Origin: Acidobacteriota bacterium
GTDB taxonomy: Bacteria; Acidobacteriota; Terriglobia; Acidiferrales; UBA7541
Length of the DNA stretch: 36,429 nt
Assembly: GCA_003223215.1 (NCBI GenBank)
Contig: QHYH01000139.1
Coordinates: forward strand, 1 to 36,429
Reading direction: 5' to 3'
Below, in pieces: positions 1-36,429 of this stretch (its first letter is position 1; each line of letters opens with the position of its first letter). The notes beneath the pieces were generated by a model that saw only the letters and a list, made by a program, of their open reading frames with translations, searched no databases and was not told the DNA's origin. The translations under genes and the position numbers were made by a program.

Positions 1-326
1 GTTGAGACAAAACTACGGCCAGCTCACGTACGGGCGAAGGTACTTCAGGAGGAATCTTCATGGATCTATCCTACGGCATATAATGTCGTAGGAACATACA
101 AAAAAAGAGCGCTTTTAGCCTCACACCATTTTATGTCGTGCGCCCTCCCGTCACCCGGGCATTGTGTACGGAATGGCTCCGGTGTATGTTAACGGATACG
201 CCGTTTGATTGAACCAAGAGCACGACAGTATGCCTGGCATGCGGAACCCGGCTCACCTGCAGGCGAACCCTACGCTGGCGGAAATGTGGCCAGCTGAGGG
301 ATACCATTACAGGAGAGACCACTTCT
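1..326. other. 5' flank without a clear gene
   Basis: No convincing gene is visible. One forward frame is open from the window edge to about 191, but it has no start and no recognisable motif, so a gene tail cannot be claimed. The stretch holds the hairpin at 69-93. A weak sigma70-like pair (TTGTGT at 162-167, TATGTT at 185-190, 17 bp apart) could serve the downstream propeller gene. Confidence 0.4.
69..93 (+). repeat. 10-bp inverted repeat (hairpin)
   Basis: TCCTACGGCA and TGTCGTAGGA form a 10-bp stem, with one G-U wobble, around the loop TATAA. A strong AGGAGG (47-52) and an ATG at 60 precede it, giving an 8-codon micro-ORF (60-83) whose stop lies in the loop. No T-run follows, so a terminator is unlikely. 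It could be a leader structure or an operator. Confidence 0.45.
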
Positions 327-1832
327 ATGAAAGCTGTTGCTTCCAAGCTGCGCTTTCCAGGTTTTGCTCTGTTCGCCGCACTGTTCGCCCTTTTGTTGAG
401 CCCTTTACTGGCCCCCGCGTTCAAAAAGACCGCGGGTTTCCTGTTAGCGCGAGGACAAGCGCCCGCGCCGAGTTCGATTAAGGTTGTCGACCTGATTCCA
501 GCGAGCCTGAGCGGGGAAAGCAACCAAGATAGTGAGCCGTTTCTGGCGATTCAAAAGGACAATCCGCAAGTGATGGTGGCGTCGGCATTCACGCCCAACC
601 CCTTTTCGATGACCGGGAATGCGCCGGTGTACGTTTCGCAGGACGGCGGGGTAAGCTGGGCGCTGAACGCGATTACGCCGGTGCCGCGAATGACCTGCGA
701 CATCACGCACGCGATGGCCACAGGTGAGAGTCATCCACGCGGCGATTTGCATGCCGGTACGCTCGATTGCTCGTCTGGCGTGATGCTCGACGAGTCGGAA
801 TCGGTCGATGTCGCCTCGAGCGCCACGATGAACGTGCAATCCATGCGCGGTAATGTGGACCAGCCGTTCGTGCGCGCGCTGGGTGTTTCGAGCGGCGACC
901 GCATCTATGTCGGCGTGAACGATTTCAATCAGTCGAACGGGCAGACCGCGACCATCGATGTATCGGTAGACGGGGGCGCGACGTACAAATCGGTTCGCAT
1001 TGAGAGGCGCAAAACCGCGGGGCAGGACGGTCCGTCGGTGCGGCCGGCGGTGGCGAACGACGGTACCGTGTACGCGGCGTTTTTCGGCTGGCGCAAATTT
1101 GACGGCAAGACGGCGACCAGCGACGTGGTGGTGGTACGGGATGATGCCGCGGCGACCGGCGCGAGTCCTTTTCAAGCGCTGACGGATCCTTCGGATAAGC
1201 TGCCGGGGCGAGTGGTTGTGAAGAACGCTTCCATTCCATGGTCCAACGCGCCGGCGCTGGGGCAGGAACGGATTGGCTCGACGCTTTCGATTGCAGTGGA
1301 CCCGAACAAAAGCTCGATTGTGTATGTCGGCTGGGCAGACAAAGGCAGCAAGGGTGACATTTATACGCTGCATGTGAGGAATTCCACCGATCGCGGGGTG
1401 ACGTGGTCGAAAGCGGACTTGCCGGGCACGACGATTCACAATGCGACGAATGTCGCGCTGGCCATCGCCAACAATGGCGTGGTGGGATTTCTGTACCAGC
1501 AATTGAGCGGCGGACGCTGGGTCACGCACCTGGTGCAATCGCACGATGGGTTCACCACGTCGCAGGACACCGTGCTGGCCACCGTTCCGGCCGATCAGCC
1601 GGCGGAGCAATTCCTGCCCTATTTGGGCGACTACGATTATTTGCTTTCGGCGGGGAACGAGTTTCGTGGGGTCTTTTGCGCGAACAACACCCCGAATTTT
1701 GCGGATTTCCCGCACGGCGTGACGTTTCAGCGGGCCGCGGATTTCGGCGCCAGGACGCTCAACGACGGCGCAGGCAACCTCGTGCCCATTTCCATCGATC
1801 CATTTTATTTTAGCGTTCCGGTGATCCCGTGA
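327..1832 (+). CDS. secreted sialidase/BNR-like β-propeller protein
   Basis: This is a 501-residue exported protein. A basic start and a hydrophobic stretch (about residues 10-31) form a signal peptide or anchor. At least three Asp-box (BNR) motifs are visible: SQDGGVSW at 104-111, SVDGGATY near 212 and STDRGVTW near 357. Such motifs mark the blade loops of sialidase-type β-propellers. The FRIP motif and arginine triad of true sialidases are not evident, so hydrolysis of sialic acid is not claimed. A sugar-binding, or structural, extracellular role is equally possible. The start at 327 is supported by AGGAGA at 311-316. The two genes that follow on the same strand, after 59 and 41 bp, are also exported, which suggests one transcript. 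Confidence 0.7.
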   Translation: MKAVASKLRFPGFALFAALFALLLSPLLAPAFKKTAGFLLARGQAPAPSSIKVVDLIPASLSGESNQDSEPFLAIQKDNPQVMVASAFTPNPFSMTGNAPVYVSQDGGVSWALNAITPVPRMTCDITHAMATGESHPRGDLHAGTLDCSSGVMLDESESVDVASSATMNVQSMRGNVDQPFVRALGVSSGDRIYVGVNDFNQSNGQTATIDVSVDGGATYKSVRIERRKTAGQDGPSVRPAVANDGTVYAAFFGWRKFDGKTATSDVVVVRDDAAATGASPFQALTDPSDKLPGRVVVKNASIPWSNAPALGQERIGSTLSIAVDPNKSSIVYVGWADKGSKGDIYTLHVRNSTDRGVTWSKADLPGTTIHNATNVALAIANNGVVGFLYQQLSGGRWVTHLVQSHDGFTTSQDTVLATVPADQPAEQFLPYLGDYDYLLSAGNEFRGVFCANNTPNFADFPHGVTFQRAADFGARTLNDGAGNLVPISIDPFYFSVPVIP

Positions 1833-1891
1833 GCGCGTTTGCGCAAAAGGCGCGCGGGAATTGCTCGAAAGCGCGGGAGAAGGAGGCATCT

Positions 1892-2773
1892 ATGAAGATT
1901 TCGTCAGTGCTCATGCGAAGCAGTCTGTGGGGAGCCGGTGTGTTGCTGGCTTTGTGCGGCTCGACGAATGCCGCAACGTCGCAGGCCACGGACAACCAAG
2001 CCACGTTGATGGGCAAAGCAAGCATCGTTTTCTCGGGAACGGTGAGTCAGCTCGCCGCCACTTCGTTTGCGGACGTGCCCAAGTCGGCGCAGACGATTGT
2101 CGTGCGCGTGGATGCGATCCTGAAAAAGCCCGCGGCGGTGTCGTTGAAGAGGGGCGATAGCGTCACGGTGGACGCAAAAGATGCCTCCGCGTTCCAGGAA
2201 GGAACGCGCGCAACTTTCTATACCGACGGTTGGATTTTTGGCTCGGGCGTCGCGGTAAAAGAGCTGGGGCATGTGCTGGGTAACACAAATGAGCCGGTTC
2301 CGCCGCCGGGAGCGGGAAAGAATCGACCGGGACAGGCACCGGGCCAACTCAGCGATCAAGAATTGAAAGAGCGCATGAACGAATCGGATTTTGTCGTGGT
2401 CGGGCGCGTCACGGATGTTCATAAATGGAATGCTCCCAAGGCCAAGTCAGGCGCGCCTTTGCACGTGACGGAACATGACCCTGATTGGCATGAAGCGGTG
2501 GTGGAGATTCAATCGGTCCTGAAGGGTGGCCAAGTCAAAGGAAACAAAGTTGTGGTGAGGTATCCCAATCAGAACGATGTGGCCTGGGCCCATTCGCCGA
2601 GGTTCACGAAAAATCAAAGAGGCATTTTCTGCCTGAATCGCGATAAAACCACGGGCGCGCCCTTGACGAAGCTGGGAAGCAAGGAAGTGTCCGTGTACAC
2701 TTGCCTGGGACACGGGGACGCGCTGCCGCTGTCGGAAGAAGCGCGCGTGCGAGCGCTGCTGAAGAACCAATAA
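1892..2773 (+). CDS. exported protein with two internal repeats, function unknown
   Basis: I do not recognise this 293-residue protein. The ATG at 1892 is preferred over an upstream in-frame start because a perfect AGGAGG lies at 1881-1886 and a signal peptide follows (MKISSVLMRSSLW, hydrophobic core, cleavage near TNA-AT). The mature part appears to hold two related units. Unit one runs from 'ASIVFSGTVSQL' through 'VVRVDAILKK' to 'GDSVTVDA'. Unit two runs from 'DFVVVGRVTDV' through 'AVVEIQSVLKG' to 'GNKVVVRYP'. The alternating β pattern suggests small β-barrel (OB/NTR-like) domains; this is inference. It is probably co-transcribed with the propeller gene upstream and the deacylase downstream. 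Confidence 0.65.
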   Translation: MKISSVLMRSSLWGAGVLLALCGSTNAATSQATDNQATLMGKASIVFSGTVSQLAATSFADVPKSAQTIVVRVDAILKKPAAVSLKRGDSVTVDAKDASAFQEGTRATFYTDGWIFGSGVAVKELGHVLGNTNEPVPPPGAGKNRPGQAPGQLSDQELKERMNESDFVVVGRVTDVHKWNAPKAKSGAPLHVTEHDPDWHEAVVEIQSVLKGGQVKGNKVVVRYPNQNDVAWAHSPRFTKNQRGIFCLNRDKTTGAPLTKLGSKEVSVYTCLGHGDALPLSEEARVRALLKNQ

Positions 2774-2814
2774 AGCTCAAAATCACTTCCCTTCCCTGGG
2801 CCGAGAAAACTTGC

Positions 2815-4419
2815 ATGCGCAAATTCGCCGTGCTCGGGGCGCTACTCACCTTAGTTCTTGCTTGCGGAAGCTTTCGCCTACGCGTCCCGGCTTACGCCAC
2901 TCCACCAGAGGAACATCTGGACTTGCTGCTTGCAGGCGGACAGGTTGTCGATGGGAGCGGCTCGCCTGCTCGCCTAGAGGACGTCGGCATTGGCAACGAC
3001 CGCATTGCGTTCCTCGGGAACGCGTCCAAGGAGAAATTCACCGCCGAGCGTACCCTGGATGTCCACGGGCTGATGGTTTGTCCCGGCTTCATCGATCCGC
3101 ACACGCATACGATCGGGGATCTCTCGAGCCCCAAACTGAACGGCAACGTGAGTTATCTGCTGCAAGGAGTCACCACCGTCGGCGTCGGCAACGACGGTGG
3201 AGGCTCGCCGCAGGTCGCGAAAACTCTCGATTTGTGGCGGCGGCAGGGCATCGGCACGAACGCTCTCCTTTTGGTGGGTCATGGCGCGGTGCGCGCCGAG
3301 GTTCTAGGCAACGGCGACGTCCAGCCCACGCCCGAACAACTCAAGAACATGAAAGAGCTCGTGCGCAGCGCCATCGAAGAAGGTGCCTTCGGCTTGTCCA
3401 CGGGCCTGTTTTACGTTCCCGGGAGTTTCGCAAAGACGGAGGAGGTCATTGAGTTGTCGAAAGTCGTCCGAGCGATGGGCGGTTATTACGATTCGCACAT
3501 GCGCGATGAGGATTCCTATTCCATTGGCCTGCTCGGCGCGATCGCGGAGACGATTCGCATCGGCCGCGAAGCGAGGATTCCGGTGCACATCTCGCACATC
3601 AAGGCCCTCGGTCCGCAAGCGTGGGGCCGGAGCGTCGCGGCCATTCAGATGATCGAGAAGGCACGGGCGGAAGGCGTGGACGTCACCGCGGACCAATACC
3701 CGTACGCTGCTTCGGGTTCGAGCCTGGTTGCCAGCCTGCTCCCCGCGTGGGCCCAGGCAGGCAAAGCCGAGGAAGTCCTTGCGCGCCTCGATGATTCCGG
3801 TGTTCGTCCACGCTTGTTGGAGGAAATGACACAGAATCTCAAACGGCGCGGCGGCGCAGATTCACTGCTGTTTACCTCCTCCGACGCTCCAGAGCTACTC
3901 GGCAAGCGGCTTTCCGAGGTGGCCAGGGAAAAGAACCTGCCGCCGGTGGAAGCCGCGCTGGCCATCATGCGCGAGCGCAAACTCGAAGGCTTGGCCGTCG
4001 CCTCGTTCAACATGCGCGAAGACGATGTGGTGCGCTTCATGAAGCGGCCCTGGGTGATGACCGGCTCCGACGGATCGCACGGCCATCCACGCATGTTCGG
4101 CACTTTCCCGCGCAAGCTGCGCGTCTATGTGTACCAGAAAAAGGTGATCACCCTGCCCTTCATGATCCACGCGAGCAGCGATTTTCCGGCACGGACCATC
4201 GGCATCCCGGAGCGCGGCTTGTTGCGCACGGGTTATTTCGCCGATGTGATCGCCTTCGATCCCGCTACCGTCGCAGATCAGTCCACTTACGAGCATCCCA
4301 ACGAACTCGCCGTCGGCATGAAGTATGTCATTGTCAACGGAAAGCTCGCCGTGGAAGACGGCAAGTACAACGGCGCGCTGGTCGGCCGCCCCCTTCGCAA
4401 AGAGCTAGCCGCAAAATAA
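2815..4419 (+). CDS. N-acyl-D-amino-acid deacylase (D-aminoacylase family), exported
   Basis: This is an amidohydrolase-superfamily enzyme predicted to remove the acyl group from N-acyl-D-amino acids, for example during turnover of cell-wall-derived compounds. Starting at 2815 gives 534 residues with a signal peptide and a possible lipobox (VLAC). The family landmarks are in order: the metal-binding DPHTHT (H96, H98), SHMRDE (H228), HISHIK (H261), and SDGSHGHPR...GTFPR around D419, which would hold the catalytic Asp. One oddity is that the family motif GNCG, whose Cys bridges zinc in characterised D-aminoacylases, reads GNDG here (D127). The metal site is therefore altered, and substrate or metal use may differ. 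The frame is open further upstream, but those residues overlap the preceding gene and lack a ribosome-binding site. Confidence 0.85.
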   Translation: MRKFAVLGALLTLVLACGSFRLRVPAYATPPEEHLDLLLAGGQVVDGSGSPARLEDVGIGNDRIAFLGNASKEKFTAERTLDVHGLMVCPGFIDPHTHTIGDLSSPKLNGNVSYLLQGVTTVGVGNDGGGSPQVAKTLDLWRRQGIGTNALLLVGHGAVRAEVLGNGDVQPTPEQLKNMKELVRSAIEEGAFGLSTGLFYVPGSFAKTEEVIELSKVVRAMGGYYDSHMRDEDSYSIGLLGAIAETIRIGREARIPVHISHIKALGPQAWGRSVAAIQMIEKARAEGVDVTADQYPYAASGSSLVASLLPAWAQAGKAEEVLARLDDSGVRPRLLEEMTQNLKRRGGADSLLFTSSDAPELLGKRLSEVAREKNLPPVEAALAIMRERKLEGLAVASFNMREDDVVRFMKRPWVMTGSDGSHGHPRMFGTFPRKLRVYVYQKKVITLPFMIHASSDFPARTIGIPERGLLRTGYFADVIAFDPATVADQSTYEHPNELAVGMKYVIVNGKLAVEDGKYNGALVGRPLRKELAAK

Positions 4420-4431
4420 CGAGGATAAAAC

Positions 4432-4505
4432 TGGAGGCGCGGGGCGGAATCGAACCGCCGATAAAGGTTTTGCAGACCTTCGCCTTACCACTTGGCTACC
4501 GCGCC
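4432..4505 (-). tRNA. trnC: tRNA-Cys (anticodon GCA)
   Basis: Read on the minus strand, the cloverleaf is complete. The acceptor stem GGCGCGG pairs with CCGCGCC, the D-arm is GCC/GGC, the anticodon stem AAGGT/ACCTT carries the loop CTGCAAA (anticodon GCA), and the T-arm GGCGG/CCGCC carries the loop TTCGATT. The discriminator base is T, and CCA is encoded (4432-4434). It lies 48 bp downstream of the sulfurtransferase gene on the same strand and may share its transcript. No separate good promoter was seen in the gap. Its 3' end is 12 bp from the stop of the convergent deacylase gene. Confidence 0.97.
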
Positions 4506-4553
4506 CTCGCAGAGTTGAAGGTTATCGGATCATCCGTCCTCGATCACACTGCG

Positions 4554-5438
4554 TTAGTGGGCCGTGGCAGCGACGCCTGGTTGCGCGGAGCGCGATTCGT
4601 TCACGATCGGCGCGCCAACCAAATTGCCCCATTCGGTCCACGAGCCGTCGTAATTCCGCACCTTGGCAAAGCCCAGCAAATACTTGAGCACAAACCAGGT
4701 GTGCGAGCTGCGCTCGCCAATGCGGCAATACGCGATGACTTCATCTTTGCCGTTGATGCCCTTGGCTTCATACAGTTTCTTCAAATCGTCGAACGTTTTG
4801 AACGTCCCGTCCTCGTTTGCGGCCTGCGCCCAGGGAATATTGGCGGCCTTGGGGATGTGCCCGGCGCGCTGAGCGGTTTCGCTCATGCCCGGAGGCGCGA
4901 TGATTTTGCCCGTGAACTCGTCAACAGAGCGAACGTCGACCAGTTGGCCGGACTGGCGACCTTCGACCACGGCGGAAACATCTTCTTTGAACGCGCGGAT
5001 GCTTGCATCGGTCGCCGAAACGCGATACGTGGTTGGGCTGACATTCGGGGCATCTTTGGTGAGCGGGCGCTTTTCTTCGAGCCATTTCTTGCGGCCGCCG
5101 TTCATCAGGCGCACGTCCTTGTGGTCGTAAAGCTTTAATTGCCAAAAAGCGTAAGCCGCAAACCAGTTGTTGTTGTCGCCGTAGAGGATGATGGAGGTGT
5201 CGTTGGAAATGCCCGAGGCGCCAAGCAGCTTTTCGAGCGCGGCTTTGTCGATCAAGTCGCGGCGGATGCCGTCTTGAAGCTGCGTTTGCCAGTTCCAGCC
5301 GACAGCGCCGGGGATGTGGCCCTGATCGTAGGCGGTGGTGTCTACGTCCACTTCAACAAAGCGTGTGTTTGGCGCATTGAGATTCTGCGCGGCCCACTCG
5401 GTAGAGACCAGAACTTCCGGATGCTTGTACTCTGTCAT
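4554..5438 (-). CDS. two-domain thiosulfate/mercaptopyruvate sulfurtransferase (rhodanese)
   Basis: This enzyme transfers sulfane sulfur from thiosulfate or 3-mercaptopyruvate to a thiophilic acceptor, through a persulfide on Cys. The 294-residue protein has two rhodanese domains. The N-terminal one is inactive (LYGDNNNWFA, Asp in the Cys position). The C-terminal one has the active loop YCRIGERSSHTWF with C238. This loop and the following YDGSWTEWG are typical of the actinobacterial CysA2/SseC-type enzymes. The start at 5438 (MTEYKHPE) is chosen because the GAGGAG at 5452-5447 lies 8 nt upstream; the ATG at 5444 is only 2 nt from it. No signal peptide is seen, so it is cytoplasmic. A long structured leader with a terminator precedes it, and tRNA-Cys follows. 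Confidence 0.92.
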   Translation of the reverse strand: MTEYKHPEVLVSTEWAAQNLNAPNTRFVEVDVDTTAYDQGHIPGAVGWNWQTQLQDGIRRDLIDKAALEKLLGASGISNDTSIILYGDNNNWFAAYAFWQLKLYDHKDVRLMNGGRKKWLEEKRPLTKDAPNVSPTTYRVSATDASIRAFKEDVSAVVEGRQSGQLVDVRSVDEFTGKIIAPPGMSETAQRAGHIPKAANIPWAQAANEDGTFKTFDDLKKLYEAKGINGKDEVIAYCRIGERSSHTWFVLKYLLGFAKVRNYDGSWTEWGNLVGAPIVNESRSAQPGVAATAH

Positions 5439-5655
5439 TTTCATTTCTCCTCGTTCCCTTAGATGACTAGCTCTGGAATTCGTTTGATCGGCTTCCAACC
5501 AGAAAAACAAAAACCCACCGGCCATTTTTCCCTCTGGCGGTGGGCTCAAAAAACTTGAGGCGGGAGAAATCCTAAATGCTCAGCCTCCCCGCGCCAGAAC
5601 TCACACGCATACAACAGATGCATATTGCGGCGTTGTTCCGGCTGCGAAGTTTCAT
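5439..5655 (-). promoter_or_regulatory. structured leader with attenuator architecture ahead of the sulfurtransferase
   Basis: From the predicted transcription start near 5655, a leader of about 215 nt runs to the sulfurtransferase. It contains an intrinsic terminator (5544-5503). Further upstream, the strand TCTGGCG (minus 5598-5592) is exactly complementary to CGCCAGA (minus 5539-5533), which includes part of the terminator's 5' arm. Terminator and anti-terminator pairings are thus mutually exclusive. An extra stem (GCGGGGAG with CTCCCGC) sits between them. I could not match it to SAM-I, SAM-II, cobalamin or other classes that I know by sequence. Confidence 0.45.
5503..5544 (-). terminator. 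intrinsic terminator inside the sulfurtransferase leader
   Basis: CCCACC/GGTGGG plus GCCA/TGGC form a 10-bp stem with a one-base bulge and a 10-nt loop. On the minus strand it is followed directly by TTTTTGTTTTT (5513-5503). It lies 65 nt upstream of the sulfurtransferase start codon. No gene ends just upstream on this strand, so it more likely regulates the gene than closes another one. Confidence 0.75.
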
Positions 5656-5661
5656 ATTTTC

Positions 5662-5690
5662 ATGCTACATGGATGGGCCGGCCTTGGCAA
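5662..5690 (-). promoter_or_regulatory. candidate sigma70 promoter for the sulfurtransferase leader
   Basis: On the minus strand TTGCCA (5690-5685) and TAGCAT (5667-5662) are separated by 17 bp, with a start expected near 5655. No other gene on this strand lies between it and the sulfurtransferase. Confidence 0.45.
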
Positions 5691-6026
5691 TAGTACTCGG
5701 TTGCGATCGAGCTGCTGCAGCCGGGTGCACGCCAGGACTCCCGGAGGTGCCAGATGCCCAAGCCGGGGCAAAAAAGCGCTTGCGCATGCCGGAACCCATG
5801 CCAGGTCCGGGTCCATCGAAAAGTGCGGAAAAAAGGGAATGGGCTGGCCATGTGCCCTGCCGTCAATGGGTTAGAGGTTATTTTGTACAGCAACCCCCTC
5901 GGAAGCCTTGCATCGGAAATAAACGGCTGTGTGTTTAGCTCCTGACCCTGCCCCGCCAGCTTGGATATGCAAGGCCCTCGATCCAAGCAATCCAAAAAAT
6001 AGCTAGCGTGGAGAAAGGTCATCTTT
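5691..6026. other. intergenic region without a gene
   Basis: Short open frames occur on both strands, but they overlap each other and show no domain, ribosome-binding site or signal peptide. The region should hold the promoter of the forward β-barrel gene at 6027; I see no strong match. Confidence 0.4.
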
Positions 6027-6578
6027 ATGGGCAAATTAGTGTCCATCGCAGAGTTGTTTGTTCTTGCAAGCCTGCCCGCATTCGCGCAGGAGAGGGGATC
6101 GAAGGATGTCTCCGTGGAGTACTCCTACGTTCGTGCCAATCCCGCAACCACTGGTTTTCCGGACTTCAATGCCAATGGAGGCTCCGCCTCTTTTGCCTTT
6201 AGTCCGCGTAACTGGTATGGGATCGCCGGTGAATTCAGCGGTTATCACATTGGGCGGGTCGGCCGCGTAAACGTCGGCACGGATTTGTTCACCTTCATGT
6301 TCGGCCCGCAGCTCTATTTCCATCACTACCGCCGCTTTTCGCCTTTTGCCCACGAGCTTCTCGGCGTCGCCCATAGCGGCAACGAGTTCGGAATCACCGG
6401 ATCCCACAATTCCTTCACGATGGCGCTTGGGGGAGGCGTGGACGTTCCGTTCTGGGGCCACTTGTCCTTGCGCGTCGGGCCGATCGACTATCTCTTGACG
6501 CAATTCCCCGAAACTCGCTCAAGCCGAATGACGCAGAATAACTTGCGCGTCTCGGGAGGAGTGCGCTGGCGGTTCTAA
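6027..6578 (+). CDS. small outer-membrane β-barrel protein
   Basis: This is a 183-residue protein with a short signal peptide (MGKLVSIAELFVLASLPAFA-Q). Alternating amphipathic strands follow (for example VSVEYSYV, FMFGPQLYFH, LSLRVGPIDYLL), and the chain ends in GGVRWRF. The terminal Phe and the β pattern fit an 8-stranded outer-membrane barrel of the OmpA-like/OMP_b-brl type, common in Acidobacteriota. Such proteins are structural or adhesive; no specific role can be read here. The start is supported by GAGAAAGG at 6011-6018. It is monocistronic, because a clear terminator follows at 6607. Confidence 0.75.
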   Translation: MGKLVSIAELFVLASLPAFAQERGSKDVSVEYSYVRANPATTGFPDFNANGGSASFAFSPRNWYGIAGEFSGYHIGRVGRVNVGTDLFTFMFGPQLYFHHYRRFSPFAHELLGVAHSGNEFGITGSHNSFTMALGGGVDVPFWGHLSLRVGPIDYLLTQFPETRSSRMTQNNLRVSGGVRWRF

Positions 6579-6606
6579 CCGCAAGTCAGTGTCATGGCAG
6601 ACAAGC

Positions 6607-6637
6607 GCCGGGCCTCGCGCCCGGCTCCTTTGTTTTT
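6607..6637 (+). terminator. intrinsic terminator of the β-barrel gene
   Basis: The 7-bp stem GCCGGGC/GCCCGGC (6607-6613, 6619-6625) with loop CTCGC is followed by CCTTTGTTTTT. It starts 29 bp after the stop codon. Confidence 0.75.
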
Positions 6638-6716
6638 GGGGTATGCCGAGGTTAGGTGAGGCGCGCAACCCTCCAAAATAAAACGCTCCCTTTCAACGGT
6701 GGAGTAGAATGCGGGC

Positions 6717-7820
6717 ATGAAACTCCCATTGAGATTCATTGCGCTGGTTTTCCTTGTCCTCTCCCTGTCAACTCGTTCTTCTCCGCAAACTGCACCGTCA
6801 GAAGGAGCACAACAATTTGCCGAGCTTGGCGACTTCCGATTGGAGGATGGCAGCGTCATCCGCGATTTCCGTCTGGGCTATCGCACGCTCGGGAAGCTCA
6901 ACGCGGAGAAGTCCAATGCCATCCTCTGGCCCAGTTGGCTCGGCGGAAAATCGCAAGACCTGTTGCAGTTCGTGGGAGCAGGCAACGTAGCGGATACCGC
7001 CCGCTATTTCGTGATTCTCGTGGATGCCATTGGCGATGGCGTATCCAGCTCACCGTCGAACAGCACTAAGCAGCCGCTCCTGAAGTTTCCCGAATTCAGC
7101 ATTCGAGATATGGTCGAATCCGAACACCGCCTGGCCACCGAGGTTCTGCACCTGTCTCATCTGCGTGCCCTCATGGGCCTCTCCATGGGTGGCATGCAGG
7201 CCTTTGAATGGGGCGTGGCCTATCCCGACTTCATGGATCTGCTGATCCCCATGGTTGGCTCGCCGCAATCCACTTCCTATGACAAGCTGCTGTGGAGGGC
7301 GCAAATCGACGCCATGGAACTCGACCCGGCCTGGAATCATGGCCATCCCACCGGGCCAATGGATCGAAGTCTCGGGCTCGTGGAGGAAATCGGCTCTATG
7401 AATCTCACCTCGCCGGCCTATCGCGTGGCGCACACCAAGCCCGATGGGATTAACGAGCTTCTCGCAGAAATAAGGAATGGCGCCAAGGGAAACGGCGGAG
7501 TCGTGTGCGACCGGATTCGCCAACGGCAGGCGATTATGGCGCTCGATATTCCCGGAAAGCTCGGTGTGAACCTCGAGCAAGCTGCGGCAAAGGTGCACGC
7601 GAAGCTCCTGGTCATTGTTTCCCCCGAAGATCACATGGTGAACCCGGAACCGGCAATACAGTTCGCGGCCGCCGTCCATGCTCCCGTTGTGAAATTGGAC
7701 TCTCCTTGCGGTCACCTCAGCCCGGGTTGCATTTCGGTGGGGCCAACGGTCGCGCGTTTTCTAGCCGATCCCGCATCAGTTCAGAGTGAAACATTGCGGG
7801 AGCCTGCGAAGCGGGAGTAG
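6717..7820 (+). CDS. exported α/β-hydrolase of the homoserine acetyltransferase (MetX)-like family
   Basis: The 367-residue protein opens with a signal peptide (MKLPLRFIALVFLVLSLS) and then follows the MetX-like fold. The nucleophile elbow is GLSMGG (S156), with the acid in SPEDHMV (D305) and the base in CGHLS (H333), a complete Ser-Asp-His triad. The early motif 'FRLGYRTLGKLN' is also typical of this family. True MetX is cytoplasmic and acts in methionine synthesis. The export signal and the absence of methionine genes nearby make a secreted esterase or acyl-hydrolase more likely; this is inference. The start at 6717 has only a weak GGAG 12 nt upstream. Confidence 0.8.
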   Translation: MKLPLRFIALVFLVLSLSTRSSPQTAPSEGAQQFAELGDFRLEDGSVIRDFRLGYRTLGKLNAEKSNAILWPSWLGGKSQDLLQFVGAGNVADTARYFVILVDAIGDGVSSSPSNSTKQPLLKFPEFSIRDMVESEHRLATEVLHLSHLRALMGLSMGGMQAFEWGVAYPDFMDLLIPMVGSPQSTSYDKLLWRAQIDAMELDPAWNHGHPTGPMDRSLGLVEEIGSMNLTSPAYRVAHTKPDGINELLAEIRNGAKGNGGVVCDRIRQRQAIMALDIPGKLGVNLEQAAAKVHAKLLVIVSPEDHMVNPEPAIQFAAAVHAPVVKLDSPCGHLSPGCISVGPTVARFLADPASVQSETLREPAKRE

Positions 7821-8296
7821 TTACTCGCCATACTCTCAACTTAACTTCAAATCTCACATTGAGCCAAGCATCTTGAGGGCTGTAGCGGCATGAGACGATT
7901 CCTTCCGTTTTTCGGCAGCGGATTGGGAATCGCCTCGACCGCGTAGTGCCTAGATGGTAACGCAGCTCGCAACTCTGAGGAAAAAGGGGAAACCGCCCGC
8001 GATCATTGATAAAAAAGAAGATGCCTGCGCCCGGCGGGCCCGGGCGACTGCCGGCAGGGGATTCTTCTCGAGCCCTTACGAGAGATAGGTGCGGCTGACG
8101 CTTCTGGCATGCGCAATGCATATCCTCCCGTAGGTCCGCGCACGCGACGGTTGGGAACTGAGAGATCCGGTGCGAAGCGGAACCGCGGAAGCCATCGGGT
8201 AAACCAGGTGAGTTTGCCAGGGCTCCTCGCGACCGCTGTGATCGACTCGCTCAACCGCCAACGGGGATACCCCTCAAAAGTGCGCTGCAGGTCGAG
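7821..8296. other. intergenic region with a GC-rich hairpin
   Basis: There is no supported gene. Both strands carry only short, mutually overlapping open frames. The one structured element is the hairpin at 8024-8058, listed separately. No known riboswitch signature was found upstream of the TPR gene at 8297. Confidence 0.4.
8012..8058 (-). terminator. orphan terminator-like hairpin
   Basis: The inner stem GCCCGG/CCGGGC (8029-8034, 8040-8045) sits in an outer stem CCTGC/GCAGG (8024-8028, 8054-8058) with an 8-nt bulge. On the minus strand TCTTCTTTTTT follows. No minus-strand gene ends just upstream, so its client transcript is unknown. Confidence 0.4.
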
Positions 8297-9370
8297 ATGC
8301 AGTGCAAGCTGTCTAATCTTACGGGTACAAACACACGGTCAACCGTTCTCTCCGCCTTTCTCCGAACCTTCGGCCGACTCCTCCTCCTCCTCGTCTTGAG
8401 TTTTGCGCTGTTTGCCTGGGGTGGCAAGGTCAACGCCCAGGAGCAAGACTCGCCAAAGACGGATGGAGCGATTTCGGGAACGGTGTATCTAGACGGCAAC
8501 AATCAACCCGCCAGTCAAGTGGCGGTTAGCCTGAAATCGCACGAGGCGGGAATCTTTCGCAGCGTGTTGACCGACGATGGCGGCCATTTCGACGTCCAGG
8601 GGCTGCCTGCCGGCACGTACGAGATCCGCGTCGAAGAGCAGGGATACGAACCTCACCGAAGCACCGCCCAGTTTGACGGAACCGCCCTGAGACTTGAACT
8701 CCGGCTCACGGCATCTGGCGCGCCACCGGTTCCGGCAAACGCCTATACCATCTCCGTAAGAGAGCTGACGATTCCTTGGAAGGCGCAAGACGAGTACCGG
8801 AAGGGTCTGGAGCGTCTTGCCAAGAAAGACCAGAACGGAAGCCTGAGTCATTTCATGAAAGCTGTCCAGCTATTCCCAGGCTATTTTGAAGCCCTGTATC
8901 ACCTGGGAATCGTGCACACCAATCTGGGACATTTGGAAAAGGCGATGCAAGCCTTCCAAAAGGCCATCGTTGTGAGCGGCGGGCGGTATGCCAGAGCGGT
9001 ATTCGGAATCGGTTACGTCCACTATTTGCAGGGAAATGCGGCCGACGCCGAAACAGCCGTGCGGAGAGGTCTCGAAATCGACCCAAACGCAGCGGATGGT
9101 TACGTTATCCTGGGGATGACACTTCTCCGCTTGAACCGGCCGGAGGAAGCAGAAAAAAGCGCTCATGAGGCCTTGGTCAGGGATCCCAATATGGCTGACG
9201 CCTATCTTGTGCTTGCCGATTCGTGCGCTCGCCGTGAGGATTACCGTGACCAGATCCAAGACCTCGACAATTACCTGCGGCTCGACCCCAATGGTGGGGC
9301 AAGCAAGCGAGTGCTTGAAGTGCGAGCAGTAGCCCGGAGAATTCTGGATCGAATGCAGCCACGAGATTAG
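8297..9370 (+). CDS. exported protein: carboxypeptidase-regulatory-like domain plus TPR repeats
   Basis: The 357-residue protein has an N-terminal signal segment (hydrophobic core about 28-42, cleavage near VNAQ-E). A β-sandwich of the carboxypeptidase regulatory-like type follows (about 57-125: ISGTVYLDGNNQPASQ, FDVQGLPAGTYEIRVE). At least five TPR units then run from about 145 to 345 (for example YHLGIVHTNLGHLEKAMQAF and GYVILGMTLLRLNRPEEA). TPR domains bind partner proteins, and this domain pair is frequent in exported acidobacterial proteins of unknown role. The start codon at 8297 lacks a strong ribosome-binding site, so the first 20 residues are uncertain. It stands alone between non-coding stretches. 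Confidence 0.75.
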   Translation: MQCKLSNLTGTNTRSTVLSAFLRTFGRLLLLLVLSFALFAWGGKVNAQEQDSPKTDGAISGTVYLDGNNQPASQVAVSLKSHEAGIFRSVLTDDGGHFDVQGLPAGTYEIRVEEQGYEPHRSTAQFDGTALRLELRLTASGAPPVPANAYTISVRELTIPWKAQDEYRKGLERLAKKDQNGSLSHFMKAVQLFPGYFEALYHLGIVHTNLGHLEKAMQAFQKAIVVSGGRYARAVFGIGYVHYLQGNAADAETAVRRGLEIDPNAADGYVILGMTLLRLNRPEEAEKSAHEALVRDPNMADAYLVLADSCARREDYRDQIQDLDNYLRLDPNGGASKRVLEVRAVARRILDRMQPRD

Positions 9371-9986
9371 GCTTGCTCCCGCATGGCTGGCGTTGTTCTG
9401 TCCTAATCGAGCCACACTTCTCTCGAAATACCGATGAAATCGTTCGCCGTGAGATCAGATCATCTCCTCCGGTCGCTCCAGCTGGCTCGCTCAAAACCTC
9501 GCCATGTTGTTGGGCATCCCAGCGTGTCGTCAGTCACCCTTCGAACGGGCCCGGGCGGAGTGCTCGATTCTTTGCGTGCTATTCAGCCCGGGCTGTTTTG
9601 TCATGCGATGCCAAACCCAGCTTCTCTGGGTAGCCTGTACCAACTCTCTAACTGCCTCACCAAGCCCGCGCCGCCCAAAAAGGCGGCCAGTGATGTCCTG
9701 AACTCCGAAGTTAGCTTAGAAAATCGCTTGCACGAGCGGTTCTACAGGTTTCACTGTGGAGATGCAACTTCGCCGAAGTTGGATTTTGTCCTCACGTCGA
9801 GACCGTCCATCCCGCCTTCTCGGCCCTCAGGCTGCGGTCTGCCGCAGCCTGAAGCGGAGAGATCCCTGTTCAACTTCGGAATGCAGGCTCAACCGGGGAG
9901 CCGGGATGAGGCAACGAACAGTTGAATCCCGGCCCGTTTCAGATGACTGACATTTTCTTCATAAGGGGGATCGTCTCATTGCCAAA
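9371..9986. other. intergenic region, about 0.6 kb, no supported gene
   Basis: An open frame of 163 codons (9434-9925, plus) shows no domain, signal peptide, ribosome-binding site or credible composition, and I treat it as chance. The region contains a strong hairpin at 9827-9852 and otherwise nothing that I can name. It separates the forward TPR gene from the 3' end of the minus-strand cytochrome cluster. Confidence 0.4.
9827..9852. repeat. perfect 11-bp inverted repeat
   Basis: TCAGGCTGCGG (9827-9837) and CCGCAGCCTGA (9842-9852) flank the tetraloop TCTG. No T-run follows on either strand. It could be a REP-like element or a processing structure downstream of the minus-strand cytochrome gene. 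Confidence 0.55.
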
Positions 9987-10850
9987 TTATTGCTTGATGC
10001 CGGAACCTGTCGGCGTTCCCGTAATCTTGGCAGCCTTGACGATTTCCGCGCCTTCTTTTGTGCCCTGCCACAGCGCTAGCTCTGCGCTATTATGGGTGAC
10101 CTGCAACGTCCGCAAATAGTGCACCAAGTCCCAAGCCTCCTCGGGCTTGATCTGCTCGCCGTACGAAGGCATGGGCGTGCCGTCTAGACCGGTCATGAAG
10201 ATTTTGTACAGGTCCTGGTTGGTTTCCCCGCACTTGAACCGTGTGCCGGCCGCGAAATTGTAAGGCCGAATGGGCTGATCGTTGCTATCCGTGAGCGTCG
10301 CCGCGGACGGACCGTCACCGCGGCCTTCCTGTCCATGGCATTTCCAGCATTCCAGTTTTGCGAAGAGTTCTTTCCCACGCTTGATGCCGTCTGTGGTCAA
10401 CGCCGGCTCTGCCGGCACTTTGACAGGCTCGCCAGCCTTCTCCTTCGTCCAGCGCGTCGAAAGAGTCTTGATAAAGACAACTAAATCCGCGCGTTGCTGA
10501 TGCGTCAAAGCGGTCCAGGAGGGCATGTAGGTTGTGTAGAATCCGCGAGTGATGGCATTGAAAACATCCTCGTCGGTCGGCAACGTTCCTGTCGGCGTCG
10601 AACGGCACTTGAACGTGGCGGACACAAAGTTGCGCGGCAGAATGTTGAGGTAGGGAGCGTTTTCGCCGTTGCCGTCGCCGCGAAAACCATGACAGCCCCA
10701 GCAATACCGGAAGTAGAGCTGCTTGCCTGCGTCCACATGCCCGTTGAGCTTGCCGACGTGACCTTCCACCTTTTGGGCCATTGCCGAAGAGGGGAGAGCG
10801 AGGAGCGCGGCCGCCAGAAACATCCATAGAATTGATTTGCGTGAGTGCAT
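9987..10850 (-). CDS. exported diheme cytochrome c
   Basis: This periplasmic electron carrier has 287 residues: a signal peptide (MHSRKSILWMFLAAALLALPSSAMA-Q) and two class I cytochrome c domains. Domain one has C50-W-G-C-H54 and a candidate axial Met in YMPSW (M109). Domain two has C168-W-K-C-H172 and a candidate Met in PMPSY (M227). The layout resembles diheme c4-type cytochromes. The ATG at 10850 is chosen because GAGGAGG lies 8 nt upstream and overlaps the stop of the preceding gene. Only 13 bp separate it from the cytochrome-barrel gene, so the two are surely co-transcribed. It is likely to accept electrons from, or give them to, the outer-membrane partner. Confidence 0.9.
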   Translation of the reverse strand: MHSRKSILWMFLAAALLALPSSAMAQKVEGHVGKLNGHVDAGKQLYFRYCWGCHGFRGDGNGENAPYLNILPRNFVSATFKCRSTPTGTLPTDEDVFNAITRGFYTTYMPSWTALTHQQRADLVVFIKTLSTRWTKEKAGEPVKVPAEPALTTDGIKRGKELFAKLECWKCHGQEGRGDGPSAATLTDSNDQPIRPYNFAAGTRFKCGETNQDLYKIFMTGLDGTPMPSYGEQIKPEEAWDLVHYLRTLQVTHNSAELALWQGTKEGAEIVKAAKITGTPTGSGIKQ

Positions 10851-10863
10851 CGTTGTCGCCTCC

Positions 10864-12252
10864 TCAAAAGATAAAATCAAGACCAAGGAAAACGCTGCTG
10901 CTCGTTAAGTCTCGTCCCGAAGTAGAGACCCCCCGCTGACGGACCACGGAGAACTCATTGTGGAAGGCAAAGCCGGCTCGGCTGGAAATGAACGGATAGT
11001 AGCGGAACCCAACAGTCCCGGCGTCGATATCTCCCAGATTACCGGCATTGGTATCCAAGGCCTGCCGCGACATGCGAATCAGTTCGTACCGGCCAATCAG
11101 AATAAATTGCGGGTTTAGGTTATAGTGCGGCTCAATTAATCCTGCGTTCCAGGTAGGGCTGTGGGCTCCCGCGGGAAGAGGGTTATACGAGGGAGTGGCA
11201 GTTCCGAGCAACGCGTTGTCTAACCCATGCAGATATTGCGTCATGACGTCGAATTTCTTTATATACCACAGACCGTTGAAACCGGCCCGGTAGAAGGATT
11301 TCTGGCCGAGACCATCAGTCCCCAGTTCTCCCCCGACGGTGTATGTCGGGGCGCGGCCGACATAAGCGAACGCGCCAACCCGCTGCAAGCCCAAACTACC
11401 CGCCTCAAAGGCTTGGCTGAGGGTCACGAAGGTATCATAGCCGTGCCCGTTGGGGAGATTCTCAGTGCCGTCGTTGCTGCTCAACAGGGCCGCAGAGAAT
11501 CGCGTGTAGTCGTTCTTGGAATGCCCGGAAAGCTCGGCGCCGAACTGGTTGTCGCCGAGGCCGAAGGTGAACATGGCCGTGTCTTCGCCCACCGGCTGGA
11601 AGTGGTACATCTGATAGAAACCGCCATTGTTCGAAAGGCCCAAGATTCGCTTTTCGGAGATGATGTTATCGAGTTCGAATTTCCCAGCCTTGATATTAAG
11701 CCAACTCGAGCCAAGGAGATTGCTGAAGCGCACATTGGCGGCTTCAAAATGAAAAGAACCGTCGTTCTCCGCAGCCGGCACAAGCAGAAAGCTGATGTTC
11801 TTAGCGAGCGTCCCGGCGGTGAGAATGTCCAAGCCCCCAACGTCAAAACCATGGGTGGTCAGCCGGCCCTCGGTGGTGGCGCCGGTTGGGAGAGGGTTAG
11901 TGATGTCTGCGTGGTCCACGCTCTCGCGATGCCAGTGCGGGGTGATGCGGAAAGATACCGGCCAATAGGATGGGTTCTGGTAGATGGGAGCATCTTTCTC
12001 ATTTCCCATCTGGTAGCCGTTGTCCTTGAATTGCTGCCCAAACGGGCTGAGTTTCGGCCAGGCTTCGTGGCACGAGGAGCAGGGCATACCGTACTTTCGG
12101 GCGAACGCCGGGATGGCGTGCACGTTGCCTTTTGGGATCGGTAACGCGGAGGCCGAAGGGACCGCTATGGAAAGAAAAAGCCAGCCATACACAGCAATGA
12201 ATGCAGCGGCAGCGACTCGGTGCTTCTTCAATTTCAGAACCTCCTGCAACAT
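10864..12252 (-). CDS. outer-membrane monoheme cytochrome c-porin fusion (Cyc2-like layout)
   Basis: The protein has 462 residues. After a signal peptide (hydrophobic 13-36, SASA), a single heme site C58-S-S-C-H62 sits in the segment IPAFARKYG....CSSCH...PKLSPFGQQFK..GY. The remaining roughly 380 residues are rich in alternating β strands and end in GLDFIF, with the C-terminal Phe of an outer-membrane barrel. The architecture, one heme in a short N-terminal domain plus a porin-sized barrel, is that of Cyc2-type outer-membrane cytochromes, which take electrons from extracellular Fe(II). Related CxxCH-barrels also occur in bacteria not known to oxidise iron, so the function is inference. GAGGAGG precedes the ATG by 5 nt. 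A TTG start a few codons later, behind its own GGAGG, is possible. Confidence 0.75.
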   Translation of the reverse strand: MLQEVLKLKKHRVAAAAFIAVYGWLFLSIAVPSASALPIPKGNVHAIPAFARKYGMPCSSCHEAWPKLSPFGQQFKDNGYQMGNEKDAPIYQNPSYWPVSFRITPHWHRESVDHADITNPLPTGATTEGRLTTHGFDVGGLDILTAGTLAKNISFLLVPAAENDGSFHFEAANVRFSNLLGSSWLNIKAGKFELDNIISEKRILGLSNNGGFYQMYHFQPVGEDTAMFTFGLGDNQFGAELSGHSKNDYTRFSAALLSSNDGTENLPNGHGYDTFVTLSQAFEAGSLGLQRVGAFAYVGRAPTYTVGGELGTDGLGQKSFYRAGFNGLWYIKKFDVMTQYLHGLDNALLGTATPSYNPLPAGAHSPTWNAGLIEPHYNLNPQFILIGRYELIRMSRQALDTNAGNLGDIDAGTVGFRYYPFISSRAGFAFHNEFSVVRQRGVSTSGRDLTSSSVFLGLDFIF

Positions 12253-12438
12253 AGCGCCTCCTCGGCCTAGGTTTAGAATTAACAGTCAGACTATGTGTAA
12301 CGTTACCCGTCAGAACAGGACGGAGAGGACCCCCACGGGGGAGCCTGTCTTTCAGTTTCTAACCGGTAGTAGGCCCTTCTCCGAGAAAATCTGTATGGCT
12401 CCTTGTCGTTTTAGTTACTAAAGCGGAGGACACAAGAC
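12253..12438. other. spacer with small palindromes inside the electron-transfer cluster
   Basis: The 186-bp gap lies between the cupredoxin stop and the cytochrome-barrel start. It holds TTTAGT-T-ACTAAA at 12410-12422 and the 10-bp palindrome GTAACGTTAC at 12296-12305, either of which could be an operator. No strong promoter match was found, so it is undecided whether the cytochrome pair has its own promoter. Confidence 0.3.
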
Positions 12439-13194
12439 TCAGTGGCCCGCTGTGGACTTGAACACAAACTCCAATTCCTTTGTACCGCCAGCACTCACGG
12501 AGATTTTCTGTATGGATTTACCAAGTTTTTCGTGCCATGCCTCGATCGTATAATCGCCCGGCGGAAGGTTCTTCAGCTCGAAATTGCCCGCCTTGTCCGT
12601 CACCGCAAAGAAGGGATGCTTGAAGACGGCGATATAGCTGCGCATCCACGGATGAATATTGCACTTCAAGGGGATGGCGATCTCTTCGCGAGCGAAGGTG
12701 GCGTCTACACGGGTGCCCGGGGCCTGGGCCTTATTCCATTCGCGATTGTTGCTGGGTGCGGGATGTATGTTATGTGTCGTAGCGTCATTATTCACAATGT
12801 CGAGCTCCTGATTCGCACGCAGACTGACAATGTGAGGGGCATACACGCAACCTTTCTGCTCCATCGTGACGGGCTGCGGCGGTGGATCAAAGGTGCGGTC
12901 ACCCAATCCTTCAGAGACAAACACCACGACGTTCTGCAAACCACCCTCCGGAGAAGCCAGAACATCCTCCGAGACCAACCCACCGGGGTGGAGCTTGGCG
13001 CAACTCGGATCTGCGTTCATGTTTATGTGGGTCGGGGCGGGCCGCGAGCCTTCGAACTTCGCGATTCCCTTTACAACGGCTGTTCCTGGAGCGGGACCGT
13101 CGTTAGCAGAAGGACGGCCACGGGCAGGTTCGCGTCCTGCGACAAATAGAACAACGGTTGCCGCAAGGAGTACAGTTAGAGCTTTGCCTTTCAT
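12439..13194 (-). CDS. exported cupredoxin (plastocyanin-like) with C-terminal β-sandwich
   Basis: This is a 251-residue exported blue-copper-type protein. After the signal peptide (MKGKALTVLLAATVVLFVAG) comes a cupredoxin fold with a full type 1 copper ligand set: His in TTHNIHP (H141 or H144), then C178-N-I-H181-P-W-M184. Residues about 195-250 form a carboxypeptidase-regulatory-like β-sandwich (FELKNLPPGDYTIEAWHE). Such proteins shuttle single electrons in the periplasm. The ATG at 13194 has AGGAG about 10 nt upstream, and the longer in-frame start lacks one. It sits between a small exported protein (57 bp upstream) and the cytochrome genes. A clear paralogue lies at 16125. Confidence 0.82.
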   Translation of the reverse strand: MKGKALTVLLAATVVLFVAGREPARGRPSANDGPAPGTAVVKGIAKFEGSRPAPTHINMNADPSCAKLHPGGLVSEDVLASPEGGLQNVVVFVSEGLGDRTFDPPPQPVTMEQKGCVYAPHIVSLRANQELDIVNNDATTHNIHPAPSNNREWNKAQAPGTRVDATFAREEIAIPLKCNIHPWMRSYIAVFKHPFFAVTDKAGNFELKNLPPGDYTIEAWHEKLGKSIQKISVSAGGTKELEFVFKSTAGH

Positions 13195-13251
13195 CGTAGA
13201 TGGGCTCCTTTCATTTTTGTTCCGCAAACCATCGTTTCTCGGATCACGCTG

Positions 13252-13557
13252 TTAGCGCCTTCGCTGGGGGCTTCTCGAATCTAGGGCCTGCCGATAGCCT
13301 TTTTCGTAGCCGGTTTTGAAGGAGGCGCGGTCCTTCTCGTCATTCCAGCGAGCCATGCTGGGCTGCAGCTTTCTTCCTTCGCGAGCGTCGCGGTCTCCCC
13401 AAAAGATGCCGTCACGGTAGGCGGCGTCGGTTTCCTGTAGCGATTTGATGTTCCCTTGACGAAACCAACTGGCGCGGCCAGCCAATCCCACCGTGGCCAC
13501 TCCCCAGGGCGCGGCCAAAACGGCCAAAACCACAGACAAACTCTTCACTTTTGTCAT
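13252..13557 (-). CDS. small exported protein, function unknown
   Basis: I do not recognise a family. The 101-residue product begins with a hydrophobic segment (VKSLSVVLAVLAAPWGVATVGLAG) that fits a signal peptide. A charged, Arg/Lys/Asp-rich region follows, with the aromatic-glycine patterns YRDGIFWGDRDA and FKTGYEKGYRQAL. These two similar G-rich motifs look like a short internal repeat. GGAGG lies 5 nt before the ATG. As the first gene of a probable minus-strand unit that continues into the cupredoxin and cytochrome genes, it may be an accessory of that electron-transfer system. Confidence 0.65.
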   Translation of the reverse strand: MTKVKSLSVVLAVLAAPWGVATVGLAGRASWFRQGNIKSLQETDAAYRDGIFWGDRDAREGRKLQPSMARWNDEKDRASFKTGYEKGYRQALDSRSPQRRR

Positions 13558-13767
13558 AGAGCCTCCACGGCAGGCCGGACTCTTTGCGGCCGGCCGCTGT
13601 GCGAATCAACGAAAGAAATCCCAAAACCCCTAACTCGGGTCGTGCGTTTGCGATTTGTCCGGGGCTCAGGCGCTAATGCGGTAAGCAACTCAGGGAGGCG
13701 CGTCTGACGGCCTTGCATCTCGTGTCCGAAAAGATAAGGGAACCGCTGCGAACGACACACGCTGGAC

Positions 13768-13821
13768 AGGAGGGCTGGTAGCTCACTGGCGAAGGGAGTT
13801 ATGATCACTGGCAGCCCTCCT
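13768..13821. repeat. 10-bp inverted repeat with internal direct repeat
   Basis: AGGAGGGCTG (13768-13777) and CAGCCCTCCT (13812-13821) are perfect complements separated by 34 nt. The enclosed segment and right arm carry TCACTGGC twice. It could form a long RNA stem on either strand. Confidence 0.5.
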
Positions 13822-13913
13822 CGTGGGGCTCAGTGGCGCGCAGAAAGCTACGTGCCATCCCTCGAGGAGAAGGCTGAGGTAAGCGCTCTCTGCAAAGTGC
13901 GCCTTGCTTCCGG

Positions 13914-13942
13914 TCCGGGGTGCAGCGCAACTACACCCCGGA
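13914..13942 (+). repeat. 9-bp stem-loop
   Basis: TCCGGGGTG (13914-13922) pairs with CACCCCGGA (13934-13942) around an 11-nt loop. On the plus strand TCACTTTCTT follows, a weak terminator tail. With the inverted repeat just upstream it may end a small plus-strand RNA. Confidence 0.45.
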
Positions 13943-14166
13943 TCACTTTCTTACAACGATGAATGTCCCAACGCCACTTTCACCATTCTTGGGTCCAAAT
14001 CCCAGAGGAGAATAAGGCGAATGAACGCATTGTCGTCCACCGAAATGCCAGCTGGCGCGAAAAAACCTGGTCGCTGACAGACCATGAACGACCGTGCGGG
14101 CAGTGTAGGGGTGCCGAAGCAGAGCCTCTATGCTCTTCAGCAAAGAAAGTGCCGCCAAAGCCTTAA

Positions 14167-14199
14167 TTTACAAGAACTTTACAAGAAGCTTACAAGTAG
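14167..14199 (+). repeat. three tandem 11-bp repeats (TTTACAAGAAN type)
   Basis: The units are TTTACAAGAAC (14167-14177), TTTACAAGAAG (14178-14188) and CTTACAAGTAG (14189-14199). An exact 11-bp period puts each unit on the same face of the helix. This is the arrangement bound by OmpR/PhoB-type response regulators, and TTTACA N5 TTTACA resembles PhoP-type boxes. The regulator is unknown. Confidence 0.6.
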
Positions 14200-14297
14200 G
14201 CGGATGAGCCTGCTTAGCGGCCGCTGCCGCGTTTGTGGTCGACTGCTGAGAGCAAAGTATGACGAACTGCCCGCCCGAGTCTTATTCCGCAATCGCC

Positions 14298-15803
14298 CTA
14301 TTCGAGATTCTTCTTCCCCGTGAGACAGGTCCCGAGATTGTCATGGGCGGCCGACAGGCTCGGATCTAGCCGGATAGCCTCGTTGTATTCGGTCATGGCT
14401 TGGTCCAGCCTACGCTGCTCGACCAAGACGTTTCCGTAGTCATTGTGCAGCAGCGCGGAGTCTGGCGCGTAGCGCAACAGGAACAGATACTCGTCGGCCG
14501 CCGCGTCCAGTTCGCGGCTTTCCGTCAACAGATGGGCCAAACGGTTCAAGTCCTGGTAGCGCCTTTCCGCAAACTTGCTCTGGTCACCATAGATAAGAGA
14601 GGAAGCCTTCAGCGAACGTTGCAGCTCCGCAATCGCCGCCTTCGGGTCCTTCTTTTCTAAGTAAAGCTCCACTAGGGATTGACTCGCCGCCGTGGCTGCC
14701 GGATACATGACCGTAAGATTTTGCAATTCGTTGATGGCCTCGCGCGCAGCTCCAAAGGATTCGAGCGTCTCGGCAAAGAAAATATGCTGAACGATCCCAA
14801 AAGGGACGATGCGAACGTTCTCTCGTAGTTCCGCCAGCGCCCCCTCGCGGTTGTGCCGGGAAAGGTAGTAAACGGCCAGGTCGCTCCGAATCGCGGGATT
14901 GTCAGGCTCTAGCCGGATGGCTTCCGCAAATTCGCTTTCCACCTTTTCGAAATTGCCAACCTGAAGGTATTTGAGAGCCAGCCTGCGGTGGTTGCTGGCT
15001 AGGTCGGGGTCAATCTGCATATGGCGGGCAGTCTCGGGGTCGATCACTGCCGGTTCGTTGGAAGAGGCCCCCAAATCGGAACCCTCTTCATCCCCGCCAA
15101 CGTAACCTATAAGGGGAATCTCCTGCGCGATCGTTTCGCTAACTTCCAATTGCTCCGCGTCCAACCTGGTTGCGTTTTCCAGTTCCGTCATAGCTTCGGC
15201 GGGATCGAGGGTTATCGCGATGGCCTGGTGAACCATCGCCAGATTAGGTCCCAGTGCAGCAGCGCGTCGCAGCAGCTCTGTTCGTTCTGCGGGGTCCTCT
15301 CGGGAGGTTTCCACCAGGTTCCCAGTCAGGTCGTAGTGATTTAAAAGCCGGGCCGTCGCTAGCAGCGGCCAGGGGCTTTGGGGGCTTTCCTCAATCGAGA
15401 TGCGGCACTCTTTCTCCGCCAAATCGGTCGCTCCCGCGTGGATCAGTTCCGCACACTTGGCCAAGCGTTTGAGGCTCGCTTCCTTCCCAAACACCGACTG
15501 TGGCTGCCCGGACTGCTCCGCCGACAAGAGTCGCTCGGTAAGAATCCCCTCGCCGCCCGCGAGCTTCACTCGGTAAAGGAAGTCTTGGGAAACAGAGAAA
15601 CTGACCCCTCTCGTCTTGACCAGATGAGCGACGTAGCTAGCCGTATTGCCCGCCGCAAGGCGGCCCAGAATCTCAGTTTGGTCGAGCGGAACTTTTTGCC
15701 CTGTCGCGTACGGTGACACCAGAAGAAAGAACCATCCCAGCACCAGGATTCCTGGTTTCCTAGCGCCAAAAACTTGCCCACCGACTGCGGGTTGTTGCTC
15801 CAT
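14298..15803 (-). CDS. exported TPR-repeat protein
   Basis: The 501-residue protein has an N-terminal signal segment (GILVLGWFFLLVSPYATG). Helical repeats run through most of the chain. Clear TPR units occur near residues 265-300 (RLALKYLQVGNFEKVESEFA), 300-335 (SDLAVYYLSRHNREGALAEL), 370-405 and 450-500 (HNDYGNVLVEQRRLDQAMTE). The final unit, AHDNLGTCLTGKKNLE, ends abruptly. It is a scaffold or partner-binding protein; no enzymatic domain is visible. The start at 15803 has no strong ribosome-binding site. It is divergent from the second cupredoxin gene at 16125 and flanks the cytochrome island, but no functional tie to it can be shown. Confidence 0.75.
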   Translation of the reverse strand: MEQQPAVGGQVFGARKPGILVLGWFFLLVSPYATGQKVPLDQTEILGRLAAGNTASYVAHLVKTRGVSFSVSQDFLYRVKLAGGEGILTERLLSAEQSGQPQSVFGKEASLKRLAKCAELIHAGATDLAEKECRISIEESPQSPWPLLATARLLNHYDLTGNLVETSREDPAERTELLRRAAALGPNLAMVHQAIAITLDPAEAMTELENATRLDAEQLEVSETIAQEIPLIGYVGGDEEGSDLGASSNEPAVIDPETARHMQIDPDLASNHRRLALKYLQVGNFEKVESEFAEAIRLEPDNPAIRSDLAVYYLSRHNREGALAELRENVRIVPFGIVQHIFFAETLESFGAAREAINELQNLTVMYPAATAASQSLVELYLEKKDPKAAIAELQRSLKASSLIYGDQSKFAERRYQDLNRLAHLLTESRELDAAADEYLFLLRYAPDSALLHNDYGNVLVEQRRLDQAMTEYNEAIRLDPSLSAAHDNLGTCLTGKKNLE

Positions 15804-16124
15804 TCAGATCATTAGAGACGGAGCCTGCGCACTGGGCAACCAAACAATAGTACCAACGCACACAAAAGAGCAACCCTGGAGTTACTACCTTGACCGCCAG
15901 TCGTCTCCGCGACCCAGGGGGTTACTCTGCGCACCCGATCTCCGAAATCTATTATCTCGTTGACGACACAACGAAAAAACCTTCAACTCGCAAGCTTGCA
16001 GAGGCGGTATTTTGGCAGAAAGGGATCTGGGGCCGAAGAGATTCCTCTTGAGCCCTTTCTTCCCGTCAAGACGCGACAACCTCTAGTCATTCCACTCCTC
16101 AAATGGAAAGGAGGATGAAGAGGA
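15804..16124. other. divergent intergenic region between TPR and cupredoxin genes
   Basis: The 321 bp must hold the start signals of both neighbours. It contains the 10-bp palindrome GCAAGCTTGC (15990-15999) and a TTGACG at 15960-15965 without a convincing -10 partner. No gene or RNA family is recognised. Confidence 0.35.
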
Positions 16125-16835
16125 ATGCGTTTCGCAACCGTAAGCTTCATGGCCCTGCTCCTATTGTTGGGTTCACTACCTCTCTATCCCGGTCCGAACA
16201 CTGCGGCTATCAGGGGCAAAGTCACTTATACGGGAACGCCCGCGAAACCCAAGCTCATTGACATGGCCAAGCAGCCGGAATGTATCAAAGTAAATCCCGG
16301 CGGGCGGCTAACCGAAGACGTTGTCACCGGCCCCGGCAACACGCTGCAAAATGTTCTCGTTTACATTTCGAGCGGCGATTCCGACCCCGGCCCGCCCCCA
16401 GCTGTTGCTGCAACCTTTGACCAGCGCGACTGCCGCTACGCTACCCATGTCCTCCCGCTTCGCGTAGGGCAAAACGTGAGCATCTCCAACAGCGACCCCT
16501 TTAATCACAATGTCCACCCTCTTGGCAAGATCAATCGCGAATGGAACCGCATCCAGTTGCCTGGTACTCCCCCCTTTTCCTACGCCTATGAAAACGAGGA
16601 GTTCATCCACGTGAAATGCAATATTCATGCTTGGATGAGTGCCTATTTTGTGGTTCTTAAAACCAGCCATGTCTCACTGACCAAGAACGATGGCACCTTC
16701 AGGCTTCCCGATCTGCCCCCCGGCAGGTACACGGTGACAGCATGGCATGAGGTCTATGGCACGCAGAAGCAGGAAGTCACTCTCGGGGGCGGTGAAACGC
16801 AAACCGTCAACTTCGCCTTTCGTGCCACGCCTTGA
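16125..16835 (+). CDS. second exported cupredoxin with C-terminal β-sandwich
   Basis: This 236-residue paralogue of the protein encoded at 12439-13194 has the same order: signal peptide (FMALLLLLGSLPLYPG), cupredoxin domain, then regulatory-like β-sandwich (FRLPDLPPGRYTVTAWHE). The copper ligands are visible as His in NHNVHP (H128 or H131) and C165-N-I-H168-A-W-M171. It has GAAAGGAGG and GAAGAGG just upstream of the ATG. It is predicted to carry electrons in the periplasm. Having two copies around one cytochrome cluster suggests different redox partners or different expression conditions; this is inference. Confidence 0.82.
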   Translation: MRFATVSFMALLLLLGSLPLYPGPNTAAIRGKVTYTGTPAKPKLIDMAKQPECIKVNPGGRLTEDVVTGPGNTLQNVLVYISSGDSDPGPPPAVAATFDQRDCRYATHVLPLRVGQNVSISNSDPFNHNVHPLGKINREWNRIQLPGTPPFSYAYENEEFIHVKCNIHAWMSAYFVVLKTSHVSLTKNDGTFRLPDLPPGRYTVTAWHEVYGTQKQEVTLGGGETQTVNFAFRATP

Positions 16836-16884
16836 CCTTATCTTCCAAGCGGTCAAGAAATCTGTGTCTTTGCGGGCAGGAGTG

Positions 16885-18228
16885 CTACGCGGCGGACCGT
16901 CTGCGCCAGAAAAGATAGGCCGGAAGCCCCATAGCAAACAGGATTATGGCTGCGGTGAGGTTCTGGAATTGCGCCGGATCGCGGAACGCCAAGTACACGG
17001 CGTTACCGACGATGGCCGCAGCCGCAAGGACAAAGAGAATCGGCGTCCAGGGATATCCGGGAACGCGATAAGGACGTGGCTGGCCGCCACTCGCCCGGCG
17101 AATGGGAAAGATGGCTGCAGCTCCCAGGCCATAGAAAATCCAGCCAATGAAAATCACGCCTTCAATCAGTTTTTGAAACTGCCCCAATTGCCCGGCACAA
17201 ACAAGCACGGCCGACCATGCGCCGAGCGCGACGATGGCAAACACCGGCGTACGGTAAACGGCGTGCACCACGGCGAGCTTTCCGAAGAACAGATTGTCCT
17301 GTGCCATTGCGTAAAACACACGCGGAGCCGTGAGAATCACGCTATTGGCCGCGCTGAACGTGGAAACGAGGATGGTGAGGGCTACGATCTTGCCTGCCCA
17401 CGATCCCAGAACGGCGCTGACGGAAGCGGCCGCGATGGTGTCGCTCGCGGCGGTAGCCACCGGACCAAGCGCGAAGAGATACGCGGCGATGGCCATGAGA
17501 TAGAGCACGATCAGAACCAGGGAGCCCAGTAGAAAAGCACGTGGAAAAGCTTTCTGCGGATCGATCACTTCTCCGGCGCTATAGGTGCCGAACTGCCAGC
17601 CCTCGTAGGCCCAAAGGACAGCAATCATGGCTAAGCCAAAACTCGAGAACAAGCCCGCTCCATGCTGCGTCGCGGCCATTGCCGGGACTAGGTCCTTGGC
17701 GTGATGTCCCAACGTCAGAAGCACCGTGCTCAAAACCACGATGACTCCCACCTTGACGACTGTCGTCCAGTTCTGTAGGTCGGAACTCTTTCGCGTCCCC
17801 CAGACGTTGACCGCTGTCACGATGGCGATCACAACGACGGCCACGGAAGTTTGCAGTACCGGTGAGATAGGAACCACTTGCGCGAAGTACTCGCTGAACA
17901 CGCGAGCAAGCGCCGCCACCGATCCGCTGGCAATCACCAGAAACAAACACCAGCCGTAAAGAAAAGCGGACGCGCGGCCGAATCCGTCGCGGATGTAGCA
18001 ATAAAGACCGCCCGCTTGCGGATTGCATGCTGCCAGCTCTGCGTAGGTAAGTGCTCCCAGAAGAGACAAGACGCCACCCACAATCCATACGAGCATGGCG
18101 ACACCCACCGAGCCTCCCACCTGGCGGAGAATGGGGCCCGGCGTGCGAAAGATGCCGGAGCCAATGACAGAGCCAATGAATAGCAGGAACAGGTCGCGCA
18201 GGCGCAGTGTGCGGAGGAGTTCAATCAT
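16885..18228 (-). CDS. APC-superfamily amino-acid permease
   Basis: The 447-residue membrane protein has about 12 hydrophobic segments. TM1 carries the substrate-binding motif GSVIGSGIF, and TM6 has the pattern AVLWAYEGWQ of the L-type (LAT/SteT) branch. These proteins import or exchange amino acids across the inner membrane. It ends in a short basic tail (FWRRRSAA). The start at 18228 lacks a strong ribosome-binding site. It begins 65 bp after the stop of the site-2 protease gene on the same strand and may be translated from that transcript. The substrate cannot be read from sequence alone. Confidence 0.88.
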   Translation of the reverse strand: MIELLRTLRLRDLFLLFIGSVIGSGIFRTPGPILRQVGGSVGVAMLVWIVGGVLSLLGALTYAELAACNPQAGGLYCYIRDGFGRASAFLYGWCLFLVIASGSVAALARVFSEYFAQVVPISPVLQTSVAVVVIAIVTAVNVWGTRKSSDLQNWTTVVKVGVIVVLSTVLLTLGHHAKDLVPAMAATQHGAGLFSSFGLAMIAVLWAYEGWQFGTYSAGEVIDPQKAFPRAFLLGSLVLIVLYLMAIAAYLFALGPVATAASDTIAAASVSAVLGSWAGKIVALTILVSTFSAANSVILTAPRVFYAMAQDNLFFGKLAVVHAVYRTPVFAIVALGAWSAVLVCAGQLGQFQKLIEGVIFIGWIFYGLGAAAIFPIRRASGGQPRPYRVPGYPWTPILFVLAAAAIVGNAVYLAFRDPAQFQNLTAAIILFAMGLPAYLFWRRRSAA

Positions 18229-18293
18229 GGCGTAGTCTGCCGCGCCGTTCCGGCGAGCCGGCTGCTGGCATCATAACCGGAGATTACGACCGG

Positions 18294-19310
18294 TCAAGGT
18301 GAACTTGGAGGGATGGAAATAGGCGAAGGCATGAAGCACAGCAAGAAAACAGCCAGCGCGAGTAACGCGACGAACCTTCGCTTGGCATCCAACGGCGCCG
18401 GGTCGTAAACTGGAGGGATGCGCAGAAAGCGCATGACCAGCAGCAGAGCTCCCCAGATGTACCAGCCCTCCCAAAAATGAAGCCAGCCAAGAGCAATCAG
18501 TCCGACCGGCAGCGCGAGAGACAAGAAGCGGTGGGCGCGCACGTTTAGCGAACGCAGGATGTGCCCGCCGTCCAGTTGCGCGACCGGGACAAGATTCAGC
18601 GAAGTGACAAACAAAGCCACCCATGCGGCGCGCCCGATGGGAGGCAGGAGCAGCGCATCGGGCGAAATTCCCCGATGAAAAGCGGCTTCGAGAAGGCGCA
18701 GCAGGAACGGTGTTCCATAAATCAGTTCGGCATGCGCGGGATTCGCTAGTCCGGGCACCAGCTTGGCATGCATCACACCATAGACTAGCGCCGGGATGGC
18801 GAAGACAAAGCCCACGATGGGTCCCGAGGCGCCAACGTCAAACAACGCACGATTGGTGCGCATCGGCGAACGAATCAGAATGAACGCGCCAAACGTGCCG
18901 GCGAGGTTCGGGAAGGGAATGAAAAAAGGATAGCTGGCATGGAGGTGATGGTAGCGGCAAGCAAAAAAATGTCCCAGTTCATGAGCCAGCAGAATCCCGA
19001 GCAACGTCGCCGCAAACGGAAGACCGGTCAGAAGTCCGGCCGGATCTTTATAAAAGAGCGTGAAGGCCCGCAGCAACTCATCGATGGACACGGCCTCATT
19101 GTGCGAGTACGCCACGGCAAACTGCGTGCCTGCGACAAGGCAGGTGGCGAGGGTAAGGGAAAAAAGCAAAATCGCGAGAACCAGCGATTTCGCGGAAGGG
19201 GGTGGGGGAATCGGCGCGTAATACCATTGGCGCACAAGATCGGAATCCCAATCCGCGTTAGCTGGTATCGCTGAAGGGGGATGCTCGGGCAGTGGCGGCG
19301 GTGGAGTCAC
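18294..19310 (-). CDS. site-2 protease family (M50) membrane metalloprotease
   Basis: The 338-residue protein is a multi-pass zinc protease that cuts within or near membranes. HELGH (110-114) supplies two zinc ligands, and the third comes from LVPVAQLDGGH (D247). About seven hydrophobic segments and a Pro-rich cytosolic N-terminus (MTPPPPLPEHPP) are seen. The layout, with NPD/LDG-type motif and no PDZ domain, matches the EGY1-like bacterial group rather than RseP. The start codon is GTG at 19310, with no clear ribosome-binding site, so an internal start is possible. It lies between HU (137 bp upstream) and the permease (65 bp downstream) on one strand. Its target protein is unknown. Confidence 0.87.
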   Translation of the reverse strand: MTPPPPLPEHPPSAIPANADWDSDLVRQWYYAPIPPPPSAKSLVLAILLFSLTLATCLVAGTQFAVAYSHNEAVSIDELLRAFTLFYKDPAGLLTGLPFAATLLGILLAHELGHFFACRYHHLHASYPFFIPFPNLAGTFGAFILIRSPMRTNRALFDVGASGPIVGFVFAIPALVYGVMHAKLVPGLANPAHAELIYGTPFLLRLLEAAFHRGISPDALLLPPIGRAAWVALFVTSLNLVPVAQLDGGHILRSLNVRAHRFLSLALPVGLIALGWLHFWEGWYIWGALLLVMRFLRIPPVYDPAPLDAKRRFVALLALAVFLLCFMPSPISIPPSSP

Positions 19311-19447
19311 GAAATTGTTTTCGCGGCAATTGAGCGCGGCATTGATAGTACAGCATAGATGGACAGGTTCACGCCAGCGGGGGAAAACCCGGGAAAAACA
19401 GCGCAGATCTAAAGCGGAGATAGTTACTTTTGCAAGGTTGGAAAAAA

Positions 19448-19735
19448 CTACGCCGGCTTCTTTTCGTCGTCCTTGCCCTGAAGTTCTTTGCCCGGCTTGA
19501 AGCGCACGGCTTTTCCCGGAGGAATGTTGACTTCTTCCCCGGTGCGGGGATTCCGGCCGATTCCCGTCTTGCGGGGCTTCACGCTGAATACACCAAAGCG
19601 GCGGAGTTCGATGCGTTGACTGCGGCCAAGCGCCTGCTTCAAAGACTCGAAAATCGTCTCGACGGCTTGCTCGGCCTTGGTGCGGCTGATGTTTGTGGCG
19701 GCCACTACCGCGTTTACCAGGTCCAGCTTAATCAC
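19448..19735 (-). CDS. HU/IHF-family nucleoid DNA-binding protein
   Basis: This 95-residue histone-like protein bends DNA as a dimer. The family pattern is complete: an N-terminal helical pair (KLDLVNAVVAATNISRTKAE), GVFSVKPRKTGIGRNPRTGE with the intercalating RNP at 61-63, and the basic C-terminal strand IPPGKAVRFKPGKEL. A short acidic/lysine tail follows. The GTG at 19735 is chosen over an upstream GTG because GGGAGG lies 5 nt ahead and family members start at this point (MxKxDLVNAV). A TTGACA-18-TAGCAT promoter places the transcript start about 20 nt upstream. Confidence 0.93.
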   Translation of the reverse strand: MIKLDLVNAVVAATNISRTKAEQAVETIFESLKQALGRSQRIELRRFGVFSVKPRKTGIGRNPRTGEEVNIPPGKAVRFKPGKELQGKDDEKKPA

Positions 19736-19761
19736 GCGATCCTCCCGCACTGCCGAGGCAG

Positions 19762-19791
19762 ATGCTAGAGGTTGCAGGCCCGGGTTGTCAA
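19762..19791 (-). promoter_or_regulatory. HU promoter
   Basis: On the minus strand TTGACA (19791-19786) and TAGCAT (19767-19762) are 18 bp apart. The expected start near 19755 leaves a leader of about 20 nt holding the GGGAGG. Its -35 overlaps that of the divergent dcd promoter. Confidence 0.55.
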
Positions 19792-19813
19792 GATATCAGG
19801 GGTAATCTACACT
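19785..19813 (+). promoter_or_regulatory. candidate dcd promoter
   Basis: TTGTCA (19785-19790) and TACACT (19808-19813) are separated by 17 bp on the plus strand. The -35 hexamer shares five positions with the -35 of the divergent HU promoter, so the two should compete for polymerase. Confidence 0.45.
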
Positions 19814-19896
19814 GAACGTCTTTTGGCGTCGAGGCGCTGCGCCGAATCGCGGCAATTATCAAAACAAGGTTGGCAAATATCTTTCGGGAGGAATGG

Positions 19897-20451
19897 ATGT
19901 CCGTCAAGCCAGACCGCTGGATCCGGCGCATGGCGCTGGAGCACAAGATGATCGAGCCGTTCACGGACCGCCAGGTGCGCGAAGGCGTGATCAGTTACGG
20001 AGTGTCTTCCTACGGCTACGACATCCGTGTGGCGGACGAGTTCCGCATTTTCACGAACGTAAACACCACCATTGTCGATCCCAAGCATTTCGATCCGCGA
20101 TCGCTCGTGGAATTCAAAGGCGACGTTTGCATCATTCCTCCGAATTCTTTTGCGCTGGCACGCTCGGTCGAGTATTTCCGCATTCCGCGCAACGTGTTGA
20201 CGGTTTGCGTGGGCAAATCCACCTACGCACGCTGCGGCATCATCGTCAACGTCACGCCCTTCGAGCCGGAGTGGGAAGGCTTCGTAACTCTGGAAATCAG
20301 CAACACCACACCGCTGCCTGCGAAGATTTACGCCAATGAAGGGCTGTGTCAGGTGATTTTCTTTATGTCGGACGAGGAGTGCGAAGTCAGCTACAGGGAT
20401 AAGAAAGGGAAGTATCAGGCACAAGGCGGCATCGTTCTGCCACGTTTGTAG
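19897..20451 (+). CDS. dcd: dCTP deaminase
   Basis: This enzyme deaminates dCTP to dUTP, feeding thymidylate synthesis in the cytoplasm. The 184-residue product carries the trimeric dUTPase-fold motifs: [10 protein letters not shown], the phosphate/substrate loop [10 protein letters not shown] (S108, R112), and [11 protein letters not shown], whose Glu (E133) should be the catalytic base; the C-terminal strand closes with [12 protein letters not shown]. The ATG at 19897 is preferred to the upstream TTG because GGGAGGA sits directly before it and homologues start with MSVKPDRWI. The Cys-free deamination site and the long N-terminal helix fit the monofunctional family. Its 3' end faces the DedA-rhodanese gene. 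Confidence 0.93.
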
Positions 20452-20479
20452 ACCGCGCTCCAGGGGAAGACGATGCAGT

Positions 20480-21427
20480 TTAGGGCGCGCCGGCCAACGG
20501 ATAGCCGCGCTCGCGCCAGGCAGTTAGCCCCCCCTGCAACGGCCGGATGCGCTTGATTCCATTTCTTCTGAGGAGCAGCGCCACACGGGCGCTGGTAGCT
20601 TCGTTCGGTCAAGTACAATAAAGCACCACTTCGCCATCGCGCGGCAAACGATAGTTCTTTTCCTCGAGTTCTTTGGCCTCGATGTGCAGCGCGCCGGGAA
20701 TTGTTTCAGGCTCGGCTTCAAAGTCCAGGGAATGCCTTAAATCAACGATGGTGACTTGCTCACCCGCGTCAATCTTTTCTTTCAGCTCGTCCACCGTGAT
20801 CCGCGCGATGCGCAATTCCCGCAAAAAACGCTGGCGAGCGACAAATTTGTACGCGATATAGGTCCCAAGCGCGCCGGCAAACAATACCAGCAGCCATCCG
20901 CCAAGCGAAGCCAGTTGCGCCGCCACTCGCTCAATCTGCCCGGCGAAAACGTAGCCGATAGCGAGAAACACGCCGGCCCACAGCATGGACCCAATGGCGT
21001 CAAACAGCAGAAAGCGCCGGAAGCGCATGCGAAAAACCCCGGCAAGCGGCGGCGTAACTAATCCCAAACCGGGCAAAAACTTGGCCACCAGGAGCGAGCG
21101 TGCTCCTTGCTTGGAAAACATTCCTTGTGTTCGCCGCACGCAGGAGTCCGGTTCCAGGGAAATCCGGCAAAGGAGCTGGAGAATCTTGATGCCCTTGTGG
21201 CGGCCTAGCTGAAACCATAACGAGTCCGAGGCTAAGGCTCCGAGCACCGTGAACAAGAGTGCGGCGAAGAAATTCAAATGTCCCGTGCCGGCAAGAGCGC
21301 CCGCCGCAAGCAGCAGAGGCATCGCCGGAATGGGCACGCCTAATTGTTCGACAAGAACCCATCCAAACAGCACCGCCAGCCCGTGGTGAATGAGGAACTC
21401 GAAAGCGCGATGTAGGGCTGGGTGCAT
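20480..21427 (-). CDS. DedA-rhodanese fusion with in-frame TGA at the catalytic Cys codon (candidate selenoprotein)
   Basis: Residues 1-200 form a DedA/VTT membrane protein (several hydrophobic segments and the loop FLPGLGLVTPPLAG). Residues 205-315 form a rhodanese domain. After VVLYCT the frame meets TGA (20611-20609, codon 273) and then continues PNEATSARVALLL...GIKRIRPLQGGLTAWRERGYPL to TAA at 20480-20482. Aligning the shared S-A-R-x-A motif with ordinary rhodanese loops (C-x5-SA) places the TGA exactly at the catalytic cysteine. A 7-bp hairpin follows 14 nt later. If TGA is a stop, the protein ends at residue 272 (20609) and lacks a working rhodanese site. Selenocysteine insertion, a nonsense mutation or a base-call error are the three options. 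It starts 13 bp after the nitroreductase stop and so belongs to the MarR operon. Confidence 0.75.
20576..20594 (-). promoter_or_regulatory. candidate bacterial SECIS hairpin
   Basis: On the minus strand CAGCGCC and GGCGCTG make a perfect 7-bp stem around the loop CGTGT. The stem begins 15 nt, and the loop 22 nt, after the in-frame TGA. A G within the first two loop positions and this spacing fit the bacterial SECIS model. The hairpin lies within the coding frame, as bacterial SECIS elements do. Confidence 0.5.
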
Positions 21428-21440
21428 TCCCGTTGCTCGA

Positions 21441-22046
21441 TTATTTCGCGGCGAAGGGAGCGGTGTGCCCCCAACTCCCGGTCATCACGAATTCACGGAT
21501 CGGCTTGCGCATCCGGGGCGCCAGTTCTCGCTCCTTCAGCTTGGGAGGCAGGGTGTCCGGGTCTCCCGGATAACCGATGGCGATGGCCGCAAGGGGCTCC
21601 CACCCTTCCGGGATAGCGAAAGTCTTCCGCGCGCTGTCCGGATCGAAGCCGGCCATCTGGTGAACCGCGAGGCCGCGAGCCGTGGCTTCCACGGACAGCA
21701 AGGCCGTTGCTGCTCCTGTGTCGTATTGCGCGTTGCGGTTGGGGGTGTGATTCTCCGTGAAAGCCAGCTTGGTCACGGCAATTGCAAGCGCGGAAGCACT
21801 CCTGGCCCAACCGGCATTAAACTCTACCAAAGTTCCCAGGACCTTCTCGAAATTTACTTTGTCCTCTTTCGTCGCCACAATATAGGCCCAAGGCTGTTCA
21901 TTAAAGCTGGAGGGCGCCCACCGCGCCGCCTCAAACAGGCTGCGGAGAACCTCTTGCGGGATGGCTTGGTCCGCAAAGGCGCGCGGACTCCAGCGGTTGC
22001 GGAGCAATTCGTGGATGGGAGCGTCGTTTGGCGCCGGTTTTTGCAT
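21441..22046 (-). CDS. nitroreductase-family FMN oxidoreductase
   Basis: The 201-residue flavoprotein is predicted to reduce nitro, quinone or related substrates with NAD(P)H. The family motifs are seen: NRWSPRAFADQAIP near residue 16, the FMN contact EAARWAPSSFNEQPWAYIV, and GLAVHQMAGFDP followed by the GYPGD turn. The ATG at 22046 (MQKPAPND) is preferred over an upstream in-frame start because AAGGAA lies close by and it matches the family's usual length. It is third in the MarR - YceI - nitroreductase - DedA/rhodanese unit, which fits a redox or electrophile stress role (inference). Confidence 0.9.
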   Translation of the reverse strand: MQKPAPNDAPIHELLRNRWSPRAFADQAIPQEVLRSLFEAARWAPSSFNEQPWAYIVATKEDKVNFEKVLGTLVEFNAGWARSASALAIAVTKLAFTENHTPNRNAQYDTGAATALLSVEATARGLAVHQMAGFDPDSARKTFAIPEGWEPLAAIAIGYPGDPDTLPPKLKERELAPRMRKPIREFVMTGSWGHTAPFAAK

Positions 22047-22148
22047 ATGGGTTCCTTTTGCTCCGAGGTCACTTAGATGATCGAAGCCACAACGGCGGTG
22101 CATCCGCGGCGCCCCCGCGATCTCTCGCTGCCATTTGCGTCGAGCCGG

Positions 22149-22772
22149 TTAGTCGCCTGATTTCGCTGCCGGTTTTTGGATCATTTCCACGTCGAGCGTG
22201 ATGTTCACATCGTCTCCCACCACCACGCCCCCGTTATCCAGCTTGGCGTTCCATTTCACGCCATAGTCCTGGCGGTTAATTTTGGTGGTCGCGGTGGCGG
22301 CCAGCCGCTGATTTCCCCAGGGGTCCTTCACGGGATTCGTTGGCCCGTCCACATCGAGTGTCACTTCCCGGCTCGTGCCGCGAATGGTCAGGTCGCCCGT
22401 GACTCTCAATTTTCCCGGAGCGAGCTGTTCCACCTTCTTGGATTTAAAGGTCATGGTGGGAAAGTGGGCCACGTCAAAGAAGCGCTCGCTGCGCAGATCC
22501 TTGTCGCGGTCGGGTTCGCGCGTGTCCACAGTGTTTACGTCGATGGTCACTTCAACGCTGGATTTCGTGATGTCCTGGTCATCGAGCACCATTGTGCCGC
22601 TCAGCTTGCTGAACGCGCCGCGCACCGTGGAAAGGCCCAAATGACGTACGGCAAATTGCGCGGAGGAGTGCTGCGGGTCAATTTGCCATGTGGATGTGGC
22701 CGCCCGGGCGGGCAGAGAGAGCCCCACGGCCATGCCAGCAACCACTGCAATGCGAGAGAGGTACCGGTTCAT
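22149..22772 (-). CDS. YceI-family periplasmic lipocalin-like protein
   Basis: The 207-residue product has a signal peptide (MNRYLSRIAVVAGMAVGLSLPARA-A) and the YceI barrel motifs: WQIDPQHSSAQFAVRHLG, TVRGAFSKLSGTM, DKDLRSERFFDVAHFPTMTFKS and LTIRGTSREVTLDV. Family members bind polyisoprenoid chains such as ubiquinone-like molecules in the periplasm. GGAAGG lies about 9 nt upstream of the ATG. It follows the MarR gene by 52 bp and precedes the nitroreductase by about 100 bp, all on one strand. Binding a quinone or an isoprenoid would suit the redox theme of the operon. Confidence 0.93.
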   Translation of the reverse strand: MNRYLSRIAVVAGMAVGLSLPARAATSTWQIDPQHSSAQFAVRHLGLSTVRGAFSKLSGTMVLDDQDITKSSVEVTIDVNTVDTREPDRDKDLRSERFFDVAHFPTMTFKSKKVEQLAPGKLRVTGDLTIRGTSREVTLDVDGPTNPVKDPWGNQRLAATATTKINRQDYGVKWNAKLDNGGVVVGDDVNITLDVEMIQKPAAKSGD

Positions 22773-22824
22773 CTTGTTTTTCCTTCCTTGTTGAATTGGA
22801 GTTGCTAAGTGTATCCGTAAGTCG

Positions 22825-23286
22825 CTACTCCCGCTTGGCAGGGCGGATCTGTTCGAGCAGGTCGTAAAGAGCCTTCAACCTCCCGCCGGCCATGTGCCGG
22901 AACTGCCGCTTGTGCAAATTCCGCATCGGCTGGTCCAGCGGCTTCAGGAGTTCGAGTCCACGAGCCGTCATGCGCGCCTTCACCACGCGGCGGTCGTCCT
23001 TCTGCCGCTCGCGGGTGATCCAACCCTGTTTTTCCAAGCGGTCCAAAAGCCGCGTGATGTCCGGATCGTGGGTGATCATACGGTCGGCAATGGCGCGGCA
23101 GGCGAGGCCTTCGGGTCCGGCTCCCCGCAGGATCCGCAGGACGTTGTACTGGGTGCCGGTCAATTCCGCGGTGCGCGTCAGTTGCTCCGCCTGTTGCCCC
23201 AGGGCGTCGGCGGTCTTGAGCATGGCGAGAAAGACGCGCTCTTCAAGGGAGGCGGGCGGGTGCGCCGGCTTGCTCCGGAGGTTCAC
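22825..23286 (-). CDS. MarR-family transcriptional regulator
   Basis: This is a dimeric winged-helix repressor. The 153-residue form starts at GTG 23286. The recognition region runs LTGTQYNVLRILRGAG...ACRAIADRMITHDPDITRLLDRLEKQGWITRE, followed by the wing DRRVVKARMTARG. A longer reading from TTG at 23322 is rejected because that codon overlaps the -35 hexamer of the promoter. With the -10 at 23299-23294, transcription should begin within a base or two of the GTG, so the mRNA may be leaderless. The palindrome between -35 and -10 is the likely autoregulatory operator. It heads an operon with YceI, nitroreductase and DedA-rhodanese. Confidence 0.9.
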   Translation of the reverse strand: MNLRSKPAHPPASLEERVFLAMLKTADALGQQAEQLTRTAELTGTQYNVLRILRGAGPEGLACRAIADRMITHDPDITRLLDRLEKQGWITRERQKDDRRVVKARMTARGLELLKPLDQPMRNLHKRQFRHMAGGRLKALYDLLEQIRPAKRE

Positions 23287-23292
23287 GAAGCT

Positions 23293-23322
23293 GATAATAG
23301 TCGTGTAAACGACTATTGTCAA
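23293..23322 (-). promoter_or_regulatory. promoter and palindromic operator of the MarR operon
   Basis: On the minus strand TTGACA (23322-23317) and TATTAT (23299-23294) are 17 bp apart, close to the sigma70 consensus. The inverted repeat GATAATAGTCGT - GTAA - ACGACTATTGTC (23293-23320, one mismatch in 12-bp arms) fills the space between the hexamers. Repressor binding would exclude polymerase. This is typical MarR autoregulation. Confidence 0.8.
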
Positions 23323-23358
23323 GAGGAAAATATCCGCTTTGCCGATCGGCTCTTTCGT

Positions 23359-24105
23359 CTAGGCCTTGCGCAGCGTGCGCAATTGAATTTCGCTCAAAAC
23401 GCTTCCCGGCCTTTGCGTCACAATCGCTTGAACGGCGTGCGCCACGTCGTCCGGGCTTAACGCTTTGGCGGGGTTTTTCGGCCCGCTGCCCGCAAATTCA
23501 GTGGCTACGCTTCCCGGGCAGACCACGCTCACGCGGATGCCGTGCTCCCGCAAGTCTTCCATCATGCAGCCCGACAAGCCCATCAGCCCCCATTTAGAAG
23601 CGCAGTAAATCCCACCCCCTGCAAACGTGTTTCTCCCCGCCAGGGAGCTGATATTAATGATGTCTCCCGAGCCGCGCCGGATCATCGAAGGAACCGCCGC
23701 CCGCGAAACCAGAAAAACGCCTTTGAGATTGGTATTCACAACGCGGTCCCAATCCGCCTCGGTTTTTTCATGAGCCGGGCCAAACAGACCGATCCCTGCG
23801 TTATTCACCAGGATGTTAATCGAGCCCAGCGCCGCATCCGCTTCGGCGACCAGTGCGGAGACCTGTTTGGCATCGGTGACGTCGGTAATATGAAAAAACG
23901 CGCGCGCGCCCAGTTTCTCCAGCTCTGCCGCGACACGTTCCAAGGCCGCCCGGTCCCTGCCGCAAATCGCTACCGAAGCGCCCAGCATTGCCAGACGATG
24001 CGCGATCGCGCGGCCGACGCCGCGGCTCCCTCCGGTAACCAGCGCGACACTTCCCGCGAGCCGTTTTTCCTTCCGTCCGCCATTTGCGTTATTTATCCCA
24101 GCCAT
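23359..24105 (-). CDS. short-chain dehydrogenase/reductase (SDR)
   Basis: The 248-residue NAD(P)-dependent oxidoreductase has classical SDR motifs: TGGSRGVG (24-31) for the cofactor, NNAG (101-104), and the catalytic Ser in NISS (S154) with Y167-C-A-S-K171. CPGSVATEF follows. The Arg in the glycine-rich loop favours NADP(H). The substrate is not readable. The ATG at 24105 is chosen because GAGGAAG lies 7 nt upstream; a much longer open frame has no such site. It ends 36 bp before the MarR operon promoter and is transcribed in the same direction. It is divergent from the TPR gene at 24395. Confidence 0.9.
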   Translation of the reverse strand: MAGINNANGGRKEKRLAGSVALVTGGSRGVGRAIAHRLAMLGASVAICGRDRAALERVAAELEKLGARAFFHITDVTDAKQVSALVAEADAALGSINILVNNAGIGLFGPAHEKTEADWDRVVNTNLKGVFLVSRAAVPSMIRRGSGDIINISSLAGRNTFAGGGIYCASKWGLMGLSGCMMEDLREHGIRVSVVCPGSVATEFAGSGPKNPAKALSPDDVAHAVQAIVTQRPGSVLSEIQLRTLRKA

Positions 24106-24267
24106 GAGAATTCTTCCTCGCACGGGCGACTCTTTTTGTGCGAAACTCATCCTATCATCAGAGGTTTCTGCGGTGGCGTTCGTCCCGTTCGCTGCAGCGG
24201 AAATGAGTGAGAAGCGGCCCTGCCGCACCCAGGAAAGATCATCAGGAACTTCGTCGAGGATAACGGC

Positions 24268-24297
24268 TTGCGGATGGAGCGCGGCTTTACCTATAAT
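24268..24297 (+). promoter_or_regulatory. candidate promoter of the TPR gene at 24395
   Basis: TTGCGG (24268-24273) and a perfect TATAAT (24292-24297) are 18 bp apart. The start would be near 24304, leaving a leader of about 90 nt before the ATG. Confidence 0.5.
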
Positions 24298-24394
24298 CCC
24301 AACGTTTCCGAGAAAGGATGATTCCCGGTGAAAGAGATTCCGGGTGGCACCGGAACACGAACGACGCGCGGCATCTCAGCGAGGAGAAACCGGA

Positions 24395-25750
24395 ATGAAT
24401 GGAACACGGAAGTGGGTGGGCATCGCGCCGGTGGTGACGCTATGCCTGATTTTGGGGAGTTTGACGAGCCTGGGCGCGCAGACGCCTGCGGCCGGGCAGG
24501 ACAGCGGCGCGACAAAGGCCCCGGCATACACGCTTGTCGAGTACAACGCGGAGCAGGCATGCGCGGCCGAGAAAGTGCCGGCAACGCAGGTCAAATGCCT
24601 GGACGATTTTGTTGCGAAGTACCCGAATTCCGCGCTGCTGGTTTACGTTTACCCCCTCTTCGTCAATGCTTACAACCAGCTGAAAAATCCGCAAAAGGTT
24701 ATTGAGTACGCCGACAAACTCGTGGCCATGGGCGACAAAGCGGAAGCGGTGGTGCGCTACCAGATGCTTTATGCCCGGGCGCTTGCTTACGCCACCCTGC
24801 CCCAAACCGACCAGACGGCCGGCGCAGCCAAAGCTCGGGAGGCGGCCTCTCTTGGTCTAAAGACGCTCGACGAAGTCAAGAAGCCGGACAACGTAAATGT
24901 ATCCGACGAGGATTTTAAGAAGCAAAAGCAACAACCCACCATTCTGTTCAACTACACGGCCGCCAATGCAGCCATGACCGCGAAAGACTATCCGTCAGCC
25001 GTGCAGTCCTTCAAGGCCGTACTGGCGCTCGATCCGGACGATCTCAGCACGAATTACAACCTGGGGCGGGCTTATTTGGCCATGACGCCCCCTCAGCCGA
25101 TGGCTGCCTTCTGGTATTTCGCAAAATCCGTGACCTCCAAGAAGGCCACGCAAGCGCAGGCCGACAAAGTCAAGAAGTACCTCAAAGGCCTCATCGCCAA
25201 TCACCAGGGCGGCAACGTTTGCGACAGCTTGACCGACGGCGAGTTGAATGAGCTTCTCCAGCTCGCGGGCAGCTCCGCTGATCGGCCCTCCACCTATTCC
25301 TTGCCGAGCGCTGCGGATATTAGCGCGGCTCAGAAGGAAATGACCATCGCTTCAGTCTTTAATGACCTGAAGGCCGGGGGCGACAAGAGCAAGTTGACCT
25401 GGCTCGCCGCCTGCGGCCTGGAGTTTCCCGAAGTTCCCGGCAAGGTCATTGAAGTCGGGCCCGGCGATCCGCTTGTCCTGAAAATTGCCTTCGTGACCAG
25501 CGATGCGGAATTCGATGCCGCGACTACGCCGAACATGGACGTTAAGGTCGTGGGCCAGCCCGAGGCCGCCCGCGTCGAAAAAAACAGCGCCGTCCATTTT
25601 ACTGGAACTCTGGTTGCTTACGATCCTGCCCCTTTCTTCCTGCACTGGGACAAGGCTAAGGTAAAGGAAGAAGACATTCCCAAAGACAAGGGCCCCAAGA
25701 AGGCGCCCGTGCGCCGGCCTACGAGGAAGCCGAGCGGCCGCTCCAACTAG
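24395..25750 (+). CDS. exported TPR-repeat protein
   Basis: The 451-residue protein begins with a signal peptide (KWVGIAPVVTLCLILGSLTSLGA-Q). TPR-like helix pairs follow, for example FVNAYNQLKNPQKVIEYADK and MTAKDYPSAVQSFKAVLALDPDDLS with NLGRAYLAMTPPQPMAAFWY. The C-terminal third (about 340-440) looks β-rich and ends in a basic, Pro/Arg-rich tail (KKAPVRRPTRKPSGRSN). The ATG at 24395 is set by GAGGAG 8 nt upstream. The protein probably acts as a periplasmic scaffold. It is monocistronic, with a promoter upstream and a terminator right behind it. Confidence 0.78.
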   Translation: MNGTRKWVGIAPVVTLCLILGSLTSLGAQTPAAGQDSGATKAPAYTLVEYNAEQACAAEKVPATQVKCLDDFVAKYPNSALLVYVYPLFVNAYNQLKNPQKVIEYADKLVAMGDKAEAVVRYQMLYARALAYATLPQTDQTAGAAKAREAASLGLKTLDEVKKPDNVNVSDEDFKKQKQQPTILFNYTAANAAMTAKDYPSAVQSFKAVLALDPDDLSTNYNLGRAYLAMTPPQPMAAFWYFAKSVTSKKATQAQADKVKKYLKGLIANHQGGNVCDSLTDGELNELLQLAGSSADRPSTYSLPSAADISAAQKEMTIASVFNDLKAGGDKSKLTWLAACGLEFPEVPGKVIEVGPGDPLVLKIAFVTSDAEFDAATTPNMDVKVVGQPEAARVEKNSAVHFTGTLVAYDPAPFFLHWDKAKVKEEDIPKDKGPKKAPVRRPTRKPSGRSN

Positions 25751-25774
25751 CTCTGCATCTCCTTTACTAAGGGA

Positions 25775-25810
25775 CGGCTCTCCGGGAATTTCGGGGAGCC
25801 GTTTCGTTTT
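25775..25810 (+). terminator. intrinsic terminator of the TPR gene
   Basis: CGGCTCTCCG (25775-25784) pairs with CGGGGAGCCG (25792-25801), with one G-U pair in a 10-bp stem and a 7-nt loop. TTTCGTTTT follows. It starts 24 bp after the stop codon. Confidence 0.8.
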
Positions 25811-26009
25811 CCAGGCAAGAAACCCTGCTTTTCTGAAAAAGAGAGGTCGCTAGACCAGCTGGCTAATGCTCTCCACGAAGGATATAAAGCCAACCAGCCT
25901 TTTCTGTAGCTTGGGTTCCGCAAAGATCAAAACAGAAGACCAATAACCACACCCCGCTTTCAGGAAACCCGTCCATTATGGCGAGGCTTCTTGCCAGTAC
26001 CGACTGGAA

Positions 26010-26261
26010 TCAGCGCGAACGGCGCCGGTGGCCGTTGGTATCGAGCTTGTACTCTTCGATCTTCCGGCTGAGGGTGTTGCGGTGAATGCCAAGCAGCTGC
26101 GCGGCGCGCGACTGGTTGCCGTTCGCGCGGTCCAACACGCGCTTGATGAATCGTTTTTCGAACTCTCCGATTGCTTCGTCAAAGTAGATTCCCCGCTCTA
26201 CCATTTGGTTGACGAGCCCTTCCAATTGATCTTTCACGATGACACGCTCCGCTCGGGACAT
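26010..26261 (-). CDS. Fis-family (HTH_8) DNA-binding protein
   Basis: The 83-residue protein ends in a Fis-type helix-turn-helix (GNQSRAAQLLGIHRNTLSRKIEEY, about 48-71) preceded by one amphipathic helix (FEKRFIKRVLDRANG). This is the C-terminal DNA-binding module of NtrC-type activators standing alone, as in Fis. It probably acts as a nucleoid-associated or local regulator. It starts 22 bp after the purC stop on the same strand, so it is likely to be co-expressed with a purine biosynthesis gene. The tail is Arg-rich (NGHRRRSR). No strong ribosome-binding site is visible, which suggests translational coupling to purC. Confidence 0.82.
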   Translation of the reverse strand: MSRAERVIVKDQLEGLVNQMVERGIYFDEAIGEFEKRFIKRVLDRANGNQSRAAQLLGIHRNTLSRKIEEYKLDTNGHRRRSR

Positions 26262-26283
26262 TTGTGCAATTGGGGCCCAGTTG

Positions 26284-27165
26284 CTACGTCAATTCACGGC
26301 TGGTCAAGATGCGGTACGCCTCCCGGTACTTCTCGCGAGTGGCGTCGACTACCTCCGGTGGCAGCTCCGGCCCCGGCGGGGTTTTGGGCCAGCGCATCCG
26401 TTCGAGGTAATCCCGCACAAATTGTTTGTCAAAAGAAGCTTGCGGTCCGCCGGGTGTGTAATGTGCTGCGGGCCAGAAGCGCGACGAGTCTGGCGTCAGC
26501 GCCTCGTCAATCCAAATCAGTTTATCATTCAACAAGCCGAACTCGAATTTTGTGTCAGCGACGATAATTCCCCGCGGCTCCGCGTGCGCCACGGCGCGCC
26601 GGTACAGCTCGAGGCTAACCGCGCGAACTTTCCCTGCAAGTTCCTTGCCGATCATCTTCTCCGCTTGCTCAAAACAGATATTTTCATCGTGCCCGCTCAC
26701 TGCTTTCGTCGCGGGCGTGAAAATCGGTTCCGGCAACCGCCCTGATTCGAGCAACCCGTTCGGGAGCCCAATGCCGCAAATTTCTCCGGTCGCGCGGTAA
26801 TCTTTCCATCCCGAGCCCGAGACGTACCCCCGCACCACGCACTCAATCGGCAAAGGCTTCGTCTTTTGCACCAGCATGGATCGGCCAGCCAGTTCATCTC
26901 GGAACTTGTCAAAAGGCGCGGGAAACTCCGTCGCGCTGACTACATGATTGGGTATGACATCCTTCAAAAGGTCGAACCAGAAGAGCGAAAGCTGCGTAAG
27001 CACGCGTCCCTTATCGGGAATCGGCGTCGGTAGGATCACGTCGAACGCCGAGAGCCGGTCCGTAGACACTATCAACAGCATGTCGCCCAAATCGTAAATG
27101 TCACGCACTTTGCCGCGCGCGCTCGGCGATAACCCGGCGAACTGCGTTTCCCTCAGAACTTTCAT
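26284..27165 (-). CDS. purC: phosphoribosylaminoimidazole-succinocarboxamide synthase
   Basis: SAICAR synthetase joins CAIR and aspartate with ATP in purine biosynthesis. The 293-residue protein carries the family signatures [25 protein letters not shown] near the start, [19 protein letters not shown], and [28 protein letters not shown] near residue 200, which matches the monofunctional eukaryotic/fungal-like form in length. The ATG at 27165 (MKVLRETQF) begins just before the conserved segment; a longer frame upstream runs into the promoter. A TTGACT-16-TAGAAT promoter lies 48-75 bp upstream. A small Fis-like gene follows it after 22 bp. Confidence 0.95.
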
Positions 27166-27212
27166 GGCGGAAGCTGGAGACACCGCGAAAATCTTCCCGG
27201 CTGGTGTTCCGC

Positions 27213-27240
27213 ATTCTAGCGCACCGAAACGCGAAGTCAA
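27213..27240 (-). promoter_or_regulatory. purC promoter
   Basis: On the minus strand TTGACT (27240-27235) and TAGAAT (27218-27213) are 16 bp apart. The start near 27206 leaves a leader of about 40 nt. Confidence 0.55.
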
Positions 27241-27303
27241 ACTCGCTAGCGGTGGAAAATTGTGCGAAACGCAATGGCAGGAAGCGCAAGAGAAAAGTTT
27301 TAT

Positions 27304-27375
27304 GTATACGATAAAAAATACTAAGAGGAGTTGTCGGGACTCCCTGTTTTGTATTGTTTCCGGTTTCTATAGAAA
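27304..27375 (-). terminator. weak terminator region and palindrome downstream of smc
   Basis: The perfect 12-bp palindrome TTTCTATAGAAA lies at 27364-27375, 18 bp after the smc stop. Further on, a 5-bp stem GGAGT/ACTCC is followed on the minus strand, after a few bases, by TATTTTTTAT. Either could end the smc transcript, but neither is strong. Confidence 0.3.
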
Positions 27376-27393
27376 TACGCGGACGCGGCTCGG

Positions 27394-30300
27394 TTACGCC
27401 GCGGAAACGGCCGTTGCTTTCGCACCGGCATTTTCGTTCCCCGTTTCTTCCCAGCGCACGCTGACCAGCTTGGAAACGCCCGGCTCCTGCATGGTCACGC
27501 CGTAGAGCACCGGGGCAATTTCCATGGTCTTGCGGTTGTGCGTGACGACAATGAATTGCGTTTGGCTGCTCATCTCACCAATCAATTTTGTGAACCGCCC
27601 GACGTTCGCTTCGTCCAGCGGCGCATCGACTTCGTCCAGGATGCAGAACGGGCTCGGCTGGTAGCGGAAAATCGCGATCAGCAGCGCCAGCGCCGTCATG
27701 GCCTTCTCGCCGCCAGAGAGCAGCAGCACGTTCTGCAGCCGCTTCCCTGGAGGAGACGCGACGATGTCAATACCCGCATCACCCGAGCTGTCCGGCTCCG
27801 TCAACCGCATCTCCGCCATGCCGCCGCCAAAAATCGCGTGGAATGCATCCGAGAAGCTTTTGTTAATCGCGTGGAATGCGTGCTCGAACTTCTCTTTCGT
27901 CGCTTGATCGAGTTCCACGATGGCCTGCTGCGTGTCGGCCATCGATTTCAGCAAATCATCGCGTTCTCGCGTCAGGAACGTGAACCGCTGCTCGCACTCG
28001 TTGAATTCCTCGAGCGCCATCATGTTGACCGCTCCCATATTCTCGACCCGCTGCTTCATCTCGCGATAGTTCGCTTCCGCAGCGGCTAGCTCTTCGCCGC
28101 TCATGAACGCCGTTTCCGTGGCAATCAAGTCCTCTGGCTGCGCGTTTACTTCGCTCATGCAGGACTCGCGCAAGTGCCCCCGATCCGACTCGTTTTTCGC
28201 GCGCTCCACTTCGGAATGATTGCGTTGTTCTCGCAACTCCTGTAGCTGTTGCCGCGCCATCCGCAGATGGTCTTCTGTCTCGGTCACGCGCGTGCGCGCC
28301 GACTCCCACTCCTGCTCGAGTTCCTTCTGCCGCACTTCCAGCCGCAGCTTTTCCGCGCGCAGCCCATCCAGTTGCTGCGTCAGCTCTTCGCTCTGCTTCG
28401 CCAGGCCAGCAGTCTCGTCGCCGAGGGACAGTACCTGTTGCTGCAGCGTGGTCTCGCGGCGCTCCATTTCCGTCCGCTCTTCGCGCAGCCGTGTCGCCAA
28501 GGCTTCTGCAGCAGCCAGCCGCTCATTAATCGCCGCCAGTCCCGCGCGTGCCGTAGCAAGTTCGTGCTGTTCGCTTTGCACCGACCCGCGTAGCCCAACC
28601 AGTCGGTCCGCCAGCCGGGTGCTTTCCGTTTCCGCCCCGGCGCGATCTAGCGCCGCCGCGGCGTGGTCGTGTTTCGCGCGTTCCGTGCGCTGCCGCGCGC
28701 CCTCCGCTTCTTTGCGCACGCGCGCCAGTTCGCCTTGGCAAACGGCCAGCTCCGCTCCCAGCCTCGCTAACTCCGTTTGCATGTGGCTGTGGCGGTGCTG
28801 CACGGAGATCGCCTCGCGCTCCACGTCGCGCTGCGTCGCGCTGATTTGTTCCAGCGCTTGTTCGGTTGCGCGCAACTCCGCGGCCGCCGCTGCCAGCGCA
28901 GCCTGCTTTTCGTTCATCCGGTGTTCGAGCCGCAACAGTTCGGCATTCAACGCCCGCAATTCGCGCTTCATGCCAAGCGGCCCCGCCTCGCCCGGACGCC
29001 CGCCGGTGACCATACGGCCCTGATAGCACGTCCCGTCCGGCGTGACGAACGCGTATTGCGGATTCTCCCGCGCCAGTTTTTCCGCGGCCGCCGCGCTGTC
29101 GGTCAAATACGCCGCGCGCAGCCTCGGCAGGAACTGTTTGGCCGCCGCGCCTAGCGGATTGCGAAATTCCACGAGCTTGTCCATCCGCGAAATCACTCCG
29201 TCTTCGCGGTGGAAATTGGCAATCGGCTCGTACTCGTTTTCGAGCCGCAGATTGCGCAGCGAATCCACGAAGAACGTGGCCCTGCCGCCCACTTCATCAC
29301 GCAGCATGGAAATGCCCGTACGGGCATGGTCGAATGTCTCCACGACGACAAATTCCAACTCATCACGGAGGAACTGCTCGATCGCCGCTTCGTGCCCCTC
29401 TTCGACCTCCGCGTAATCCGCCAGCACGCCAACGGCCCGGAATTGCTGCCCGCCGCCTCGTTCGTTCGCTGCAAAAAGCTTTTGCACGGCTTCCGCCGTG
29501 TACGACCGGTCGTTCAAAATCTGCGTTAGCGTCGAATGCCGTGCCCGCACGCTCGCCAGCGCATCGCGCAGCGCGTCGGCTTCTTTTGTCAACCCGTCGC
29601 GCTGCTCGCGTAATCCGCCAATCTTCGCTTGCAGCTCCGCGGCATTTTGCTTCAACGCGCCAAGCTGCTCGGTAACCGCTTCCAGTTCATGAGCGACGCG
29701 GTCGGCGTCGTCACGCGCGCGCATTGAGGTTTCAAGCATCTCGTGCTCGTTCGTTTCCAGTTTTCGCACCGCTTCGGTTTGGTGCACCAGCGCTTCTTCC
29801 GCCTGTTTCTGCTCGCCGTGCAACCGCAGCAAACTTTCGCCGGCCTCCGACGCGCGTTGCCGCAGCGCCTCGATCCCCCCTTCGGCATCCCGAATCTCGA
29901 CCGCGCGTTGCTCCACGCGCTGCAAAAGCTCCTCGACGCGGCCGTTCAGCGCGCCCGACTCTTCGCGCAGCAGCGTCACCGCCTGCACCTGCGTCGCGCT
30001 GCGCATTTCCCATTCCGCAGCTTGCGCCCGCGCTTGCTTCAGCTCCGCATCCATTTGGGCGTGGCGCCCCGCCAGCTCCTGCGCCCGCTGCCGGTTGAAC
30101 GCAATGCGGTTCTCGCTGCGGTCCGCTTCCAGCGCCGTCAGGTTCAGCACGTTCTGGTTCTGCCGGAGTTCCGCATCCAGTTCGTATATGCGCTGATTCA
30201 GCCTGTCCTGCTCGCCTTCCATCTGCTGGATGGCCGCCGCTCGCTCGGTTTCCACCGCGCTCAGCTCTTCCAATTGCTTGCCAATTCTCTCCGCAGCGGC

Positions 30301-31263
30301 ATCCAACTCGCGTGCCTTGCCCGCCAGCATCTGTCGCACGATCCCGCGCATCTGGTCGCGAATCTCCGAATACCGCCGCGCCTTGGCCGCCTGCCGTTTT
30401 AGCGAGCCGAGCTGCTTCTCCACTTCGATGACGATGTCATTCACGCGCGCCAGATTCAGTTTCGACGATTCCAGCTTTGCTTCCGCCAGCCGCTTCTTGG
30501 TTTTAAATTTCGTCACGCCGGCGGCTTCTTCGATGATCGCGCGCCGCTCCATCGGCTTGGTGGAAAGGATCAGTCCGATGCGCCCCTGCTCGATGATGGC
30601 GTACGAGTCCGGTCCCAGCCCCACACCCATGAACATTTCTTGCACGTCGCGGAGGCGTGCCACGCGCCCGTTGATGAGGTATTCGCTCTGCCCGGAGCGA
30701 TACAGCCGCCGGCTGACCATAATCTCACCCGGCTTGGTGGCCAACGTCGGCTTCTCTTCGTTCCTTTTCTTTCTCTTGAACAGCTTTTTGAGTCTGCCAC
30801 CCGACTCTTCGGTGCTCTCTAGTGCTGGAGCCGGGCCTGCCGCATCTTGGCTCCGCGGCTCGCTCTCGAGTGCCCCCGTTGCAGAGTCTCCATCAAACTG
30901 ATCTTTCGCAGTGTTCTCTCCGCCCTCTGCGGCCGAATCCTTCTTCTCTTCTGCCGCGGCCCCTTCCATCACAAACCGCGCTGCGTCCGCCAGTTCCGGA
31001 TCTTCCATCGTGATGGTCACTTCCGCCATACCGAGCGGCGGCCGCTTTGTCGTGCCATTGAAGATGCAATCCGCCATGCGCTCGGCACGCAGAGACTTGT
31101 GGCTCTGCTCGCCGAGCACCCAGGAGATGGCGTCCACCACGTTCGATTTCCCGCAGCCATTCGGTCCGACGATACACGTCGTCCCCGAGCCGCTGAAAGT
31201 CACCACCGTGCGTTCGCAAAACGACTTAAAGCCAACGATTTCGACTTTTCGCAGCTTAAGCAA
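27394..31263 (-). CDS. smc: chromosome segregation protein SMC with an enlarged head insertion
   Basis: This ATPase organises and segregates the chromosome, normally with ScpA and ScpB, neither of which is in the window. The 1289-residue chain shows Walker A GPNGCGKS (33-40), a long coiled coil, the hinge (about 595-755, AVGVLADYAEVEEGHEAAI), a second coiled coil, the signature LSGGEKA (about 1183) and Walker B FCILDEVDAPLD. It is longer than the usual 1150-1200 because about 75 extra residues (roughly 98-178) split the N-terminal head between VTITMEDPE and IMVSRRLYRSG. The insert is acidic and low-complexity, then ends in a basic patch (RLKKLFKRKKRN). The start codon is TTG at 31263, with AGGGGA just upstream. 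Confidence 0.97.
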   Translation of the reverse strand: MLKLRKVEIVGFKSFCERTVVTFSGSGTTCIVGPNGCGKSNVVDAISWVLGEQSHKSLRAERMADCIFNGTTKRPPLGMAEVTITMEDPELADAARFVMEGAAAEEKKDSAAEGGENTAKDQFDGDSATGALESEPRSQDAAGPAPALESTEESGGRLKKLFKRKKRNEEKPTLATKPGEIMVSRRLYRSGQSEYLINGRVARLRDVQEMFMGVGLGPDSYAIIEQGRIGLILSTKPMERRAIIEEAAGVTKFKTKKRLAEAKLESSKLNLARVNDIVIEVEKQLGSLKRQAAKARRYSEIRDQMRGIVRQMLAGKARELDAAAERIGKQLEELSAVETERAAAIQQMEGEQDRLNQRIYELDAELRQNQNVLNLTALEADRSENRIAFNRQRAQELAGRHAQMDAELKQARAQAAEWEMRSATQVQAVTLLREESGALNGRVEELLQRVEQRAVEIRDAEGGIEALRQRASEAGESLLRLHGEQKQAEEALVHQTEAVRKLETNEHEMLETSMRARDDADRVAHELEAVTEQLGALKQNAAELQAKIGGLREQRDGLTKEADALRDALASVRARHSTLTQILNDRSYTAEAVQKLFAANERGGGQQFRAVGVLADYAEVEEGHEAAIEQFLRDELEFVVVETFDHARTGISMLRDEVGGRATFFVDSLRNLRLENEYEPIANFHREDGVISRMDKLVEFRNPLGAAAKQFLPRLRAAYLTDSAAAAEKLARENPQYAFVTPDGTCYQGRMVTGGRPGEAGPLGMKRELRALNAELLRLEHRMNEKQAALAAAAAELRATEQALEQISATQRDVEREAISVQHRHSHMQTELARLGAELAVCQGELARVRKEAEGARQRTERAKHDHAAAALDRAGAETESTRLADRLVGLRGSVQSEQHELATARAGLAAINERLAAAEALATRLREERTEMERRETTLQQQVLSLGDETAGLAKQSEELTQQLDGLRAEKLRLEVRQKELEQEWESARTRVTETEDHLRMARQQLQELREQRNHSEVERAKNESDRGHLRESCMSEVNAQPEDLIATETAFMSGEELAAAEANYREMKQRVENMGAVNMMALEEFNECEQRFTFLTRERDDLLKSMADTQQAIVELDQATKEKFEHAFHAINKSFSDAFHAIFGGGMAEMRLTEPDSSGDAGIDIVASPPGKRLQNVLLLSGGEKAMTALALLIAIFRYQPSPFCILDEVDAPLDEANVGRFTKLIGEMSSQTQFIVVTHNRKTMEIAPVLYGVTMQEPGVSKLVSVRWEETGNENAGAKATAVSAA

Positions 31264-31615
31264 GGTGTCCCCTTTTTTCTCTCATCTTGCCTTTTCGCTT
31301 GCTTGTCATCGCGCGCATCCTATATTGAACCCCGCGTCGGACTGGGAGTGGCTCGTCGCGTCCGATGCCGTCCCTTCCACTTTTTGTTTATAGCGGCGCA
31401 GCTCTGCTGCGCCTTGCCGCGGCAATCAAATTCAAGAAAATCGGCTCGCAATGAGAGACGGCTTTGTGTTCCTCGAGGGGAGGGTCTTTTGAGCGTCAGG
31501 TCGGCCCCACACAGCGGGACCGCCCGAAAAGCGAGCCGCGTAAACGGCCCCCTTGAAAACGTTGGCAGGTTCCTGTTCAGAGCCCAGCCGCCTGGCGCAA
31601 GGATGGCGGTACGGG

Positions 31616-31647
31616 AAAAAACGATAACACGATGTTTTTCGCGTGTC
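31616..31647 (-). terminator. terminator-like hairpin upstream of smc
   Basis: On the minus strand ACACG and CGTGT (31646-31642, 31631-31627) enclose a 10-nt loop, and TATCGTTTTTT follows. It lies directly after the stop of the small minus-strand ORF at 31653. The stem is short, so this is tentative. Confidence 0.35.
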
Positions 31648-32321
31648 TAGCCCTACGCTACTTCTTGTGGCCCTTTCGCCACCTCCACAATTCCCCTGTC
31701 TTCCACCAGCCGTTTACGCTCGGTGGGCTTTTTGGAACCTGCGTTCATTTCCTTGTCTTTTCCCCGCATTCGTCTCTTCGCGACCCGCATAGTGTCCAAT
31801 GCCGTATACCATCTGAACAGCCCGGTTCCGCCCAAGGCTGCGGTTCCCCAGTCAAACTCCGGAGTCCAATTCCGTGACGGTGACCGGGACTGGCATCTTC
31901 AGTTCCATCGGGTCCACCGAAGCCATCCCTGGAAAACAAACCGAGGAGCTGTAGGAATCCTCGCCGCTTGCGGCGGGGAGGATGCGTCAACCTGCTTGCT
32001 CGGACCTTAGCGTAGCGTCGAAGGGTCTGGCGCCTTCTCATCGACATCGCCCCACCCCGCCATGGAAGGAATTCCTTTAGCTCCTTTCGTATCACATCGT
32101 TACAGAAACCTAAGTCGAGGGCACAACGCCTAAAGGACGACTGAGGCAGCTCGGCTTTCAAGAGCGCTTAAACACTCTTCTGTTTAGCTACGCTGTAAGC
32201 CCTCTGTTTGCCACTGTTTAGGAAAACTACGTCTTCCTCTGGGCGAGCCCGCGGCCTTCGCTCGCCACTCGCTACCCCGACCTGGTCGGAGTCATTTGCC
32301 ATTTCTTTGGCCCCTTGTGCA

Positions 32322-32351
32322 TTGCTCCACGTCAAACCCCTCGGATACAAT
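32322..32351 (+). promoter_or_regulatory. candidate cysS promoter
   Basis: TTGCTC (32322-32327) and TACAAT (32346-32351) are 18 bp apart. The start near 32358 leaves a leader of about 35 nt before the ATG at 32393. Confidence 0.4.
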
Positions 32352-32392
32352 CCAAGGCTTCGTCAATCGCCAGGAAAGAACACCGCGCGCCG

Positions 32393-33832
32393 ATGGCCGA
32401 AATCCAACTCCACAACACTCTGTCCGGAAACCTCGAACCTTTCGTCCCGCAAAAGCCGGGTGAAGTGCGCATGTACACCTGCGGCCCCACGGTCTATGAC
32501 TATGCCCACATCGGCAACTACCGCACCTTCGTCTTCCAGGACATTCTGAGGCGTTTTCTCAAGCTGCGCGGCTTCCAGCTCCAACACGTCATGAATCTCA
32601 CGGACGTGGACGACCGCATTATCGCCAACGCCGCCGCCGCAGGAAAAAACATCCGCGACTACACAGAAAAATTCGCGCAGGCTTTCTTCGACGATTGCAA
32701 AACGCTCAGCATCGAAGCTCCCGAACACTGGATTCGTGCCACCGACCACATCGACGACATGGTTCAGCTCATCGAGAGGCTTCAGAAGAAAACCTTCACC
32801 TATGCGAGCGAAGGTTCGATCTACTATCGCATCGCCAAGTTTCCAAACTATGGAAAACTCTCCAAAATCGATCTCACCGGCATTCAAGCCGGCGCGCGCG
32901 TCGACAACGACCGCTACGAAAAAGAAAGTGCGCGAGACTTTGCGCTCTGGAAAGCGCCGAAGCCCGGCGACCATTTCTGGGAAACCGCCATCGGCCCCGG
33001 CCGTCCTGGCTGGCACATCGAGTGCTCGGCCATGGCCATGAAATATCTCGGCGAAACACTCGACATTCACACCGGCGGCATCGACCTCGCCTTCCCGCAT
33101 CACGAGAACGAAATTGCCCAGAGCGAAGCCGCCACGGGCAAGCCTTTCGCGCGCTACTGGCTCCACGCCGAGCATCTGCTTTTCGAGGGCGAGAAGATGT
33201 CGAAATCACTCGGCAACTTCTTTACGCTGCGCGATCTTTTCGCAAAAGGCTACAAGCCTGCCGCGTTGCGCTTTGCCTTGGCCAGCGTGCCATACCGCAA
33301 GCAGCTCAATTTCACGTTCGACGGATTGACGCAGGCTACGAACTCCGTCGAGCGGCTTCGCAATCTCGCAGATCGCTTGCAGCAAGGAAACTTTCCAGCA
33401 GGAAAACAGTCAGGCATGATCGAACGCATCTCCAAGGCTCACGAGGAATTCGACACCGGCCTTTCCGACGACCTCAACACCGCGCGTGCCTTGGCCGCGG
33501 TCTTTGATCTCGCGCGCGATGCCAATACCGCCATGGACAAAGGCGAATTCCGGCAGGGCGACGTGGACGCGACACAGCAATTTCTGGTCACATTTGACAA
33601 AGTTTTCGCCGTTATCGAGGACAATGATGCGCAAAAGCTCCGAGCGCTTGGTTATGGCAGCGCCGACGCGGGCCCGAGTGACGCGGAAATCGAAAAACTC
33701 ATCGCCGAACGCATTGCCGCCAAGAAGAAACGCGACTTCCCAACCGCCGACAGCATCCGCAAAGAACTCGCAGATCGTGGTATAATTCTGGAAGACGCAA
33801 AGGACGGCAGCGTCCGCTGGAAACGCAAGTGA
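32393..33832 (+). CDS. cysS: cysteinyl-tRNA synthetase
   Basis: This class I synthetase charges tRNA-Cys, whose gene (GCA) is also in this window at 4432. The 479-residue protein has the HIGH-type motif HIGN (39-42) and KMSKS (268-272). The four zinc ligands are C30 (MYTCGP), C211 (HIECSAM), H236 and E240 (FPHHENEIAQSE), each shifted by two from the E. coli enzyme positions. The C-terminal DALR and anticodon-binding parts are intact (IAAKKKRDFPTADSIRKELADRGI). The ATG at 32393 (MAEIQLHNT) fits the family start. A frame extending upstream would cross the candidate promoter. It is followed by a 200-bp gap before the aminotransferase. Confidence 0.97.
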   Translation: MAEIQLHNTLSGNLEPFVPQKPGEVRMYTCGPTVYDYAHIGNYRTFVFQDILRRFLKLRGFQLQHVMNLTDVDDRIIANAAAAGKNIRDYTEKFAQAFFDDCKTLSIEAPEHWIRATDHIDDMVQLIERLQKKTFTYASEGSIYYRIAKFPNYGKLSKIDLTGIQAGARVDNDRYEKESARDFALWKAPKPGDHFWETAIGPGRPGWHIECSAMAMKYLGETLDIHTGGIDLAFPHHENEIAQSEAATGKPFARYWLHAEHLLFEGEKMSKSLGNFFTLRDLFAKGYKPAALRFALASVPYRKQLNFTFDGLTQATNSVERLRNLADRLQQGNFPAGKQSGMIERISKAHEEFDTGLSDDLNTARALAAVFDLARDANTAMDKGEFRQGDVDATQQFLVTFDKVFAVIEDNDAQKLRALGYGSADAGPSDAEIEKLIAERIAAKKKRDFPTADSIRKELADRGIILEDAKDGSVRWKRK

Positions 33833-33881
33833 CCTTGAATTTTAAAACTCGGTACCCATACCTCCCGGGTTACTTCCCGCC

Positions 33882-33896
33882 GGCCGCTCTGCGGCC
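33882..33896. repeat. 6-bp GC hairpin between cysS and the aminotransferase
   Basis: GGCCGC (33882-33887) and GCGGCC (33891-33896) flank TCT. No T-run follows, so its use as a terminator for cysS is doubtful. The rest of the 33833-34036 gap shows nothing else that I can name. Confidence 0.35.
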
Positions 33897-34036
33897 AAAC
33901 CTCTTCGGCGTTGACTTAGCTTAGTTCTTAGCAGGCGGTTCCGGAATCTTCCGAAACCAATCCATAGTTTCGCGCCTGCTTGCTTCCCCTAGCCGTTTTG
34001 ACTCATCGTAACCTGATTTTCTTCTTGGAGGAAGAA

Positions 34037-35386
34037 ATGCCAACGACTTTGGAAATAAAGACACCTCGCCTCATCACGGCGCTGCCCGGCGCTAACGCGC
34101 AGCAAGTCATCGCTGCCGACGCCAAGTTCATGTCGCCGTCGCTCACCCGCGAATACGCGCTGGTAGCCAAGAAAGGCCATGGCGCCATTGTCGAGGACGT
34201 GGATGGAAACTCATTTCTGGATTTTGCCGCGGGCATTGCCGTTTGCTCCACGGGGCACTGCCACCCAAAGGTGGTGGAAGCGGTGCAGAAACAGGCCGCG
34301 GAACTGATTCACATTTCCGGCACGGATTTCTATCACCATCATTTGCCGCAACTCGCCGAGAAGCTTGTGGCGACAATGCCGGGGAGAGAAGCCAAGAAAG
34401 TGTTCTTTGGAAACTCCGGCACCGAAGCGGTTGAGGGCGCGATCAAGCTCGCGCGCTACGCAACGAAGCGCGACAAGCTCATCGCCTTTTACGGCTGCTT
34501 CCACGGACGCACGCTCGGTTCGCTGTCACTTACGGCTTCGAAAAATACGCAGCGCAAGAATTTCGGCACGCTGCTTGGCGGCGTCGAGCACATTCCGTTT
34601 CCCTACGCCTACCGTTGCCCGCACGGCCACACTGCGGAAACCTGCGGCACCGAGATTTTGGAACTGCTCGAACAGCAAATGTTCAAACGCCTGTTCGCGC
34701 CCGAGGAAATTGCAGCCATCATCATCGAGCCGATTCAGGGCGAAGGCGGCTTCATTCCCGCCCCGGCGTTTTTCCTCCAGGAATTGCAGCGCATCTGCAA
34801 TCGCCACGGCATCCTGCTGATTGTGGACGAAGTGCAATCGGGAGTCGGCCGCACCGGAAAGTGGTGGGCCTACGAGCATGCGGGCATCGAGCCGGACATC
34901 GTTTGCGTCGCCAAGGGTATCGCCAGCGGCATGCCGCTCAGCGCATTTGTCGCCAAGGAAGGCGTGATGACCTGGAAAAAGGGTTCCCACGGCACAACAT
35001 ATGGCGGCAATCCCGTGTGCATCGCATCGGCGCTGGCAACGCTGGATCTTATCGAACACAGCTACCGGGAAAACGCGCGCAAGATGGGCGACTACATCTT
35101 CGGGCGCCTCCACGATTGGACGAAGCGCTTCAAGATCGTCGGCGATGTGCGCGGCAAAGGCCTGATGATCGGCGTCGAAATCGTGCGCGATCAGAAAACC
35201 AAGGAGAAAGCAGCGGATTTGCGCGACGCGGTCGTCAGCAAAGCGTTTCACAAGGGATTGCTGACCCTTAGCGCCGGCGAGAACACGATTCGCATGTCGC
35301 CGCCGCTGCTAATCGACGAAGAGCAGGCGGACTTTGCCATTCGCACGCTCGAAGAATGCTTCCGCGAAGTCGAGAAGACCATTTAA
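34037..35386 (+). CDS. class III (PLP-dependent) aminotransferase, acetylornithine/4-aminobutyrate type
   Basis: The 449-residue enzyme transfers an ω-amino group, probably from acetylornithine, ornithine, 4-aminobutyrate or a similar diamine-derived substrate, to a keto acid. Motifs in order are DFAAGIAVCSTGHCHPKVV, the phosphate-binding NSGTEAVEGAIKLAR, the aromatic stacking region FYGCFHGRTLGSLSLTAS, the pyridine-binding IVDEVQSGVGRTG, and the Schiff-base lysine in VCVAKGIASGMP (K293). The segment YRCPHGHTAETCG is an insertion typical of the archaeal/bacterial acetylornithine aminotransferase-like subgroup, some of which are amino-acid racemases. The ATG at 34037 has GGAGGA 4-5 nt upstream. 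The exact substrate cannot be fixed. Confidence 0.9.
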   Translation: MPTTLEIKTPRLITALPGANAQQVIAADAKFMSPSLTREYALVAKKGHGAIVEDVDGNSFLDFAAGIAVCSTGHCHPKVVEAVQKQAAELIHISGTDFYHHHLPQLAEKLVATMPGREAKKVFFGNSGTEAVEGAIKLARYATKRDKLIAFYGCFHGRTLGSLSLTASKNTQRKNFGTLLGGVEHIPFPYAYRCPHGHTAETCGTEILELLEQQMFKRLFAPEEIAAIIIEPIQGEGGFIPAPAFFLQELQRICNRHGILLIVDEVQSGVGRTGKWWAYEHAGIEPDIVCVAKGIASGMPLSAFVAKEGVMTWKKGSHGTTYGGNPVCIASALATLDLIEHSYRENARKMGDYIFGRLHDWTKRFKIVGDVRGKGLMIGVEIVRDQKTKEKAADLRDAVVSKAFHKGLLTLSAGENTIRMSPPLLIDEEQADFAIRTLEECFREVEKTI

Positions 35387-36081
35387 GACAGAGACCACCG
35401 AGAACGCAAAATTCACGGCCAAGAGATCGACGAGATCCCACGTCTCTCGACGGAGGCGCGGAACTATTTCGGCTTGCTCCGATTCACATAGGGCTCCTTG
35501 AAATACGGGGCACGTTTTTCTCTGGCGGAGGCAGTCCCAGGGTTGCCTCTTATACGCCCGTTCAACACACCTACCCCGGAAATCCTTTACCGCCGCCTTG
35601 CTGGATCAGCCAGTTTTTCGATCATGTGACTAACGGTAAGACACATCGTGCGCAGGACGTAGATTATTACAACTCGAACACAAATAAGGGTCTGGCGACT
35701 CCCTACGGAACGCCTGTTTACGCCGCCGAGGGCGGGACAGTCGTGGCGGAAGCTTCAGGAAATGGCCCGGCTGCTCAGGGCTATCCTGCGTGTGCAGGCC
35801 AAAATATGCCAGCGAACTACGTTAAAATCCAAGGCAGCGACGGGTATTATACGGTCTATGTTCATGTGACCCCTACGGTGGCAACGGGCGTACACGTCAA
35901 CCAAGGCCAACAAATCGGCGTGACGGACAATTCGGGATGTCAACTCGGTGGGCACATTCACATGAGACGCACGGACCCGAGTGGCACCCCGGTGAACTTC
36001 AAACTTCCTTGCGTCAACCCACTACCGACGAACAACTTTGCCGATGGGGTGGTCGACGATGACGTGCCGGACAACATTTAA
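35356..36081 (+). CDS. M23 (LytM-type) peptidase domain protein, probably N-terminally truncated
   Basis: A zinc endopeptidase domain of the lysostaphin/LytM type lies at about residues 75-210. The zinc ligands are visible as H-R-A-Q-D (KTHRAQDVDYYN) and the H-x-H pair in GGHIHM, with the intervening YTVYVHVTP holding another His. GTPVYAAEGGTVVAEA and VNQGQQIGVTDNSG are the usual core strands. The only in-frame ATG (35356) lies inside the aminotransferase gene. The first 60 residues are a Pro/Arg-rich read-through of that overlap, with no signal peptide or ribosome-binding site. The true 5' end therefore seems lost, and the frame probably represents a remnant. It sits next to a transposase end, which could explain the damage. 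Confidence 0.6.
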   Translation: MLPRSREDHLRQRPPRTQNSRPRDRRDPTSLDGGAELFRLAPIHIGLLEIRGTFFSGGGSPRVASYTPVQHTYPGNPLPPPCWISQFFDHVTNGKTHRAQDVDYYNSNTNKGLATPYGTPVYAAEGGTVVAEASGNGPAAQGYPACAGQNMPANYVKIQGSDGYYTVYVHVTPTVATGVHVNQGQQIGVTDNSGCQLGGHIHMRRTDPSGTPVNFKLPCVNPLPTNNFADGVVDDDVPDNI

Positions 36082-36429
36082 TCGCGGAGGTGTGATTTGC
36101 ACAGAATACTGTTGATCGCAATTGGGTGTGGCTACTTTTTGGCAACGAGCTTCCGCCACTTCACAGACTGAAAGAGGCGCTTCTGGTCTTGATCAACATG
36201 GAAGGGCCAGTACTGCTCGAAATGCTCCGAGAGGTAAACTGCCCGCAGCCGTAACACTGCCTCGGCCATGGGTAGGGTCCAGCGCATCCCGGAACGTTCC
36301 ATCCTGTCTTTGACTAGGTTTTTGCAGGCTCCTTCGACCGAGCCGCTGGCGATGGGGTAGCCTTCACGGAGATAAGAGTCGTAGCGCATTCGGGCGCGGT
36401 TTCGGTAGTAATAAGCTGCAACGGCCAGC
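36082..36429 (-). mobile_element. end of an ISKra4-family insertion sequence
   Basis: The transposase tail implies that one end of the element lies in about 36082-36131. I cannot fix the terminal inverted repeat or the target duplication, because the other end is outside the window. The G-rich stretch TTGGGTGTGG around 36122-36131 is a candidate end. Confidence 0.55.
36132..36428 (-). CDS. ISKra4-type transposase, C-terminal part (runs off the window)
   Basis: The reading frame enters from the window edge (LAVAAYYYRNRARMRYDSYL) and ends at 36132, so about 99 C-terminal residues are seen. The segment YLREGYPIASGSVEGACKNL, followed by VKDRMERSGMRWT and LRAVYLSEHFEQYW, is characteristic of ISKra4-family transposases. 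The N-terminal two thirds lie outside. No frameshift is seen in the visible part. The transposase stop lies 51 bp from the end of the M23 gene. Confidence 0.88.
   Translation of the reverse strand: MAVAAYYYRNRARMRYDSYLREGYPIASGSVEGACKNLVKDRMERSGMRWTLPMAEAVLRLRAVYLSEHFEQYWPFHVDQDQKRLFQSVKWRKLVAKK

Follow-up and report, generated by a model that had tools for sequence, protein, structure and literature searches.

The window (the whole 36,429-nucleotide stretch of DNA that was analysed) carries on its minus strand a gene for a predicted membrane protein, in which a DedA-type (VTT) domain is followed by a rhodanese domain whose coding sequence contains an in-frame TGA. The gene and its surroundings comprise the following features:

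20480..21427, minus strand: CDS of the DedA(VTT)-rhodanese protein, very probably a selenoprotein; 315 residues and a TAA stop, selenocysteine (Sec) predicted at codon 273
20609..20611, minus strand: in-frame TGA, read as Sec (residue 273) from the identity of this codon in relatives
20615..20617, minus strand: Cys271, partner of Sec273 (CxU or CxC), invariant in an alignment of 56 rows
20576..20594, minus strand: putative bacterial SECIS-type hairpin with a 7-bp stem (arms 20588-20594 and 20576-20582, loop CGTGT at 20583-20587)
20510..20797, minus strand: rhodanese domain with the Cys271-Thr-Sec273 motif (PF00581, 51.2 bits against a cut-off of 22.2; residues 211-306)
20951..21331, minus strand: VTT (DedA) membrane domain (PF09335, 63.0 bits against a cut-off of 33.9; residues 33-159)
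21140..21169, minus strand: motif CRISLEPDSC of the VTT domain with Cys87 and Cys96, each invariant in the 56-row alignment and in 26 of 26 further loci
21441..22103, minus strand: nitroreductase-family gene (PF00881), 13 bp upstream and probably in the same operon
22149..22772, minus strand: YceI-like gene (PF04264)
22825..23322, minus strand: MarR-family regulator gene (PF01047)
23359..24228, minus strand: short-chain dehydrogenase (SDR) gene (PF00106), head of the conserved block

The CDS starts with the ATG at 21427 and ends with the TAA at 20480-20482. Around the TGA the frame reads VVLYCT-TGA-PNEATSARVALLLRRNGIKRIRPLQGGLTAWRERGYPLAGAP and then TAA, so that 42 sense codons separate TGA and TAA, as a preliminary description of this DNA had noted. 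The span given there, 20480-20620, marks the correct site but just the tail of the gene. The length of 315 residues assumes that the TGA is read through, and the protein analysed was its first 314. VTT and rhodanese domains lie in one chain, both above their Pfam cut-offs, which makes the protein a DedA-rhodanese fusion and bears out the earlier claim of an in-frame TGA inside such a fusion (minus strand, codon 273). An AlphaFold model built with 56 aligned sequences reached a mean pLDDT of 89.1 and a pTM of 0.81, and its C-terminal part superimposed on the rhodanese structure 3tp9_A with a Z-score of 18.1 and an rmsd of 1.5 over 108 aligned residues.

The block of genes recurs in the nearest loci with long flanks, both where the fusion gene has TGA (L054, L056 and L057) and where it has Cys (L058 and L059). 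In L055, a TGA form, it is present without a YceI match. This recurrence is consistent with an SDR-MarR-YceI-nitroreductase-selenoprotein operon; that the MarR-type regulator controls it would be a guess. Elsewhere in the window, an ORF at 4554-5549 (minus strand) encodes a tandem two-domain rhodanese (domain matches at 4626-4955 and 5076-5405) and adjoins a tRNA-Cys gene at 4432-4505.

The host assembly (8.8 Mb, 97.65% complete, 1.96% contamination) contains the whole machinery for Sec insertion that the preliminary description had proposed to look for, each component above its curated cut-off: selB (contig C279, 354 bits against 242), selA (contig C232, 568 against 268), selD (contig C89, 351 against 125) and one tRNA-Sec above the gathering score (contig C79, 65.4 bits against 47), called by ARAGORN as tRNA-SeC with anticodon TCA (UCA). 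The selD gene (L012, G000:C89:13265-14227) has an in-frame TGA of its own in the context AAGUAAKLSP, which we take to be the usual Sec/Cys site of SelD, and likely encodes a selenoprotein itself.

We then compared codon 273 among relatives. Within the order, 66 of 95 genomes had a match at E <= 1e-20, and the 63 loci sampled stand for 64 of the 71 listed matches, while the other 7 end short of codon 273. An alignment at residue 273 was obtained for 62 loci, giving 45 TGA (window gene included) and 17 TGC or TGT. The unscored locus, L134, is a broken copy: in its genome (G013; L061 / L134) the DedA and rhodanese parts are separate matches, the DedA part with a TAG, while the rhodanese part keeps one TGA. 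A search of the class added 60 loci, 46 of them listed with one TGA and 14 with none. Among 122 different coding sequences, window gene included, codon 273 was TGA in 91, TGC in 23, TGT in 8 and nothing else; as the loci were chosen, the 91:31 ratio is not a frequency, and it is the position that counts. Across the phylum, matches at E <= 1e-60 came from 66 of 396 genomes. Twenty-five of these lie outside the class of the window; the listing shows a TGA for 21 of the 25 and an intact frame for 3, and in the remaining one the match ends before codon 273. A further 26 loci had TGA exactly at codon 273 in 23 cases and Cys in 3; 22 of these 23 TGA genes come from 21 genomes of 10 families outside the class, and 1 from inside it. 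TAA, TAG or a third residue was found at codon 273 in none of the 122 and 26 loci scored, so that the proposed homologue alignment returned TGA or Cys (TGC/TGT) in every gene scored. In a collection of named genomes, which gave 58 loci, TGA is found in four gp2 Acidobacteria (L054-L057), and Cys (YCTCPNEA) in Proteobacteria, Dyella among them; the Cys count from this collection is biased, one search pattern having contained YCTCPNEA, and was not used, and L106 is out of frame there.

The TGA form tends to occur together with selB. Outside the order a selB match was present in 42 of 46 TGA genomes versus 13 of 34 Cys-labelled genomes (p = 4.6e-7), where 21 of the 34 Cys labels stand for 'no stop inside' in the search listing, the codon itself not having been inspected. 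This comparison covered 80 of the 88 first-listed genomes, the 8 left out all being labelled Cys-form. Inside the order the association was weak (42 of 46 TGA versus 11 of 15 Cys genomes, p = 0.09), where G013 was entered as TGA from the search listing, its own copy being broken and unscorable. Both p-values are a guide at most, the genomes being related and not independent, and the selB match of G292, scored as present, lies below the family cut-off. Eight TGA genomes gave no selB match at E cut-offs of 1e-70 and 1e-60, which would miss fragments; two of the selB-negative ones, G038 and G295, are 94% complete. Many of the other relatives, with Cys in place of Sec, keep selB.

The sequence past the TGA is conserved in TGA relatives, with none of the decay that the preliminary description had named as a refuting sign. 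In 15 close TGA relatives, amino-acid identity to the window protein rose from 77% ahead of the TGA to 90% past it, and in 63 distant ones from 50% to 69%. Differences past the TGA followed the pattern of a translated frame, at 0.10, 0.07 and 0.34 per first, second and third codon position in the close relatives; the corresponding values in the distant ones were 0.26, 0.20 and 0.50.

On a tree of 121 rows made with codon 273 masked, the TGA/Cys label required 13 changes, compared with a mean of 26.9 for shuffled labels, and at least 7 of the 13 are forced by starred branches. The tree was made by a quick method and leaves out the short row L141. Two of the 31 Cys genes, both with TGT, look like recent Sec-to-Cys replacements on sequence grounds: L191, sister to the TGA gene L150, has kept the complete hairpin, and L045 has kept the stem with a changed loop. 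The nearly closed genome G358 carries TGA-form and Cys-form DedA-rhodanese genes together (L190 and L193), the TGA copy having the loop GGTCT, not CGTGT.

The hairpin downstream of the TGA, CAGCGCC-CGTGT-GGCGCTG, begins 14 nt past the TGA, that is at the 15th nucleotide, as the preliminary description had it, and its loop lies 21 nt past the TGA. The published bSECIS model asks for a loop of 3-9 nt, a stem of 4-16 bp, a G in the first two loop positions, a UGA-to-loop distance of 16-37 nt and an MFE of at most -7.5 (PMC13188914, in the text available). The window hairpin fits this model, with a loop of 5 nt (CGTGT), a stem of 7 bp, a distance of 21 nt and -12.5 kcal/mol. Folded alone it is unremarkable (MFE -12.5 kcal/mol, z -0.86), 38 of 200 shuffled sequences folding as well. 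An Rfam search of 20400-20750 gave zero matches even at E 10, a result that carries little weight because bacterial SECIS elements are diverse.

The case for the hairpin comes from the comparative and synonymous-redraw tests, not from single-sequence folding. At fixed columns, all seven pairs formed in 68 of 89 distinct TGA-gene stretches versus 2 of 31 Cys genes, the mean number of paired columns being 6.7 versus 4.5. When the codons of the TGA proteins were redrawn synonymously, all seven pairs appeared on average in 2.3 and at most in 10 of the 89, and the mean number of pairs was 4.0 (maximum 4.4 in 300 draws); redrawn Cys proteins gave 4.1. Every one of the 89 TGA stretches has a G within the first two loop positions, GCC for Ala280 and GCG for Ala283; in the 31 Cys genes Ala280 varies between GCG, GCC and GCT, and Ala283 between GCG, GCC, GCA and GCT. 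The outer pair, made of two third codon positions, is C-G in 56 TGA stretches and G-C in 16. Its mutual information in TGA genes was above that of all 5000 shuffles, and the value in Cys genes was reached by 1821 of 5000. In L225 the fourth pair is U-A instead of C-G, again at synonymous sites. These comparisons show, at the level of sequence, that the hairpin is more than chance and tracks the TGA in most genes. In the 23 further TGA genes, of which almost all lie outside the class, seven pairs formed in 6, six in 7 and five or four in 10; the last ten (L232-L240 and L245) pair no better than Cys genes, so in distant TGA genes the common register is weaker or the element differs. The TGA genes L232-L238, L185 and L188 share a stretch ARVAR(L/M/Q)L(M/I)D and, in the common register, have the stem partly paired; they may possess a SECIS of another shape.

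Because the Sec machinery is present, TGA and Cys alternate at one codon, and the hairpin is linked to the TGA through frozen synonymous codons and compensatory changes, the window gene is very probably a selenoprotein gene. We regard it as close to certain that the TGA at 20609-20611 inserts Sec. SelA, SelB, SelD and tRNA-Sec of the cell would decode the TGA as Sec, directed by the SECIS hairpin just downstream. The product would be a full-length membrane protein with a DedA/VTT domain and a rhodanese domain carrying Cys271-x-Sec273. As a whole, SECIS-directed Sec giving this full-length protein is the best explanation, and we consider it highly likely. Sec insertion is here deduced from sequence comparison, selenium content and the read-through peptide being predicted.

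Which residue of the pair acts as the nucleophile is less clear-cut. The preliminary description put the TGA at the catalytic Cys of the rhodanese loop. That is one possible alignment, but Cys271, two residues upstream, gives a second one: across the 56 aligned sequences it is as invariant as residue 273, which is Cys or Sec. The protein may thus be a selenoprotein in which Cys271 takes the part of the classical rhodanese nucleophile, with Sec273 resolving, or in which the domain is no sulfurtransferase, a serious contender that we nevertheless hold to be the less probable arrangement. In the model, the strand 266-270 ends just ahead of Cys271 and a helix begins at 274, directly past residue 273, which would suit a nucleophile at 271. 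The PDB divides on this point. A phmmer search of the rhodanese domain against the PDB gave nothing at E 0.01, and the matches came from a profile search. In the five PDB chains shown, the catalytic-loop Cys in register falls on Sec273 in four of seven domains (6mxv twice, 1yt8 domain 2 and 3iwh) and on Cys271 in three (3tp9, 6pfz and 1yt8 domain 4). Against Cys271 as nucleophile speak also the spacing of 25 residues from Sec273 to GG, equal to that from Cys to GG in the ordinary rhodanese L209 of the same genome (counted by eye), and the fact that the residue turned into Sec is 273, not 271.

With Sec273 as the preferred nucleophile, the rhodanese domain would face the cytoplasm and Sec273 would attack a sulfane-sulfur or disulfide substrate, Cys271 resolving the Sec-S intermediate. 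At the membrane, the pair would then provide a thiol/selenol centre that is fast and resists oxidation. That the CxU pair carries out sulfane-sulfur or thiol chemistry is plausible, if somewhat short of an even bet. In the VTT domain, the invariant Cys87 and Cys96 might act as redox partners or as a metal or sulfur relay; a relay from the CxU pair to these two residues is a speculative step that we think rather doubtful. The CRISLEPDSC motif is absent from the three other VTT proteins found in the same genome. Compared by eye with one of these paralogues, L205, the window protein shows PAM in place of PGD, and GL where L205 has the RT of ARFVPIIRT. A survey of DedA proteins links flippase function to acidic residues at the first re-entrant tip and basic ones at the second (PMC10127716, in the text available). 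Since PGD and RT of L205 are replaced, a role of the window VTT domain as a plain undecaprenyl-phosphate flippase, the DedA function of COG0586, is doubtful, judged from these residues. More far-reaching, and in our view unlikely, would be an undescribed phylum-wide class of membrane selenoenzymes, in which Cys271-Sec273 trades electrons or sulfane sulfur with Cys87/Cys96 in a VTT domain seemingly without the canonical flippase residues. If this were true, DedA would take part in redox reactions as the membrane partner, much as DsbD- or VKOR-type systems function, and, with a YceI gene close by, the substrate could possibly be a quinone or an isoprenoid lipid.

Three other readings concern the TGA itself. 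Bacterial Sec insertion generally competes with termination, and the VTT domain is complete ahead of the TGA. Frequent termination at the UGA might therefore yield a functional DedA-only short form, making Sec insertion a selenium-dependent switch. We judge such a dual product improbable: relatives have changed repeatedly between TGA and Cys, and a Cys would abolish any switch, while the short form of 272 residues would retain about 60 residues of an incomplete rhodanese domain.

A genuine stop, in a decaying or truncated gene copy or through a sequencing or assembly error, is hardly credible. It would agree with ordinary ORF calling, which terminates the gene at the TGA, and in the relative G013 the gene copy is indeed broken, showing a TAG and a change of frame. 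Yet the hairpin tracks the TGA, conservation is higher past it than before, and 91 of 122 genes and 23 further ones share the TGA at this codon, where no scored gene has TAA or TAG. With the same TGA in 90 others of the 122 and the 23 further genes, a sequencing error is untenable, and we rejected pseudogene and sequencing error alike, the TGA being conserved at one codon across genera. Genome-wide reassignment of TGA (e.g. to Trp) or general read-through, to which the in-frame TGA in selD might point, has a negligible chance of being right and was rejected, as that TGA sits at the presumed Sec/Cys site, relatives (L027, L028, L029 and others) end this same gene in TGA, and the alternative residue across the scored genes is Cys, never Trp.

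SECIS-directed Sec insertion into the fusion protein remains the reading to set against known systems. The best NCBIfam match of the window protein is NF041203 (rhodanese_LYCAU, 'rhodanese-related (seleno)protein'), likewise a rhodanese domain with C-x-U. At 83.9 bits, below the curated cut-off of 115, the window protein is a relative and not a member; the 126 positions of the model leave room for a rhodanese only, whereas the window protein additionally has the VTT domain. A review gives five forms of rhodanese selenoprotein (PMC13188914; this and the following papers as far as their text was available). NF041203 is its form 3, CxU, as in the window motif VVLYCTU. Form 5, TsoB (NF045694), is by name also a rhodanese selenoprotein fused to an apparent membrane domain, but its description, UxxxxU with two Sec and a DsbD-like part, sets it apart from the window protein. 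The words DedA and VTT are absent from the available text of this review. Fusions of DedA and rhodanese with Cys are known (PF09335+PF00581, PMC10127716; P. aeruginosa PA1209, PMC12893004) and have the domain order of the window protein, and the homologues we fetched from Proteobacteria have Cys where the window protein has Sec. The accessible text of neither paper mentions a selenoprotein version, and no such fusion is described in what was available of five other surveys (PMC1794560, PMC9312934, PMC1088965, PMC5029168 and PMC12013277). The deep-Sep paper, in its available part, gives three known selenoprotein genes in the acidobacterium Occallatibacter riparius. DedA-rhodanese fusions in the Cys form are thus already known, as are CxU rhodanese selenoproteins that stand alone, and the Sec fusion is new within the literature searched, in which we found no description of it; an earlier account, for instance in NCBI annotation, is possible.

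With this fusion, the rhodanese selenoproteins gain an architecture anchored in the membrane, and the Sec form of the fusion is widespread in the phylum of the window, in many related soil bacteria. Automatic annotation would truncate the protein and lose the rhodanese domain. Repeated switching between Sec and Cys provides natural pairs for asking what selenium buys. The DedA survey terms the reason for the DedA-rhodanese fusion unclear (PMC10127716, available text), and the Sec fusion offers a handle on why DedA proteins were joined to rhodaneses.

The same genome holds a second rhodanese selenoprotein candidate, small and stand-alone (L216:1483-1800, minus strand; G000:C135, about 28435-28752), with TGA at both positions of the CxU motif (FYUGUPGEASA). 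The term 'UxU' is absent from the available text of the 2026 review (PMC13188914). At E <= 1e-20 the candidate and its relatives L218 and L219, the latter with YUAU, were found in 3 of 399 class genomes, its own included. All three genes have two TGA codons each and a downstream hairpin of 6-7 bp with the loop GGTCA.
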